From positions 1-64,000 of the forward strand of contig CALXVG010000003.1 in NCBI GenBank assembly GCA_944391955.1: 64,000 bases of DNA. The letters run 5' to 3'. Positions 1 through 64,000 of this stretch are shown one piece after another. Numbering within the stretch: position 1 is the first letter of the stretch; the number at the start of each line of letters is the position of its first letter. The notes beneath the pieces were generated by a model. That model made no database searches. It saw nothing but the letters and a program-made list of their open reading frames with translations, and was not told the DNA's origin. Source of the DNA: an uncultured Clostridia bacterium (GTDB lineage Bacteria; Bacillota; Clostridia; TANB77; CAG-508). Made by a program: the position numbers and the translations under genes.

Positions 1-70
1 AACTTTATAGCATCGGCTCATCACACCTATCACTTTTATAGAGTTTGAGGCATATTCTCTTTTTGAAAAC

Positions 71-107
71 AAAAAAACTACTCATAGTTTATAAACTACA
101 AGTAGTT
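71..107 (-). terminator. Hairpin terminator after tnpV-like gene
   Basis: Arms at 76-91 and 92-107 pair almost completely (two mismatches). The A-run at 71-77 becomes a U-tract on the minus-strand transcript. It lies downstream of the TnpV-like gene that ends at 180. The rest of 1-179 shows no gene. Confidence 0.6.
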
Positions 108-179
108 AGTTATTTTCTTTATTCAATTAAGCCTCAAAATCGTTTTTAAGGCATTTTTATTTTAAAGCAAACTAATTTA

Positions 180-572
180 TCATACATAAATTAATTCTTT
201 TAAAACAATTTCTTCTGTTTGATTTTTTATTGCGTTCATTGTACCAACCCAATATAAAGGGTTAGTGTTTTTCATATCTTCTGTTAAATTACTTTTTGAC
301 TTTAAATCTTTTATTATAAAATCAATTTCTTTTTGTGCTTGCTCTTGAATTTCTTTCAAGTGCTTATTTAATTCTTTATTCATAAACAATATAGTATATT
401 CTGCTTTTTTATGTTTCTTCAAATAATTTAATCTTAATAACCCATATTTATTTAATGTGATTTTTTCTTCTGGCTCTAAATATAAGTTAGGCATATAATA
501 ATCTCCTACCAAAGTATAACTTATTCCTGTTTTTTCATCTACAATTTCCTTTTTCAATTCTTTACTATTCAT
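180..572 (-). CDS. TnpV-like transposon-encoded protein
   Basis: 130 aa. The N-terminal pattern DEKTGISYTLVGDYYMPNL, the LRYLK-like segment LRLNYLKKHKKAEYTIL, and the C-terminal MNAIKNQTEEIVLKELIY are typical of the TnpV family, which was first noted in the clostridial element Tn4451 and related mobilizable elements. Its biochemical role is not established. It ends about 70 nt before a hairpin terminator and lies directly downstream of a SpoIIID-like fragment on the same strand. No transposase or recombinase is visible beside it, so it looks like the remnant or edge of a mobile element. Family assignment is from remembered sequence pattern. Confidence 0.75.
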   Translation of the reverse strand: MNSKELKKEIVDEKTGISYTLVGDYYMPNLYLEPEEKITLNKYGLLRLNYLKKHKKAEYTILFMNKELNKHLKEIQEQAQKEIDFIIKDLKSKSNLTEDMKNTNPLYWVGTMNAIKNQTEEIVLKELIYV

Positions 573-586
573 AACAAACCTCCTAA

Positions 587-826
587 TTATTTTATAACTA
601 AGCCTAATTTTACAACTGGATTTTTCTTTGCTAAGAAAACTCCTTTAATTTCAATACTTTTTGGAATTATGTGTAATTTATTTCTACCGTTCTGGAATGT
701 TACTTCGGTGTGTACTGTACTTTTACTAACTCCAAATTTCTTTGCTGCACCTCTTACAGTATCTTTTGAGTCTATTATATAATGTGCCAAATTAATGGCA
801 CGTTCTTCTATTGATATCCCTCTCAT
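587..826 (-). pseudogene. SpoIIID-like HTH protein, C-terminus degraded
   Basis: 79 aa. The first 40 residues (EERAINLAHYII, then TVRGAAKKFGVSKSTVH) match the start and helix-turn-helix of SpoIIID, the mother-cell sporulation regulator. After VHTEVT the frame no longer resembles the family. Traces of the expected EIN and KVL segments can be read in another frame, with stop codons between them, so I infer frameshift decay. Its place beside a transposon-type gene, rather than in the usual spoIIID context, also fits a mobile remnant. An intact HTH protein with an unrelated tail is the alternative. A full-length spoIIID should exist elsewhere if the organism sporulates. Confidence 0.5.
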
Positions 827-830
827 CTTA

Positions 831-877
831 AACCCCCATATGAATACTTTTGTTTAAGTGTATTCTTTTATGGGTTG
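831..877. repeat. Inverted repeat upstream of SpoIIID-like fragment
   Basis: Nested complementary arms: AACCC, CATA and GAATAC on the left, GTATTC, TATG and GGGTT on the right. No U-tract follows. It lies just upstream of the SpoIIID-like start and could be an element end, an operator or a leader hairpin. Confidence 0.4.
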
Positions 878-914
878 TATTATGCCATTAAGAATGTTTT
901 TGGTAGGTGTCCCT

Positions 915-960
915 AAAAAAACTGCCTCATAGAATATTATATCTATAAGGCAGTTTTTTT
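915..960. terminator. Bidirectional hairpin terminator
   Basis: Stem ACTGCCT/AGGCAGT extended by ATAGA/TCTAT (921-953), with an A-run on the left (915-920) and a T-run on the right (953-960). It lies just past the stop of the minus-strand nuclease gene at 991. Confidence 0.8.
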
Positions 961-990
961 ATATCTTACAAGATATTTCAATGGAAAGTA

Positions 991-2406
991 TTACTTAAAT
1001 TTGGTCGATAATGTTTTTACTAAGCCCCGGTGGTTCACTCTGAAGAAGTATTCTCTTCCCAGTAATCCCACTCGTTTGGGCTCAACCTCATCAATGATTC
1101 TCTCGGCAAAAATGTTCTTCACATTGGTTTCGCCATGGTTTACCAACACCAGTTTTAAATTCTTGAATTGCTTCAAAAATTCAATCATTTCATCAGCCTT
1201 CGCATGAGCAGAATACTCTGTTGTGTACTCCACATCTGCTCTTTTTCGTGTCATCAGTCCTCCTACTTCTACCATATCCCCTGTTTCCGTGTTTTTCAGT
1301 CTGCTGCCTAATGTTCCTTCAGCAGTATATCCACTGAACTGTATTAAGGCATTTTTTCTTGCAATATACTCTGGCAGATAGGTTTGTGCGGGACCATATG
1401 ACCCCATTCCAGAAGTTGTAACGATTATCTTCTTATGGGTATCTTCCAGAAGTTCACCTCTAATTCCTTTATCCACAAAGGTTAAGTTCTCTGGCAAAAA
1501 GTCCCTCATGTCAGGCTTAATATCCAATCCATCTTTGATATACAATTCAGTATATCTGATTGCTAATTTTCCATCAAAATAGATTGGTATTGCTACATCA
1601 AGTTCTCCTGCCTGCTGCATGTTTTTCAATTCATACAAGATTTCCTGAGACCGTCCAAGTGAAAATACCAACACAACCACTGTTCCGTCATTATCCAGAC
1701 ATTTCTTAATGTTTTCCTTAAAACATTTCTGAACTTGGTCTGAATTTATATTTCCATAAGTGGATTCTTGGATTACCGTTAATGGTGTCTCTAGCATCCA
1801 CTGCGGGATTGGTGCAACATCAAAAAACGTGTTTTTGTTGTTATAATCCCCTGTGAACATAAGGGTGATATCCTCACATTCTGGATAGCTAATTTGAACA
1901 TAGATAAGTGCTGCTCCAACCAGATGTCCATTGCTAATAAAAGTAACTTTTATATTCTCATGAACCTGGATGGTTTTGCCGTACTCACACGGTTTTAAAA
2001 GGTTTAATGTGCCTCTTACGTCCTCCTCTGAATATAAAGGATGAACGTTTTTTCTTTTCGATACTGAGCTTAACACTCTCAGACTGTCGTTTAAGGCCAA
2101 TGGTAACAGCTTACACGTTGTTTCTGTTGCATAAATCGGATTGAAAAAACCATTTCTGACCATATATGGCAGTCGTCCTATATGGTCAACATGAACATGT
2201 GTAACCAAGCAAAAATTGACATTTTCTGCTTTGAATGGCAACATTGTGTTCAATTCGTCACTTTCTTTTTCTTGAAACAATCCACAGTCTACAACAAACC
2301 GTACCGTTTCTCCATTTGGAAGTTTAACTATTACGAGATGGCATGAGCCTGTGACTTCATCATGCATTGCCATGATGTCCACGTAGAACCGACTACTTTT
2401 ATTCAT
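991..2406 (-). CDS. MBL-fold beta-CASP RNA-processing nuclease
   Basis: 471 aa. The metallo-beta-lactamase signature HVHVDH is near residue 72, after the DCGLF segment. A second metal motif is in FTGDYNN (about 182), and a beta-CASP region follows with a C-terminal YSAHA and NHGE segment, the order seen in CPSF/RNase J-like RNA-specificity proteins. Likely role: zinc-dependent RNA endo- or exonuclease. The gene is clearly richer in G+C than its neighbours and uses CGG for arginine at least four times in frame (codons at 1027-1029, 1651-1653, 2299-2301 and 2389-2391), which native genes here do not. It is therefore probably acquired. It is a single-gene unit with a terminator downstream. Confidence 0.85.
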   Translation of the reverse strand: MNKSSRFYVDIMAMHDEVTGSCHLVIVKLPNGETVRFVVDCGLFQEKESDELNTMLPFKAENVNFCLVTHVHVDHIGRLPYMVRNGFFNPIYATETTCKLLPLALNDSLRVLSSVSKRKNVHPLYSEEDVRGTLNLLKPCEYGKTIQVHENIKVTFISNGHLVGAALIYVQISYPECEDITLMFTGDYNNKNTFFDVAPIPQWMLETPLTVIQESTYGNINSDQVQKCFKENIKKCLDNDGTVVVLVFSLGRSQEILYELKNMQQAGELDVAIPIYFDGKLAIRYTELYIKDGLDIKPDMRDFLPENLTFVDKGIRGELLEDTHKKIIVTTSGMGSYGPAQTYLPEYIARKNALIQFSGYTAEGTLGSRLKNTETGDMVEVGGLMTRKRADVEYTTEYSAHAKADEMIEFLKQFKNLKLVLVNHGETNVKNIFAERIIDEVEPKRVGLLGREYFFRVNHRGLVKTLSTKFK

Positions 2407-2520
2407 AATGCATTCCTCCTACAATTATGTGCAGCATTTGAACACACACTGTATTATGAGTTTATCATATTTGCATTTTTATGTCAATGAAATATCCTAA
2501 CACATCTGAAAATCTACAGA

Positions 2521-2565
2521 AAAAATTAGGGAACATATTAATTAATATATTCCCTAAATTTTTTT
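2521..2565. terminator. Bidirectional hairpin terminator
   Basis: Stem TTAGGGAA/TTCCCTAA with AT-rich inner pairing (2526-2557), flanked by A-run and T-run. It ends the recD2-recG-M4 operon (stop at 2567). Confidence 0.75.
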
Positions 2566-2566
2566 A

Positions 2567-5356
2567 CTAAAATTCATATATTGTTGTTATTTCTTTTGTT
2601 TCTGTATTATATTTTAAATATATTGTTTTTTCTCTAGTATATGCATATCTCCAACCTATATCATTTTCTGGACTGTGTACTCTGTAATCCCAAATCATAT
2701 ATATTTCATTGTCTATCTTTGTTGCATTATATAAAGATAATGTATGTTCTGTATCATTGGTTAAATTATATTTTTCATATATTGAATCTCTCTTTAAAAT
2801 TTTTTCTATTTCTCCTGTTTCATTATCTACTTGCATTAAATAGGTTTCATAACTACCATTTTCTTCATCTGTTCCTACAAAAATTCCATTTGTTGCAGTA
2901 TCCATAACAGTAGTTAAATCATCTCTGTCAGCTTCTAGTACTTGTGCATTGTTTAAGTTTTGATCCATTGTTACTTTTACTATTCCATTTATTAAATTTG
3001 CTGATCCATCTCTAAAATCTATATACATATTGATTATATCTCCATCTTTCCACATATAGGCTACTTCTAATAGTCCTGCTTCTTCAAAGCCGTATCCAAA
3101 TTCATTAGAAATTTTTATCTTTGTTGTTCTATCACTTGTAACTCCTGTAATTGTGCTTATTCCTATTGTGTGATCTTCATAATTATATATTGAATAGTAT
3201 ATAGTATCTTTTATATATGTTAATAATTCTATTACTTCTCCAGATTTTTGTTCTACGATTGTAGTTATTTGATAATCTTTTGTATTCAATGCATATATTG
3301 AACCAATTGGACTTTGATATATTATATAATCACTTACAATATATTTCATTTTTCCTGAGTCGTGTTCTTGTTTGTCCGTTCCGTCTAAATTTATAGAACA
3401 TATTTTTCTTTCATTTTCATAATCATCTGCTGTAGTTGATAAAAATATTCTATCATTTACTATACAAATTTCTCTACTTCCTACTCCTGTGTATATTACT
3501 TTTTCATTTCCATTTTTATCAATCTTAACTAATTGATTTTGTGCTCCTTTAATGTCTATACCATTATTTAAAGCTGTTTTTTCTCTTGATGTGTCTGATA
3601 ATTTCCAATAATATACTTCTCCTTCATATTCACAGAAATATCCTGACTCATATACTTTATTAGCAGTTTTTTCTGCTTCCCAGCCTTCTAGAATTCCTTG
3701 TTCTTTTAGAATTTCTCTTAATGTTTCTAACTTACCTGGTGTTATTTCTTTACATATTGTTAAAAACATATTCCCAATATTTGAATAATTTGCCCAAGGA
3801 GTAAGTCTTTGACAACTATTTATATATATATATGCAATTTCATCTGTGGTAAATCCGTCTTTCCACATTCTATATGCTGTATTTCCTATAACTGTACAGT
3901 TTTCATGCTCATCTACACCTGAACCAGATTTATAATATCCACTATATAATGTGTTTGGTTGATTAAAACGCGCTGGATTTCTTAAAGATCTTATTGCACC
4001 TTTTGTTCCCATTTCACCAGTTTCTATTACTACATCTTCTCCTATTAACCAATTAGAATCATTTGAAAAACTTAGGTTTTCATGTTTATTATATGGTTTT
4101 GCTTCTTCATTTTCATCAAAATAGTTTTCTATAATATTTCCTATAACATCTGCATAGCCCTCATTAATTTCACCCATTTTAAAACTATTGCCTACGGTCT
4201 GGGCTACATAAGCATGTGTTATTTCATGTGTTATTACATCTAATCCTTCTACAAAGTTATTAAAATTTTCTCCATCACCTTCCCCAATCAGAATTAAAAT
4301 AGTTCCTGTGCTTGAATTATGTACATATGCTGCATTGTTTTTATAGTCTCCTTTACTATTTATTGCTACTGAGATTGGTTTTTCTGCTGTTAAATTATAA
4401 CCAAACTTTATGTTATAATAATCATATATCTTTTGTACTCCTGTATATGCTTTTATTGCTATTTCATCTGTCCATTCATTTGGATTAGTAGATTCTATTG
4501 GATTTGCTGAAGTTGCTGTTTTATACGTTCCAAGTAAAATATGTCTGTCTAGGTCTGTTAAAAGAAATGTACCATCATCATCTCTAGTTGCTTCAAAATT
4601 TATTGTTGTTCCATCAACTGTTGCAGAACAATTTGCCTTATCTACGTTTATTATTATACTTTTCTTATCTAATATTTCCCCTGAATTTGCATCTATATAA
4701 AATATATAACTATAATCTTCTAAATTTGTAAATGTGCCAGTTGCTTTTACTTCCCAAATTAAAACAGGTTTGTCATCTATCTTTGTAATTTTAAGTTCTA
4801 CTTCTTCAATTTCATTTTCAGTGCCATAATTTTTTTCCAATATTTTCTCTACTTCTGATGACGTTATTTTAGGCTCTGTATCTAAATCTTCTATTTTTAG
4901 ATAATCTCCTGAAAGACTTTTTATATTACCTTCTGCATCTGATGTAACAATTAATTGCATTCCATCTACTACTACTCCATTATAATATTGTTGTATTCTA
5001 AAATTATTGTCATCCATAAATTTGTTATTACTTAAAACCTTGAATTCATTATCTATACTGTCTATTTTTAGTATGTCTTTAACTGTATTTAATAGGTTTA
5101 AAGCTTCTTCTTCATTTGTGATTTTTGCATCTGCAAAATTTCCTGCGATTAAAATATTTGTGCTATTTTCTTCTTCAAAATAAAAATCTACATTTTCCAT
5201 GTTTTCTAGTTCTTCAACACTTAAGCTCTCAAGTACTGGTAAATCACCATTATTATTAAATATTTTATAAACTGCAAAAATTATTATGGCTATACATACC
5301 AATAGCATTAATGGCATTACTATCTTTTTTAGTTTACTTTTCTTATTATCCTCCAT
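2567..5356 (-). CDS. Membrane-anchored thermolysin-like M4 metalloprotease
   Basis: 929 aa. One N-terminal membrane segment (about 13-32), an FTP/PepSY-type propeptide region (about 60-235), then an M4 catalytic domain. Visible zinc site: HEITH at 377-381 and the glutamate of NEGYAD at about 399. The histidine in DEHEN (about 484) fits the second catalytic histidine. The C-terminal 330 residues form repeated Y/W-rich beta strands, probably a propeller. Likely a cell-surface protease processed by removal of the propeptide. The stop of recG lies 1 nt before its start, so it is the last gene of a recD2-recG operon, an odd partner for DNA-repair helicases. The fold of the tail is inferred. Confidence 0.85.
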   Translation of the reverse strand: MEDNKKSKLKKIVMPLMLLVCIAIIIFAVYKIFNNNGDLPVLESLSVEELENMENVDFYFEEENSTNILIAGNFADAKITNEEEALNLLNTVKDILKIDSIDNEFKVLSNNKFMDDNNFRIQQYYNGVVVDGMQLIVTSDAEGNIKSLSGDYLKIEDLDTEPKITSSEVEKILEKNYGTENEIEEVELKITKIDDKPVLIWEVKATGTFTNLEDYSYIFYIDANSGEILDKKSIIINVDKANCSATVDGTTINFEATRDDDGTFLLTDLDRHILLGTYKTATSANPIESTNPNEWTDEIAIKAYTGVQKIYDYYNIKFGYNLTAEKPISVAINSKGDYKNNAAYVHNSSTGTILILIGEGDGENFNNFVEGLDVITHEITHAYVAQTVGNSFKMGEINEGYADVIGNIIENYFDENEEAKPYNKHENLSFSNDSNWLIGEDVVIETGEMGTKGAIRSLRNPARFNQPNTLYSGYYKSGSGVDEHENCTVIGNTAYRMWKDGFTTDEIAYIYINSCQRLTPWANYSNIGNMFLTICKEITPGKLETLREILKEQGILEGWEAEKTANKVYESGYFCEYEGEVYYWKLSDTSREKTALNNGIDIKGAQNQLVKIDKNGNEKVIYTGVGSREICIVNDRIFLSTTADDYENERKICSINLDGTDKQEHDSGKMKYIVSDYIIYQSPIGSIYALNTKDYQITTIVEQKSGEVIELLTYIKDTIYYSIYNYEDHTIGISTITGVTSDRTTKIKISNEFGYGFEEAGLLEVAYMWKDGDIINMYIDFRDGSANLINGIVKVTMDQNLNNAQVLEADRDDLTTVMDTATNGIFVGTDEENGSYETYLMQVDNETGEIEKILKRDSIYEKYNLTNDTEHTLSLYNATKIDNEIYMIWDYRVHSPENDIGWRYAYTREKTIYLKYNTETKEITTIYEF

Positions 5357-5357
5357 T

Positions 5358-7406
5358 TTATATTTCTACCCTTTCTTTAAATTTTTTATTTATTGTTCTT
5401 TTTAATATTTTATTCTTTTCTAATTCTAAATTACTATCTTCTTGTAATATTTTTATTGCTACACTTTGAACTTGTTTTAATATTTGCATATCTTCAAATA
5501 AATTTGCTATTTTGAATTCTGGTAATCCATGTTGTTTTGTTCCAAAAAATTCTCCTGAGCCTCTCATTTCTAAGTCTTTTTCGGATATTTTAAATCCATC
5601 ATTTGTTTCTACCATTATCTTCATTCTTTCACGAGTTTGTTCTCCATTTCCTTTGTATTTTAAAATACAGTATGATTTATATTGTCCTCTTCCAACTCTT
5701 CCTCTTAACTGATGTAATGTTGCTAAACCAAATCTTTCTGCATTTTCTATTACCATTACTGAAGCATTTGGAACATCAACACCTACTTCTATTACTGTTG
5801 TTGATATTAATATATCTATTTTCTTATTTTTAAAATTTTGCATTATTTCTTCTTTTTCTTTAGGTTTCAATTTTCCATGAATATATTCAACATTAAATTC
5901 TTTAAATATTTCGTTCTTATATTTTTCAAAAATTTCTGTAACAGATTTTGCATTTATTTCTTCCGATTCTTCTACTAGTGGACATACCACATATATTTGT
6001 CTTCCTTCTTTAATTTGCTCTCTTATGAAATTATTTACTCTATTTTCTTTTGAAGAAGTAACTGCAAATGTGTCTATCTTTTGTCTGTTTGGAGGTAATT
6101 CATCTATTATGGATATATCCAAATCACCATATAAGATTAAAGCTAGCGTTCTTGGAATTGGTGTTGCAGACATTACTAAAACATCTGGATTTAATCCTTT
6201 ACTATTTAAAATACCTCTTTGCCTAACACCAAATCTGTGTTGTTCATCTGTAACAACTAAGCCCAAATTTTTAAATTCAACTTCATCTTCTAATAAGGCA
6301 TGTGTTCCAACAATTATATTGGTTTTTCCACTTTTTAAATTATCTAGGATTTCTGTTCTTTGTTTTTTTGCAATACCACTTATTAATAATTCACAATTAA
6401 TATCAAATTGTGAAAGCATATTTTTAAAATTCTCATAATGTTGTTTTGCAAGTATTGCTGTTGGTACCATTATTGCTACTTGGTATTTGCTTTTTACTGC
6501 TTTATATGCTGCACATATTGCTACTGCTGTTTTACCGCTTCCAACATCTCCTTGTAGTAATCTATTCATCATCTTGTTGCTTTCCATATCTTGTTCTATT
6601 TCTTCTAAAACTCTTTTTTGTGCATTGGTTAATTTAAAAGGTAATGAATCTATTACTTCAGATACTTTTACTTTTTCGCTAAACACTATTCCTTTTTCAT
6701 TTTTGCTGTATCTTTCTTTTAAATTTAATAATGCTAATTGCATTATAAGCAATTCTTCAAACACTAGTCTTTTTCTTGCTTTTTCATAAGTGTTAAAATT
6801 GTTTGGAAAATGAATTTGATGTATTGCAGTATTTGCATCTATAATTCCATATTGTTCCAATAAATATTGTGGTAAACTTTCAGTAAGTTCATTGCCTACT
6901 TCTTTAAGTCCATTTTCTATAATTCCTCTTAAAATATTTTGAGAAAGTTCATAAGTACTAGAATAAATTGGTATTATTTTTCCTGTATTTTTATTTGTGC
7001 TTTCTTCATCAAATACAGGAGACATCATCTCAATTTGATTTATTCTTCTTTTTACCTTTCCGAAAAACTTATATTTTTCCCCTATCTTAAATTTATTTTT
7101 TAGATAAAATGAATTGAACCATGTTAATGTGCATGTAGCACTTTCATCTCTTACAATCAGTTTATATATTGTCATATTTTTTCTGATTTTTATTTCAGAC
7201 ATTTTTGATACACATGTTACCTCAATTAATGCTTCTTCTCCATCAACTAATTCAGCAATTAATTTTGCTTTTCCTCTGTCTTCATATCCTCTTGGATAAT
7301 ATGTTATTACATCTTCTAAAGTATATATGCCTAATTTATTTAATTGTTTTACTCTATTTGGGCCTACACCTTTTATATATTTTGCATCTTTTAATAAATC
7401 TACCAT
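5358..7406 (-). CDS. recG: ATP-dependent DNA helicase RecG
   Basis: 682 aa, the normal length. An N-terminal wedge/OB region includes IKGVGPNRVKQLNKLGI. Walker A is GDVGSGKT (about 287). The RecG-type Walker B is DEQHRFG. The C-terminal helicase motifs include STTVIEVGVDVPNA and QLRGRVGRG. RecG remodels stalled forks and Holliday junctions. SD AAAGGAG lies a few nt before the ATG. It sits 10 nt downstream of recD2 and 1 nt upstream of the M4 protease gene. Confidence 0.97.
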   Translation of the reverse strand: MVDLLKDAKYIKGVGPNRVKQLNKLGIYTLEDVITYYPRGYEDRGKAKLIAELVDGEEALIEVTCVSKMSEIKIRKNMTIYKLIVRDESATCTLTWFNSFYLKNKFKIGEKYKFFGKVKRRINQIEMMSPVFDEESTNKNTGKIIPIYSSTYELSQNILRGIIENGLKEVGNELTESLPQYLLEQYGIIDANTAIHQIHFPNNFNTYEKARKRLVFEELLIMQLALLNLKERYSKNEKGIVFSEKVKVSEVIDSLPFKLTNAQKRVLEEIEQDMESNKMMNRLLQGDVGSGKTAVAICAAYKAVKSKYQVAIMVPTAILAKQHYENFKNMLSQFDINCELLISGIAKKQRTEILDNLKSGKTNIIVGTHALLEDEVEFKNLGLVVTDEQHRFGVRQRGILNSKGLNPDVLVMSATPIPRTLALILYGDLDISIIDELPPNRQKIDTFAVTSSKENRVNNFIREQIKEGRQIYVVCPLVEESEEINAKSVTEIFEKYKNEIFKEFNVEYIHGKLKPKEKEEIMQNFKNKKIDILISTTVIEVGVDVPNASVMVIENAERFGLATLHQLRGRVGRGQYKSYCILKYKGNGEQTRERMKIMVETNDGFKISEKDLEMRGSGEFFGTKQHGLPEFKIANLFEDMQILKQVQSVAIKILQEDSNLELEKNKILKRTINKKFKERVEI

Positions 7407-7416
7407 TATATCTCCT

Positions 7417-9618
7417 TTATCTGGTTAGTTTATTTTCTAGCCCTGTATTTCTTTTTTTGGTTTCTGTATTTTGTATCATAAAATTTACTATATTGTTTGT
7501 ACCTAATACAATCAATAATTCTTTTGCTCTAGTAATTCCTGTATATAATAAATTTCTTGTAAGCAACATTGGTGCTGCTTGTGGTAAACACATTATAACA
7601 ACATCAAATTCACTTCCTTGAGATTTATGTATTGTGATACTATAACTATGTTCTATTTGGTCTAATTCATTGAACTCATACCATGCGTTTTTTTCATCAT
7701 CAAAACATATCTCTATTTGCTTTGTTTCTTCGTTGATATTTGTAATTGTTCCTAATTCTCCGTTAAAAATACCTGTGCCATCTTCATTATTATTTTTTAC
7801 CCAATATATATCATAATTGTTTTTTACTTGCATTACTCTATCTCCAATTAGAAAAGTTCTATCACCAACCTTTTTAGAAATTTCTGTATTATGATTTAAT
7901 GCTTTTTGTAATGCTATGTTTAATTCTTTTGTTCCTAATTTTCCTTTTTTTGTAGGAGTTAATACCTGGATATTCTTGAAAAAATCATAGTTTCCATATT
8001 TTTTTAGTCTTCCTGTACATAAAGAAATTACATCTTGAAACATTTTTTCTTGAGAATTTTCATTTATATAGAAAAAATCTTGCAATTGTCCTTCTTCTGT
8101 TTCTTTCTCATATGTTGCAAATGTTTCTCCATTATTTACTTTATGCGCATTTGTTATAATTTGACTTCTTGCTGCTTGTCTAAAAACTCTATTTAATTCA
8201 ATTGTTTCAATTGCACCAGAATTTATTATATCTTTTAATATGTTTCCTGGTCCTACTGAAGGTAATTGGTTTATATCTCCTACTAAGATTAGTTTTGTTC
8301 CTAAGTATATTCCTTTAAGCATATAATTCATTAAAAATACATCTACCATAGACATTTCATCAACTATAATTACATCTGCATCAATTGGGGTAATAGGATA
8401 ATCTACTCTTTCAAAATTTAAAGTTTCTTCCATCTTACCTATTTCTAATAATCTATGTATAGTTGTTGCTTCTTCTCCAGTAGTTTCATACATTCTTTTA
8501 GCTGCTCTACCAGTAGGTGCACATAGAACTACTTTTTTTCCTTCATTTTTGAATAATTCTATAATGAATTTTATAATTGTTGTTTTTCCTGTTCCTGGCC
8601 CTCCTGTAATAATACATACATTATTTTCATTAACTGTTTGAATTGCTTCTTTTTGTTTATTAGATAATATAATATCTGATTTTTCTTCTTCTTTATGAAA
8701 TTTAGTTTTAAAGTCTTTTATTTTTTTTATGTTTTTTGCTTCATTTAGTGCAAATAATTTGTCTGCAATATTTTTTTCGCATATATAAAATGTGTCTAAA
8801 TATACCCATGTTCCATTGTTTTCTTTTTCTATATAAATTTTGGTTTGTGCTTTTAAATTTATTAATGAATTTTCAACATCTTCTTCATCTACGTCTAACA
8901 GTGTTTCTACAAATTTGACTAAATTTTCCTTTTCCACGCATGTGTTTCCATTCTGACTACTCAATGCTAAACTATATTTTATAGCACTTTCTATTCTCTC
9001 ATTGCTGTTTACTGCTATTCCTAAATCTAAAGCCATTTTATCTATTTTTTTAAAATCCACTCCATATGTTATATCAAGTAACATATATGGATTTTTCTCT
9101 ATCTGTTCAATTGCATCTTTTCCAAAACTTTTATACACTTTTTTGCTGTTTTGTGCTGATATTCCAAATTTTTCAAGGAATCCAACTATTTGCCACAAAT
9201 CCCATTTTTCGTTAAATTCTTCTGATATTCTTATTGCTTTTTCACTATTAATTCCTTTTACCATTGATAATTTTTCTGGATTATATCTAAGAATATCTAT
9301 TGTTTCTTCTTTAAATTTATCTACTATTTTCTTAGCAGTTGCTGGTCCTACTCCTGTAATAATCCCACCGGCTAAATATCTTTCTACTGCTTCTGTCGTT
9401 TCTGGCATTAATTTTTCAAAAGTTTCTATTTTGAATTGTCTTCCATAATCTGGATGATTTACATAGTTACCTTCTAACTTTAAAAAATCTCCTTTTTCAA
9501 TAAAAGGCAAATATCCTGTAACAACTATAATTTCTTTTTCTGTGTTTAAGTCTGCTACAGTATAACCATTTATTTCGTTTGAATATATTATATCTGTTAA
9601 TTGTCCTTTTACTTCCAA
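7417..9618 (-). CDS. recD2: RecD2-type ATP-dependent 5'-3' DNA helicase
   Basis: 733 aa. An N-terminal RecD2 extension with helix-hairpin-helix-like segments (GGIITGVGPATAKKIV) is followed by Walker A GGPGTGKTT (about 340), Walker B DEMSMVD and the C-terminal motif YSITIHKSQGSEFD. RecBC partners are absent, as usual for RecD2 of Gram-positives. The start is TTG, preceded by an AAGGGG SD. First gene of the operon; its promoter is visible at 9649-9677. Confidence 0.95.
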   Translation of the reverse strand: MEVKGQLTDIIYSNEINGYTVADLNTEKEIIVVTGYLPFIEKGDFLKLEGNYVNHPDYGRQFKIETFEKLMPETTEAVERYLAGGIITGVGPATAKKIVDKFKEETIDILRYNPEKLSMVKGINSEKAIRISEEFNEKWDLWQIVGFLEKFGISAQNSKKVYKSFGKDAIEQIEKNPYMLLDITYGVDFKKIDKMALDLGIAVNSNERIESAIKYSLALSSQNGNTCVEKENLVKFVETLLDVDEEDVENSLINLKAQTKIYIEKENNGTWVYLDTFYICEKNIADKLFALNEAKNIKKIKDFKTKFHKEEEKSDIILSNKQKEAIQTVNENNVCIITGGPGTGKTTIIKFIIELFKNEGKKVVLCAPTGRAAKRMYETTGEEATTIHRLLEIGKMEETLNFERVDYPITPIDADVIIVDEMSMVDVFLMNYMLKGIYLGTKLILVGDINQLPSVGPGNILKDIINSGAIETIELNRVFRQAARSQIITNAHKVNNGETFATYEKETEEGQLQDFFYINENSQEKMFQDVISLCTGRLKKYGNYDFFKNIQVLTPTKKGKLGTKELNIALQKALNHNTEISKKVGDRTFLIGDRVMQVKNNYDIYWVKNNNEDGTGIFNGELGTITNINEETKQIEICFDDEKNAWYEFNELDQIEHSYSITIHKSQGSEFDVVIMCLPQAAPMLLTRNLLYTGITRAKELLIVLGTNNIVNFMIQNTETKKRNTGLENKLTR

Positions 9619-9648
9619 GATTAACGCCCCTTCATTTTTTCTATGGTT

Positions 9649-9677
9649 ATAATATCACAAAAATTTGTTTTTGTCTA
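9649..9677 (-). promoter_or_regulatory. Sigma-A type promoter for recD2 operon
   Basis: On the minus strand: -35 TAGACA, 17-nt spacer, -10 TATTAT, about 30 nt before the recD2 TTG start. Confidence 0.55.
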
Positions 9678-9690
9678 TGTAACTCAGTTG

Positions 9691-9736
9691 AAAAAGAGAC
9701 ATTTAGAATTTTTTAAACTCTAAATGTCTTTCTTTT
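9691..9736. terminator. Hairpin terminator of the hydrogenase operon
   Basis: Arms GACATTTAGA (9698-9707) and TCTAAATGTC (9719-9728), with U-rich flanks on both strands. It lies 16 nt past the hydA stop. Confidence 0.8.
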
Positions 9737-9751
9737 AATTACACATAATAT

Positions 9752-11506
9752 TTATTTTTTTAAATTATATTTTTCTCTTGCATGATAGTGAGTATGTAGT
9801 AATTCGTGTGCCATATGTCCTCCTGGTTCTCCTAAGTATTCTTCATATATTTTTAGTAAAACAGGATTTTTATGAGATTTTCTTATTTGACTTTTTTCAT
9901 CTATTTCGTACATGGCTTCTGCTCTTTTCTTTCTTACATCTACATTTGCTCTTGTTTTTGATGTTTTTATTGGTTGTCCTCCTCCCATGATACAACCACC
10001 TGGGCAAGCCATTATTTCTACAAATTGATAATCTGCTTCTCCATTTTTTATTTCTTCCATTATTTTTTGTGCATTTCCAAGTCCATGTGCTACTACTACT
10101 TTTATGTCTTGTTCTCCAATTCTTACTGTTGCTCTTTTTATTCCTTCTTCGCCTCTTACTGCTTCAAAGTTTATTTTTTCTAATTCTTGTCCTGTTAAAA
10201 TTTCTGAAACACTTCTTAATGCAGCTTCCATAACTCCACCTGTAACACCAAAAATTGCTCCTGCTCCTGTTGCTTCTCCCATTGGATCATCAAATGCTTC
10301 ATCTTCTAGTTCCACAAATTCAATATTTGCCTGTTTAATCATTCTTGCAAGTTCTCTAGTTGTTAATACACAGTCTACATCATACATTCCGTTATTCTGC
10401 AATTCTGTTCTTTGTCTTTCAAATTTTTTTGCTATACAAGGCATTACAGAAACCACATAAATTTTAGCAGGATCTATTCCCATTTTTTCTGCATAATATG
10501 TTTTTATTAATGCTCCAAACATCTCATGGGGTGATTTACAACTAGATAAATGTGGTAAATTTTCTGGATAATTTGCTTCTATATATTTTACCCAGCCTGG
10601 ACTACATGATGTAATCATTGGTAAATTATCATTTTCTTTAAGTCTTTTTATAAATTCTGTTCCTTCTTCCATAATTGTAAAGTCTGCTCCTGTGTTTGTA
10701 TCAAATACTTTATCAAATCCTAATCTTTTTAATGCTGCAACCATTTTGCCTTTTACATTTGTTCCAATTGGTAATCCAAATTCTTCTCCAAGTGCAACCC
10801 TTACAGCTGGTGCTGTTTGAACAATTGTATATATTTCTGGGTCTTTTATATTTTTCCATGCCTCTTCTGTTGAGTCTTTTTCTTTTAATGCACCAACTGG
10901 GCATGCTTTTATACATTGCCCGCAGAAAGTACAGTTTACATCATTTAAACTGTTATCTCCTACTGTTGAAATACATGAACTAAATCCTCTATTTATGCAA
11001 TCAATTGCACCTATTTTTTGTACATTTTTACATACTGATACACATCTTCTACATAATATACATTTGTTAAAATCTCTTACAATTGCTGGTGATAAATCAT
11101 CTATCTTGTGTTGATTTTTTTCTCCTTCATATCTTACGCCTGTTACATTAAATTTAACAGCTAAGTTTTGTAATTCACAATTTCCATTTCTAGTACATGT
11201 TAAACAATCACGTTGGTGATTTGATAAAATTAAATCTAATATTACCTTTCTAGCTTCTATTACTTCTGGTGAATGTGTATGTACTATCATACCTTCTTCT
11301 ACTTTTTGAATACATGATGTTGCAAAACCTCTTCTTCCTTCTACTTGGACAAGGCACATTCTGCAATCTCCAATTTCATTTATATCTTTCAAAAAACATA
11401 GTGTAGGAATATCTATACCTACTTGTTTTGCTGCTTCTAATATTGTAGTTCCTTCTGGTACAATAACTTCTTTATCATCTATTGTTAATTTTACTTCTTG
11501 AGACAT
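9752..11506 (-). CDS. hydA: NADH-dependent [FeFe] hydrogenase catalytic subunit HydA
   Basis: 584 aa. N-terminal 2Fe-2S ferredoxin domain (cysteines in PTLCF and GDCRMC), then a His-Cys3-type cluster region (CTRNGNCELQ), then two 4Fe-4S motifs (CILCRRCVSVC and CTFCGQCIKACPVG). The H-cluster domain has TSCSPGW, MPCIAKK and MACPGGCIMGGGQP. A short small-subunit-like tail ends in EPGGHMAHELLHTHY. It reduces protons with electrons from NADH, with or without ferredoxin bifurcation, in the cytoplasm with HydB and HydC. Last gene of the hyd operon, separated from hydB by a toxin-antitoxin pair. SD AAAGGAG precedes the ATG. Confidence 0.96.
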   Translation of the reverse strand: MSQEVKLTIDDKEVIVPEGTTILEAAKQVGIDIPTLCFLKDINEIGDCRMCLVQVEGRRGFATSCIQKVEEGMIVHTHSPEVIEARKVILDLILSNHQRDCLTCTRNGNCELQNLAVKFNVTGVRYEGEKNQHKIDDLSPAIVRDFNKCILCRRCVSVCKNVQKIGAIDCINRGFSSCISTVGDNSLNDVNCTFCGQCIKACPVGALKEKDSTEEAWKNIKDPEIYTIVQTAPAVRVALGEEFGLPIGTNVKGKMVAALKRLGFDKVFDTNTGADFTIMEEGTEFIKRLKENDNLPMITSCSPGWVKYIEANYPENLPHLSSCKSPHEMFGALIKTYYAEKMGIDPAKIYVVSVMPCIAKKFERQRTELQNNGMYDVDCVLTTRELARMIKQANIEFVELEDEAFDDPMGEATGAGAIFGVTGGVMEAALRSVSEILTGQELEKINFEAVRGEEGIKRATVRIGEQDIKVVVAHGLGNAQKIMEEIKNGEADYQFVEIMACPGGCIMGGGQPIKTSKTRANVDVRKKRAEAMYEIDEKSQIRKSHKNPVLLKIYEEYLGEPGGHMAHELLHTHYHAREKYNLKK

Positions 11507-11521
11507 TATTATTCTCCTTTC

Positions 11522-11914
11522 CTAGATAATATTTTTAAATTTTTCTACAAACTTTTCTATTGTATATATATGAGTATTTTTTATTCTTGTATATATTTCT
11601 TTCGCCATTTCTTCTTTATATGTATGTGTTATAAGATTTCTATCTCTTAACATATCCATATAAGCTTGTCCATCCTCTAAATATCCATTCTGAAATCCTA
11701 TTTTTATTACTCCATTTGGTCCATGTTCTTCTAATATTCCTAAATATTCTAGATATTTTTGTAAAAATTTCCAAAATAATTCAAATGTAAATTCATATGC
11801 ATGAACTATTCCTGCTCTTGATAATTCAGTATTGTTATCTTCCTTTAAAAATTGTTGTAACTTTAAATACGCTTTGCATAAATTCTCATATGATTGTTTT
11901 AAATTATCTGGCAT
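11522..11914 (-). CDS. hepT: HepT-like HEPN toxin (nucleotidyltransferase substrate-binding)
   Basis: About 130 aa, helical HI0074/HepT family. The HEPN motif R-X4-H is visible in DRNLITHTY near residue 95. In characterised MntA/HepT (type VII) pairs the HEPN protein is an RNase or RNA-targeting toxin and is silenced by AMPylation of a tyrosine next to the motif; the Y after the H is present here. I chose the ATG at 11914 because AAGGAG lies 9 nt upstream; an in-frame TTG at 11923 is possible. It overlaps mntA by 11 nt. It lies inside the hydrogenase operon, 15 nt before hydA. Confidence 0.85.
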   Translation of the reverse strand: MPDNLKQSYENLCKAYLKLQQFLKEDNNTELSRAGIVHAYEFTFELFWKFLQKYLEYLGILEEHGPNGVIKIGFQNGYLEDGQAYMDMLRDRNLITHTYKEEMAKEIYTRIKNTHIYTIEKFVEKFKNII

Positions 11915-12233
11915 ATATTTCAACTCCTTCTTTTATGATATTTTCTCTCAATTTATCTTTTTCTGACAAACTGTTAAAATTTATCAAGTCTATTTTATAC
12001 ACTAAGTATAATTCTTCTATATCATAATATATTTTGGTATTTAATGTATGTGTTAATTTCTCTCCGTACATTACAATGTCTATATCTGATGTATCTTTAT
12101 ATGTTCCTTTTGCTCTTGAACCAAATATGCATACTCGTTCTACTTCTTCATATTTTTCAAATATTTTTTTAAGTTTTTCAATTATTGTTTTGTCTAATCC
12201 AAATTTCTCTTCCATAAATTTATTTTCCTTCAT
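11904..12233 (-). CDS. mntA: MntA-like minimal nucleotidyltransferase antitoxin
   Basis: 109 aa. The polymerase-beta fold signature G-S-X10-D-X-D is intact in GSRAKGTYKDTSDIDIV (about 38-54). Family role: transfers AMP to the partner HEPN protein and neutralises it. It starts 3 nt after the hydB stop and overlaps hepT at its 3' end, so the pair is transcribed with the hydrogenase genes. Base composition matches the surroundings, so the insertion is not obviously recent. Confidence 0.87.
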   Translation of the reverse strand: MKENKFMEEKFGLDKTIIEKLKKIFEKYEEVERVCIFGSRAKGTYKDTSDIDIVMYGEKLTHTLNTKIYYDIEELYLVYKIDLINFNSLSEKDKLRENIIKEGVEIYAR

Positions 12234-12236
12234 TTT

Positions 12237-14090
12237 TTAAATAGCTTTAAAGTGGCAATTAGTTGCACATAATCCACATTTGATACATTTGTCTGTATCT
12301 ATTTTATAGCCCTCTTCTCTATTTCCTACAATTGCTCCTACTGGACAATTTCTTGCACATAAACCACATCTCTTACATTTTTCTTGATTTATTTCCATTT
12401 TTGATAATGCTTTACATTCCCTTGTTTTACAGGTTTTATGTTTTATATGGTCTAAATATTCATTTCTATAATATTTCAAGGTAGATAAAACAGGATTTGG
12501 TGCAGTTTGTCCTAGTCCACATACTGCTGTTTTTCCAATATTTATTGCTAATTCTTCTAGTTTTTCTAGTTCTTCTAAATCTGCATTGCCATCACAAATT
12601 TTTTCTAATATTTCTAACATCCTTTTCGTTCCAATTCTACAAGGTGTACATTTTCCACAACTTTCATCAACAGTAAATCCTAAATAGAATTTAGCTAGAT
12701 TTACCATACATTTTGAATCATCCATTACTATTAACCCACCAGAACCCATCATTGAACCGATTTGTTTTAGTGATTCATAGTCTATTGGCGTATCTAGGTG
12801 TTCTGCTGGTATACATCCTCCTGAAGGTCCTCCTGTTTGAGCTGCTTTAAATTCTCTACCATTTGGAATTCCTCCACCTATATCATATATAATTTCTCTT
12901 AAAGTTGTTCCCATTGGAACTTCTACTAATCCTGTATTTACAACATTTCCTCCTAATGCAAATACTTTTGTTCCTTTTGATGTTTCTGTTCCTATACTTG
13001 AATACCATTCTGCTCCATTTAAAATTATTTTAGTAATATTTGCATATGTTTCAACATTATTTATAAGGGTTGGTTTTCCCCATAAACCAGCATTTGCTGG
13101 GAATGGTGGTTTTAAACGTGGTCTACCACTTTTACCTTCTATTGATTCTAACAATGCTGTCTCTTCTCCACAAACAAAAGCTCCTGCTCCCAGTCTTACT
13201 TCTAAATCAAATTCAAAATTTGTACCAAATATATTTTTTCCCAATATTCCATAATCTCTTGCTTGATTTATTGCAGTTTGAAATCTATGTACTGCAATTG
13301 GATATTCTGCTCTAACATATATATATCCCTTATTTGCACCAATTGCATATCCAGCAATTGCCATAGCTTCTACAACACAATGTGGGTCTCCTTCTAATAT
13401 ACTTCTATCCATAAAAGCTCCTGGATCTCCTTCATCTGCATTACATATAACATATTTTTGTTCTGACTGAGCCATTCTTGTAAATTCCCATTTTTTTCCC
13501 GTTGGGAATCCTGCTCCACCTCTACCACGAAGTCCAGAATTTTTCACTTCTTCTATAACTTGTTCTGGTGTCATTTCTAATAAAACTTTTGCTAATGCTT
13601 TATATCCATCAAAAGCTATGTACTCATCTATATTTTCTGGGTCTATTATTCCACAGTTTTTTAATGCAATTCTTTTTTGCTTTTTATAGAAATTTAATTC
13701 ATCTAATCTTTTTACTACATTCTCATCTATGTCTTTGTATAACAATCTTTCTACAAGATTTCCACCTAAAATATGTGTGTTTATAATTTCTTCACAATCT
13801 TCAGGTTTGCAATGTGCATAAAATACATCTTCAGGTCTTATTATTACTATTGGACCTTTAGCACATAATCCAAAACATCCAGTTTGTATTACTTTTACAT
13901 TTTCTATGTTTTTTTCTTCTATAATTCTTCTAAATGTCTCAATAATTTCTGGTGATTTTGAAGAAGTACACCCTGTTCCTCTACATACCAAAATATGCTT
14001 TTCATGTGTATTTGCTTGTAAATTAACTCTTAAATCTAATTCTCTTCTTTTTTCTTCTCTAATCCAATTAATTTCTTCCAATGTTTTCAT
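12237..14090 (-). CDS. hydB: NuoF-like hydrogenase flavoprotein subunit HydB
   Basis: 617 aa. The N-terminal thioredoxin-like 2Fe-2S domain has CRGTGC and GCFGLC. The central NADH/FMN-binding domain has RGRGGAGFPTGKKW and GAGAFVCGEETALL. The 4Fe-4S motif is CGKCTPCRIG. Two C-terminal ferredoxin motifs follow (CKRCGLCARNC and CIKCGLCATNC). It oxidises NADH and passes electrons to HydA. The length and the extra C-terminal clusters fit HydB of the trimeric enzyme rather than respiratory NuoF. It lies 26 nt after hydC and 3 nt before mntA. Confidence 0.95.
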   Translation of the reverse strand: MKTLEEINWIREEKRRELDLRVNLQANTHEKHILVCRGTGCTSSKSPEIIETFRRIIEEKNIENVKVIQTGCFGLCAKGPIVIIRPEDVFYAHCKPEDCEEIINTHILGGNLVERLLYKDIDENVVKRLDELNFYKKQKRIALKNCGIIDPENIDEYIAFDGYKALAKVLLEMTPEQVIEEVKNSGLRGRGGAGFPTGKKWEFTRMAQSEQKYVICNADEGDPGAFMDRSILEGDPHCVVEAMAIAGYAIGANKGYIYVRAEYPIAVHRFQTAINQARDYGILGKNIFGTNFEFDLEVRLGAGAFVCGEETALLESIEGKSGRPRLKPPFPANAGLWGKPTLINNVETYANITKIILNGAEWYSSIGTETSKGTKVFALGGNVVNTGLVEVPMGTTLREIIYDIGGGIPNGREFKAAQTGGPSGGCIPAEHLDTPIDYESLKQIGSMMGSGGLIVMDDSKCMVNLAKFYLGFTVDESCGKCTPCRIGTKRMLEILEKICDGNADLEELEKLEELAINIGKTAVCGLGQTAPNPVLSTLKYYRNEYLDHIKHKTCKTRECKALSKMEINQEKCKRCGLCARNCPVGAIVGNREEGYKIDTDKCIKCGLCATNCHFKAI

Positions 14091-14116
14091 ATTTATACCA
14101 TTCCTTTCATAAGGAT

Positions 14117-14608
14117 TTATTCTTTTTCTTTATACTCTTCAATAATCTTATCTATCATTTCTGGTGTTGCATTTCCATATACTTCATTATTTACTGTAAA
14201 TACTGGTGCTAGTCCGCATGCACCTATACATCTTGTTGCTTCAATTGAAAATTTTCCATCTGGTGTAATTTCTCCAACATCTATACCTAATTTTTCTTTT
14301 AATCTGTCTAAAACTTTTTCAGAACCTTTTACATAACATGCTGTTCCTAAACATACAGAAATATTATATTTTCCCTTTGGTTTTAATGTGAATCTTGAGT
14401 AAAATGTAATTACCCCATATATTTCTGCCATTGGCATATTTAAATATTTAGATATTGCTAATTGTGCATCTGTAGAAATATATCCATATGCTTCTTGAAC
14501 TTCATTTAATATTTGTATTAAGTTACTTTTTTCTTTTGAATATTTGGATAAAATTTGTTCCATTTTTTCATCTTTTTTGTTTTCTTCGCAATTACAATTA
14601 CAACACAT
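14117..14608 (-). CDS. hydC: NuoE-like hydrogenase subunit HydC
   Basis: 163 aa. Thioredoxin-like 2Fe-2S protein with the C-X4-C (CLGTAC) and C-X3-C (CIGAC) pairs of the NuoE family. A cysteine-rich N-terminus (MCCNCNCEE) is unusual and could bind metal or be dispensable. Electron-transfer subunit of the HydABC complex. First gene of the hyd operon; SD AAAGGAGG precedes the ATG, and a TATAAT box is visible about 30 nt upstream without a convincing -35. Confidence 0.93.
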   Translation of the reverse strand: MCCNCNCEENKKDEKMEQILSKYSKEKSNLIQILNEVQEAYGYISTDAQLAISKYLNMPMAEIYGVITFYSRFTLKPKGKYNISVCLGTACYVKGSEKVLDRLKEKLGIDVGEITPDGKFSIEATRCIGACGLAPVFTVNNEVYGNATPEMIDKIIEEYKEKE

Positions 14609-14698
14609 TTTGTTACCTCCTTTTTCTTCTCCTTTATTATAATATATATTTTTAAAAAATACAGCATTTTTTCAAAATTAACAAAAATTTCTGTTTTA

Positions 14699-15931
14699 TT
14701 AAATCACCTGTTTTAATAATTGCATGAATTCAATAAAATATATCTTTACGTCTTTTCTTTTAATTTCTTCTTTAGTTTTTATTTTTATTTCTTCTATCAT
14801 ATTATCATCTATTTGTACGCTAATTTTTCCTATTTCTGTATTTTGCTCAAGTGGAGCTTCATATTCTGTATTTACTGATGATTCAACAATGATATTACTG
14901 TTTTTTAATACAGGATATATTTTATATTCTATGTTGTCTAATATTACTTCTGGATTGGTTTTTATTCCTTTATAAACATATATTCTTTTTTTATTTAAAT
15001 AACACCAATTTCTGTATTCATTTTGTATTAATTCTTCTATGTTTCTTAGTTCATAATTTTTATATGTGTATTCTATTAGTTTAATTGAATCTTTTGTTCT
15101 TATCTTTTTTGTATCTGCTCCCAATACTACTGTTATTATTTCAAAACCATTTCTATTTACAGAAGTTACTAAACATCTTCCTGCACCATTTGTAAATCCT
15201 GTTTTTACACCTGTTACACCATCTAAATATCCTAATAATTCATTTGAATTTGATATTGTTTTTGGATAACCATTTATTGTAACTGTGTATTTCTTTGTTG
15301 AAACCACCTTTGATATTATTGGATTTGATAATGCATAATCTGTTATTATTGCCAATTCTTTTGCTGTTGTATAATGTTCTTCTCTATCTAATCCATGTGG
15401 TGTTACAAAGTGTGTATTTTTTAGTCCTAATTCATCTGCTTTTATATTCATTAATTTTGTAAACTCTTCTACACTACCTGATATGCTTATTGCTATTTGT
15501 ACAGCTGCATCATTTCCTGATGGTAACATTAAACCATACAATAAATCATAATATGTAATCTTATCTCCTGTTTTTATTCCAAGTGATGAACCATTCATAT
15601 TTGCTGCTTCTTGGCATACTTCAACTTGATTTTTTAAACCTTCTTCTCCTAGCTCTTCAACCATTACAATTGCTGTCATTATTTTTGTAGTACTTGCCAT
15701 AGGAACCTCTTGATTTTCATTTTTTCCCCATATAACAGTTTTTGAAGTTCTATCATATATAACTGCTGACCTCGAATATATTGTTGGTATTTCAATAGTT
15801 TGACCTTCTTCAATAGCTTCATCTAACCATATATAATTCCATTCATCTGGGTCTTCTACTGCAAATGATGTAATACTAAAATTTAACAATATTATTAATA
15901 ATATTGTTTTTAAAAGATTTTTTATTTTCAT
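14699..15931 (-). CDS. D-alanyl-D-alanine carboxypeptidase (S11, DacF-like)
   Basis: 410 aa from the ATG at 15931, chosen for an AAGGTG SD about 9 nt upstream; a GTG at 15943 is in frame. Signal peptide at the N-terminus. Penicillin-binding motifs: S-T-T-K, S-G-N (LPSGNDAAV) and K-T-G (GVKTGFTNGAG). A PBP5-type C-terminal beta domain and a weak amphipathic end (IYFIEFMQLLKQVI) that could anchor it to the membrane. It trims the terminal D-Ala of peptidoglycan stem peptides. Independent of the hyd operon 90 nt downstream, though no terminator is evident between them. Confidence 0.93.
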   Translation of the reverse strand: MKIKNLLKTILLIILLNFSITSFAVEDPDEWNYIWLDEAIEEGQTIEIPTIYSRSAVIYDRTSKTVIWGKNENQEVPMASTTKIMTAIVMVEELGEEGLKNQVEVCQEAANMNGSSLGIKTGDKITYYDLLYGLMLPSGNDAAVQIAISISGSVEEFTKLMNIKADELGLKNTHFVTPHGLDREEHYTTAKELAIITDYALSNPIISKVVSTKKYTVTINGYPKTISNSNELLGYLDGVTGVKTGFTNGAGRCLVTSVNRNGFEIITVVLGADTKKIRTKDSIKLIEYTYKNYELRNIEELIQNEYRNWCYLNKKRIYVYKGIKTNPEVILDNIEYKIYPVLKNSNIIVESSVNTEYEAPLEQNTEIGKISVQIDDNMIEEIKIKTKEEIKRKDVKIYFIEFMQLLKQVI

Positions 15932-16040
15932 ATACAAATTCACCTTGTATATTTATATTCAGATATTATAAAAATAACCCAAAATCAATTTTAATATTAT
16001 ATACACATTACAAAAAATTCATATTTTTCCTTTTTTTGTG

Positions 16041-16069
16041 TTTACAAATTTTAAAAAAGGTTATATTAT
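16041..16069 (+). promoter_or_regulatory. Sigma-A type promoter for M18 aminopeptidase
   Basis: TTTACA, 17-nt spacer, TATTAT, about 30 nt before the ATG at 16100. Confidence 0.6.
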
Positions 16070-16099
16070 ATTGTATATTAGTAGAAAGGTGGGTTACTT

Positions 16100-17500
16100 A
16101 TGACAGAAACTGAAAAGTTAAAAGATACTTTGTTTGATAATAAGAAAAATGGTTGGGATAATTTATCTCTAGAAGCTAAACAAAATATACTTAAATTTGG
16201 TGATGAATTTATCTATTTTTTAAATAAATGTAAAACTGAAAGAGAATCTGTTTCATTTATTGTTGATATTTTAAATAAAAATGATTTTTCTGATTTAAGA
16301 GATAAACTTGTTTTAGCTCCTGGTGATAAGGTTTACTATGTAAATAGAGATAAATCTATTTATGCTGCTATTATTGGTTCAAAGCCTATTGAATCTGGGT
16401 TAAATATAGTTGGTTCACATATTGATTCTCCTAGATTAGATTTAAAACCAAATCCTTTATATGAAGATAGCGAATTTGCATACTTAAAAACTCATTATTA
16501 TGGGGGAATTAAAAAATATCAATGGACTACTATTCCTCTTAGTATTCATGGTGTTATTGTAAAAAGAAATGGTGAAAAAATAACAGTAAATATTGGTGAA
16601 GATGATGATGATCCAATCTTTACAATTACAGATCTTTTACCTCATTTAGCTCAAGAGCAAGTTGAAAAGAAATTGAAAGATGCTATACCTGGTGAAAATC
16701 TTAATTTATTAGTTGGAAGTATTCCTTTTGGAGATGAAAAAGATTCTCAAAGAGTTAAATTAAATATTTTAAAAATTTTAAATGAAAAATATGGTATTAT
16801 TGAAAGAGATTTTGTTAGTTCAGAATTAGAAATAGTTCCTGCTTTCAAAGCTAGAAGCTTAGGTTTTGACAAAAGCATGGTAGCAGGTTATGGTCAAGAT
16901 GATAGAGTTTGTGCTTATACTTCTTTAAGAGCATTTATTGAATTACACAACCCTGAAAAAACTGCGGTTTGCATATTTGCAGATAAAGAAGAAATTGGCA
17001 GTATGGGTAATACTGGTATGGAATCTAATGTATTTGATACATTTATTTCTGAATTATTGAATAGAACAAATACTAATAGACCTAATTTACTAGATAAAGT
17101 TTTCTGCAATTCTAAAATGCTTTCAGCTGATGTGGATGCTGCTTTCGACCCTATTTATGCTTCTGTATCAGAAAAGAATAATGCTGCTTTTTTCGGTAGA
17201 GGTGTTGGACTTAATAAATATACTGGTGCTCGCGGAAAATCTGGTGCTTCTGATGCCAATGCCGAATATGTAGCATATGTTAGAAATATTTTAGAAGAAA
17301 ACGGAATTTCTTATCAAATTAGCGAACTTGGAAAAGTTGATGTTGGCGGTGGAGGAACTATCGCATATATATTAGCTAATAAGGGTGTTGATGTTATAGA
17401 TTGTGGTATTCCAATTTTATGTATGCATTCTCCTTATGAGATTTCTAGTAAATTTGATATCTATGAAGCATATAGAACATATCATGCTTTTATGAAATAA
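16100..17500 (+). CDS. M18 family metalloaminopeptidase
   Basis: 466 aa, full length. Co-catalytic zinc ligands: SHIDSPRLDLKP (His and Asp, about 114-119), the catalytic pair in DKEEIGSMGN, and the later ADVDAAFDP and CGIPILCMHSPYE segments. It removes N-terminal residues, typically acidic or hydrophobic, from cytoplasmic peptides. SD GAAAGGTGG precedes the ATG. Monocistronic with its own promoter and a shared terminator facing rpoC. Confidence 0.94.
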   Translation: MTETEKLKDTLFDNKKNGWDNLSLEAKQNILKFGDEFIYFLNKCKTERESVSFIVDILNKNDFSDLRDKLVLAPGDKVYYVNRDKSIYAAIIGSKPIESGLNIVGSHIDSPRLDLKPNPLYEDSEFAYLKTHYYGGIKKYQWTTIPLSIHGVIVKRNGEKITVNIGEDDDDPIFTITDLLPHLAQEQVEKKLKDAIPGENLNLLVGSIPFGDEKDSQRVKLNILKILNEKYGIIERDFVSSELEIVPAFKARSLGFDKSMVAGYGQDDRVCAYTSLRAFIELHNPEKTAVCIFADKEEIGSMGNTGMESNVFDTFISELLNRTNTNRPNLLDKVFCNSKMLSADVDAAFDPIYASVSEKNNAAFFGRGVGLNKYTGARGKSGASDANAEYVAYVRNILEENGISYQISELGKVDVGGGGTIAYILANKGVDVIDCGIPILCMHSPYEISSKFDIYEAYRTYHAFMK

Positions 17501-17504
17501 ATTT

Positions 17505-17543
17505 TAAAAAAATTCCTCAATTTGCATTGAGGAATTTTTCTTT
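17505..17543. terminator. Bidirectional terminator between apeptidase gene and rpoC
   Basis: Perfect arms AATTCCTCAA/TTGAGGAATT (17511-17536), with A-run on the left and T-rich sequence on the right. Serves both convergent genes. Confidence 0.85.
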
Positions 17544-20500
17544 TATTCTGCTGTTTCTGTTACAGTTTCTGTTGGATTTTCTACTTTTTCTACTGGTGTT
17601 TCTTCCATCTTGTCTCCTATTTCTTCTTGCTTTTCTTCTGGCATTTCTGTATTAATCTTTTTATTTCTATAAACTGTAAGACCTGTTCCAGCTGGTATTA
17701 ATTTTCCTATAATAACATTTTCTTTTAATCCAATTAAAGAGTCTTTTTTGCCTTTTATTGCTGCTTCTGTTAATACTCTTGTTGTTTCTTGGAAAGATGC
17801 TGCTGATAAGAAACTTTCTGTTGCTAAAGATGCTTTTGTTATTCCTAGTAATATTCTTGTTCCTTTAGCTGGTATCTTACCTTCAATTTCCATTTGTTTG
17901 TTTATTTCTTTAAATTCATTAATATCAACTAATGAACCAACAAACATTGATGTATCTCCACTATCTTCTATTTTTATCTTTTTAAGCATTTGTCTTGTTA
18001 TTACTTCAATATGTTTATCATTGATATCAACACCTTGATTTCTATAAACTTTTTGAACTTCTGATGTTAAATAATCATAAACTCCTTCTGGTCCTTTTAT
18101 TGCCAATATTTCATTTGGATTAATAGAACCTTCTGTAATTGGACTACCTGCTTCTATATAATCACCTGGTTTAACTTTTATTTTTGAACCAAAGCTGATT
18201 GTATATGTTTTTGCATTGTCTTTACCTGTTATTGTTACTTCTTTTCTCTTCTTAGAATCTTGAATTGATACTGTTCCTGATATTTCAGAAATTACAGCTA
18301 ATCCTTTTGGTTTTCTTGCTTCAAATAATTCTTCAACCCTTGGTAAACCTTGTGTTATATCTCCTCCTGCAACACCACCTGTGTGGAATGTTCTCATTGT
18401 AAGCTGTGTACCTGGCTCTCCGATTGATTGTGCAGCAATTATACCAACTGCTTCTCCTATATTTACTTTCTTTCTTGTTGCTAATCCCATACCATAACAT
18501 TTGCTACATACACCGTGTTTTGTTTTACATCCAAGTACTGAACGTACTTTTACTTTTTTAATTCCTGCTGCTATTATTGCATCTGCTATAGTAGGTGTAA
18601 TTAATGTTTCTGTATCTACTATTATTTCTCCTGTTTCTGGATTTAGTATATTTTCAAATGGATATCTACCAATTAGTCTTTCATGTAATTTTTCAATTAC
18701 TTGATTTCCATCTTTGATATCTTCAACTTCTATATATTCATCAGTACCACAGTCATCTTCTCTTACTATAATGTCTTGGCTAACATCAACTAATCTTCTT
18801 GTTAAATATCCAGAGTCTGCTGTTCTTAAAGCTGTATCTGCTAAACCTTTTCTAGCACCATGTGATGAAATGAAGTATTCTAAGGCATCTAATCCTTCAC
18901 GGAAACATGCTTTAATAGGTATTTCTACCGCTTTACCAGATGTATTTGCCATAAGTCCACGCATACCTGCGATTTGTCTTAATTGGTTCATGTTACCTCT
19001 GGCTCCTGATTGTGCCATCATATAAATTGGGTTTAATTCATCAAAATTGTCTTTCATTGCTCCTGTTACATCATCTGTTGCTTGTTCCCATATTTTAATT
19101 ACTGAATCATATCTTTCTTGTTCTGTAATTAAACCTCTTCTATATTGTTTTGCAACATTTTCTACTTCTTCTTCTGCTTTTGCCAAGATGTCTTTTTTAG
19201 CTTTAGGAACTGCAACGTCTGCAACTGACACTGTTATAGCACCTTTTGTTGAATATTTGTATCCTGTTGCTTTTATATAGTCTAATAATTCAGCTGATAC
19301 ATTTAATCCATGTTTATCTATACATTTTGCTATTATTGTTCCTAGATTTTTCTTCATAACTGGGAAACTTATTTCTAAATCAAAGGCATGGTCTGGGTCG
19401 TTTCTATCTACAAATCCTAAATCTTGTGGGATTCCTTGATTGTAGATAAGTCTTCCAACTGTTGTTTCTATTGGTTTTGTTTCCATTTTTCCATTTATTT
19501 CTTTTGTTCTTCTTACTTTTACTTTTGCGTGTAATCCTAAATCACCATTTTGGTATGCAAGTAAGGCTTCGTCTTCATCTTTAAAGTACATTCCTTCACC
19601 TTTTTCTCCTGATACTTCCATAGTTAAATAGTAACTACCTAAAATCATATCTTGTGTAGGAACTGTTACTGGCTTACCATCTTGTGGTTTTAATAAGTTA
19701 TTTACTGATAACATTAAATATCTTGCTTCTGCTTGTGCTTCTGGTGATAATGGAACGTGTACAGCCATTTGGTCTCCATCAAAGTCAGCATTGAATGCTG
19801 TACATACTAGAGGATGTAGTTTTAATGCTCTTCCTTCAACTAATACTGGTTCAAAAGCTTGTATTCCTAATCTATGTAGTGTTGGAGCACGGTTTAACAT
19901 TACTGGATGATCTTTTATAACTTCTTCTAATATTCCCCAAACTTCTGGATTTAATTTTTCTACCATTCTTTTTGCACTTTTAATGTTATGTGCTAATCCT
20001 CTACTTACTAATTCTCTCATTACAAATGGTTTAAATAACTCTATTGCCATTTCTTTAGGTAATCCACATTGATATATTTTTAATTCTGGTCCTACTACTA
20101 TAACTGAACGACCTGAATAGTCAACACGTTTTCCAAGTAAGTTTTGTCTGAAACGTCCTTGTTTTCCTTTTAGCATATCTGATAATGATTTTAATGGTCT
20201 ATTTCCTGCACCTGTAACTGGTCTTCCACGTCTTCCATTATCTATTAATGCATCTGCTGCTTCTTGCAACATTCTTTTTTCATTTCTTACTATAATTTCT
20301 GGTGCACCTAATTCTAGAAGTCTTTTTAATCTGTTATTTCTATTTAGAACTCTTCTATATAAATCATTTAAATCTGATGTTGCAAATCTGCCACCATCTA
20401 ATTGTACCATTGGTCTGATATCTGGTGGAATTACTGGTAATACATTTAATACCATCCATTCTGGTTTGTTTCCTGATAGTAAAAAGCTTTCTACTGTGTC

Positions 20501-21151
20501 TAATCTTTTTACTAATTTTGCTTTTTTCTGTTCACTAGATTTTTCTATTTCTTTTTTTAATTTATTTGCTAATTTCTCTAAATCTATTTTTTGAAGTAAT
20601 GTTCTAATAGCTTCTGCTCCCATTTCAGCTTTGAAACTTCCTTTTCCGTATTTTTCTTCAGCTTCGTGGTATTCTTTTTCATTTAATATTTGACCTTCTA
20701 GTAATCCTGATGTTCCTTTATCTGTTACTACATATGCTGCAAAATATATAACTTTTTCTACATTTCTTGGTGATATATCAAGCATTAAAGCTATTCTACT
20801 TGGAATTCCTTTAAAATACCAAATATGTGCTATTGGTGCTGCTAGTTCAATATGACCCATTCTTTCACGTCTTACTTTAGATTTTGTAACTTCTACACCA
20901 CATCTATCGCATACTATTCCTTTATATCTTACTCTTTTATATTTACCACAATGACATTCCCAATCTTTTGTAGGTCCAAATATTTTTTCACAGAATAAAC
21001 CGTCTTTTTCTGGTTTTAATGTTCTGTAATTAATTGTTTCTGGTTTTTTTACTTCTCCTCTTGACCATTCTCTTATTTTTTCATCTGATGCTAATCCTAT
21101 TTGTATTTTGTCAAATATTTCTAATTCATCTTGTTTTTGATTATTATCCAT
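17543..21151 (-). CDS. rpoC: RNA polymerase beta' subunit
   Basis: 1202 aa. N-terminal zinc motif [20 protein letters not shown], active-site [12 protein letters not shown], and a second zinc motif in [13 protein letters not shown]. The extra C-terminal tail ([20 protein letters not shown] and onward) is acidic. Downstream of rpoB with a 167-nt gap that holds a GC-rich hairpin. No frame disruption. Confidence 0.99.
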
Positions 21152-21199
21152 TTAGGATCCTCCTTCTCTTTTAGGATTTTTTAATTTTAGTTATTTCCC

Positions 21200-21220
21200 A
21201 GCCCCCTTTTAAAGGGGCTT
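21200..21220 (-). other. GC-rich hairpin in rpoB-rpoC gap
   Basis: AGCCCC/GGGGCT stem around a short AT loop, flanked by a further C/G-rich stretch. No U-tract follows on the minus strand, so it is not a classic terminator. Candidate mRNA processing or stability element. Confidence 0.5.
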
Positions 21221-21318
21221 TCCTGATTGGTTTGCATTACTTAATTTACAAAATATACACTGCACGAACAATTCCCTCCTGTCATTTTATAAATTTGTAA
21301 TGTCAATATTCAATTAAA

Positions 21319-24300
21319 TTATTCCTCATATGAATCATTATCATTTTCTAAATTGTCTTCTGCTAACTCGCTATCGAAGTCTTCTAATAAATCTTCATCT
21401 TCTAACAATTCAGAGTCTTCGTCTTCTAAAGTCATTTCTTCTTCTAAGTCTTCATCAGATATAGCAATTTCATCTGGTAATAAGTTTTTGTTTTCTTCTA
21501 AATTAATATCTATGCCATCATCTATGTTTTCTTTTAATTCTAATTCTTCATCATTTTCAGAATATAGTCTTACATCTAGACCTAAACTTTGAAGTTCTTT
21601 TATTAATACTTTAAATCCTTCTGGTACACCAGGCTCTGGAACATTTTCTCCTTTTACAATTGCTTCATATGTTTTTACTCTTCCTACAACATCATCTGAT
21701 TTTATTGTTAAAATTTCTTGTAGTGTATATGCTGCACCATATGCTTCTAATGCCCAAACTTCCATTTCTCCAAATCTTTGTCCACCAAATTGAGCTTTAC
21801 CTCCTAATGGTTGTTGTGTTACTAATGAGTATGGTCCAGTTGAACGTGCATGTATTTTGTCATCAACTAAGTGGTGAAGTTTAAGCATGTACATAATTCC
21901 AACTGTAATTGGTTTATCAAATGGTTCTCCTGTTCTTCCATCATATAATATTGTTTTTCCATCTGCTGTTAAGCCTGATTCGATTAATAATTGTTCTATT
22001 TCTTCTTCTGTTGCACCATCAAATACTGGTGTTGCAACTTTTATTCCAAGTAATCTTGCTGCTGCTCCTAAATGTACTTCTAAAACTTGACCTAAGTTCA
22101 TTCTTGAAGGTACACCTAATGGGTTAAGTACTACATCTACTGGTGTTCCGTCTGGCATAAATGGCATATCTTCAACTGGTAATATTCTTGATACAACACC
22201 TTTGTTACCATGACGTCCAGCCATTTTATCTCCAACTGATATTTTTCTTTTTTGTGCTATATATACACGAATTACTTGATTTACTCCAGGTGCTAATTCA
22301 TCTGAATTTTCTCTTGTAAAGATTTTTACATCAACTATTGTTCCTTGTTCTCCATGTGGTACTTTTAATGATGTATCTCTTACTTCTCTTGCTTTTTCTC
22401 CAAAAATTGCTCTTAATAATTTTTCTTCAGATGTTAGCTCTGTTTCTCCTTTTGGAGTAACTTTTCCTACTAATATATCTCCTGGTCTTACTTCTGCACC
22501 TATTCTAATTATTCCGTTTTCATCTAAGTCTTTTAAACTGTCTTCTCCAACATTTGGAATATCTCTTGTTATTTCTTCTGCTCCTAATTTTGTATCTCTA
22601 CATTCACAATCATATTCTTCAATATGAATTGATGTATATACATCTTCTTTTACTAATCTTTCACTTAGTAAAATAGCATCCTCATAGTTATATCCTTCCC
22701 AAGTTGTAAATGCTATTAAAACATTTTTACCTAGTGCCATTTCTCCGTTTTGTGTTGAAGGTCCATCTGCAATTACATCATTTGCTTTTACAGTTTCGCC
22801 TTTTTTTACTATTGGTTTTTGGTTTATACATGTTCCACCATTTGTTCTTTTGAATTTTCTTAGTTTATATGTGTCTAAACCTGTTTTTGTTTTTATTATA
22901 ATTTCATCACCAGTTACTCTTTCTACTATTCCGCCTTCTTTTGCTACAACAGTAATTCCAGAATCTTTTGCTGCTCTATATTCTATACCTGTTCCAACTA
23001 TTGGTGAATCTGTAATCATAAGTGGCACTGCTTGACGTTGCATGTTAGCTCCCATTAATGCACGGTTAGCGTCATCATGCTCTAAGAATGGTATCATTGC
23101 TGCACCAACTGAAACTAATTGTTTAGGTGATACATCAATAAAATCAACCTTGTCTGCTTCTACTTCTATAATTTCATCTAAATATCTTACTTTTATTTTT
23201 TTGTTTATGAATTTTCCATTTTTGTCTACTGGTTCTGTTGCTTGTGCTATTGCATAATTGTCTTCTTCATCAGCTGTCATGTAAATAACTTCATCAGTTA
23301 CAGCATGTGTTTTTGGGTCTACTTTTCTATATGGTGTTTCTACAAATCCATATTCGTTTATAACAGCAAAAGTTGAAAGTGCAGAAATAAGTCCAATGTT
23401 TGGTCCTTCTGGAGATTCTATAGGGCATAATCTACCATAGTGAGTATAATGAACATCACGTACTTCGAATCCTGCTCTTTCTCTAGATAATCCACCTGGT
23501 CCTAATGCTGAAATTCTTCTTTTATGTGTTAATTCTGATAATGGGTTTGTTTGGTCCATAAATTGTGATAATTGTGAACTTCCAAAGAATTCTCTTATTG
23601 ATGATGTTATTGGTTTTGTGTTTATTAATGTTTGTGGAGTTACTACGTCTAGGTCTTGTATTGTCATTCTTTCTCTTACAACTCTTTCTAATCTTGTTAG
23701 ACCTATTCTAAATTGATTTTGTAATAGTTCTCCTACACATCTAATACGTCTATTTCCTAAGTGATCTATATCATCAACATTTCCTAATCCATATTGTAGA
23801 TTTAATAAATAGTTTACAGATGCGATTATATCTTCTGTTACAATATGTTTTGGAACTAATTCTTCTTTTCTTTCTTCTATAACTTTGCTTAAATCTTTTT
23901 TATCTGTTGTTTCTAATATATTTTTTAATACTTCATAATTTACTTTTTCTTTTATGTCTATATTTTTTGTGTCAACAAATGCTTTTAAGTCTACTGTTCC
24001 ATTTCCTATTATTCTTACTTTTTTATCTTCTACTTTTATATCAACAATATTGATTCCTGCATTTTGAATTTCATTTGCAAGTTCTTCTGTAATTATAGAA
24101 TCTTTTTCTACAATTACTTCACCAGTTTCTTCATTTAATATATTATCAAAAGCAACTTTATTAGTTATTCTTGTTGCTAAATCTAATTTCTTATTATATT
24201 TATATCTACCAACTTTTGCTAAATCATATCTTCTTGGGTCAAAGAATAGATTATTAAATAAAGTTCTTGCAGCATCAACTGTTGGTAATTCTCCTGGTCT

Positions 24301-25017
24301 TAATTTTTTATATATTTCAATAAGTGCCTCTTCATTTGTTTTAGCTGGATCTTTTGAAATTGTTGCTAATATTTTTTCTTCTTCTCCAAATAGTTGAACA
24401 ATTTGGTCATCTGTAATTAGTCCTATTGCTCTCAATAATGTAGTTACTGGTAATTTTCTTGTTCTATCAATTCTTACATAGAATATATCATTGCTATCTG
24501 TTTCATATTCAATCCAAGCACCACGAATTGGCATAACTGTAGCCTTGTACAATTTTTTTCCTGTTTTGTCATAATCAGATTCATAGTAGCATCCTGGTGA
24601 TCTTACTAATTGGCTTACTACAACTCTTTCTGCACCATTAATTACAAATGTTCCACTATCTGTCATTAATGGAAAATCTCCTAAATAGATTTCCTGCTCT
24701 TTAATTTCTCCTGTTTCTCTGTTAATTAATCTTACTTTTACATGTAATCTTGTAGAATATGTAGAATCTCTCTCTTTAGCTTCCTCTAGTGTATATTTAG
24801 TTTCTTCTTCCATGTAATAGTCAAAAAACTCTAAACTTAAATTTCCTGTGTAATCTTCAATAGGTGAAATGTCTTTTAATACTTCTCCTAATCCTTCTTT
24901 TACGAACCAATCATATGAGTCTTTTTGAACTTGTATAAGGTTAGGAATATCAACAAAATCTCCTGTTTTTGCAAAAGTTTTTCTTGTTGCTTTTTCGTAT
25001 TTTAAGTCCTTTAACAA
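21319..25017 (-). CDS. rpoB: RNA polymerase beta subunit
   Basis: 1232 aa. The rifampicin-pocket region [20 protein letters not shown] and the following [20 protein letters not shown] carry the usual sensitive-type residues. The C-terminal [19 protein letters not shown] is intact. An extra acidic tail of about 75 residues (many E and D) follows the conserved end, as in several Gram-positives. It is first in the rpoBC unit, with an unusually long leader (promoter at about 25491-25520). Confidence 0.99.
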
Positions 25018-25071
25018 AATAAATCAACTCCCTTTTTTGAAATAATAGTTTGAGCAGTGAGGCAAAACTCA

Positions 25072-25159
25072 TCCGTCCTCCGACTTCCGACCTCCGTCCT
25101 CTGACCTCCGTCCTCCGACCTCCGTCCGACATCCGACCTCCGAATTCCGACCTCCGTAT
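25072..25159. repeat. Heptamer tandem repeat TCCGWCC in rpoB leader
   Basis: Twelve 7-nt units (TCCGACC, TCCGTCC and single-base variants) with one 4-nt interruption after the eighth. On the rpoB transcript it reads as repeated GGWCGGA. It is far richer in G+C than anything nearby and starts about 55 nt upstream of the rpoB ATG. It occupies part of the 525-nt gap between rpoB and ylmH. Confidence 0.9.
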
Positions 25160-25330
25160 ATTATCGAAAGTCCCTCTTAAATTTAAGTGTATTATTAACT
25201 CAAAAAACTTCCTGCTCTTGAATTTTTCTTATTAATACCTTTACTTAAATTTAATTCCTCTTTCTTAACATTCAAAATTGTTTAAAACTGATAATCTGGA
25301 TTATTTTTAAATTGTAATTAAAAACAAAAC

Positions 25331-25381
25331 AAAAAAGTGTAGTTCAGTTTACTTTTTTATTATCTTTTTCTACACTTTTTT
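25331..25381 (-). terminator. Possible attenuator hairpin in rpoBC leader
   Basis: Perfect 12-nt arms AAAAAAGTGTAG (25331-25342) and CTACACTTTTTT (25370-25381) around a 27-nt loop. On the minus strand the distal arm runs into a U-rich tract, a terminator shape. It lies between the likely promoter and rpoB, so it may attenuate rpoBC transcription. It may instead end ylmH transcription. Confidence 0.55.
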
Positions 25382-25490
25382 ATTAAATTATTTTACTAAA
25401 TTACTATCATTCTTTCCACTTTTACCAAATCACCATTTCCAAAAAATAGTTTACATATTTCTTTTAATTGCAAAAAATTTGTGCTTTAAT

Positions 25491-25520
25491 ATAATATCAT
25501 AATCATTAATGGCTTGTCAA
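25491..25520 (-). promoter_or_regulatory. Sigma-A type promoter for rpoB-rpoC
   Basis: Minus strand TTGACA, 18-nt spacer, TATTAT, directly after the ylmH stop. It gives a leader of about 465 nt. Confidence 0.65.
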
Positions 25521-25542
25521 GTTTTTTATTCGTTTTTTATAA

Positions 25543-26322
25543 TTATTTATATTTTTTTATTTTTATTATCTGTTTACCTTTTCTATTTATATTTAAAAAG
25601 TCTTCAATTATAAATTTTCCCTTTCTTCTTATTATTAATATATCTCCTTTTTCTATAAGTTTTGATGGTCTTGTTTCTATTTTGCAATTTACTGAAACCT
25701 GTTCACTATTAATTAGTTTGTATGATTCATTTCTTGAAATCTTTCCTATTTCTGCAACTATATTATCTAGCCTCAATGAATGTGCCGTTATTTTTATTTC
25801 TTCAAACTCAATAGGTTTTACTTCAACTTCATTAACATCTATTATATTAATTTTTGATTTTTTAAATTTAGTTGTTGCTTTTAATGAATCTGCTATATAC
25901 TGAACATTTTCTTTTAATGCAATAATGTAAGCATCTTCATTTGAAACTACTATATCTCCTATTCTTTCCCTTACTAATCCAAATTGCATTATTGTGCCTA
26001 GATAATCTTTATGTTTGTATTTTCCTTGTTGTTCATTAGGCAATATAATTTCTATAGCTTTTATTATATTACTTAGACTATTTAAAACTATCTCCTTACT
26101 TAATTTCTCTGGATATAGTATTAGTATTTTGCTTTCCGCCTCAGAAAATCCTCCTGTAAACATATAGTTTTTTTCTTTTAATCGTTCTAATTCTTTTCTG
26201 ATAATATTTTCTTGATACATATTTAAAAATTCAGTATTAACTATTTTATTTCTAGTTTTACAATATTTTATCTTATCATTTAATCTTGCTAGTATTAGTT
26301 TTTCTTCACTATTATTTTCCAT
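25543..26322 (-). CDS. ylmH: S4-domain RNA-binding protein, YlmH-like
   Basis: 259 aa. The YlmH layout: an N-terminal mixed domain (RKELERLKEKNYMFTGGFSEAESKILILYP), a middle region with the conserved YLGTIMQFGLVRERIGDI, and a C-terminal S4 domain (LRLDNIVAEIGKISRNESYKLINSEQVSVN). Family members bind the 50S ribosome and act in rescue of stalled translation. Here it is not next to sepF or divIVA, its usual neighbours. The promoter at 26341-26369 precedes it. Confidence 0.88.
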   Translation of the reverse strand: MENNSEEKLILARLNDKIKYCKTRNKIVNTEFLNMYQENIIRKELERLKEKNYMFTGGFSEAESKILILYPEKLSKEIVLNSLSNIIKAIEIILPNEQQGKYKHKDYLGTIMQFGLVRERIGDIVVSNEDAYIIALKENVQYIADSLKATTKFKKSKINIIDVNEVEVKPIEFEEIKITAHSLRLDNIVAEIGKISRNESYKLINSEQVSVNCKIETRPSKLIEKGDILIIRRKGKFIIEDFLNINRKGKQIIKIKKYK

Positions 26323-26340
26323 ATATTCTCCCTATCTTTT

Positions 26341-26369
26341 ATTTTAACATATACTTTATTTTCTCTCAA
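26341..26369 (-). promoter_or_regulatory. Sigma-A type promoter for ylmH
   Basis: Minus strand TTGAGA, 17-nt spacer, TAAAAT. Confidence 0.5.
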
Positions 26370-26423
26370 TCTTTATAAATAAATTTACAATTTTAGCAAA
26401 TAATATTTAAAGGAGGTAGAGAA

Positions 26424-26846
26424 ATGGAAAAAATTGAATTATTAAAAGAGATTAGTAAAGATTCCAAAATGGGCATGGATTCTATAAATATGGTTTTAAA
26501 AAAAGTTGAGGATAAAAACTTTAAAGAACTATTAAATACCCAACATGAGGAATATAAGAATATCTTTGATAGAACACAAGAACTTTTAATTCAAAATCAT
26601 GAAAAAATCGAAGATACACCTATAATGCAAAAAGCCATGTCTTGGATGGGAATACAATTTAATACTGCCACTGATACTAGTAATTCACAATTATCAGATT
26701 TACTTATACAAGGTACAAATATGGGAATTGTAAAGGGTAAAAAACTTTTAAATAATATTTCTATGAGTGGAGAGCTTAAAAATATTTTGTCAGATTTTGT
26801 CCGTTTACAAGAAAAAAATGTAGAAGATTTAAAAAAATATCTATAA
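26424..26846 (+). CDS. Four-helix (ferritin-like/DUF2383-type) protein
   Basis: 140 aa, predicted all-helical: ELLKEISKDSKMGMDSINMV, a helix around NTQHEEYKNIFDRTQELL, the WMGIQFNT segment, and a final helix ending in NVEDLKKYL. Small proteins of this type are common and uncharacterised in Clostridia. Metal-ligand residues of true ferritins are not obvious. Strong SD AAAGGAGG. It is divergent from ylmH and followed by a GC-rich hairpin. Confidence 0.75.
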   Translation: MEKIELLKEISKDSKMGMDSINMVLKKVEDKNFKELLNTQHEEYKNIFDRTQELLIQNHEKIEDTPIMQKAMSWMGIQFNTATDTSNSQLSDLLIQGTNMGIVKGKKLLNNISMSGELKNILSDFVRLQEKNVEDLKKYL

Positions 26847-26852
26847 TTTTAA

Positions 26853-26875
26853 ACCGCCAGTATTTATATGGCGGT
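26853..26875 (+). terminator. Hairpin terminator
   Basis: ACCGCCA/TGGCGGT stem, followed by a weakly T-rich stretch. It lies 7 nt past the stop at 26846. Confidence 0.6.
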
Positions 26876-26949
26876 CTACAATTTTCTATTAGCAATTGCT
26901 TTTTTTCTATATTTATAGTATATTAATTTTGAAAGTGAGGTTCGATTAT

Positions 26950-27342
26950 ATGAATTTAGATGAAGAGATTTTTATTGCTAAATCAGCTAGACAAAATAGT
27001 TATGCTCCACATTCGCCATATTTTGTTGGTGCTGCTTTGAAATGTAAATCTGGAAAGATTTATTCTGGTTGTAATATTCAAAATGATGGTATAATGTCTA
27101 TCTGTGCTGAAAGAGTAGCATTTACAAAGGCAATTTCAGAAGGTGAAAGAGAGTTTGAACATATAGTTGTTTGTGGTGGACCTTCATTAGAAAGTCTTGA
27201 ACATTGCACACCTTGTGGATATTGTAGACAATTTATGAATGAATTTGTTGACCAAGATTTTAAAATTTATTTATTAGAACCAGATAATACTGTTTCTGAA
27301 TATAAGATTGATGACTTATTACCACATAGTTTTAAATTATAA
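26950..27342 (+). CDS. cdd: Cytidine deaminase
   Basis: 130 aa. Zinc site of the tetrameric class: CAERVAF and PCGYCRQF. The conserved YAPHSPYFVGAAL and GCNIQNDG segments bind substrate. It converts cytidine or deoxycytidine to uridine or deoxyuridine in pyrimidine salvage. I chose the ATG at 26950, with the AGTGAGG SD upstream; an upstream in-frame start at 26896 would add a hydrophobic stretch not found in the family. Confidence 0.95.
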   Translation: MNLDEEIFIAKSARQNSYAPHSPYFVGAALKCKSGKIYSGCNIQNDGIMSICAERVAFTKAISEGEREFEHIVVCGGPSLESLEHCTPCGYCRQFMNEFVDQDFKIYLLEPDNTVSEYKIDDLLPHSFKL

Positions 27343-27357
27343 ATTTGTTAATATGTA

Positions 27358-27386
27358 TTGACTTTTGTCGAAAAATATTACATAAT
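27358..27386 (+). promoter_or_regulatory. Sigma-A type promoter for purA
   Basis: TTGACT, 17-nt spacer, CATAAT. The predicted transcript start falls at the foot of the hairpin that follows. Confidence 0.6.
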
Positions 27387-27389
27387 ATA

Positions 27390-27434
27390 TGTGTTCTTAA
27401 AAGCGAGTAGCTTCTTAAGAACACATTTTATTTT
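27390..27434 (+). promoter_or_regulatory. Leader hairpin with U-tract before purA
   Basis: Arms TGTGTTCTTAA (27390-27400) and TTAAGAACACA (27415-27425), with an inner AAGC/GCTT pair and one bulge, followed by TTTTATTTT. It is a terminator shape placed between the purA promoter and the purA SD, so a possible attenuator. It could instead terminate cdd read-through. Confidence 0.6.
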
Positions 27435-27436
27435 AG

Positions 27437-28717
<1,281 letters not shown>

Positions 28718-28722
28718 AAATG

Positions 28723-28760
28723 AAGGTGGGCTATCCTTTAGGATTCCCACCTTTATTTTT
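28723..28760. terminator. Bidirectional terminator purA / ltaS-like
   Basis: AAGGTGGG (28723-28730) and CCCACCTT (28746-28753) arms, followed by TATTTTTAT. It lies between convergent genes. Confidence 0.85.
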
Positions 28761-30703
28761 ATGAATTTGGAAATACTTTTCTATAATAATCTTTTTCCAA
28801 TATCATTTTTGATATTTTATATTTTTGATAAATTATTTCATTTATTTTTTCTATATATCCATCTTCTATTTCCACATTTTTATTAGGAGTAAATGTGTCT
28901 GATATTGAATCATATCTTCCTTTGTCAGTAATAAAACTTCTATCTGAGAAAATTACAATTTGTTCTTTATTTTCTGATAAAATATCATTTCCAATTAATA
29001 ATCTTGAATCATATTCAACTCCAAATAAATTTAAAACCGTTGGTAATACATCTAAACTTGAACACACTTTATCAACTTTTATAGGTTCTTCCATTGAGCC
29101 ACTCCAGATTAATAATGGAGTATGATGTTTTTCAAAAGTATCATCTCTTTCATATGTTGATAGTTCATTTAGTTCTGCTAAAGTTAAACCATATGGATAA
29201 TGGTCTGGACTTAAAACTATTACTGTATCTTCTAATTTTCCTGCAATAGTCAATTCATTTATTAATTCACCAATTGCTTTGTCTAATTCAATTTGGCATG
29301 ATAAATATGCTTTAGCATTATGTGAATATGATAAATCTTTAACTTGGTCCCAATTTCTACTTGCCATACAATTTCCGATTAGTTGTATAATTCAAGTGCC
29401 CACTTACTGTCATATAATATGCTAAAAACTTTTCATTATTTATATAATCTGATACTGTTACATCTATCATTTCATAATCACTATTTGGCCATAGTCGTGT
29501 ATTCATCCTTTTTTCTAATCCTGTGCCTACAGCTAAATATGAATCATATCCTAGTGTTTCTAAATATTCATCTCTATGATAATATGTTGATGTATGATTG
29601 TGGTAGCTATTGCTTGTATATCCAAGGGCTTCAAACACATTTGCATATGAATATGGTAAGTAATTTCCTTTAATTCTATATATACTCCATACTCCTTCTT
29701 TTGGAATTAAAGACAAATCTGTCATGTATTCTCCGTCTGCTGTGCTTATTGGAAATAGTGGAGTGTAAAAGTTTGTAAACTGAAATCCTTCATTATATAA
29801 TTTATATAAATTTGGTGTTACATCTTCTCTAATAGCAACATCACTTAATCCTTCAGCAACGAATACTATCAAGTTTTTCCCTTCAAACATTCCTGTATAT
29901 TCATTTTGTTCACTTGGAATTTGGTTTGCAAAATACTCATGCATTAATTTGATTTCTTCATCTGTTTCATTTGCAATTAATTCATCAAAATTAATTTCTA
30001 TCATATTATATGTTTTTTCTTTTTTTATAGCATCTTCTGGAATAGCTGATACTTCTATTAAATCTTTTTCTTCAAATCCAAATATGAAACGTTTAAAGTC
30101 TAATTTCATTGTTGTAAAAAGTCCCATTCTATTTGCAGTTATTTTTGGTGAATGTACATTATAATATAGATTTTTATTTGAATAGATTCCACTTGTATTT
30201 ATGAAATTTACACATAATAATCCTATAACTGTTAGAATAAGTACAGAACTTGCTTCTATTAATAGTGCTTTTAGTGTTATCCTTTCAAACTTTAGAACTT
30301 TTATTATTGTTAGTATTATTAGTATAATAAGTGGTACAATAATTAATAAAATTGATACCCAATTTTCTGATATTTTCTGCATTATGGTATCCATAAATTG
30401 TGCTACCTGCCCACCATTCATAATTGAAAATGCTGATATTATTGCACCATATATTTTATAATAAATTAATTGTGCACCAACAACAAAGCATATTCCTATT
30501 GTTAAAATATATGTAATAACTGTATTTATAACTTTCTTTTTAGATATTGATGTTATCATATCTAAAAATATTGCAAATGGTGTAGATAATAGTACAATCC
30601 ATAAAATAGATGTTGGAAATTTATTAAATACAAAGCTTGAAAATATTATTTCTTCATATATTATAAAAATTATCCAATAAGTTAATGTTTTTAATTTGTT
30701 CAT
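28759..30703 (-). CDS. LtaS-like polyglycerolphosphate/sulfatase-fold synthase, CGG +1 shift
   Basis: Two reading frames, 29357-30703 (448 aa) and 28759-29367 (202 aa), together make one LtaS-family protein of 647 aa. About five N-terminal membrane helices, then an extracellular sulfatase-fold domain with the candidate nucleophile in FPISTADGEYMTDLS and the metal site DHYPYG. The break is at AAT CGG AAA; skipping the C gives AAT-GGA-AAT, restoring TVSGHLNYTTNGNCMASRNW, the expected family sequence. Length minus one base divides by three. Likely role: polymer or glycerophosphate transfer at the membrane surface. If the shift does not occur, the protein lacks its metal-binding C-terminus. Confidence 0.85.
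29375..29377 (-). other. Putative CGG +1 frameshift site (ltaS-like gene)
   Basis: Minus-strand context AAT CGG AAA in the incoming frame. Omitting the C gives Asn-Gly-Asn and continues the conserved domain. Confidence 0.6.
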
Positions 30704-30768
30704 ACTTGTCCTCTTTTCGACATCATATTACTTTTTTCTGCAATAATTATAATTTATTTTTTTATTTT

Positions 30769-32919
30769 TTACAAGATTTTCATACTTAATTTGACCTTCT
30801 GCCTTTCCAAATCTATCCCAATTACTTTGACTTTTACAATATCTCCAACAGATACAATATCAGAAGGATTTTCCACATATTTTTCACTCATTTCAGATAT
30901 ATGTACTAATCCATCATGTTTGACCCCTATATCAACAAAGGCTCCAAAATCTATTACATTTCTTACTGTTCCAGTTAATATCATTCCTTCTTGTAAATCT
31001 TCTATTTTTAATATATCTGTTCTTAAAATAGGTTTTGGCATTTCCTCTCTTGGATCTCTTCCTGGTTTTGATAAATCATCAATTATGTCTTTTAATGTTA
31101 ATTCTCCTATATTTAATTCTGCTGCTGTATCTTTTATATTTACTTTTGCTAAATTTAACTTTATCATTTCTAATTTTTCTTTGTCTAATAAATCTTTTTT
31201 GTTTGCTCCTATTTTATTTAATAATTCTTCTGCTTTTTCATAACTTTCTGGATGAACCCCTGTTATCTCTAAAGGATTTTTGCCACCAAAAATTCTTATA
31301 AAACCTGCACATTGTTCATATGCAACTTTTCCAAGTTTTGGAACTTTCAGAAGTTCTTTTCTTTCTGTTAATTTTCCATTTTGATCTCTATATATTACAA
31401 TATTTTTAGCAATAGTTTTATTAATTCCAGAAACATATGATAGTAATGATGGGGTTGCTGTATTTATATCTACCCCAACACTATTAACTGCATCTTCTAC
31501 TACTCCCGTTAGATTCTCAGACAATTTTTTTTGGTCAACATCATGTTGATATTGCCCTACTCCTATTGCTTTTGGATCTATTTTGACTAATTCTGCTAAT
31601 GGATCTTGTAATCTTCTTGCAATTGATATTGCTCCTCTTATTGATACATTTATATCTGGATACTCTTCTGTTGCTAATTTTGAAGCGGAATATACAGAAG
31701 CTCCAGCCTCACTTACAATAGTATAGTATACTTTTTCGGGTATTTCTTTTAGCATGTCTGACACAAATTTTTCTGATTCCCTTGACGCAGTTCCATTTCC
31801 TATTGCTATCATATTTACTTTATGTTTTTTTATTAAATTTTCTAATATTTTTTTTGAATTTTCTACATCATTTTGTGGTTCTGTAGGATATACTGTTGCA
31901 ATGTCTAGGACTTTTCCGGTTTCATCAATTACTGCTATTTTACATCCTGTCCTATATGCAGGGTCAAATCCCATAACTGTAATTCCCCTAATTGGAGATA
32001 TTAATAGTAATTGCTTTGCATTTTTACCAAAAACTTTTATTGCTTGTTCTTCAGCTCTTTCTGTTAAATCTGTCCTTATTTCTCTTTCGATTGAAGGTTC
32101 TATCAATCTTTTATAACTGTCTTCAATTGTTTCTTCTAAAATATCAGTAAATTGTGTTTCGCCCTTAATAATATTTTTTCTTAGATAATTATATATTTTA
32201 TCAAATGGTTTCTCTATTATTACTTTTAAGAATTCTTCTTTTTCACCTCTATTTATGGCTAGTATTCTATGACTTGGAATTTTTTTGATTTCTTCTTCAA
32301 ATTTATAATACATTTCATAATTTGATTTTTCATTTTTAGCATTTTTAGTTACAATTTTACTATATACATAGCATAATCTCTTTATCTCTTTTCTATAATC
32401 TGATACATCAGAAATATTTTCTGCTATTATGTCTTTTGCTCCATTAATAGCCTCTTCTATCGTTTCAACACCTTTTTCTTTATCTATGAATTGTTTGGCT
32501 ATTTCTCTTATTGCATTTTTTTCTTTTTGTTCATATATAATATTGGCTAAAGGTTCTAGTCCTTTCGCTTTAGCCATTGTTGCTCTTGTTTTTTTCTTTT
32601 GCTTATATGGTCTATAAATATCTTCAACTTCTGCCATTGTTACTGCGTTTTCTAAATTTTGTATAATTTCTTCTGTAAGTTTTCCTTGTTCTTCTATTAT
32701 TCTTTTAACATCATTTTTTCTAGTTTCCAAATTTCTTAAATAGTTTAATCTATCCCCTAAATTTCTTAATATTTCATCACTTAATCCTCCTGTTATTTCT
32801 TTCCTATAACGAGCAATGAATGGAATTGTATTTCCTTCATCTATCAAATTAATTGTATTCTTAACTTGATAATCTTTAATATTTAACTCATTTGCAATTA
32901 TCTTAATAATTTTTTCCAT
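30769..32919 (-). CDS. tex: Tex-family RNA-binding transcription accessory protein
   Basis: 716 aa. N-terminal helical Tex domain (IPFIARYRKEITGGL), a YqgF-like RNase H fold (GFDPAYRTGCKIAVID), helix-hairpin-helix modules (VGVDINTATPSLLSYVSGI), and a C-terminal S1 domain (GMILTGTVRNVIDFGAFVDIGVKHDGLVH). It binds nucleic acid and affects transcription, exact role unsettled. Normal length. Downstream of hsp20 but separated from it by a terminator. Confidence 0.96.
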   Translation of the reverse strand: MEKIIKIIANELNIKDYQVKNTINLIDEGNTIPFIARYRKEITGGLSDEILRNLGDRLNYLRNLETRKNDVKRIIEEQGKLTEEIIQNLENAVTMAEVEDIYRPYKQKKKTRATMAKAKGLEPLANIIYEQKEKNAIREIAKQFIDKEKGVETIEEAINGAKDIIAENISDVSDYRKEIKRLCYVYSKIVTKNAKNEKSNYEMYYKFEEEIKKIPSHRILAINRGEKEEFLKVIIEKPFDKIYNYLRKNIIKGETQFTDILEETIEDSYKRLIEPSIEREIRTDLTERAEEQAIKVFGKNAKQLLLISPIRGITVMGFDPAYRTGCKIAVIDETGKVLDIATVYPTEPQNDVENSKKILENLIKKHKVNMIAIGNGTASRESEKFVSDMLKEIPEKVYYTIVSEAGASVYSASKLATEEYPDINVSIRGAISIARRLQDPLAELVKIDPKAIGVGQYQHDVDQKKLSENLTGVVEDAVNSVGVDINTATPSLLSYVSGINKTIAKNIVIYRDQNGKLTERKELLKVPKLGKVAYEQCAGFIRIFGGKNPLEITGVHPESYEKAEELLNKIGANKKDLLDKEKLEMIKLNLAKVNIKDTAAELNIGELTLKDIIDDLSKPGRDPREEMPKPILRTDILKIEDLQEGMILTGTVRNVIDFGAFVDIGVKHDGLVHISEMSEKYVENPSDIVSVGDIVKVKVIGIDLERQKVKLSMKIL

Positions 32920-32972
32920 TGTTTATACATCCTTTCTAGTGTTACATTATATCAGATTTTAAACTAAAATCA

Positions 32973-33002
32973 AGAAAAAAAATGGACGAGTATAACTCGC
33001 CC
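32973..33002 (-). terminator. Terminator after hsp20
   Basis: On the minus strand GGGCGAGT/ACTCGTCC (one G-U pair), followed by ATTTTTTTTC. Just past the hsp20 stop. Confidence 0.75.
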
Positions 33003-33020
33003 TGATTACTAATTATTATT

Positions 33021-33440
33021 TTAGTCTTCAATTTGTATAAATTTTTTCTCTTCTATTTGTTTTTCTTGCTCTTTTGGGAAAGATAATTTTAATGTTCCGT
33101 TCTTGAATGAAGCTTTTATATCTTCCTCTTTTGTGCCTTCTCCTACATAATAGCTTCTAGAGCATTGTCCAACAAATCTTTCTTGATGAATATAGTTTCC
33201 TTCTTCGTCTTTCTTTTCACTGTTTTCACTCTTATTAGCTGATACTGTCAAATATCCTTCTTCTAAAGATATTTGGATATTTTCCTTGTCAAATCCTGGT
33301 AAATCAATTTCTAGAATATAGTTACCATCTTTCTCTTTTACATCAGTTTTCATTAATTTGTTTTCTTTTTTGCTAAAAAATGGATCATTGAAAACTTCAT
33401 CAAAAATATCAAATCCACTCCTTCTTGGTATCATCATCAT
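33021..33440 (-). CDS. Small heat-shock protein Hsp20
   Basis: 139 aa. Alpha-crystallin domain from about residue 30 (KTDVKEKDGNYILEIDLPGF) to the conserved FKNGTLKLSFPKE. ATP-independent holdase that binds unfolding proteins. SD AAAGGAGGA precedes the ATG. Control by HrcA is indicated by a CIRCE operator overlapping its promoter. A monocistronic heat-shock unit between maf and tex. Confidence 0.95.
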   Translation of the reverse strand: MMMIPRRSGFDIFDEVFNDPFFSKKENKLMKTDVKEKDGNYILEIDLPGFDKENIQISLEEGYLTVSANKSENSEKKDEEGNYIHQERFVGQCSRSYYVGEGTKEEDIKASFKNGTLKLSFPKEQEKQIEEKKFIQIED

Positions 33441-33510
33441 AATACATTCCTCCTTTTGGTTTTTTATGTGTTGACACCTTTATTAGGTAGCACATATATA
33501 ATATTATTTA

Positions 33511-33529
33511 TTAAAAAGCGCTTTTTTAA
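33511..33529 (-). other. 5' UTR hairpin of hsp20
   Basis: TTAAAAAGC/GCTTTTTTAA near-palindrome between the promoter and the SD. Possible stability element or thermosensor; unproven. Confidence 0.35.
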
Positions 33530-33539
33530 TCATGTAAAT

Positions 33540-33568
33540 ATTATACATCTAAAAATTAGCACTGTCAA
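33540..33568 (-). promoter_or_regulatory. Consensus sigma-A promoter for hsp20
   Basis: Minus strand TTGACA, 17-nt spacer, TATAAT: a perfect consensus. The -35 box sits inside the CIRCE operator. Confidence 0.9.
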
Positions 33569-33582
33569 TAGGAGAGTGCTAA
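33556..33582. promoter_or_regulatory. CIRCE operator (HrcA binding site)
   Basis: TTAGCACTG, 9-nt spacer, GAGTGCTAA. Only one base departs from the CIRCE consensus TTAGCACTC-N9-GAGTGCTAA. It overlaps the hsp20 -35 box, so HrcA binding should block transcription. Confidence 0.93.
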
Positions 33583-33587
33583 TTTTT

Positions 33588-34154
33588 TTAAATTTTTTTC
33601 ATCATATCATATAATTTATGTACTGGTAATCCCATTACTGAGAAAAAATTTCCATTTATTTTTTCAATATGCACTCCAAATTCGCTTTGGACAGCATATG
33701 CACCTGCTTTGTCATAAGCTTGGTTAGTGTCTACCCATTTAGCAATTTCTTCGTCAGTGATTGGCTTTAATATTACTTCTGTTATATCACAGTCTATTTG
33801 TTCTTGATATTTTCCATCTTTTTCAGATAATACACATATACTTGTTATTACCTCGTGTTTTCCATCTCTTAATTCTTGTAGATATTGTATTGCTTTTTCT
33901 CTAGTTCTTGGTTTTCCGTATATTTTTCCATTTTTTACTACTATTGTATCAGAACCTATTACTATTCTATTACCTTTTGTATTATCAAAAACAGATTTTG
34001 CCTTAATATAAGCTAATCTTTTTGATTGTTCGTCCATATCTAGTTCTGGAATTAAATTTTCTTCCACATTACTTATTATAGTTTCAAATTTTATACCTAT
34101 CATCTCTAATAGTTCTTTTCTCCTTGGTGAAGCTGATGCTAATATAACTTTCAT
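33588..34154 (-). CDS. maf: Maf-like nucleotide pyrophosphatase
   Basis: 188 aa. N-terminal ASASPRRKELLEMIG, the GSDTIVV motif and the EWxx-type KWVDTNQAYDKAGAYAVQ are intact. It hydrolyses dTTP, UTP or modified nucleotides to monophosphates and is linked to septum control. Its stop lies 6 nt from the CIRCE element. Preceded by an unknown gene on the same strand. Confidence 0.95.
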   Translation of the reverse strand: MKVILASASPRRKELLEMIGIKFETIISNVEENLIPELDMDEQSKRLAYIKAKSVFDNTKGNRIVIGSDTIVVKNGKIYGKPRTREKAIQYLQELRDGKHEVITSICVLSEKDGKYQEQIDCDITEVILKPITDEEIAKWVDTNQAYDKAGAYAVQSEFGVHIEKINGNFFSVMGLPVHKLYDMMKKI

Positions 34155-34205
34155 AATTTTCCCCCTATATGAAAAAGAGTTACTTAAATTACTAAGAAAC
34201 TCTTT

Positions 34206-34877
34206 TTAAATTATTTCTCTTTCCTTTTTATCACTGTGTGAGTTTGGTTGTTCTTGCCATTGTTCTGATATTTTTCTTGTTGCTTGTTGTGCATCTTTAT
34301 TAAAAAGTGTTTTTCTATATGTGCTCTCTACATCTGGGATTTTAGATTTTTCATTTTCTGGTTGCCTCGTACCTTCTGGTAATGCCTTTATTTTTTTTCT
34401 TGCTTTCGCAGTTTGTATAAAGTTTTGCACTTCAAAATATACTCTATCTAACAAATTAATTTCAAGTCTTACATTATTTGAACCAAACATTCTAAATAAA
34501 CTTTGAGTACTTTTTGCATTTTTATATATTTCTGTTTTCTCTTCTTCATCTATTATTGTTGCTTCTTTTAAGTGTTTTAATTCATAATTTATTTTTAAAT
34601 CATCACCAAATATTGAAAGTTCTTTAATGTCATTTTTCTTTGCATGTTGTCCATTTTTTTTACCATGCGCATACTTACATGCTCTAATATATTCAGATAA
34701 TTTTTGTGTGTCTGCTCTAAATACACTGACAAGTCTTGAGTCTATAGGATACGAATCCTTGGCTTCTAATCTTATATCATGTTCTTCTAAGATTAGTTCC
34801 AACTCTTCTCTTGATAACTCATGTATATTAATTGGTTCTATTCTATTTCCCCACTTTACATCCCCTATGGCTATCAT
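34206..34877 (-). CDS. Hypothetical protein
   Basis: 223 aa, not recognised. Charged and mostly helical, with a Gln/Asn/Ser-rich C-terminus. The N-terminal segment HELSREELELILEEHDIRLE looks like a short helical pair. No signal peptide or membrane helix. It is 51 nt upstream of maf on the same strand, so probably co-transcribed. No function is proposed. Confidence 0.7.
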   Translation of the reverse strand: MIAIGDVKWGNRIEPINIHELSREELELILEEHDIRLEAKDSYPIDSRLVSVFRADTQKLSEYIRACKYAHGKKNGQHAKKNDIKELSIFGDDLKINYELKHLKEATIIDEEEKTEIYKNAKSTQSLFRMFGSNNVRLEINLLDRVYFEVQNFIQTAKARKKIKALPEGTRQPENEKSKIPDVESTYRKTLFNKDAQQATRKISEQWQEQPNSHSDKKEREII

Positions 34878-35027
34878 ATTTACTCCTTTTTTTCTTAAGC
34901 ATTTTTATTCCATTTTACTTTTGCAAAATATCTAATTTAAGTTTAACATATTTCTTCATTTTTTGTCAATATTTTTAGACCGGATTTATAGTTTTCATTG
35001 GTAACAAAATTATTTCTTTAAAGTGTA

Positions 35028-35056
35028 TTGACAATTCCTTACTTTATTTATATATT
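35028..35056 (+). promoter_or_regulatory. Sigma-A type promoter for fhs
   Basis: TTGACA, 17-nt spacer, TATATT. The predicted transcript start leaves only about 12 nt of leader. Confidence 0.75.
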
Positions 35057-35075
35057 TAATGAAGAGGTGATGCCA

Positions 35076-36743
35076 ATGAAAACTGATATCGAAATTGCCC
35101 AAGAAACTCAAATGAAACATATTTTAGAAATAGCAAAAGAAGCAAATATTGATAATTCATATATTGAACAATATGGTAATTATAAAGCTAAAATCGATTT
35201 ATCCTTATTGCAAAAAGAAAGCCAACATTCAGGTAAACTTATTTTAGTTACAGCTATTAGTCCTACTCCTGCTGGTGAAGGAAAAACCACTACAACAATT
35301 GGTTTAGCAGATGGATTAAAAAAGATAAATAAAAATGTTATTGTTGCTTTACGAGAACCTTCTTTAGGTCCAGTATTTGGTATTAAAGGTGGTGCTGCTG
35401 GTGGTGGTTATGCACAAGTAGTTCCTATGGAAGATATTAATTTACATTTTACTGGTGATTTTCATGCTATTGGAGCAGCAAACAATTTATTAGCTGCAAT
35501 GCTTGATAATCATATATACCAAGGAAACACTTTAAACATTGATCCTTCACAAATAACTTGGAAACGTTGTGTTGATATGAATGATAGACAACTTCGTTTT
35601 GTTAGAGATGGCTTAGGAGGAGAAAAAAATGGTGTTCCCCGTGATGATGGTTATGATATAACAGTTGCTTCTGAAATCATGGCAGTATTTTGTTTAGCTT
35701 CTTCTATCACAGATTTAAAAAATCGATTAGCTAGATTAATAGTTGGATATACATATGATGGAAAACCTGTTACTGCTGGAGATTTAAAAGCAGAAGGTGC
35801 TATGACTGCATTATTAAAAGATGCATTAAAGCCTAATTTAGTACAAACTTTAGAAGGTACACCTGCTTTGGTACACGGTGGTCCTTTTGCTAACATTGCA
35901 CATGGTTGTAATTCTGTTATTGCTACACGAATGGCTATGAAGCTTGGTGATTATGCTGTAACAGAAGCCGGATTTGGAGCAGATTTAGGAGCTGAAAAGT
36001 TCTTAGATATAAAATGTAGACTTGCTGATTTAAAACCTTCTTGTGTTGTCCTTGTTGCTACAATAAGAGCATTAAAAATGCATGGTGGCATGGATAAATC
36101 TGAATTGAAAAATGAGAATTTAGAAGCACTTGAAAAAGGTCTACCTAATCTACTTAGACATCTTTCAAATATGAAATCTGTTTATAATTTGCCTACTGTT
36201 GTTGCTATAAATAAATTTCCTGATGATACTGATGCAGAAATTAATTTAGTAATGGAAAAATGTAAAAAATTAGGTGCAAACGTTGTTCTTTCTGATGTGT
36301 GGGCAAATGGTGGCAATGGTGGAATAGCTCTTGCGAAAGAGGTCGTAAAACTTTGTGATGAACCTAACGACTTTAGTTTTAGTTATGATTTAGATAATAC
36401 AATTGAAGCAAAAATTGAAACAATTGTAAAAAGAATTTATGGTGGTAGCGGAGTTCAATTTACACCAGAAGCTCAGGAACAAATTAAAAAACTAACTAAT
36501 TTAGGCTTTGATAAATTACCTATATGTATGGCAAAAACTCAATATAGTTTTTCTGATGACATGACAAAATTAGGTGCTCCTGAAGATTTTATAGTTACAG
36601 TTAGAGAAGTAAAAGTTTCAGCAGGTGCTGGATTTATAGTTGCTTTAACAGGCTCTATAATGACTATGCCTGGATTACCAAAAGTACCAGCAGCTGAAAA
36701 AATAGATGTAGATGAAAATGGAAAAATTACTGGATTATTCTAA
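35076..36743 (+). CDS. fhs: Formate-tetrahydrofolate ligase
   Basis: 555 aa, typical length. ATP-binding loop [18 protein letters not shown], then [23 protein letters not shown] and [13 protein letters not shown]. It activates formate to 10-formyl-THF for purine and one-carbon metabolism. I chose the ATG at 35076 over an ATG at 35070 and a TTG further up because AGAGGTG is 8 nt before it and the transcript starts around 35062. Its stop overlaps the convergent cwlD stop by 9 nt. Confidence 0.97.
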
Positions 36744-37447
36744 AAAATAATTCATTATTCCTAAATATATTCCCCACGCTAATTTATCTTGATATTCCTC
36801 TGTCTGCAATAGTTGTTCTTCTTCTTCATTTGATAAGAATCCACATTCAACTATTGCAGTTGGAATCTCAACATTTTCTATTATATATACATTTTCTATT
36901 TTTAATGATTCTCTTTTATTTTCTTTATCAATACTTTCATTTAGTTCTGTTTGTATCGAAATTGCTAATTTTTTACTTTTTTCGTCACCTTCTTTATAAA
37001 ATGTTTGCCAACCCCAATATTGTTTTTGCGGTAATTTATTTAAATGTATTGAGACAAATATATCAGCTGATGATTCATTTCCAATTTTCACACGATTTTT
37101 TATATCTGATACCTTCTTTTCTCTTAAAGTTTGTTTATCTAAATCATATATAGCATTTTCATCTGAGCGTGTTAATATAACAATTCCGCCTGCTTGTTCT
37201 ATAAGGTTTTGTACCTTTAATGCTATTTTTAAATTTATATCTGCTTCTGACACTCCAGAATCACTCGTTCCTCCGACCATCTTCTCCACCATGTCCGAGC
37301 ATCTAGAATAATTACTTTATTGTTTACAGGAAGTGCAACTGTAGCAACACTCTCTGGTTTCTTCTGTGATGTTGATAAACTTACGATAGATACTATAAAA
37401 ACAATTGATAATATAAAATATATATTTTTTAAATGAATTACATACAT
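36735..37447 (-). CDS. cwlD: N-acetylmuramoyl-L-alanine amidase CwlD-like, two CGG +1 shifts
   Basis: An N-terminal frame (37235-37447, signal-anchor then NKVIILDA) and a C-terminal frame (36735-37292, [13 protein letters not shown], then FVSIHLN and the end motif [13 protein letters not shown]) join only if two single bases are skipped. Both are the C of in-frame CGG codons: GCT CGG ACA and GGT CGG AGG, 22 nt apart. Skipping both restores DAGHGGEDGGGTSDSG, the Amidase_3 zinc motif, and a 236-aa protein, close to B. subtilis CwlD. The family cleaves peptidoglycan to make spore-cortex muramic lactam. Without both shifts the zinc site is lost. Confidence 0.85.
37273..37275 (-). other. Putative CGG +1 frameshift site (cwlD, second)
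   Basis: GGT CGG AGG in the frame reached after the first shift. Skipping the C gives Gly-Gly-Gly-Thr. Confidence 0.6.
37295..37297 (-). other. Putative CGG +1 frameshift site (cwlD, first)
   Basis: GCT CGG ACA in the starting frame. Skipping the C gives Ala-Gly-His, the first zinc ligand of the amidase. Confidence 0.6.
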
Positions 37448-37451
37448 AAAA

Positions 37452-37480
37452 ATACCTCCATCTTAAATATATGAAGGTAT
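37452..37480 (-). promoter_or_regulatory. Hairpin enclosing the cwlD Shine-Dalgarno
   Basis: On the transcript, AUACCUUCAU pairs with AUGGAGGUAU (one G-U) around a 9-nt loop. The distal arm contains the cwlD SD GGAGG, and UUUUUAUG follows. It could hide the ribosome site, or serve as a terminator for the upstream GGDEF gene. Confidence 0.55.
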
Positions 37481-37490
37481 CTATACTTTA

Positions 37491-38426
37491 TTACATTCTA
37501 TTTTTTCTTCTATCCACTGCATAACAGCTTCCTTTATATTTTTTTGCTAAATGTTTCATTTGTGCACCTGTTTCTCCAATTTCTAATATATTACTAAATT
37601 TATTAGAATCTGCAAAGACTGCTCCTATTGAAATTGTTGTTAAAGGGAAATGTTCCATTTTACCTTTTCTGTTTTGTATCTTGATATATCCTTTTTCTCT
37701 ATCTTCTTCTGTAAAGAAGTCTTTTACTCCTTCATCGAATTCTTCTATAATATTTTGGCAAACTTTTTCATAATCCATTTTTATATTGAGAATAGCTACA
37801 AAATCGTCTCCTCCTATATGTCCTACAAAAATATCATCTGAATTCTTTTCATTTACATTTTTCACTATTGTTTTAGCTGTAAATTTAATTATTTCGTCTC
37901 CTTGTAAAAATCCATAAACATCATTATACGCTTTGAAATTATCTAAATCTAAATATAATACTGAAAATCGTTCTTTTCTTAATAATCGTTTTTTTAATTC
38001 TTTTTGTATTTGTACATTTCCTGGAAGTCCTGTTAATGGACTTACTGTTCTATTTACTGCTAATAATCTAGACATATTTTTTACTTTATAGTATAAATAT
38101 TCATCACCCATTGATTTTGGTATATAATATTCAATTGATGCTTTAGCTAATTCCAATTTATGTTTATTATCTTCATTAGAAGATGATATTATCAATGGTG
38201 TAATATTATTGTCTGCGTTTTTCCTAATTGTATTGCAAATTTCTATTGTGTCTGTATTAATATTATCTTCATTTATTATTATTATCTCTGGTATATTTTG
38301 AAAAACTGTATTTAATTCTGTTTCATTAACATTAATAAATTTAAAATTTTTATGTTTTTTAAAAAGTTCTTTCAATGATTGCGTAAATTCTTCTTGGTTA
38401 TCTATTACATAGATTTCCTGAAACAT
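37491..38426 (-). CDS. Receiver-like / GGDEF diguanylate cyclase
   Basis: 311 aa. The first 120 residues resemble a response-regulator receiver, though the phospho-acceptor position (IIIINEDNI) is not a clear conserved aspartate. A GGDEF domain follows: SPLTGLPGN, YLDLDNFKAYNDVYGF (about 159-173) and the active-site variant GGDDF (205-209). Acidic variants of this kind can remain active. It makes the second messenger c-di-GMP if active. Between an Ig-like membrane protein and cwlD on one strand. Confidence 0.85.
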   Translation of the reverse strand: MFQEIYVIDNQEEFTQSLKELFKKHKNFKFINVNETELNTVFQNIPEIIIINEDNINTDTIEICNTIRKNADNNITPLIISSSNEDNKHKLELAKASIEYYIPKSMGDEYLYYKVKNMSRLLAVNRTVSPLTGLPGNVQIQKELKKRLLRKERFSVLYLDLDNFKAYNDVYGFLQGDEIIKFTAKTIVKNVNEKNSDDIFVGHIGGDDFVAILNIKMDYEKVCQNIIEEFDEGVKDFFTEEDREKGYIKIQNRKGKMEHFPLTTISIGAVFADSNKFSNILEIGETGAQMKHLAKKYKGSCYAVDRRKNRM

Positions 38427-38433
38427 ATTATTT

Positions 38434-39456
38434 TCACTCCTCTTCTGTAGTTGTATCTCCTAATCTGATACGTTTTGAACATGTTGCACTTGTAGTTTCC
38501 GTGTCATCAATTTTTTCATTACTGTATGCAACTACTGTAACAGTATTATCCACTCCTGGTTGTAATGATGATGTAAAGGTTAATTTAGTTTGATTTGCAT
38601 CATATCCTGAATAGGTTTCATCATATATTATTTCTCTTCCATTGATTTCAAATTCAATTGATTTGAATCCCATATCATGTGAAACAGTTATAACCATTAT
38701 CATTTGATCTTCATTAGCTTCTACTGTTATTTCTGGTTCTTTTACACAGTGCAATATTTCTTCTTTTTCTTCTGTATTACCATTATTATCGGTAACAATT
38801 GTATGAAGTGTATTTGTTCCTCTTTTTAATTCTATTGTTGTTCTTAATTCTTCTTGGTTTTCTCCTGTTGCTGGAACTTCTGTAGCTTGTTCATCATTCC
38901 AATAGTATACAAGTTTCTCTATTCCATTTTCGCTTCTTGCGATTATTTCCATATTATCTGTAAGTTGATTCATTTCTATTGTTATTGTCATGTCTCTTAT
39001 CAGTGTTTCTGTTAGTTCATTTGTGCTTCCATCTGCTCCTGTTACCTCAACATGTAATGTATTGGTTTCACCTTCTGGAATTGGTATATCAATCTCTTTA
39101 ACATTATAGTTTTTTTCTTCTATTTGTGAACGATCATTATTCCACCAGTAGGTAAGTTTTGTAATATTCTCATCATAATTTATTTTAACATTTACTTTAT
39201 CTTCATTTATTCGTTCAATAGTTATTTCTGGCCTGTTTAAATTTGCTGTTTTGCTGTTTTGAGCATTATCTTTTATTATTTGAACCAATTTCACGCCAAT
39301 TATTACTATTGCAAACACGATTAATAAAATAGAAAAAATTATTGCTGCTCTTCTTACTAGATTGGCATCATAATTGCTATTGTTATTTTTTCTATTTTTT
39401 TCTTTATTTTTCTTTTCCTTCCTTTGACTACTTGTTGTGGCTAAAATCTGATTCAT
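38434..39456 (-). CDS. Single-pass membrane protein with Ig-like repeats
   Basis: 340 aa. A lysine-rich cytoplasmic start (EKKNKEKNRKN), one membrane helix (about 34-56), then about three extracellular beta-sandwich-like repeats of 80-90 residues with recurring phrases such as YYWNDEQ/YWWNNDRS and TNTLH. No catalytic motif. Probably cell-surface and bound to the wall or a partner. It lies 7 nt upstream of the GGDEF gene, so likely one transcript. Product unknown. Confidence 0.75.
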   Translation of the reverse strand: MNQILATTSSQRKEKKNKEKNRKNNNSNYDANLVRRAAIIFSILLIVFAIVIIGVKLVQIIKDNAQNSKTANLNRPEITIERINEDKVNVKINYDENITKLTYWWNNDRSQIEEKNYNVKEIDIPIPEGETNTLHVEVTGADGSTNELTETLIRDMTITIEMNQLTDNMEIIARSENGIEKLVYYWNDEQATEVPATGENQEELRTTIELKRGTNTLHTIVTDNNGNTEEKEEILHCVKEPEITVEANEDQMIMVITVSHDMGFKSIEFEINGREIIYDETYSGYDANQTKLTFTSSLQPGVDNTVTVVAYSNEKIDDTETTSATCSKRIRLGDTTTEEE

Positions 39457-39572
39457 ATCTATTCTACCTCATTATATTAATACTTGAATTATATCATAAA
39501 AAAAATCATTTTGTAAATATATTTACACATATTTGCATACTATTTTCATATACTTAAATGGGAGTGATTTTC

Positions 39573-39710
39573 TTGAATAATATGGATATAGCAAATTTAT
39601 TAGAAACATTGTCCAAAATGGATAAATCAGAGTTAGAGGCTGGAATAGCAAAAGCAAATCAAATTTTAAAATCTAAAAATAACAGTAATAATCAAAATAA
39701 TCAAAAATAA
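39573..39710 (+). CDS. Small hypothetical protein (45 aa)
   Basis: TTG start with GGAGTG upstream. A helical, acidic N-terminus (MDIANLLETLSKMDKSELE) and an Asn/Gln-rich tail. It ends 12 nt before the next gene, whose SD overlaps its stop. First of a run of three small same-strand genes. No function can be assigned. Confidence 0.55.
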   Translation: MNNMDIANLLETLSKMDKSELEAGIAKANQILKSKNNSNNQNNQK

Positions 39711-39722
39711 AGGAGTTTTATT

Positions 39723-40097
39723 GTGAACGAGGACTTGTCAAACTTATTTGAAAAATTTAATATAAACAAAGATAGTATTTCACCTGAAATGATTGATAGT
39801 ATTATGGGAATAGTAAATAATAATGAAAACACACATGATAATAAGCAAAATAGTAAATCTAACACTTCAAAGAGTGATAATTCTTCAAGTTCTATTGATT
39901 TTGATACTTTAATGAGAATGAAAAATATCATGGACAAAATGAATTCACAGGATAATCCTCGTTCTAAACTATTATTATCATTAAAGCCCTATTTAAAGAA
40001 TGAGAGAAAAAATAAAATAGATCAATATATTCAGTTAAGTAAGATTATAGAAATTCTACCATTTATAGGTGGTGATAATAGCCATGGAACAAAATAA
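39723..40097 (+). CDS. Small hypothetical protein (124 aa)
   Basis: GTG start after an AAGGAG SD. A low-complexity Asn/Ser/Lys middle, then a conserved-looking C-terminal part (DFDTLMRMKNIMDKMNSQDN, then RSKLLLSLKPYLKNERKNKIDQYI). Proteins with this C-terminal pattern recur in Clostridia without known function. It overlaps the next gene by 14 nt. Confidence 0.7.
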   Translation: MNEDLSNLFEKFNINKDSISPEMIDSIMGIVNNNENTHDNKQNSKSNTSKSDNSSSSIDFDTLMRMKNIMDKMNSQDNPRSKLLLSLKPYLKNERKNKIDQYIQLSKIIEILPFIGGDNSHGTK

Positions 40098-40266
40098 TTC
40101 CATTCTATCATTTTTTCAAAATTCCGATTTTGAATATATTGAACTATTTAATATTAAATTTTATTTTGATGATTTACTTATACTTTGTTTACTTTTCTTC
40201 TTATATAAAGAAGATGTTCATGATGACTTTTTATATGTTATTTTGATTGCTTTACTTCTAACATAA
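40084..40266 (+). CDS. Small membrane protein (60 aa)
   Basis: ATG at 40084 with AGGTGG upstream. FYFDDLLILCLLFFLYKEDV and LYVILIALLLT give two hydrophobic stretches around a short acidic loop. Third member of the small-protein run. Its stop is 3 nt from the convergent minC stop. Role unknown, possibly sporulation or envelope. Confidence 0.65.
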   Translation: MEQNNSILSFFQNSDFEYIELFNIKFYFDDLLILCLLFFLYKEDVHDDFLYVILIALLLT

Positions 40267-40269
40267 TAA

Positions 40270-40878
40270 TTATTCTTCTAATATAATTGTATCTTCTTCT
40301 ACATAAGCATATTGCTTTTGTGTTGTTATATCTGATTTTTCTATTTCTTTTACTACATTTGCTATTCTTACTTGTGGTCCTTCTATAGAATTTGCTGCTA
40401 TAATTGCCATTTTATTACCCTTTGCCCCTGCATGTGCTAATCCTCTTAATGTTCCCACTATAATTATATTATCGCTTGCAATTACTTCTGCTCCACTATT
40501 GACATCTCCAATTATAACAAGGCTTCCTTCAAATTCTAATTTTTGCCCTGAACGTAAACTTCCTCTAAATAATCTGGTTATAGAATCCGCAACATCTTGT
40601 TCATAAACTTTTTTTATTCCCGCTAGTCCTAATTCTTCTGGACTTTCAAAAGAGATATCTACATGTATTTTATCAGAAATAAGTTTTCGTATTTCTTCCA
40701 TTTCCTTTATCTTTAAAATTTTTCCTACTACATTAATTGGATTTTTCTCTTCTTTATACATTTCTTTTAGTTTCGGTAATTTTTTATTTAATTCTTCAAT
40801 TACATCTTTATATGTTGCTTCTTCTTTAATTTTGATTACTATATTATTTTTTCTTATACTTATTGTTATATTACTCAT
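40270..40878 (-). CDS. minC: Septum site-determining protein MinC
   Basis: 202 aa. The C-terminal beta-helix domain shows the diagnostic RSGQKLEFEGSLVIIGDVNSGAEVIA and GTLRGLAHAGA. The N-terminal domain is shorter and divergent. It inhibits FtsZ assembly away from mid-cell, normally with MinD. minD, usually next, is absent: this is the last gene of an mreD-mrdA-minC run. Confidence 0.93.
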   Translation of the reverse strand: MSNITISIRKNNIVIKIKEEATYKDVIEELNKKLPKLKEMYKEEKNPINVVGKILKIKEMEEIRKLISDKIHVDISFESPEELGLAGIKKVYEQDVADSITRLFRGSLRSGQKLEFEGSLVIIGDVNSGAEVIASDNIIIVGTLRGLAHAGAKGNKMAIIAANSIEGPQVRIANVVKEIEKSDITTQKQYAYVEEDTIILEE

Positions 40879-40910
40879 TTTTATATTCCTCCAAATTTTA
40901 TATTTTATTA

Positions 40911-42980
40911 TTATATCAAAGGTTGTGCTGTTTTATCTTCACTTACCTCTTCATTTAATCCGAAGTATGCTTCCATAATATCTCTTGTTATTCTGGCACT
41001 GTATGAACCGTGTTCTCCATTTTCTATAAAAACTACTACTGCAATTTCAGGATCACTATATGGAGCAAATCCCACAAACCACGCATTTGTATTTTCCCCA
41101 GCTTCTGCTGTTCCTGTTTTTCCTCCTACTTCAATTTCAAAATCTCTAAATACTGAATATGCTGTTCCCCCTGTTTCTGTTGTAACAGCTCTCATTCCTT
41201 CTAGTATTGCCTCTAAATTTTCCTCCTTTATATTTAAATCTTCTTTTTTTTCATTATTAAGACCTAATCTGTTTTTTATATATAAATCAATCTCTGTTTT
41301 ATCTAAACTTGTTCCGTCAGATGATACAATATCTTTAATTAAAGTTATATCAATTTGCTTTCCACCATTTGTTAACATTGCAATATATTTTGCCATTTGG
41401 ATTGGAGTAAAATTATTTTCTGCCTGTCCTATAACTGCTGATAAAGTATTTCCATAATACCAAGTTTCTCCTAACTTTTCATAAAGTTTCTTACCGGCAA
41501 GTGTTCCAGAAATTTCACCTGGTAGTTCAATATCTGTTTTTTGACCTAAGCCAAAATATGTTGCATATTCTTCTATTGTTTCTATTCCTATTCTTGTTCC
41601 TACTTCATAGAAATAACAATTACATGATTTTTGAATTGCTTGTGATACTGTTAAATATCCATGTCCTCTTCCATAAGTAGAATAATACCAACATCTAGGC
41701 TGATATCCTTTTGAATAAATACCTGTACAATTTATTTGTTCATCTATTGTTATTGCATTTGTTTCTAATCCAGCTATTGCAGGAATCATTTTAAATATTG
41801 AACCTGGTGCATATGCTGTTTGTATAGTTCTGTTTAGTAATGCTCTAGTGTTTTCTGCTGTATACTCATTCCATTTTTCCGTACTTATTCCATCTACAAA
41901 CAATTGTGGTTCAAAATCCGGATAACTACATAATGCTATTACTTCTCCTGTTTTTACATTTAAGACAACTGCACAGCCTGCATTGACTGTTCTTGCTTCT
42001 CCATATCCTCCTTCATTAATTGTTTCAATATTATTTTTTAAAGATTCTTCTGTTGCTTGTTGCACTTTCGTATCTATTGTTAATATTACATCATTTCCTT
42101 GAATTGCTTTTTCTGTTATATATTCTCCTGTTATGGTTCCATCTACAGACATGTCTGTCTGTTTTAACCCATCTGTTCCTTTTAAAAATTTTTCGCATAC
42201 ATATTCAATGCCTGTTTTTCCTATATAATCATTTAAATCATATCCTATATTATTATTATATTCTTCTGAGTTAATTTTTCCCACATATCCTAAAACATGT
42301 GACAATAAACTACCATATTTATATTCTCTTATTGGTATATAATCTATTGTCACTCCAGGAAACTCTTGAGACTTTTCTTCAATTTCTGCAATACTTTCTT
42401 CACTTATATTTTGAGATATTTCATATCCTTTCATACTACTGTATCCATTTTTTGTTATTCCATATCTTATAGATATAATTTTTATTGCCTCTTCTTTTGA
42501 ATATTCCTGTAAGTTATATTTATTTATATAAAAATCTATTGTTTGTTCAGCTGTAAAATTCTCTTTTAGGTTATTCTCTTTTAAGAATTCTATTATTTTT
42601 TCTTTATCACTGTATTTGTACTGCATTGTAACCGTATCTATTGGAAATTCATTATTATATTCATCGCCATTTTTTTCTAATATATTAACTATTTTTAATA
42701 TTGTACTATTTAAAACTGATTCATCTATTTTGCTTTTATATATTTCTAAAGAATATCTTATAGATGTTCCTGCCAATATGTTTCCATTACAGTCTTTGAT
42801 ATTTCCTCTCGCTGCTTTTATTGTATTTTCCCTTGTCAATCTTGAATTTGATTTTTCTAAATATTCTTCACCATGCACAATTTGCAAATTAAATAGTTGT
42901 CCAATCATTATGATTCCTATTATATAAACTATTATAGTTAAAATGTTATATCTAACATTTTTTTTATCTAAATTTGCCAA
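40911..42980 (-). CDS. mrdA: Penicillin-binding protein 2 (elongasome transpeptidase)
   Basis: 689 aa. N-terminal membrane anchor (ILTIIVYIIGIIMIGQLFNLQ), dimerisation domain (SRLTRENTIKAARGNI), then a transpeptidase domain with APGSIFKM (S-X-X-K), KSCNCYF (S-X-N) and GKTGTAE (K-T-G). It cross-links side-wall peptidoglycan with RodA/MreBCD. It is 11 nt after mreD and 32 nt before minC. Confidence 0.95.
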   Translation of the reverse strand: MANLDKKNVRYNILTIIVYIIGIIMIGQLFNLQIVHGEEYLEKSNSRLTRENTIKAARGNIKDCNGNILAGTSIRYSLEIYKSKIDESVLNSTILKIVNILEKNGDEYNNEFPIDTVTMQYKYSDKEKIIEFLKENNLKENFTAEQTIDFYINKYNLQEYSKEEAIKIISIRYGITKNGYSSMKGYEISQNISEESIAEIEEKSQEFPGVTIDYIPIREYKYGSLLSHVLGYVGKINSEEYNNNIGYDLNDYIGKTGIEYVCEKFLKGTDGLKQTDMSVDGTITGEYITEKAIQGNDVILTIDTKVQQATEESLKNNIETINEGGYGEARTVNAGCAVVLNVKTGEVIALCSYPDFEPQLFVDGISTEKWNEYTAENTRALLNRTIQTAYAPGSIFKMIPAIAGLETNAITIDEQINCTGIYSKGYQPRCWYYSTYGRGHGYLTVSQAIQKSCNCYFYEVGTRIGIETIEEYATYFGLGQKTDIELPGEISGTLAGKKLYEKLGETWYYGNTLSAVIGQAENNFTPIQMAKYIAMLTNGGKQIDITLIKDIVSSDGTSLDKTEIDLYIKNRLGLNNEKKEDLNIKEENLEAILEGMRAVTTETGGTAYSVFRDFEIEVGGKTGTAEAGENTNAWFVGFAPYSDPEIAVVVFIENGEHGSYSARITRDIMEAYFGLNEEVSEDKTAQPLI

Positions 42981-42991
42981 TTTTTTCTCCT

Positions 42992-43525
42992 TTATAAATA
43001 TTTACTAAAAGTTTGCTCTTTTCTAAAGTTTTCTTCTGTGGAATTTCCAACCTTTTGAATTAGTGGATTTAAAATTATAGTTAAGATTACATTATATATT
43101 GTTTCTATAAAAACAACATATATAAATTTGAAAATTGTTAATTCTATTTTAAAAAAAAATAATTGCATAATATAGACTATCACTTCGCAAAGAATCGTAG
43201 TTCCCGCTACCATTAAAATAAATGTTATTAGTTTTTCTTTGGAAAAATTTTTATCATATATTCCACCTAAAAATCCTGTTAGACCAAGTATTAGCATATT
43301 TGTTCCTATCATATTTACCATAAACATATCTAATAAGAATCCCATAATAATACCAATTATTAGTCCATAGAATTTCCCAATAAATAACCCAATAAATAAA
43401 GCTAATATTATAAATAAATTTGGTTGAATTCCTGCTATATTATACCAGCTAAAAAAGTTAATTTGTAAAAAATAAATTAATAAAAAGCTAATAAAAATTC
43501 CTGCTATAATTAATATTTTTTTCAT
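42992..43525 (-). CDS. mreD: Rod shape-determining protein MreD
   Basis: 177 aa. About five membrane helices and the MreD-like FGKFYGLIIGIIMGFLLDMF segment. Part of the elongation complex. mreB and mreC, usually immediately upstream, are not here; a subtilase gene takes that place 55 nt upstream. Confidence 0.9.
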   Translation of the reverse strand: MKKILIIAGIFISFLLIYFLQINFFSWYNIAGIQPNLFIILALFIGLFIGKFYGLIIGIIMGFLLDMFMVNMIGTNMLILGLTGFLGGIYDKNFSKEKLITFILMVAGTTILCEVIVYIMQLFFFKIELTIFKFIYVVFIETIYNVILTIILNPLIQKVGNSTEENFRKEQTFSKYL

Positions 43526-43580
43526 TTTAGCTCCTTTTCTAAAACATAATTATAACAGGATTTTATTAACTTTTCAACTT

Positions 43581-46500
43581 TTATTTAACATCTTTATATT
43601 TTCTATATGATACAAATGAGAAAATCATTATTACTGTGATTCCTACAATTGCTATTGGTATAATTGTTTCTTCAATACCTGTATAAGCAATATCCTTATC
43701 TGCTGTTGTACTATCCGTAGTTGTAGCAGTTGAACCAGTTGAACCAGTTGAGCCAGTTGAACCAGTTGAGCCAGTTGAACCGCTTGAACCGCTTGAATCT
43801 GTTGAACCAGTTGAGCCTCCGACATTTACTCCGCCCGGTATCTCTACATCAAACATAGGATCATCTAATATGCTTCCGCCATTATTCGTTGCATTTTGTA
43901 CAGTAATTGGTGTTGTTACTGTTTTTGTTACTCCATTTTCTGTATATGATATTGTTACTGAAGTATCACTCAACCTTAATGCTACTGTTGGTGCATATTT
44001 ATAATCTGTGATTCTTTTACTTGTTCCATCTGAATATGCGGCTGTTACCACCATTCCTGTTGGATTAAATGTTTCTCCCACAGTATAACTGGTTTTAGTT
44101 GGTGGTGTTGTTATTGTTATTTTTGTAAGTGTTACCGTTGTTGTTGTTTCTGTCACTGTAATTGTTTGTTCCGCTATTTTTGTTACTCCACTTTCTGTAT
44201 AACTTACTGTTATTTTTGTATCATCTTTTGTTAACGCTGTTGTTGGTGAATATGTATAAGTTGTTACTGCTGATGTTGTACCATCACTATAGTTTGCTGT
44301 TACCGCCATTCCTATTGGAGAAAACTTTTCCCCAACCTTGTAACTAACTTTATTTGGTGGTGTTGTTATTGCTATTCCTTCAAGTATTTTACTTTCTTCT
44401 GTTTTCTCAGTTACAGTTATTTGTTGTTCTGCTGTTTTGGTTATATTGCCTTCTGTGTAACTTATTGTTATTTTTGTATCATTTACTGTTAGTGCTGTTG
44501 TTGGTGAATATGTATAAGTTGTTACTATTTTTGAACTATTATTGCCATATGAAGCTGTTATTACCATTCCTGTTGGATCAAATACTTCTCCTAAAATATA
44601 ATCAACCTTATTTGGAGGTGTTGTTATTGTAATACTTACAAGTTCATCATCAGATGTCAATGAATCTTCATTTACTACTATTATTTGTTCTGCTGTTTTT
44701 GTTACTCCACTTTCTGTATAAGTTATTGTTATTTTTGTATCATCTTTTGTTAATGCTGTTGTTGGTGAATATAGATAATCTGTTATTGTTGCTGTCGTAT
44801 TATCATCATAAGTTGCTGTTACTACCATTCCTGTTGGATCAAATGTTTCTCCTTCTGCATATTCTATTTTAGTTGGTGGCGTTGTTATATCTATTTTAGT
44901 TAAAGTTTTGTTTACAAGTACAGTAACCTTTTGAGTAGCTTTTCTGATTACTCCATCTTCTGTATAAGATATTTCCACTTCATATTCATAATTAGATTGT
45001 TCATTTCCTGATGAAGCAAATGAAGACGTCGAATATTTATAATCAGTTACTGGTTGTGATGTTCCGTCACTATAATAAGCTGTTATTACCATTCCTGTTG
45101 GATCAAAACTTTCGTTTAATAGATATGTTGTTTTATCTGGTTCTTTTGTTATTTCTATACTTGATAATTTATTTGCTCTTCCTGGATGATATTTACATGC
45201 TGTATTTGTACATCCAAAGCAATATATTTCATCACATCCATCGCCACCACAAGTACATTCTTTAAATCCTTTGAAGCTTACAAATCCATTACCATAATAA
45301 ACATCTTTTCCTTCTTCTCCTACATCTTGTGCATAGTACATTAATATTTCTTCTATTTGGTCACTTGTATACTCTGGATTATATGTTTTTATAGTTGCTG
45401 CAGCAGCACTTATATGAGGTGTTGCTTGTGATGTTCCATCATATGAGCCCATTTGGCTATCAGCCATAAAGCCAAATATCAAAACTCCTGGTGCAACAAA
45501 ATCTACACATTCTCCATAATTTGAGAAACTTGCTATTTCTACATCGTTTGCTGTAGTATTTTTATATGTATCATATTCTCCTACAAATAAATCTATCATA
45601 TTATCTTGTGTAAGATCTGCTGTTGATGAAAGCGACATCAATTTTGTTCTAACTGCTCCTACAGTTATAACATTTTCTGACTCTGCTGGATACATGTCAT
45701 TTCCTTCTATATCTAAATTTAGACCACTGTTTCCAGAAGCTACAATACAAGTAATTCCTCTTTCATATGCTCTATTAATAGCTGTTTGTTCTTGTTCAGT
45801 AGTAGCATCTCCGCCTAAACTCATATTTATTATATCTGCACCATTTTGAATTGCATAATTAATTCCACTAATTATTGACGCATCTGTTCCTATAGCCTGT
45901 CCATCTTCACCAACGTCTAAAGCTTTTATTGGTATTATCTTTACATTATCTGGTGCACCTTCTAGAACAATTCCACCTACATTTGTACCATGTCCATCAT
46001 TATCTGTTACATCAGTAGTATATTCTATTGAATTATATCCTGTTAAAATTCTATCTGTTAATCCTCCTTCTACTACCTGTGTATGTTCTATATCAAATCC
46101 AGAATCTATTACTGCAACAATAATTTCTGGATTATCTGTTTTTTGGTCTATTATACTTTCTGTTTCATCTAATCCCATAGAAATTGCTCCCCATGATGAG
46201 AAAGTACCATCGCCTGTTGTCCAATAATATATTTTGCTAATTTCTTCATTTATATTTTTTACTTGGTCTGGACTTACAGATTCTATTTGTGTATCTTCTT
46301 TTATTTTTTCATAAGCCCTTCTTGTTTCTTCCTCTGTTTCATATTCTAGGGTATACATTTTTGTTTCATCTGCTTCTCCATCTAAGATAATATTAATGTT
46401 AGTTGGGTTATACGTTTGTTCAATTTCTTCTTTGGCCAATCTCGTTTCAACTATTAATCTTTTTAATTGAAAATCTATTGTATCACTTTGTGCATTCTCT

Positions 46501-46619
46501 ACAGTCTGTGTTTTATTTTTTAGTGCTGTAGAAATTCCCCATATTCCTGTGCTTATGAGTGCAATAATTAAAATTGCTAGTATTAAAATTCGTAATTGTT
46601 TCTTTTTTCTCTGTATCAT
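43581..46619 (-). CDS. Anchored subtilisin-like (S8) protease with five Ig-like repeats
   Basis: 1012 aa from the ATG at 46619, which has GAGAAAGG about 10 nt upstream; an ATG at 46655 would add 12 residues. N-terminal membrane signal, a prodomain, then the S8 triad: Asp in VIDSGFDIEH (about 172), His in DGHGTNVGG (about 210), Ser in DGTSQATPH (about 397). A Cys-rich patch (CTCGGDGCDEIYCFGC) follows, then five tandem 75-80-residue Ig-like repeats, each with FDPTGMVVTA-like cores and YTESGVTKTA ends. A Ser-Thr-Gly linker, the sortase-like IAYTG motif, a membrane helix and a KYKDVK tail close it. Likely a wall- or membrane-anchored surface protease. Confidence 0.92.
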   Translation of the reverse strand: MIQRKKKQLRILILAILIIALISTGIWGISTALKNKTQTVENAQSDTIDFQLKRLIVETRLAKEEIEQTYNPTNINIILDGEADETKMYTLEYETEEETRRAYEKIKEDTQIESVSPDQVKNINEEISKIYYWTTGDGTFSSWGAISMGLDETESIIDQKTDNPEIIVAVIDSGFDIEHTQVVEGGLTDRILTGYNSIEYTTDVTDNDGHGTNVGGIVLEGAPDNVKIIPIKALDVGEDGQAIGTDASIISGINYAIQNGADIINMSLGGDATTEQEQTAINRAYERGITCIVASGNSGLNLDIEGNDMYPAESENVITVGAVRTKLMSLSSTADLTQDNMIDLFVGEYDTYKNTTANDVEIASFSNYGECVDFVAPGVLIFGFMADSQMGSYDGTSQATPHISAAAATIKTYNPEYTSDQIEEILMYYAQDVGEEGKDVYYGNGFVSFKGFKECTCGGDGCDEIYCFGCTNTACKYHPGRANKLSSIEITKEPDKTTYLLNESFDPTGMVITAYYSDGTSQPVTDYKYSTSSFASSGNEQSNYEYEVEISYTEDGVIRKATQKVTVLVNKTLTKIDITTPPTKIEYAEGETFDPTGMVVTATYDDNTTATITDYLYSPTTALTKDDTKITITYTESGVTKTAEQIIVVNEDSLTSDDELVSITITTPPNKVDYILGEVFDPTGMVITASYGNNSSKIVTTYTYSPTTALTVNDTKITISYTEGNITKTAEQQITVTEKTEESKILEGIAITTPPNKVSYKVGEKFSPIGMAVTANYSDGTTSAVTTYTYSPTTALTKDDTKITVSYTESGVTKIAEQTITVTETTTTVTLTKITITTPPTKTSYTVGETFNPTGMVVTAAYSDGTSKRITDYKYAPTVALRLSDTSVTISYTENGVTKTVTTPITVQNATNNGGSILDDPMFDVEIPGGVNVGGSTGSTDSSGSSGSTGSTGSTGSTGSTGSTATTTDSTTADKDIAYTGIEETIIPIAIVGITVIMIFSFVSYRKYKDVK
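43726..43820. repeat. 9-nt tandem repeat coding a Ser-Thr-Gly linker
   Basis: About ten copies of GTTGAACCA and close variants. On the coding strand it gives repeated Ser-Thr-Gly. Likely variable in copy number, without changing frame. Confidence 0.85.
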
Positions 46620-46871
46620 ATGTACCAAACCTTTCTCATAATTATAATTATACATAATTCATTATGACATATTTTTCATTTTTGTCAAGCAATTTTTTCT
46701 CTTATATGTCACATAAATAGCTATTTTATCGCATTTTTGTGTTTATTACATTTATATAACATTTTTTGTAATATTTTTGTAATGTAAAATTAATGGAATT
46801 GTAATATTTTTCGACTTATTTTGATGTATAATTATACTAAAATACAAACGAACCAAACAAAGGAGTTACAA

Positions 46872-47987
46872 ATGAATGTTGATTTTTTATTAAAAAAAGC
46901 TGGCATTTCAAACATTTGTGAATTAGATAGTAAAAAAGTTAAAACAATATCTACAGATATTGCTATTAAGTTATGCCTTGCTTTTCCTGAACATAGTTTT
47001 AATAGACAACAATTATTTAACTCTTTTTGTAGGCTTAATATGTATACAGCTAATATGGCAAGTGATTCTTCTGGTGCAAAATACGTTGCAGAAACAAATT
47101 CTATCTACTTCAACGAAGATATTGATTTTACTAATGTTCCAGATACAGCTATGCATGAATGTATACATTATTTGCAAAATACTTTATCACTTACTAAATC
47201 TGGTTTTATGGGGTCTCATGATTTCTTTTCTGAACTAGCCCTTAATGAAGCTGCTGTACAATTAATGGCTTCTGAAGCAAATATGACTGATATTGTTGAG
47301 GAAAAATATTATGACATTTTATTAAAAACCAACAGTCCAAATTATTATCCTCTAGAATGTGCATTAGTAAATGAGTTAATGTATTTTACTGGTTCTTATC
47401 CTTTATATCATAGTGTTTTATATGATAGTGATGTGTTTAAGAATACATTTATTGTTAAATTCAGCAAAAAAATATATGATAAAATTTCAAGACAGTTAAA
47501 TAAATTACTTCATCTTGAAAATGAATTATATTATTATATTAAAGAATTAGAAAATACAGAAAAGATACATGATATAAAGCAGTTAAATTCTATAATTGCG
47601 ACACAAAAGCAAGCTATAACAAAATTGTTTTTTTCTATTCAAAATTACATTATAAAAAATTGTTTTACATATGAATTTAATAGTATTAGAGATGCTGAAG
47701 ATTTACACAATTTTAAAAATAAATTATATAATTTTAAAAATATAATGGGCACATCTAACAACTATACATTTTATAATGATTTTTATTGTGATTTGATGAA
47801 TGCCTTAGAACAAAAACAATTAGAAATTGAAAGATTTGGAGAAATAAGTTTATTTAAAACAGAATGTACTGCACTTACTATTGTTGATGATTCAAAATAT
47901 GCATTTAATTTCATTCGCACTTTTGTACGTAAAGTCAAAAAATTGTTTAAATTAAATAAAGGTTCAATTAATGATTATATAGATTAA
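46872..47987 (+). CDS. Hypothetical protein with HEXXH zinc-protease motif
   Basis: 371 aa from the ATG at 46872, with a clean AAAGGAG 7-8 nt upstream; an in-frame ATG at 46821 lacks an SD. HECIH, in the phrase PDTAMHECIHYLQN near residue 100, fits a gluzincin-type active site, and a downstream ELALNEAAVQL could supply the third ligand. The C-terminal half is helical and may be coiled. No signal peptide, so it seems cytoplasmic. Not a family I can name. Confidence 0.7.
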   Translation: MNVDFLLKKAGISNICELDSKKVKTISTDIAIKLCLAFPEHSFNRQQLFNSFCRLNMYTANMASDSSGAKYVAETNSIYFNEDIDFTNVPDTAMHECIHYLQNTLSLTKSGFMGSHDFFSELALNEAAVQLMASEANMTDIVEEKYYDILLKTNSPNYYPLECALVNELMYFTGSYPLYHSVLYDSDVFKNTFIVKFSKKIYDKISRQLNKLLHLENELYYYIKELENTEKIHDIKQLNSIIATQKQAITKLFFSIQNYIIKNCFTYEFNSIRDAEDLHNFKNKLYNFKNIMGTSNNYTFYNDFYCDLMNALEQKQLEIERFGEISLFKTECTALTIVDDSKYAFNFIRTFVRKVKKLFKLNKGSINDYID

Positions 47988-47995
47988 TATTATAT

Positions 47996-48054
47996 AAAAA
48001 AGTAATTATAATATTTGAAATTACAAACTTCAAATGTTTTATAATTACTTTTTT
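47996..48054. terminator. Bidirectional terminator
   Basis: Long arms AAAAAAGTAATTATAA and TTATAATTACTTTTTT, with an inner TTTGAA/TTCAAA pair, between convergent genes. Confidence 0.85.
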
Positions 48055-48058
48055 ATAT

Positions 48059-48835
48059 TCATAATTTATACATAATCAAGTCCATTTCATCTGTATATTC
48101 TTGATTTCCATAGGCATACACCATATATAAAATATTATCGTTTCCAATAAAAAATTCTGTGGCATTTTCTATTTTATATATCTCATCTTCTTTATCTCTA
48201 ATGTATGCACTGTAACCTTGGCTAATTATTTGTTCAGCCATTTTATTTTCTTCTTCTATTTTTTTCATTATACTCTCTTCTATCTTGTTTCTCTGTTCTT
48301 CATTAGTTATATCTAATAAATTGATTTTTCTGTCACTTTCTATATCATAATTATATGTTTTAATTATTATTCTTCTTGGATTGTCTTCTTCTTTTATTGT
48401 AAATCTTATTACTAAAGATAATATATTATTATTCATAAATGAAGTATATTCCACATTATATTCTGAGTATTTTTCTACATTAAGTGCTTCATTTACTATA
48501 CTTGCTATAAGCATATATATTTCTTCATTTATCTTTGTTGCTACTTCCATTTCACTAACAATTTCCGGAACAAATATTTTTACATCATATTTTCCAAGTT
48601 CTGCTCTTTCAATTTCTGTACGTGTTTTTACATATTCTGTTTCTTCATTTGAAAATGGTTGTTGAAAGTCAATTTCTAATTTTTCTGTATCTAAGCTTAT
48701 CTCTTCTATGTTATTATTTTCTGATTGATTTCTAGAGTTATTGATAACAATAATAATTATAATTGTCGCTATAACTGCTAATAATATTGCTATGGAAATA
48801 ATTATAGCTATAATTTTTCTCTTGTTTCTTAACAT
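48059..48835 (-). CDS. Membrane-anchored DUF4163/DUF3298-like protein
   Basis: 258 aa. A single N-terminal membrane helix (about 7-30), an Asn-rich linker, then a domain that looks like the PdaC/RsiV extracellular module (VKIFVPEIVSEMEVATKINEEI, then INLLDITNEEQRNKIEESI). No deacetylase domain follows. Family members bind lysozyme or modify the wall; a sensing or anti-sigma role is possible but no sigma gene is adjacent. Assignment is by overall pattern. Confidence 0.65.
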   Translation of the reverse strand: MLRNKRKIIAIIISIAILLAVIATIIIIIVINNSRNQSENNNIEEISLDTEKLEIDFQQPFSNEETEYVKTRTEIERAELGKYDVKIFVPEIVSEMEVATKINEEIYMLIASIVNEALNVEKYSEYNVEYTSFMNNNILSLVIRFTIKEEDNPRRIIIKTYNYDIESDRKINLLDITNEEQRNKIEESIMKKIEEENKMAEQIISQGYSAYIRDKEDEIYKIENATEFFIGNDNILYMVYAYGNQEYTDEMDLIMYKL

Positions 48836-48876
48836 ACAATCACCATTTTTTATTATATCATTTGATTATATATTTT

Positions 48877-49462
48877 TCAATTAGTTATTAGTCCTAAAAT
48901 TCCAAAGATTAAAAATAAAATTCCAGATATTTTGCTTACTAACTTTTCATCTATTTTTTTACCTATCATTTTTCCACAAATAATTGCAATTGAATCACTT
49001 ACAATCATTCCTAAAATTGCTCCTAAAATCAATGAAGTTTTATAGTTTGGATACTGTATTCCTAATCCTATCGAAGACAAAAAAGTTTTATCTCCCAATT
49101 CTCCTATTGCAATACTAAAAGCAATTATTAGTAAATAACTTCCTCTTATGTTGATATTTTTATTATCATTTTTTCTTTTATCTTTTTTGGGTATAAATGC
49201 TAACATCCCGAAACACTATAAATGAACTATAAGTTATTATATCTAATATCTTATGCAAAGTATCATTTTCTATATTTCCTAAAGCTCCTCCAAACATTAT
49301 GGCAATGCCATGACTTAATAAAGAACCTAAAATAACGCCTGCTAAAATCACTATTGTTTTAACTTTAGTCGAAAAAGACAAAACTAATAATTGTGTTTTA
49401 TCTCCTAATTCTGAAATTAAAACTAAAAGAAATGCTACTAAAAAAGGATATATACATTCCAT
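48877..49462 (-). CDS. Gdt1/TMEM165 (UPF0016) family transporter, CGG +1 shift
   Basis: Two frames, 49178-49462 and 48877-49206, each carry one copy of the family motif E-x-G-D-K-T (LISELGDKTQLL and IGELGDKTFLS). They join to a 194-aa protein if the C of the in-frame CGG at 49208-49210 is skipped: TTT CGG GAT becomes TTT-GGG-ATG, giving FIVFGMLAFIPKK at the end of the first half. The family moves Mn2+ or Ca2+ across membranes. Caution: some bacteria encode the two halves as separate genes, so a heterodimer of half-proteins is an alternative. Confidence 0.85.
49208..49210 (-). other. Putative CGG +1 frameshift site (gdt1-like gene)
   Basis: TTT CGG GAT in the incoming frame. Skipping the C gives Phe-Gly-Met. 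The only site followed by G rather than A. Confidence 0.55.
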
Positions 49463-49552
49463 TAAATCACCTATTTCATAATATTTATGTTTGATTATAA
49501 ATATTCCTTACTTCGAAACATGAAAATATCACAATAAAATATTTTAAACATC

Positions 49553-49581
49553 TTGAAAAAAAGGTGTTTTATTGATATAAA
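49553..49581 (+). promoter_or_regulatory. Sigma-A type promoter for DUF5711-cvpA
   Basis: TTGAAA, 17-nt spacer, TATAAA, about 21 nt before the ATG. Confidence 0.6.
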
Positions 49582-49602
49582 TATAAACAAGAGGTTTAGC
49601 TT

Positions 49603-50757
49603 ATGTTAAAAGATTTTAGAGAGAGAAAAATTAATAAAAAGAAGCTTATTATAGCTATTTCAATACTAGTATTTATAGTTTTACTTGCTATTTTTAGTAT
49701 TTTATATTTTAGAGTTCCTGCTGTAAGAATTTTCTTTGATAAGCATTTATTCAGAAAAAATGTTACTGAAGGAAGTTTACCTTATATTACTACTGAATCT
49801 AATAATGTATATGCTTTTAATAATAATGTTCTTGTGCAAGGTGAAAATACATTAACATTTTACAATAAAAATTCTACAGAAAAAACTTCTCTTAATATAA
49901 AAATTATGAATCCAATTGTACACATCAATAACAATTTTCTTGTAATGGCAGAAAAGGGAGGTCAAAAGGTATATTTGATTTCCAATAAAAATATAGTTTG
50001 GGAAAAAGAGATTGAAGGTAATATTTCCAATGTGTATGTTAATAAAAATGGATATGTAGGAATTTCTGTTACTAATACTACATATAAAACTATTCTGAAT
50101 TTATATAATCAAGATGGTAGTGAATTATTTAAGATATACAGATCAAATACATATATTATGGATTTTGCAATTTCTTCTGATAACCAAAGTCTTGCTATTG
50201 CAGAAGTTGATTCAACTGGTGCAATTGTCAAATCTAATGTGAAAATTATTGATATTAATACTGCTCTTAAAGATAGTTCAAATGCAGTTGTTTATCAGAC
50301 AGAAGCTCCTTCTAATAGCTTAGTTATTAATATAGATTACAACAAAAATAATATTTTAGCATGTGTATATGATGATCATATAGATGTTATAAATAACAAC
50401 TCTGTTAAAGAAATTACAAACTTTTCTAATTCAAATATAATTTTTGCAGATTTGAATGATATGATTATACAAGTAGAGAAAAAGACAGATTCTTTATTTA
50501 ATTCAACATATGAATTACAAATTATTAACAGTGAAACTTCAGAAACACAATATTACTCTCTAGAAAGAGAGCCTACTGCTATTAAGGTTTTTGATAATGT
50601 AATTGCTATTAATTTTGGTCGAGAAGCATTATTTATTAATAATAATGCTTGGTTGATTAAACATTATACATCTTATCAAGAAATTCAAGATATATCTATA
50701 TCTGGTAATCTAGCAACTATCAAACTAAATGATAAGATAGAAATACTTTCTTTATAA
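49603..50757 (+). CDS. DUF5711-like membrane-anchored beta-propeller protein
   Basis: 384 aa. A short basic N-terminus, one membrane helix (about 13-37), then repeated beta-strand units with NNN and VYVNKNGYVG-like turns, consistent with a propeller outside the cell. No catalytic motif. Co-transcribed with cvpA (15-nt gap). SD AAGAGG. The role is unknown; the family is common in Clostridia next to cvpA. Confidence 0.75.
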   Translation: MLKDFRERKINKKKLIIAISILVFIVLLAIFSILYFRVPAVRIFFDKHLFRKNVTEGSLPYITTESNNVYAFNNNVLVQGENTLTFYNKNSTEKTSLNIKIMNPIVHINNNFLVMAEKGGQKVYLISNKNIVWEKEIEGNISNVYVNKNGYVGISVTNTTYKTILNLYNQDGSELFKIYRSNTYIMDFAISSDNQSLAIAEVDSTGAIVKSNVKIIDINTALKDSSNAVVYQTEAPSNSLVINIDYNKNNILACVYDDHIDVINNNSVKEITNFSNSNIIFADLNDMIIQVEKKTDSLFNSTYELQIINSETSETQYYSLEREPTAIKVFDNVIAINFGREALFINNNAWLIKHYTSYQEIQDISISGNLATIKLNDKIEILSL

Positions 50758-50772
50758 TTGGAGGTGATATAA

Positions 50773-51435
50773 TTGACAATATTAATTGATTTAATAATTA
50801 TTGCAATCATTGTAATTGCTACTTTTATTGGTTATAAACGTGGATTAGTAAAAATTGCTTTTGGTTTTTGTACTTTCATACTTGCTTTAATAATTGCATT
50901 AATTTTATACAAACCTGTATCAACTTTGGTTATTGAAAATACTGAAATCGATGATAAAATTGAATCTGCAATTATAGAAAAAATATTCCCTGAAGGTTCT
51001 ATAGAAGATACAGAAATTGAAGCTGAAGAAGGCAGTGAAATTGTAATTAGTGAAGCTGAAAATGAAAAAATCCAGTCATATTCTAGTCTATTGAATACTG
51101 AAGCTACTGTTAATAGTATTGCTAGAGCTTTTAGTACAAAAATAATTGAAATGGTAGTATTGCTATTAATCTACATTATAGCAAAAATAATTTTAAGATT
51201 TATAACTGCAATTGCTGATTTGATAGCAAAATTACCTTTCTTAAATACATTTAATCATTTAGGAGGAATCATCATCGGTTTCTTGCAAGGATGTTTAATT
51301 GTTTTAGTTGTATTTGCACTAATTGTACTATTTACTCCTATGATAGATGGAGAATTTATTAATAATATTAATAATTCTATCATTGGTTCAAAAATTTATG
51401 AACATAATATCTTATTAGATTTTATTGCTAAATAA
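50773..51435 (+). CDS. CvpA-family membrane protein
   Basis: 220 aa. TTG start after a full GGAGGTGAT SD. About four membrane helices: an N-terminal CvpA block (LIIIAIIVIATFIGYKRGLV) and a C-terminal block (LGGIIIGFLQGCLIVLVVF), separated by an acidic insertion (about 60-110). CvpA proteins affect envelope stability and colicin V export in E. coli; the role here is unknown. Confidence 0.88.
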   Translation: MTILIDLIIIAIIVIATFIGYKRGLVKIAFGFCTFILALIIALILYKPVSTLVIENTEIDDKIESAIIEKIFPEGSIEDTEIEAEEGSEIVISEAENEKIQSYSSLLNTEATVNSIARAFSTKIIEMVVLLLIYIIAKIILRFITAIADLIAKLPFLNTFNHLGGIIIGFLQGCLIVLVVFALIVLFTPMIDGEFINNINNSIIGSKIYEHNILLDFIAK

Positions 51436-51450
51436 AATTTTAAGGTTTAA

Positions 51451-51487
51451 AAAATACCATATTATTGCTTTAATAATATGGTATTTT
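51451..51487. terminator. Bidirectional terminator cvpA / sbp
   Basis: Perfect 16-nt arms AAAATACCATATTATT and AATAATATGGTATTTT around a 5-nt loop. Confidence 0.9.
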
Positions 51488-51494
51488 TTAATGT

Positions 51495-51881
51495 TTAGTT
51501 ATTGTTTTTAGTTGCACTTTTATTTTCTTTTTTATAAATTTTAGTTGTCCATTTTTCTATATAATATCTACGTATTATTGCTAAGTTTGTAAACATTCTT
51601 CCAACAAAAACTACTATTGCTGCTAAATAAATATCTACATTCAATTTAACACCTAACCAAGTTAAAAGAATTGATAATATTGCATTTCCAAAAAATCCAG
51701 TAATAAATACTTTCATATCAAAATTTCCTTTTAAGACTGATGTTATTCCTCCAAATACTGAATCTAGTGCTGCAATTATTGCTATTGCTAAATAACTAGA
51801 ATATGTATATGAAATTGTTGGTGCATTCATTCCAATAAGTGCTCCTAATATACATCCTATTACTATCGCTACTAATATCAT
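51495..51881 (-). CDS. sbp: Small basic protein Sbp (DUF1290)
   Basis: 128 aa. The conserved block ALDSVFGGITSVLKGNFDMKVFITGFF, three to four membrane helices and a lysine-rich tail. Found in the division cluster of many Gram-positives; its function is not settled. It follows the DUF881 genes with no gap. Confidence 0.92.
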   Translation of the reverse strand: MILVAIVIGCILGALIGMNAPTISYTYSSYLAIAIIAALDSVFGGITSVLKGNFDMKVFITGFFGNAILSILLTWLGVKLNVDIYLAAIVVFVGRMFTNLAIIRRYYIEKWTTKIYKKENKSATKNNN

Positions 51882-52604
51882 CTATTCTTCCTCCTTTACA
51901 TAATCAAAATCAAGTTCCCCATCATATGCATATATTGTAATTTCATTAGATTTTTCTAGGGTTACATTTTTACCTGCTGACACCTTAGTATCAATATATC
52001 CATATTTTTTTTGTGATACACTACTTTCTAAGTGTGTAGTATTTCCTATTGCTTTTACCACATATGGTTCTACTATTCTATTTCCATTTACTGTTATAAA
52101 GTTTCCTTCATTTATATACGAAATATATGATTTATAAATAAGCCTTTTATCGTTTATAGATATCGCTTCTGCTCCTGCATCTTTTAATAAATTTACTAGT
52201 TCTAACAAATCATCTGAACCAACTCTCATAGTATCTGATGATAAAGTAATTATTACTCCTTCTCCCGTAACAGTCGTTTTTCCTAATAAATCTTCACTTT
52301 CTTTTAATTCACTTGCCAGTAAATCTGATGCTTCTTGCCCTGCATTTATTGCTTCCTCATATTCTGCAATTCTATTATTGGTATCTAAAATTTTAGTTTC
52401 TACCTCATTTGTTCTAGTTTTTAATGTTGTTATTTCCGCTTTTAACTCGTCTTCTCTCATTATCTCTAATTCATTTACATTAGTCTGCCTTATAGTGTTA
52501 ATTTGAATAAAGATTATCATTGTTAAAATAAAACACATTATTCCAATTGTTATTGTGATTGTTACTTTTCCTTTTTTGATTTTTCCATTATTTAATATAT
52601 TCAT
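51882..52604 (-). CDS. DUF881 family protein
   Basis: 240 aa from the ATG at 52604, with AAGGAG 9 nt upstream; an ATG at 52622 is also in frame. One membrane helix, a coiled-coil (ELKAEITTLKTRTNEVETKI), then the DUF881 domain (GEGVIITLSSDTMRVGSDDLLELVNLLKDAGAEAISINDKRL). Paralogue of the upstream gene, which it overlaps by 17 nt. Division-cluster protein of unknown action. Confidence 0.88.
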   Translation of the reverse strand: MNILNNGKIKKGKVTITITIGIMCFILTMIIFIQINTIRQTNVNELEIMREDELKAEITTLKTRTNEVETKILDTNNRIAEYEEAINAGQEASDLLASELKESEDLLGKTTVTGEGVIITLSSDTMRVGSDDLLELVNLLKDAGAEAISINDKRLIYKSYISYINEGNFITVNGNRIVEPYVVKAIGNTTHLESSVSQKKYGYIDTKVSAGKNVTLEKSNEITIYAYDGELDFDYVKEEE

Positions 52605-53322
52605 ATTGGTATACTCCTTCATATTTTGGTATTACTATGTCATCTTTTTTTTCTGCAGTAACAATTACCCCGTCTCTTCTTAATATTGATAAATATCCCT
52701 GAGGTCTGTTTAAAGTGGCTAATGCTTCTGGATATCCTATAGCCTTTATTTCTATTGGAACACTAACAATTTCATCATTAACTCTAATAATATTACCATC
52801 ACATAAAATTGCAGTAGTGCTTACTACTCTTTTTCCGTTTATAGAAATTGCTTCTGCTCCTGAGTTAAATAATTCATTTATAATATTTAACAAATCACTT
52901 TCATGAACTAAGTATCTACTTATATCTCCAATTACTTCATCTGCATCAACTTCTCTATTATCATCTAATGTAATAACTATACCGCTCCCTTTTACTTCTG
53001 TTAACCCTAATAGTTTGTTATTATTATTTATCTGACTTTCTATTTGACTATCTGTTCCACTATGTTCTGTTGCTAGCTTTCTTATTTCTTCTAATTCTTT
53101 TTCTGCATCTTCTAATTCGCTATATGCATCTTTATATTCTTGACGTAATTTGAAAACTTCATCTATCAATTCTGAATTATCACTTATTTTTATTCCCTCT
53201 TCTTCTGTTATACTATCTACAGATTTTACTTGTATACATATTCCTATTGTTAATGCAAAACAAACTAACCCAAGAATTATTGCAATGCTATTCTTCTTTA
53301 TTATCTTTACATTAAATTTCAT
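52588..53322 (-). CDS. DUF881 family protein (second copy)
   Basis: 244 aa from the ATG at 53322, with AGAGG 8 nt upstream; a GTG at 53331 is possible. Same layout as its neighbour: membrane helix, coiled-coil with EDAEKELEEIRKL, and DUF881 with GSGIVITLDDNREV and FNSGAEAISINGKRVV. The two are about equally long but clearly diverged, so the duplication is old. Confidence 0.88.
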   Translation of the reverse strand: MKFNVKIIKKNSIAIILGLVCFALTIGICIQVKSVDSITEEEGIKISDNSELIDEVFKLRQEYKDAYSELEDAEKELEEIRKLATEHSGTDSQIESQINNNNKLLGLTEVKGSGIVITLDDNREVDADEVIGDISRYLVHESDLLNIINELFNSGAEAISINGKRVVSTTAILCDGNIIRVNDEIVSVPIEIKAIGYPEALATLNRPQGYLSILRRDGVIVTAEKKDDIVIPKYEGVYQYEYIK

Positions 53323-53349
53323 TAAATTCACCTCTTTATCCTGCTAACA

Positions 53350-54138
53350 TTATTGCACTTTTTCTCTAAAATACACTCTATTGCTTATAAAAATTGTCCC
53401 TTCTTGTCCTTCTGTTTTGCTCATAACTTCTATAATAGTTAGAATTTTTACATTTATATTAGAACCATCCCCAAATTCAATTGTTTTCTTTTGACTAGGC
53501 ATACTTAATATAAAATTATTTTCATTTGTAATATCAATTTCTGTTATTAAATTAGCTATGTTTCGTGTTTTAGCTGACTCAATAATTTCTATCACAGTAT
53601 CTAATTTTTCTAAATCTTCTACATCTAATCTACTTCCTGCTATAATATTTTTACTACTATATCCAGTTAGTATTGGCAATTCTAAAGCTATATTTGAAAT
53701 TTCTAAAATGTATCCTTGATTATTTATATATGCATATTTGTCTTCATGTCTTATCATATATGTTGGTTCACGCTCTGTAATGCTTATAATAACTTCTCCA
53801 TTTAGTTTTTTTGTTATTTCTACGCTTTCTACATATGGTAATTGCTCTTTTATATCTTTAATTATTTTTCTTTTGCTCTTTTTAAATCTATTTTCATTTA
53901 CTTGTATTCCTGAAGCTTGTACAATTTCTGTCTCTGTAACTTTATTATTATTCTCGATTGTTATTTTTGAAATATTAAATATATCTGACATAAGAAATAG
54001 TATAATAGCTCCTATTAGTATAGCAATTATAAATATGTAAAATATAATACGTCTAATTCTTTTTGCTCTTTTAGAAAGTTTTTTATTATTTTTTTTCTTT
54101 GTTTTTTTCTTTATTTTTGCTTTAGTTTTTTGAGCCAT
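53350..54138 (-). CDS. ftsQ: Cell division protein FtsQ/DivIB
   Basis: 262 aa from the ATG at 54138, chosen for GGAGG 8 nt upstream; the frame stays open further up to 54210. A very basic cytoplasmic start (KTKAKIKKKTKKKNNKK), one membrane helix, a POTRA domain (FNISKITIENNNKVTETEIV), and the FtsQ region (LPYVESVEITKKLNGEVIISITERE). It bridges early and late divisome proteins. 95 nt after murA. Confidence 0.92.
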   Translation of the reverse strand: MAQKTKAKIKKKTKKKNNKKLSKRAKRIRRIIFYIFIIAILIGAIILFLMSDIFNISKITIENNNKVTETEIVQASGIQVNENRFKKSKRKIIKDIKEQLPYVESVEITKKLNGEVIISITEREPTYMIRHEDKYAYINNQGYILEISNIALELPILTGYSSKNIIAGSRLDVEDLEKLDTVIEIIESAKTRNIANLITEIDITNENNFILSMPSQKKTIEFGDGSNINVKILTIIEVMSKTEGQEGTIFISNRVYFREKVQ

Positions 54139-54178
54139 TCCAATTTCCTCCATATTAGAAATGTAATTATAGATATTA

Positions 54179-54212
54179 GAATGTATAGTCTGAATTTCAT
54201 CACTATACATTC
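54179..54212. repeat. Perfect inverted repeat in murA-ftsQ gap
   Basis: 11-nt arms GAATGTATAGT and ACTATACATTC around 12 nt. No U-tract. Candidate operator or mRNA hairpin between murA and ftsQ. Confidence 0.6.
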
Positions 54213-54233
54213 AAATCTTTCAAAATATAGTAA

Positions 54234-55148
54234 CTAATTTTTAATTTTTGTTATATTTGCTCCTAATTTTAATAACTTTTCATCTAATTTTTCATAACCG
54301 CGTAAAATATATTCTATATTACTTATAGTTGTTGTGCCTCGTGCCACTAATCCTGCTGTACACATTGCAGCTCCGCCTCTTAAGTCGGTAGATTTTACAT
54401 TTGTTCCTATTAATTTCTTTGTGCCCTTAATTATTGCTGCTCTGCCTTCTACAGTAATTTTCGCACCCATCCTTTGTAATTCACTTACATACCTATATCT
54501 GTTTTCAAAAATGTTTTCTACCACAATTGATGTGCCTTTTGCTGTTGTAAGCATTGCTACAAAAATTGATTGCATATCTGTTGGGAACCCTGGATGTGGC
54601 ATTGTCTTTATATCTAGTGCTTTTAGCCTTTTAGGAGCTTCTAGTATTACAATATTTTTTTCTGTTTTTATTTTACAATTGCTTTCTTCTAATTTATGTA
54701 TTATTGGATTTATATGTTCTATATTTACATTGTTTAATATAATATTTCCTCCTGTTATTGCTGTCATACATAAAAGAGTTCCTGCTTCGATTCTATCTGG
54801 CATTATATTATAACTAACAGATTTTAGTTTTTTGACTCCTTCTATTTTTATAATATTAGTTCCAGCACCTTTTACTTTTGCACCCATTTTGTTTAGAAAG
54901 TTTTGTAAATCTACTATCTCAGGTTCCATTGCAGCATTTGTTATAATTGTTTCCCCTTCTGCCAAAACCGCTGCCATGATTATATTTTCAGTTGCTCCTA
55001 CTGAAGGGAAATCCAAATGTATATCTGCCCCTATTATTTTATCACAATAGCACCTAATAAATCCAGCATTTTCTTCAATTTTTATGCCTAATTTTCTAAA
55101 TCCGTTCAAATGTAAGTCTATTGGTCTTGAACCAATCTCACATCCCCC
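54234..55148 (-). pseudogene. murA: murA 3' part, cut by an integrated element
   Basis: UDP-N-acetylglucosamine enolpyruvyl transferase, C-terminal two-thirds. The frame is open from GGC-EIGSRPIDLHLNGFRKLG through SVGATENIIMAAVLAEG and MPHPGFPTDMQ to the normal end. Going upstream, murA homology stops at the codons Gly-Gly-Cys, where the cysteine is the catalytic residue (Cys115 in E. coli), and recombinase coding sequence begins. About 115 N-terminal residues are missing from the window, presumably on the far side of the element. It lies in the division cluster upstream of ftsQ. A shorter product from an internal ATG at 55109 would lack the active site. Confidence 0.85.
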
Positions 55149-56781
55149 TGTTTGTAATAGTTTGTGGATACATAAATTTCAAATGGAATGCTAAGCCTCC
55201 ATTTTCATAAAGTTCTTTGTACATTTCATCATTTAGGTTATATTCTTCTTTTTGTTCTTTTGTTATTTCTTTTTGATCAAACACTACGATTTTATCAAAT
55301 AGTCTTGATATTTCTTCTTTGGTTAGTCCATTTTTTTTGATGTCATCTATTGCTTTGAAAATTAAATCTTCTTTATCTTCTAATTTGTTTAATGTATTAA
55401 ACTTATTTTCTGTTTCTTGTAATTTTTCCTTTTCATTTTTTAACTTCTTTTCTAATTCTTGCTTTTTGTCTTTATATATAAATTCTGGAATTAAGTCATT
55501 TAGCTTATCTTCATATACTTGTTTGAATTGTTTTTCCAACTTCTCTATAGTTTGCTTGTGCTTATTTAATTCTTTCTCTAAAGTAACTTTATTTGTATTA
55601 ATTGCTTTTACATTGTTCATTACAAAATCTTTAAATTCTGGATTACTAATTAAATTATCAATATACGCATTTACGATTTGGTCTAAATACTCAATCCTAA
55701 TTCTATGAGGTTTACATCCATAATCTGGTCTTATATCTTTTATAGTACCTTCATTGCTATATTTTTTACATAAATAACTATCGGGTCTTTTTCTTGTACC
55801 ACTTGTTCCTTTTCTTTTATACATTGCAGTTCCACATCTTCCACAATACAAAAGTCCTGAGTATAAATTGTTTTCTACATCTACAAACTTGAAACCATTA
55901 TTATATTTATCACTTTCTTTTTTTCTTTTCTTTCTAATTTTTTGTACTTTTTCAAATAGTTCTTTATCAATAATTGGCTCATGATGGTTTTCAATTATAG
56001 TCCATTCTGACTCATCTTTTACTCTTGTTTTTTTAGATTTAAAACTTACTTTTTCAGTATGTCCCCCTACATAATCTCCAATATATCTTCTGTCATCTAA
56101 TATTCTTACTATATGCTGTGCTTTCCAATTTGCAGTTTGTTTTGCATTTGCAAAATTCCTACTCTGAGATGGTGTTGGTATTCCTTTTTTATTTAGATAT
56201 GTTGCAATTTTTTGATACCCCCAGTCTTTAGAATATAGTTCAAATATTTCTTTTACAGTAGAAGCTGTTTCCTCATTTATTATTAACTTTTTTCCATCTT
56301 TGTTATAACCATAAATTGCTTTCACTAATAATTCCCCTTCCTCTATTTTGTGTTTAAGGTTTCTCCTTATATTCTTGCTATCATCTCTTGCTCTTCTCTC
56401 ATTAAACCACGCATATAGTCCAAACATCTCTTCATTGTATTGTTCATCTTCAAATATAATTTCTACACCTTGTTCTTCTAAATATTCTACAAAATCTAAT
56501 GCTTCTTTTTGATTTCTTCCAAGTCTTGATGAATTTTTAAATACAATTACATCTATTTCTTTATTTTTGGCTTTTTCTTTTATATCATCAAATCTACTAA
56601 AGTCTGTACCACTTTTGTCATCATCCATTATAATGTCAACTATATTTGTATATCCATGACCTTTACAATATTTTATAAGTAAATCTCTTTGGGTTTCTAT
56701 TCTTTCATAATTTTCACCATAATCATCTCTACTTTCTCTTGCATATATAACAGTATTTTTTTCTTCATTTGATTTCTTCAT
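55138..56781 (-). CDS. Large serine recombinase
   Basis: 547 aa. Resolvase-type catalytic domain with YARESRDD (nucleophile Ser about 17) and SSRLGRNQKEALDFVEYL. Recombinase domain (KAIYGYNKDGKKLIIN, then NKKGIPTPSQSRNF), zinc ribbon (YCGRCGTAMYK with later YLCKKY and YGCKPHR), a long coiled-coil (about 400-480), and a C-terminal tail. It integrates and excises the element by attP x attB recombination. Its last codons overlap the murA-derived junction. Confidence 0.95.
   Translation of the reverse strand: MKKSNEEKNTVIYARESRDDYGENYERIETQRDLLIKYCKGHGYTNIVDIIMDDDKSGTDFSRFDDIKEKAKNKEIDVIVFKNSSRLGRNQKEALDFVEYLEEQGVEIIFEDEQYNEEMFGLYAWFNERRARDDSKNIRRNLKHKIEEGELLVKAIYGYNKDGKKLIINEETASTVKEIFELYSKDWGYQKIATYLNKKGIPTPSQSRNFANAKQTANWKAQHIVRILDDRRYIGDYVGGHTEKVSFKSKKTRVKDESEWTIIENHHEPIIDKELFEKVQKIRKKRKKESDKYNNGFKFVDVENNLYSGLLYCGRCGTAMYKRKGTSGTRKRPDSYLCKKYSNEGTIKDIRPDYGCKPHRIRIEYLDQIVNAYIDNLISNPEFKDFVMNNVKAINTNKVTLEKELNKHKQTIEKLEKQFKQVYEDKLNDLIPEFIYKDKKQELEKKLKNEKEKLQETENKFNTLNKLEDKEDLIFKAIDDIKKNGLTKEEISRLFDKIVVFDQKEITKEQKEEYNLNDEMYKELYENGGLAFHLKFMYPQTITNRGM
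55140..55148. other. Probable attachment-site core in murA
   Basis: Where murA homology meets recombinase code, the minus strand reads GGGGGATGT, the expected murA sequence for Gly-Gly-Cys. The recombinase stop codon lies in this stretch, so the crossover is here or within a few bases. Confidence 0.65.
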
Positions 56782-56866
56782 ATTATTTCACACCTCCTAA
56801 CGTATTTGAATCTATGTATCAATAACACTATTGTTGTTTATTATTTTATTGTTGCTATTATATATT

Positions 56867-56912
56867 AAAAGTTCTAAAATTTCAAGTTATACGTTGAAAT
56901 CTTAGAACTTTT
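56867..56912. terminator. Hairpin terminator after rhuM
   Basis: AAAAGTTCTAA(A)ATTTCAA and its complement around an 8-nt loop, one mismatch, with T-rich flanks. It lies 27 nt past the rhuM stop. Confidence 0.8.
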
Positions 56913-56938
56913 TTCAGTTGGTTACAAAATGTTACCAA

Positions 56939-57925
56939 CTAGTTATTATCTTTTAGCATTTTAATCATTTTATCAAAGTCACTTTCTAATTGTTTCATTT
57001 CTCTATCTCTATATATTTCGAATTCTTTTTCAGCCTTTTCCATTGCTTCTTGATGAGAAATCTTTCCTTTACCTTCAAGTAGTTTTCTTTTATTTTGTAT
57101 TATTTGATTATCTAATTCATTTATCCAATCATTCATTGTCATTGCTCTTTGTTCTAATGCTTGAAGTTCTGCAAAATCTAAGAATTGTGAAACTAATAAA
57201 TTCAACCTTTGTAATTCTATTTCTGAAAGATAATTTTTAGCAATTTTTACATCATCAATCGTAACATAATCGCCTTTAAAATTAGTCATTCCAACAAATG
57301 GCTTCTCATTGTCTACTCTCTCATATATCAGTTCCGCTGCAGTATGTTCATGAACTGCAAAATGAAGTTTGTTTTGAACTGTCGCAAAAAATTTTTTGGT
57401 TAAATCAGAACGTGGATCATAATCTATTGATGTGGCATATATGTCTGTAACTTGCTGGTAAAAATTTCTTTCAGATGAACGAATATCTCTAATTCTTTGT
57501 AATAATTCTCTAAAATATCTATTTCCACCTTGTTTTAATCTTTCATCGTCCATTGTGAATCCCTTTTGCATATATTCGTGAAGTCTTTGAGTTGCCCATA
57601 TTCTAAATCTTGTTGCCACTTGTGATTGCACTCTATATCCTAATGCTATTATCATATCTAAATTATAATGGTCTATATTTCTTTTAACTTGTCTATTTCC
57701 TTCATTTTGAACTAATAAGAATTTCTTATTAGTTGAATTATTTTCTAATTCTCCATCTTTATAAATATTTTTTATGTGCATTGAAATATTTTCTTGTGTC
57801 GTTTTATAAATTTCAGCTATTTGATTTTGTGTCAGCCATATATCTTCATCACTAAATTTTACTGAAACTTTTGTAACACCATCTTCATCTTGATAAATTA
57901 TTATATTATTTTCGTTTTTTTGCAT
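56939..57925 (-). CDS. RhuM family protein
   Basis: 328 aa. Conserved block VKFSDEDIWLTQNQIAEIYKTTQENISMHI, then QVKRNIDHYNLDMIIALGYRVQS and FRIWATQRLHEYMQKGF. RhuM proteins are frequent in genomic islands and phages; named from a Salmonella pathogenicity island, biochemical role unknown. A DNA-binding or toxin-like function is often suggested. Monocistronic with a clear terminator. Confidence 0.92.
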   Translation of the reverse strand: MQKNENNIIIYQDEDGVTKVSVKFSDEDIWLTQNQIAEIYKTTQENISMHIKNIYKDGELENNSTNKKFLLVQNEGNRQVKRNIDHYNLDMIIALGYRVQSQVATRFRIWATQRLHEYMQKGFTMDDERLKQGGNRYFRELLQRIRDIRSSERNFYQQVTDIYATSIDYDPRSDLTKKFFATVQNKLHFAVHEHTAAELIYERVDNEKPFVGMTNFKGDYVTIDDVKIAKNYLSEIELQRLNLLVSQFLDFAELQALEQRAMTMNDWINELDNQIIQNKRKLLEGKGKISHQEAMEKAEKEFEIYRDREMKQLESDFDKMIKMLKDNN

Positions 57926-58079
57926 TTTTATTCTCCATTCTATATATTTTCATATATTATTCTTATTTTCTTTATCCTATTATTTGGTTATTTGTATTTT
58001 TTTATGTTATTTAATTACTGTTATATTTATATCATAAATTAAATATTTTATCAATATTTTTACGAAAATTTGTTCTATA

Positions 58080-58244
58080 TTATTTGTATTCTTGTTTTAT
58101 TCTATCGGATATTATATCTGTAAATATTTCTTTATAATCATCTACTACATCTGTACTTTTATTATTAGGACTTATAAATACAGCAAATGGTAATTTATCT
58201 TTTTTATTCTTATGTATTTTTACTTTGTTTTCTTCTTCATTCAA
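58080..58244 (-). CDS. Small hypothetical protein (54 aa)
   Basis: TTG start with AGAGGTGG about 6 nt upstream. A basic N-terminus (KVKIHKNKKDKLPFAVFISP) and an acidic helical end (DVVDDYKEIFTDIISDRI). It occupies part of the 458-nt space between rhuM and the HTH gene; the remaining 57926-58079 and 58245-58310 show no gene. Not recognised. Confidence 0.5.
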   Translation of the reverse strand: MNEEENKVKIHKNKKDKLPFAVFISPNNKSTDVVDDYKEIFTDIISDRIKQEYK

Positions 58245-58310
58245 TAGCACCACCTCTCTAAAACAATATTCTCCTCATAAATAATTATGATATTTTTTAA
58301 GGCATACTAA

Positions 58311-58349
58311 AAAGCAAGTCATTTATTTTTGTAAATAAATACTTGCTTT
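58311..58349. terminator. Hairpin terminator after HTH gene
   Basis: AAAGCAAGT/ACTTGCTTT with an inner ATTTATTT/AAATAAAT pair. Confidence 0.75.
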
Positions 58350-58383
58350 TAGTTGATTTTTTGGAACAGTATTTTGAACACAA

Positions 58384-58725
58384 TTAGACTAAGTATTTTT
58401 TTGACATTTCAATTGAATGCTGAAATTGTAAATGTTTTAAATGCTCTAGCTCGTTATTCTCTTTTTCCTTCAAAATTTCTGCTCTTAACTGTCTGTTTTT
58501 CTTTTTTCTCTCAAGATAATTTTTATGTTTTATCTCACTTTTTATTTGTTTTTCCTTCTCATATTTAGGGTGTCCTTTTAACACTTTTGAAACATATTGT
58601 GGACTTACTCCTAATTTTCGTGCTATACATTCACAGTTAAATTCTTTCTCAAAATACAATTCGCAAATTTTCTGCCTCTTGCTGCTTGGTTTGATTACCT
58701 CCTCTCTATAAATAGTAATCAACAA
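58384..58725 (-). CDS. Small helix-turn-helix protein
   Basis: 113 aa. The HTH motif in FNCECIARKLGVSPQYVSKVLKGHPKY resembles sigma-region-4 or resolvase-type HTH. The C-terminal half is a highly charged helix. Start uncertain: TTG at 58725 has AAGGA upstream, while a strong GAGGAGG inside the frame has no usual start after it. Probably an element-borne regulator. Confidence 0.65.
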   Translation of the reverse strand: MLITIYREEVIKPSSKRQKICELYFEKEFNCECIARKLGVSPQYVSKVLKGHPKYEKEKQIKSEIKHKNYLERKKKNRQLRAEILKEKENNELEHLKHLQFQHSIEMSKKYLV

Positions 58726-58916
58726 TCTTATTCCTTTGAAAATTTGACTTTTTTGTATTTCCTTACATTTTTATAGACTCATTAAGTCATTCTTTGTATA
58801 CACTTTTGTTGACAAACTTATTTTACTACATTTTTTATATAAAAACAATATATACAATAAAATTTCTAAAAATGCTTATTTTGCAGTAGTTTGAATAGTA
58901 TAAAAATGTACACAAT

Positions 58917-64000: not shown

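Follow-up and report, generated by a model that had tools for sequence, protein, structure and literature searches.

SCC cassettes, with their CcrA/CcrB recombinases, integrate in the chromosome and leave their target gene working. More generally, elements driven by large serine recombinases (LSRs) are site-specific, exchange DNA at a 2-bp core and target conserved coding genes, each LSR cluster having a single target gene (Durrant et al. 2022, PMC10083194). The main text of that study does not name murA, and a search of the literature accessible to us found no report of murA as an LSR target. The skin element, described in sigK of both B. subtilis and C. difficile, is an LSR element that interrupts a chromosomal gene (PMC5025042). 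According to a review (PMC8371274), the only recombinases known to disrupt the gene that encodes them are archaeal tyrosine enzymes (SSV1, pTN3 and pT26-2). In mycobacteriophage integration-dependent immunity (PMC9934374, citing Broussard et al. 2013), attP lies in the repressor gene and integration removes an ssrA-like degradation tag.

Here we describe a locus that shares features with each of these systems. We consider it likely to be a site-specific integrative element that uses a dispensable copy of murA and whose recombinase has an integration-dependent C-terminus.

An element with a serine recombinase splits murA1

The window analysed here comprises bases 1-64000 of a 111,313-base contig (C3) of a draft genome of 1.27 Mb. 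One of the two murA copies of this genome, murA1, is split by a 9,637-bp element carrying a serine recombinase, delimited by joining of the flanks (55147..64000, and on to C3:64784 outside the window). The 3' part of murA1 lies on the minus strand (54234..55148), from the interrupted Gly codon through the Cys to the stop. Its approximately 305 codons have no start codon of their own at the junction; they open with the Gly-Gly-Cys of the catalytic loop, retain the catalytic residues and correspond to Pfam EPSP_synthase positions 112-417. The codons preceding them on the same strand are those of the recombinase (55138..56781, read from 56781 to 55138), which in its integrated form has 547 aa, last residues R-G-M and, inside attR, a TGA stop made of murA DNA. 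A family search of the genome located the missing 5' part of murA1 outside the window at C3:64771-65124, where C3:64786-65124 adjoins the matching core. CAGGGG is common to both junctions, 9,637 bp apart, and when the flanks are joined in silico they give one complete 417-aa MurA with FSYPGGCEIGSRPID.

The initial annotation had claimed that a serine recombinase element interrupts murA and had proposed looking past 64000 for the 5' part next to a matching core; the claim is borne out, the 5' part and the core lying at the other end of the element on the same contig. It had also placed the cut in the catalytic Cys codon. The active-site loop is indeed the target, but the cut falls two codons upstream of the Cys (residue 116), in the first Gly codon of Pro-Gly-Gly-Cys (55147/55148). 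Its identification of the gene as the division-cluster murA holds, since ftsQ/divIB, two DUF881 genes and a DUF1290 gene follow murA1 on the same strand. Because the recombinase has the same orientation, its transcription could run on into these genes.

As LSRs we took proteins of about 500 aa or more with the Resolvase catalytic, Recombinase and zinc-ribbon (Zn_ribbon) domains. In the 547-aa recombinase all three (PF00239, PF07508 and PF13408) score above cut-off in the domain search, and the sequence contains a Y-A-R-E-S motif. The nearest named NCBIfam model is CcrB (8e-31), but the protein reaches only 107 bits against a cut-off of 900 and is therefore not a Ccr. The flanks join precisely and the site is found empty in relatives, two features expected of a site-specific integrative element.

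A two-base core in the codons of the catalytic loop

The crossover dinucleotide GG, placed by host variation and by the dyads, supplies bases 1 and 2 of the Gly codon that lies two codons ahead of the Cys. At attR it lies at 55147..55148 on the minus strand, inside CAGGGG (55150-55145), and its attL partner is at C3:64785-64784, outside the window. Hosts vary at the Pro codon (CCT/CCG) and again after GG; with differences flanking both sides, GG must be the whole of the core and the only bases exchanged. With GG at the centre, attB and attP each form an imperfect dyad, so that the locus has the two-base core and dyad half-sites of an LSR system. In the attB of the window genome, 9 of the first 11 dyad positions match, against an average of 3.4 of 12 for other GG sites in murA.

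The recombinase (65-97% identity) is encoded at 78 loci from other genomes, at least 77 of which have it at the same murA codon: it reads directly into murA at that codon in 74, the murA 5' half lies upstream in 3 more, and 1 ends at a contig end. Insertion at a site other than murA was found at none of the 78. The recurrence of an identical junction excludes a chance origin, and it answers the earlier call to check relatives for the same site; the suggestion that a conserved active-site codon makes a good target across hosts is likewise supported. In the mechanism that we propose, the LSR would recognise the stretch of DNA that codes for the catalytic loop of MurA (Ser-Tyr-Pro-Gly-Gly-Cys-Asp/Glu), an imperfect dyad around GG, and would recombine the attP of the element with the attB of murA1, splitting the gene. 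Constraint at the protein level (Ser-Tyr-Pro-Gly-Gly-Cys) would thus provide a shared dyad-shaped target through which one element can cross many hosts.

The element family is widespread, occurring in many Clostridia of a single bacterial family. Of 390 genomes sampled there, 44 have an LSR match (E <= 1e-50, a few of them distant); the element is absent from most relatives. Outside that bacterial family recombinases are only about 40% identical, and distant LSRs (about 35-40%) have no murA in their flanks where these are readable.

Two recombinase variants deserve mention. The most distant member (L132, 65%) has the full TCNTATCCAGGAGGTTGTGATAT at both junctions (8400-8500 and 11590-11640); its flanks thus look like a target of about 25 bp that has been duplicated, ahead of which the recombinase frame stops. 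Five loci in different hosts (L134, L136, L138, L139 and L140) have in common a one-base insertion near recombinase codon 239 (GGTCGG/GGCCGG, with the rare Arg codon CGG) that shifts the frame, while the half after the insertion is still 87-97% identical; a +1 programmed frameshift is possible, as is a defective but mobile lineage.

Integration changes the end of the recombinase

The attP site falls within the recombinase gene, at its 3' end, and the reading frame of that gene crosses the core. It follows directly from the sequence that the coding end differs between circle and integrated state. The integrated recombinase ends TITNR-x-M/L/V, its TGA coming from the host TGT-GA (Cys-Asp/Glu) read in another frame. 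When the DNA beyond attL is set behind the core, as it would be in the circle, the frame continues to ...NRGLRYLIDTSDKFKINEWI-EFK, and the protein made from the circle would end ...TITNRGLRYLIDTSDKFKINEWI-EFK; the tail of the window element itself is an atypical variant, RGLRYLIDILDKQYYQKKM. The tail frame is kept at 36 of 55 attL sides, with exactly 22 aa in 26 of these, and the canonical tail is missing at the other 19, a few of the 55 being duplicates or out of register. Integration thus appears to remove a conserved 22-aa tail, which excision would restore.

The tail frame may quite possibly be incidental, attP merely overlapping the 3' end of the gene and both protein forms working alike. 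In distant LSRs the protein stops at the last strand or shortly past it and has no tail, and some members of the family itself lack one at attL, those at 65-72% identity included. Nucleotide conservation on the attL side argues the other way: it is high for about 50 nt, well beyond the 25-nt arm of an att site, then falls, and is low past the stop codon near 70 nt. Moreover, distinct changes in the tail are synonymous in 20 of 62 cases against an expected fraction of 0.20, an excess seen in the coding frame alone, other frames being at or below expectation. This excess is a modest one, and the attP site itself could account for some of the conservation.

We propose that the tail matters for activity or for direction. 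Most probably the long form would act in the circle as it enters a host, with the short form marking the integrated state, a swap that would bias the system to stable integration. We put forward only tentatively the stronger proposal, that the long form of the circle is the integration-competent one and that its exchange for the short chromosomal form sets direction with no separate directionality factor. How direction is controlled in serine integrases is an open question, and one of practical interest given their use in genome engineering; a recombinase gene that is altered by the reaction of its own product offers a testable way to achieve such control.

The element moves between hosts in which murA1 looks dispensable

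The recombinase is more conserved than the host murA in 556 of 561 pairs. Among L094, L096 and L098, LSR dS is 0-0.007 while dS of the murA 3' part is 0.62-0.70; for L114/L115 the values are 0.044 and 0.70. The element of the window genome (G000) and that of L083 are 92-95% identical in DNA, against 69-77% for the host flanks. Since near-identical recombinases sit in hosts with strongly different murA, the element moves horizontally, and this divergence led us to reject vertical inheritance within the genus. We also rejected L086/L107 as a case of one host murA receiving two distinct elements (murA dS 0.015, LSR dS 0.226): the flanks are only about 84% identical, and the near-identical 3' halves could equally well stem from gene conversion or local recombination around murA.

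A second murA had been suggested in the initial annotation as cover for the loss, and a complete copy is indeed present on contig 9 (C9): an intact MurA of 435 aa, above the NF009470 cut-off and 45% identical to murA1. In the 40 related carrier genomes this MurA2 is full-length in 34, fragmented or frame-shifted in 2 and missing in 4 (G106, G152, G345 and G359). We do not count these four as carriers without cover; the gene next to MurA2 in the genomes compared is missing in all of them too, which makes an assembly gap a simpler explanation than a true loss. With 3 of 12 positions matching, the murA2 site lacks the dyad; it agrees with the attB consensus at 23 of 50 positions, compared with 42 of 50 for murA1, and these differences would account for the sparing of murA2. 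Given the second MurA, and given that murA1 is broken by frame shifts in some element-free relatives (G003, G007 and G009), murA1 looks dispensable; MurA2 would supply the enzyme while murA1 is split. In two of these relatives the frame shift falls at the same place, around residue 180-200 (L033 2400-2460 in G003 and L034 2440-2500 in G007).

As the alternative to a second murA, the initial annotation had compared the element to skin, with excision restoring murA. In such an arrangement, timed excision, or excision in a subpopulation, would keep murA1 under selection. Of 75 loci, 57 still have an open murA 3' half that retains the key catalytic residues, and in the close pairs examined, where both members have the element, its dN/dS is about 0.03-0.19 (NG86 values at larger distances are saturated and were left out). 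Frequent excision would fit these figures, but recent insertions fit them equally well, and horizontal transfer shows several insertions to be recent. The 3' half is broken in the remaining 18 of 75 loci, about a quarter of carriers, and the frame-shifted murA1 of the element-free relatives again points to dispensability. The cargo shows no conservation, and a search of 390 assemblies for the attP pattern turned up no excised form, the sole match being an attR with two mismatches. A regulated element of this kind is accordingly unlikely, although the insertion itself may be reversible, and a developmental role does not agree with a mobile family of variable cargo that most relatives lack.

Variable cargo and possible routes of transfer

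The element of the window carries, all on the minus strand, a RhuM family protein of 328 aa (56939..57925; PF13310, E 3e-108) with homologues in 9 elements, a small protein of 113 aa with weak helix-turn-helix similarity (58384..58725; cluster 10, 7 loci), a 146-aa protein with no assigned function (58917..59357; cluster 9, 7 loci) and a superfamily-2 helicase in two parts. Of the helicase, the C-terminal part (959 aa, 59344..62223) is in a different frame from the N-terminal ResIII/DEAD part recognised by domain search (685 aa, 62381..64000, with its start at C3:64438 outside the window), the split falling between motif I and the DELH motif. The same two-frame junction is present in a different host (L083 2171-7433); it is either an inherited defect or a programmed frameshift. 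A domain search of the ORFs of this element found no relaxase gene, and we do not class it as an integrative mobilizable element. Elsewhere in the window, inspection by eye pointed to a secreted subtilisin-like protease of 1024 aa that has repeated Ig-like domains and, at its C-terminus, a membrane segment (43581-46655, minus strand).

Across the family, elements range from 2.6 to 13 kb and the DNA behind the recombinase differs widely, with cargo that includes MobV-type relaxases, RhuM, Bro-N, reverse transcriptase, SNase, TIR, oligonucleotide cyclase and SF2 helicases, among others. The element moves between related Clostridia with exchangeable cargo, including defence-type genes. Conjugative mobilisation is likely for those elements that carry a MobV-type Mob_Pre relaxase (12 relative loci). 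In the G002 element (L109 2358-4819), a TIR protein (PDC-S66, ThsB-like) adjoins a 530-aa protein that is SIR2-like by eye, a pair that is likely anti-phage cargo. The G106 element contains a second, divergent murA 5' fragment (residues 1-105; L107 5723-6037, L182), which may have been picked up from a previous host or may be the remnant of a tandem insertion.

LSRs are common phage integrases, and RhuM and Bro-N genes occur in phages, so that a prophage or satellite integrated in murA might be envisaged. We regard this as very improbable: LSR relatives are absent from IMG/VR, 50,697 phage records and 72,556 plasmids, the ORFs of the window element include no virion or packaging genes, and family members can be as small as about 2.6 kb or carry the MobV relaxase. 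Although the source is a draft genome, an assembly chimera fusing murA to unrelated sequence can be dismissed, because both junctions lie on one contig with exactly matching cores and dozens of independent assemblies show the same junction.

Comparison with known systems

This element gives serine recombinases a further known landing site, the catalytic loop of murA, whose product performs the first committed step of cell-wall synthesis; the murA paralogue makes the site safe to break. The element family carries defence-type cargo between gut bacteria. SCC cassettes are alike in having the LSR at one end of the element, variable cargo and a fixed chromosomal site, but their target gene stays working whereas murA1 is destroyed. 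As in skin, an LSR element interrupts a chromosomal gene and the flanks join in frame; unlike skin, the murA element is mobile between species, has variable cargo, interrupts a gene that has a paralogue and gives no sign of developmental control.

The LSR elements of Durrant et al. share the site-specific LSR, the 2-bp core, a target inside a conserved coding gene and the restriction of an LSR cluster to a single target gene; here, however, attP lies inside the LSR gene and integration alters the C-terminus of the protein. In this respect the murA element resembles mycobacteriophage immunity (PMC9934374), since in both an attP inside coding sequence allows removal of a C-terminal tail to switch a protein. 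There the protein is a repressor with an ssrA-like tag, while here it would be the recombinase itself, with a tail that is not ssrA-like. In the suicidal integrases of archaea (PMC8371274), too, the integrase gene contains the recombination site, so that integration disrupts it. Those are tyrosine recombinases cut into two inactive parts, whereas the murA recombinase is a bacterial serine enzyme that loses a 22-aa tail only and keeps its catalytic domain intact.
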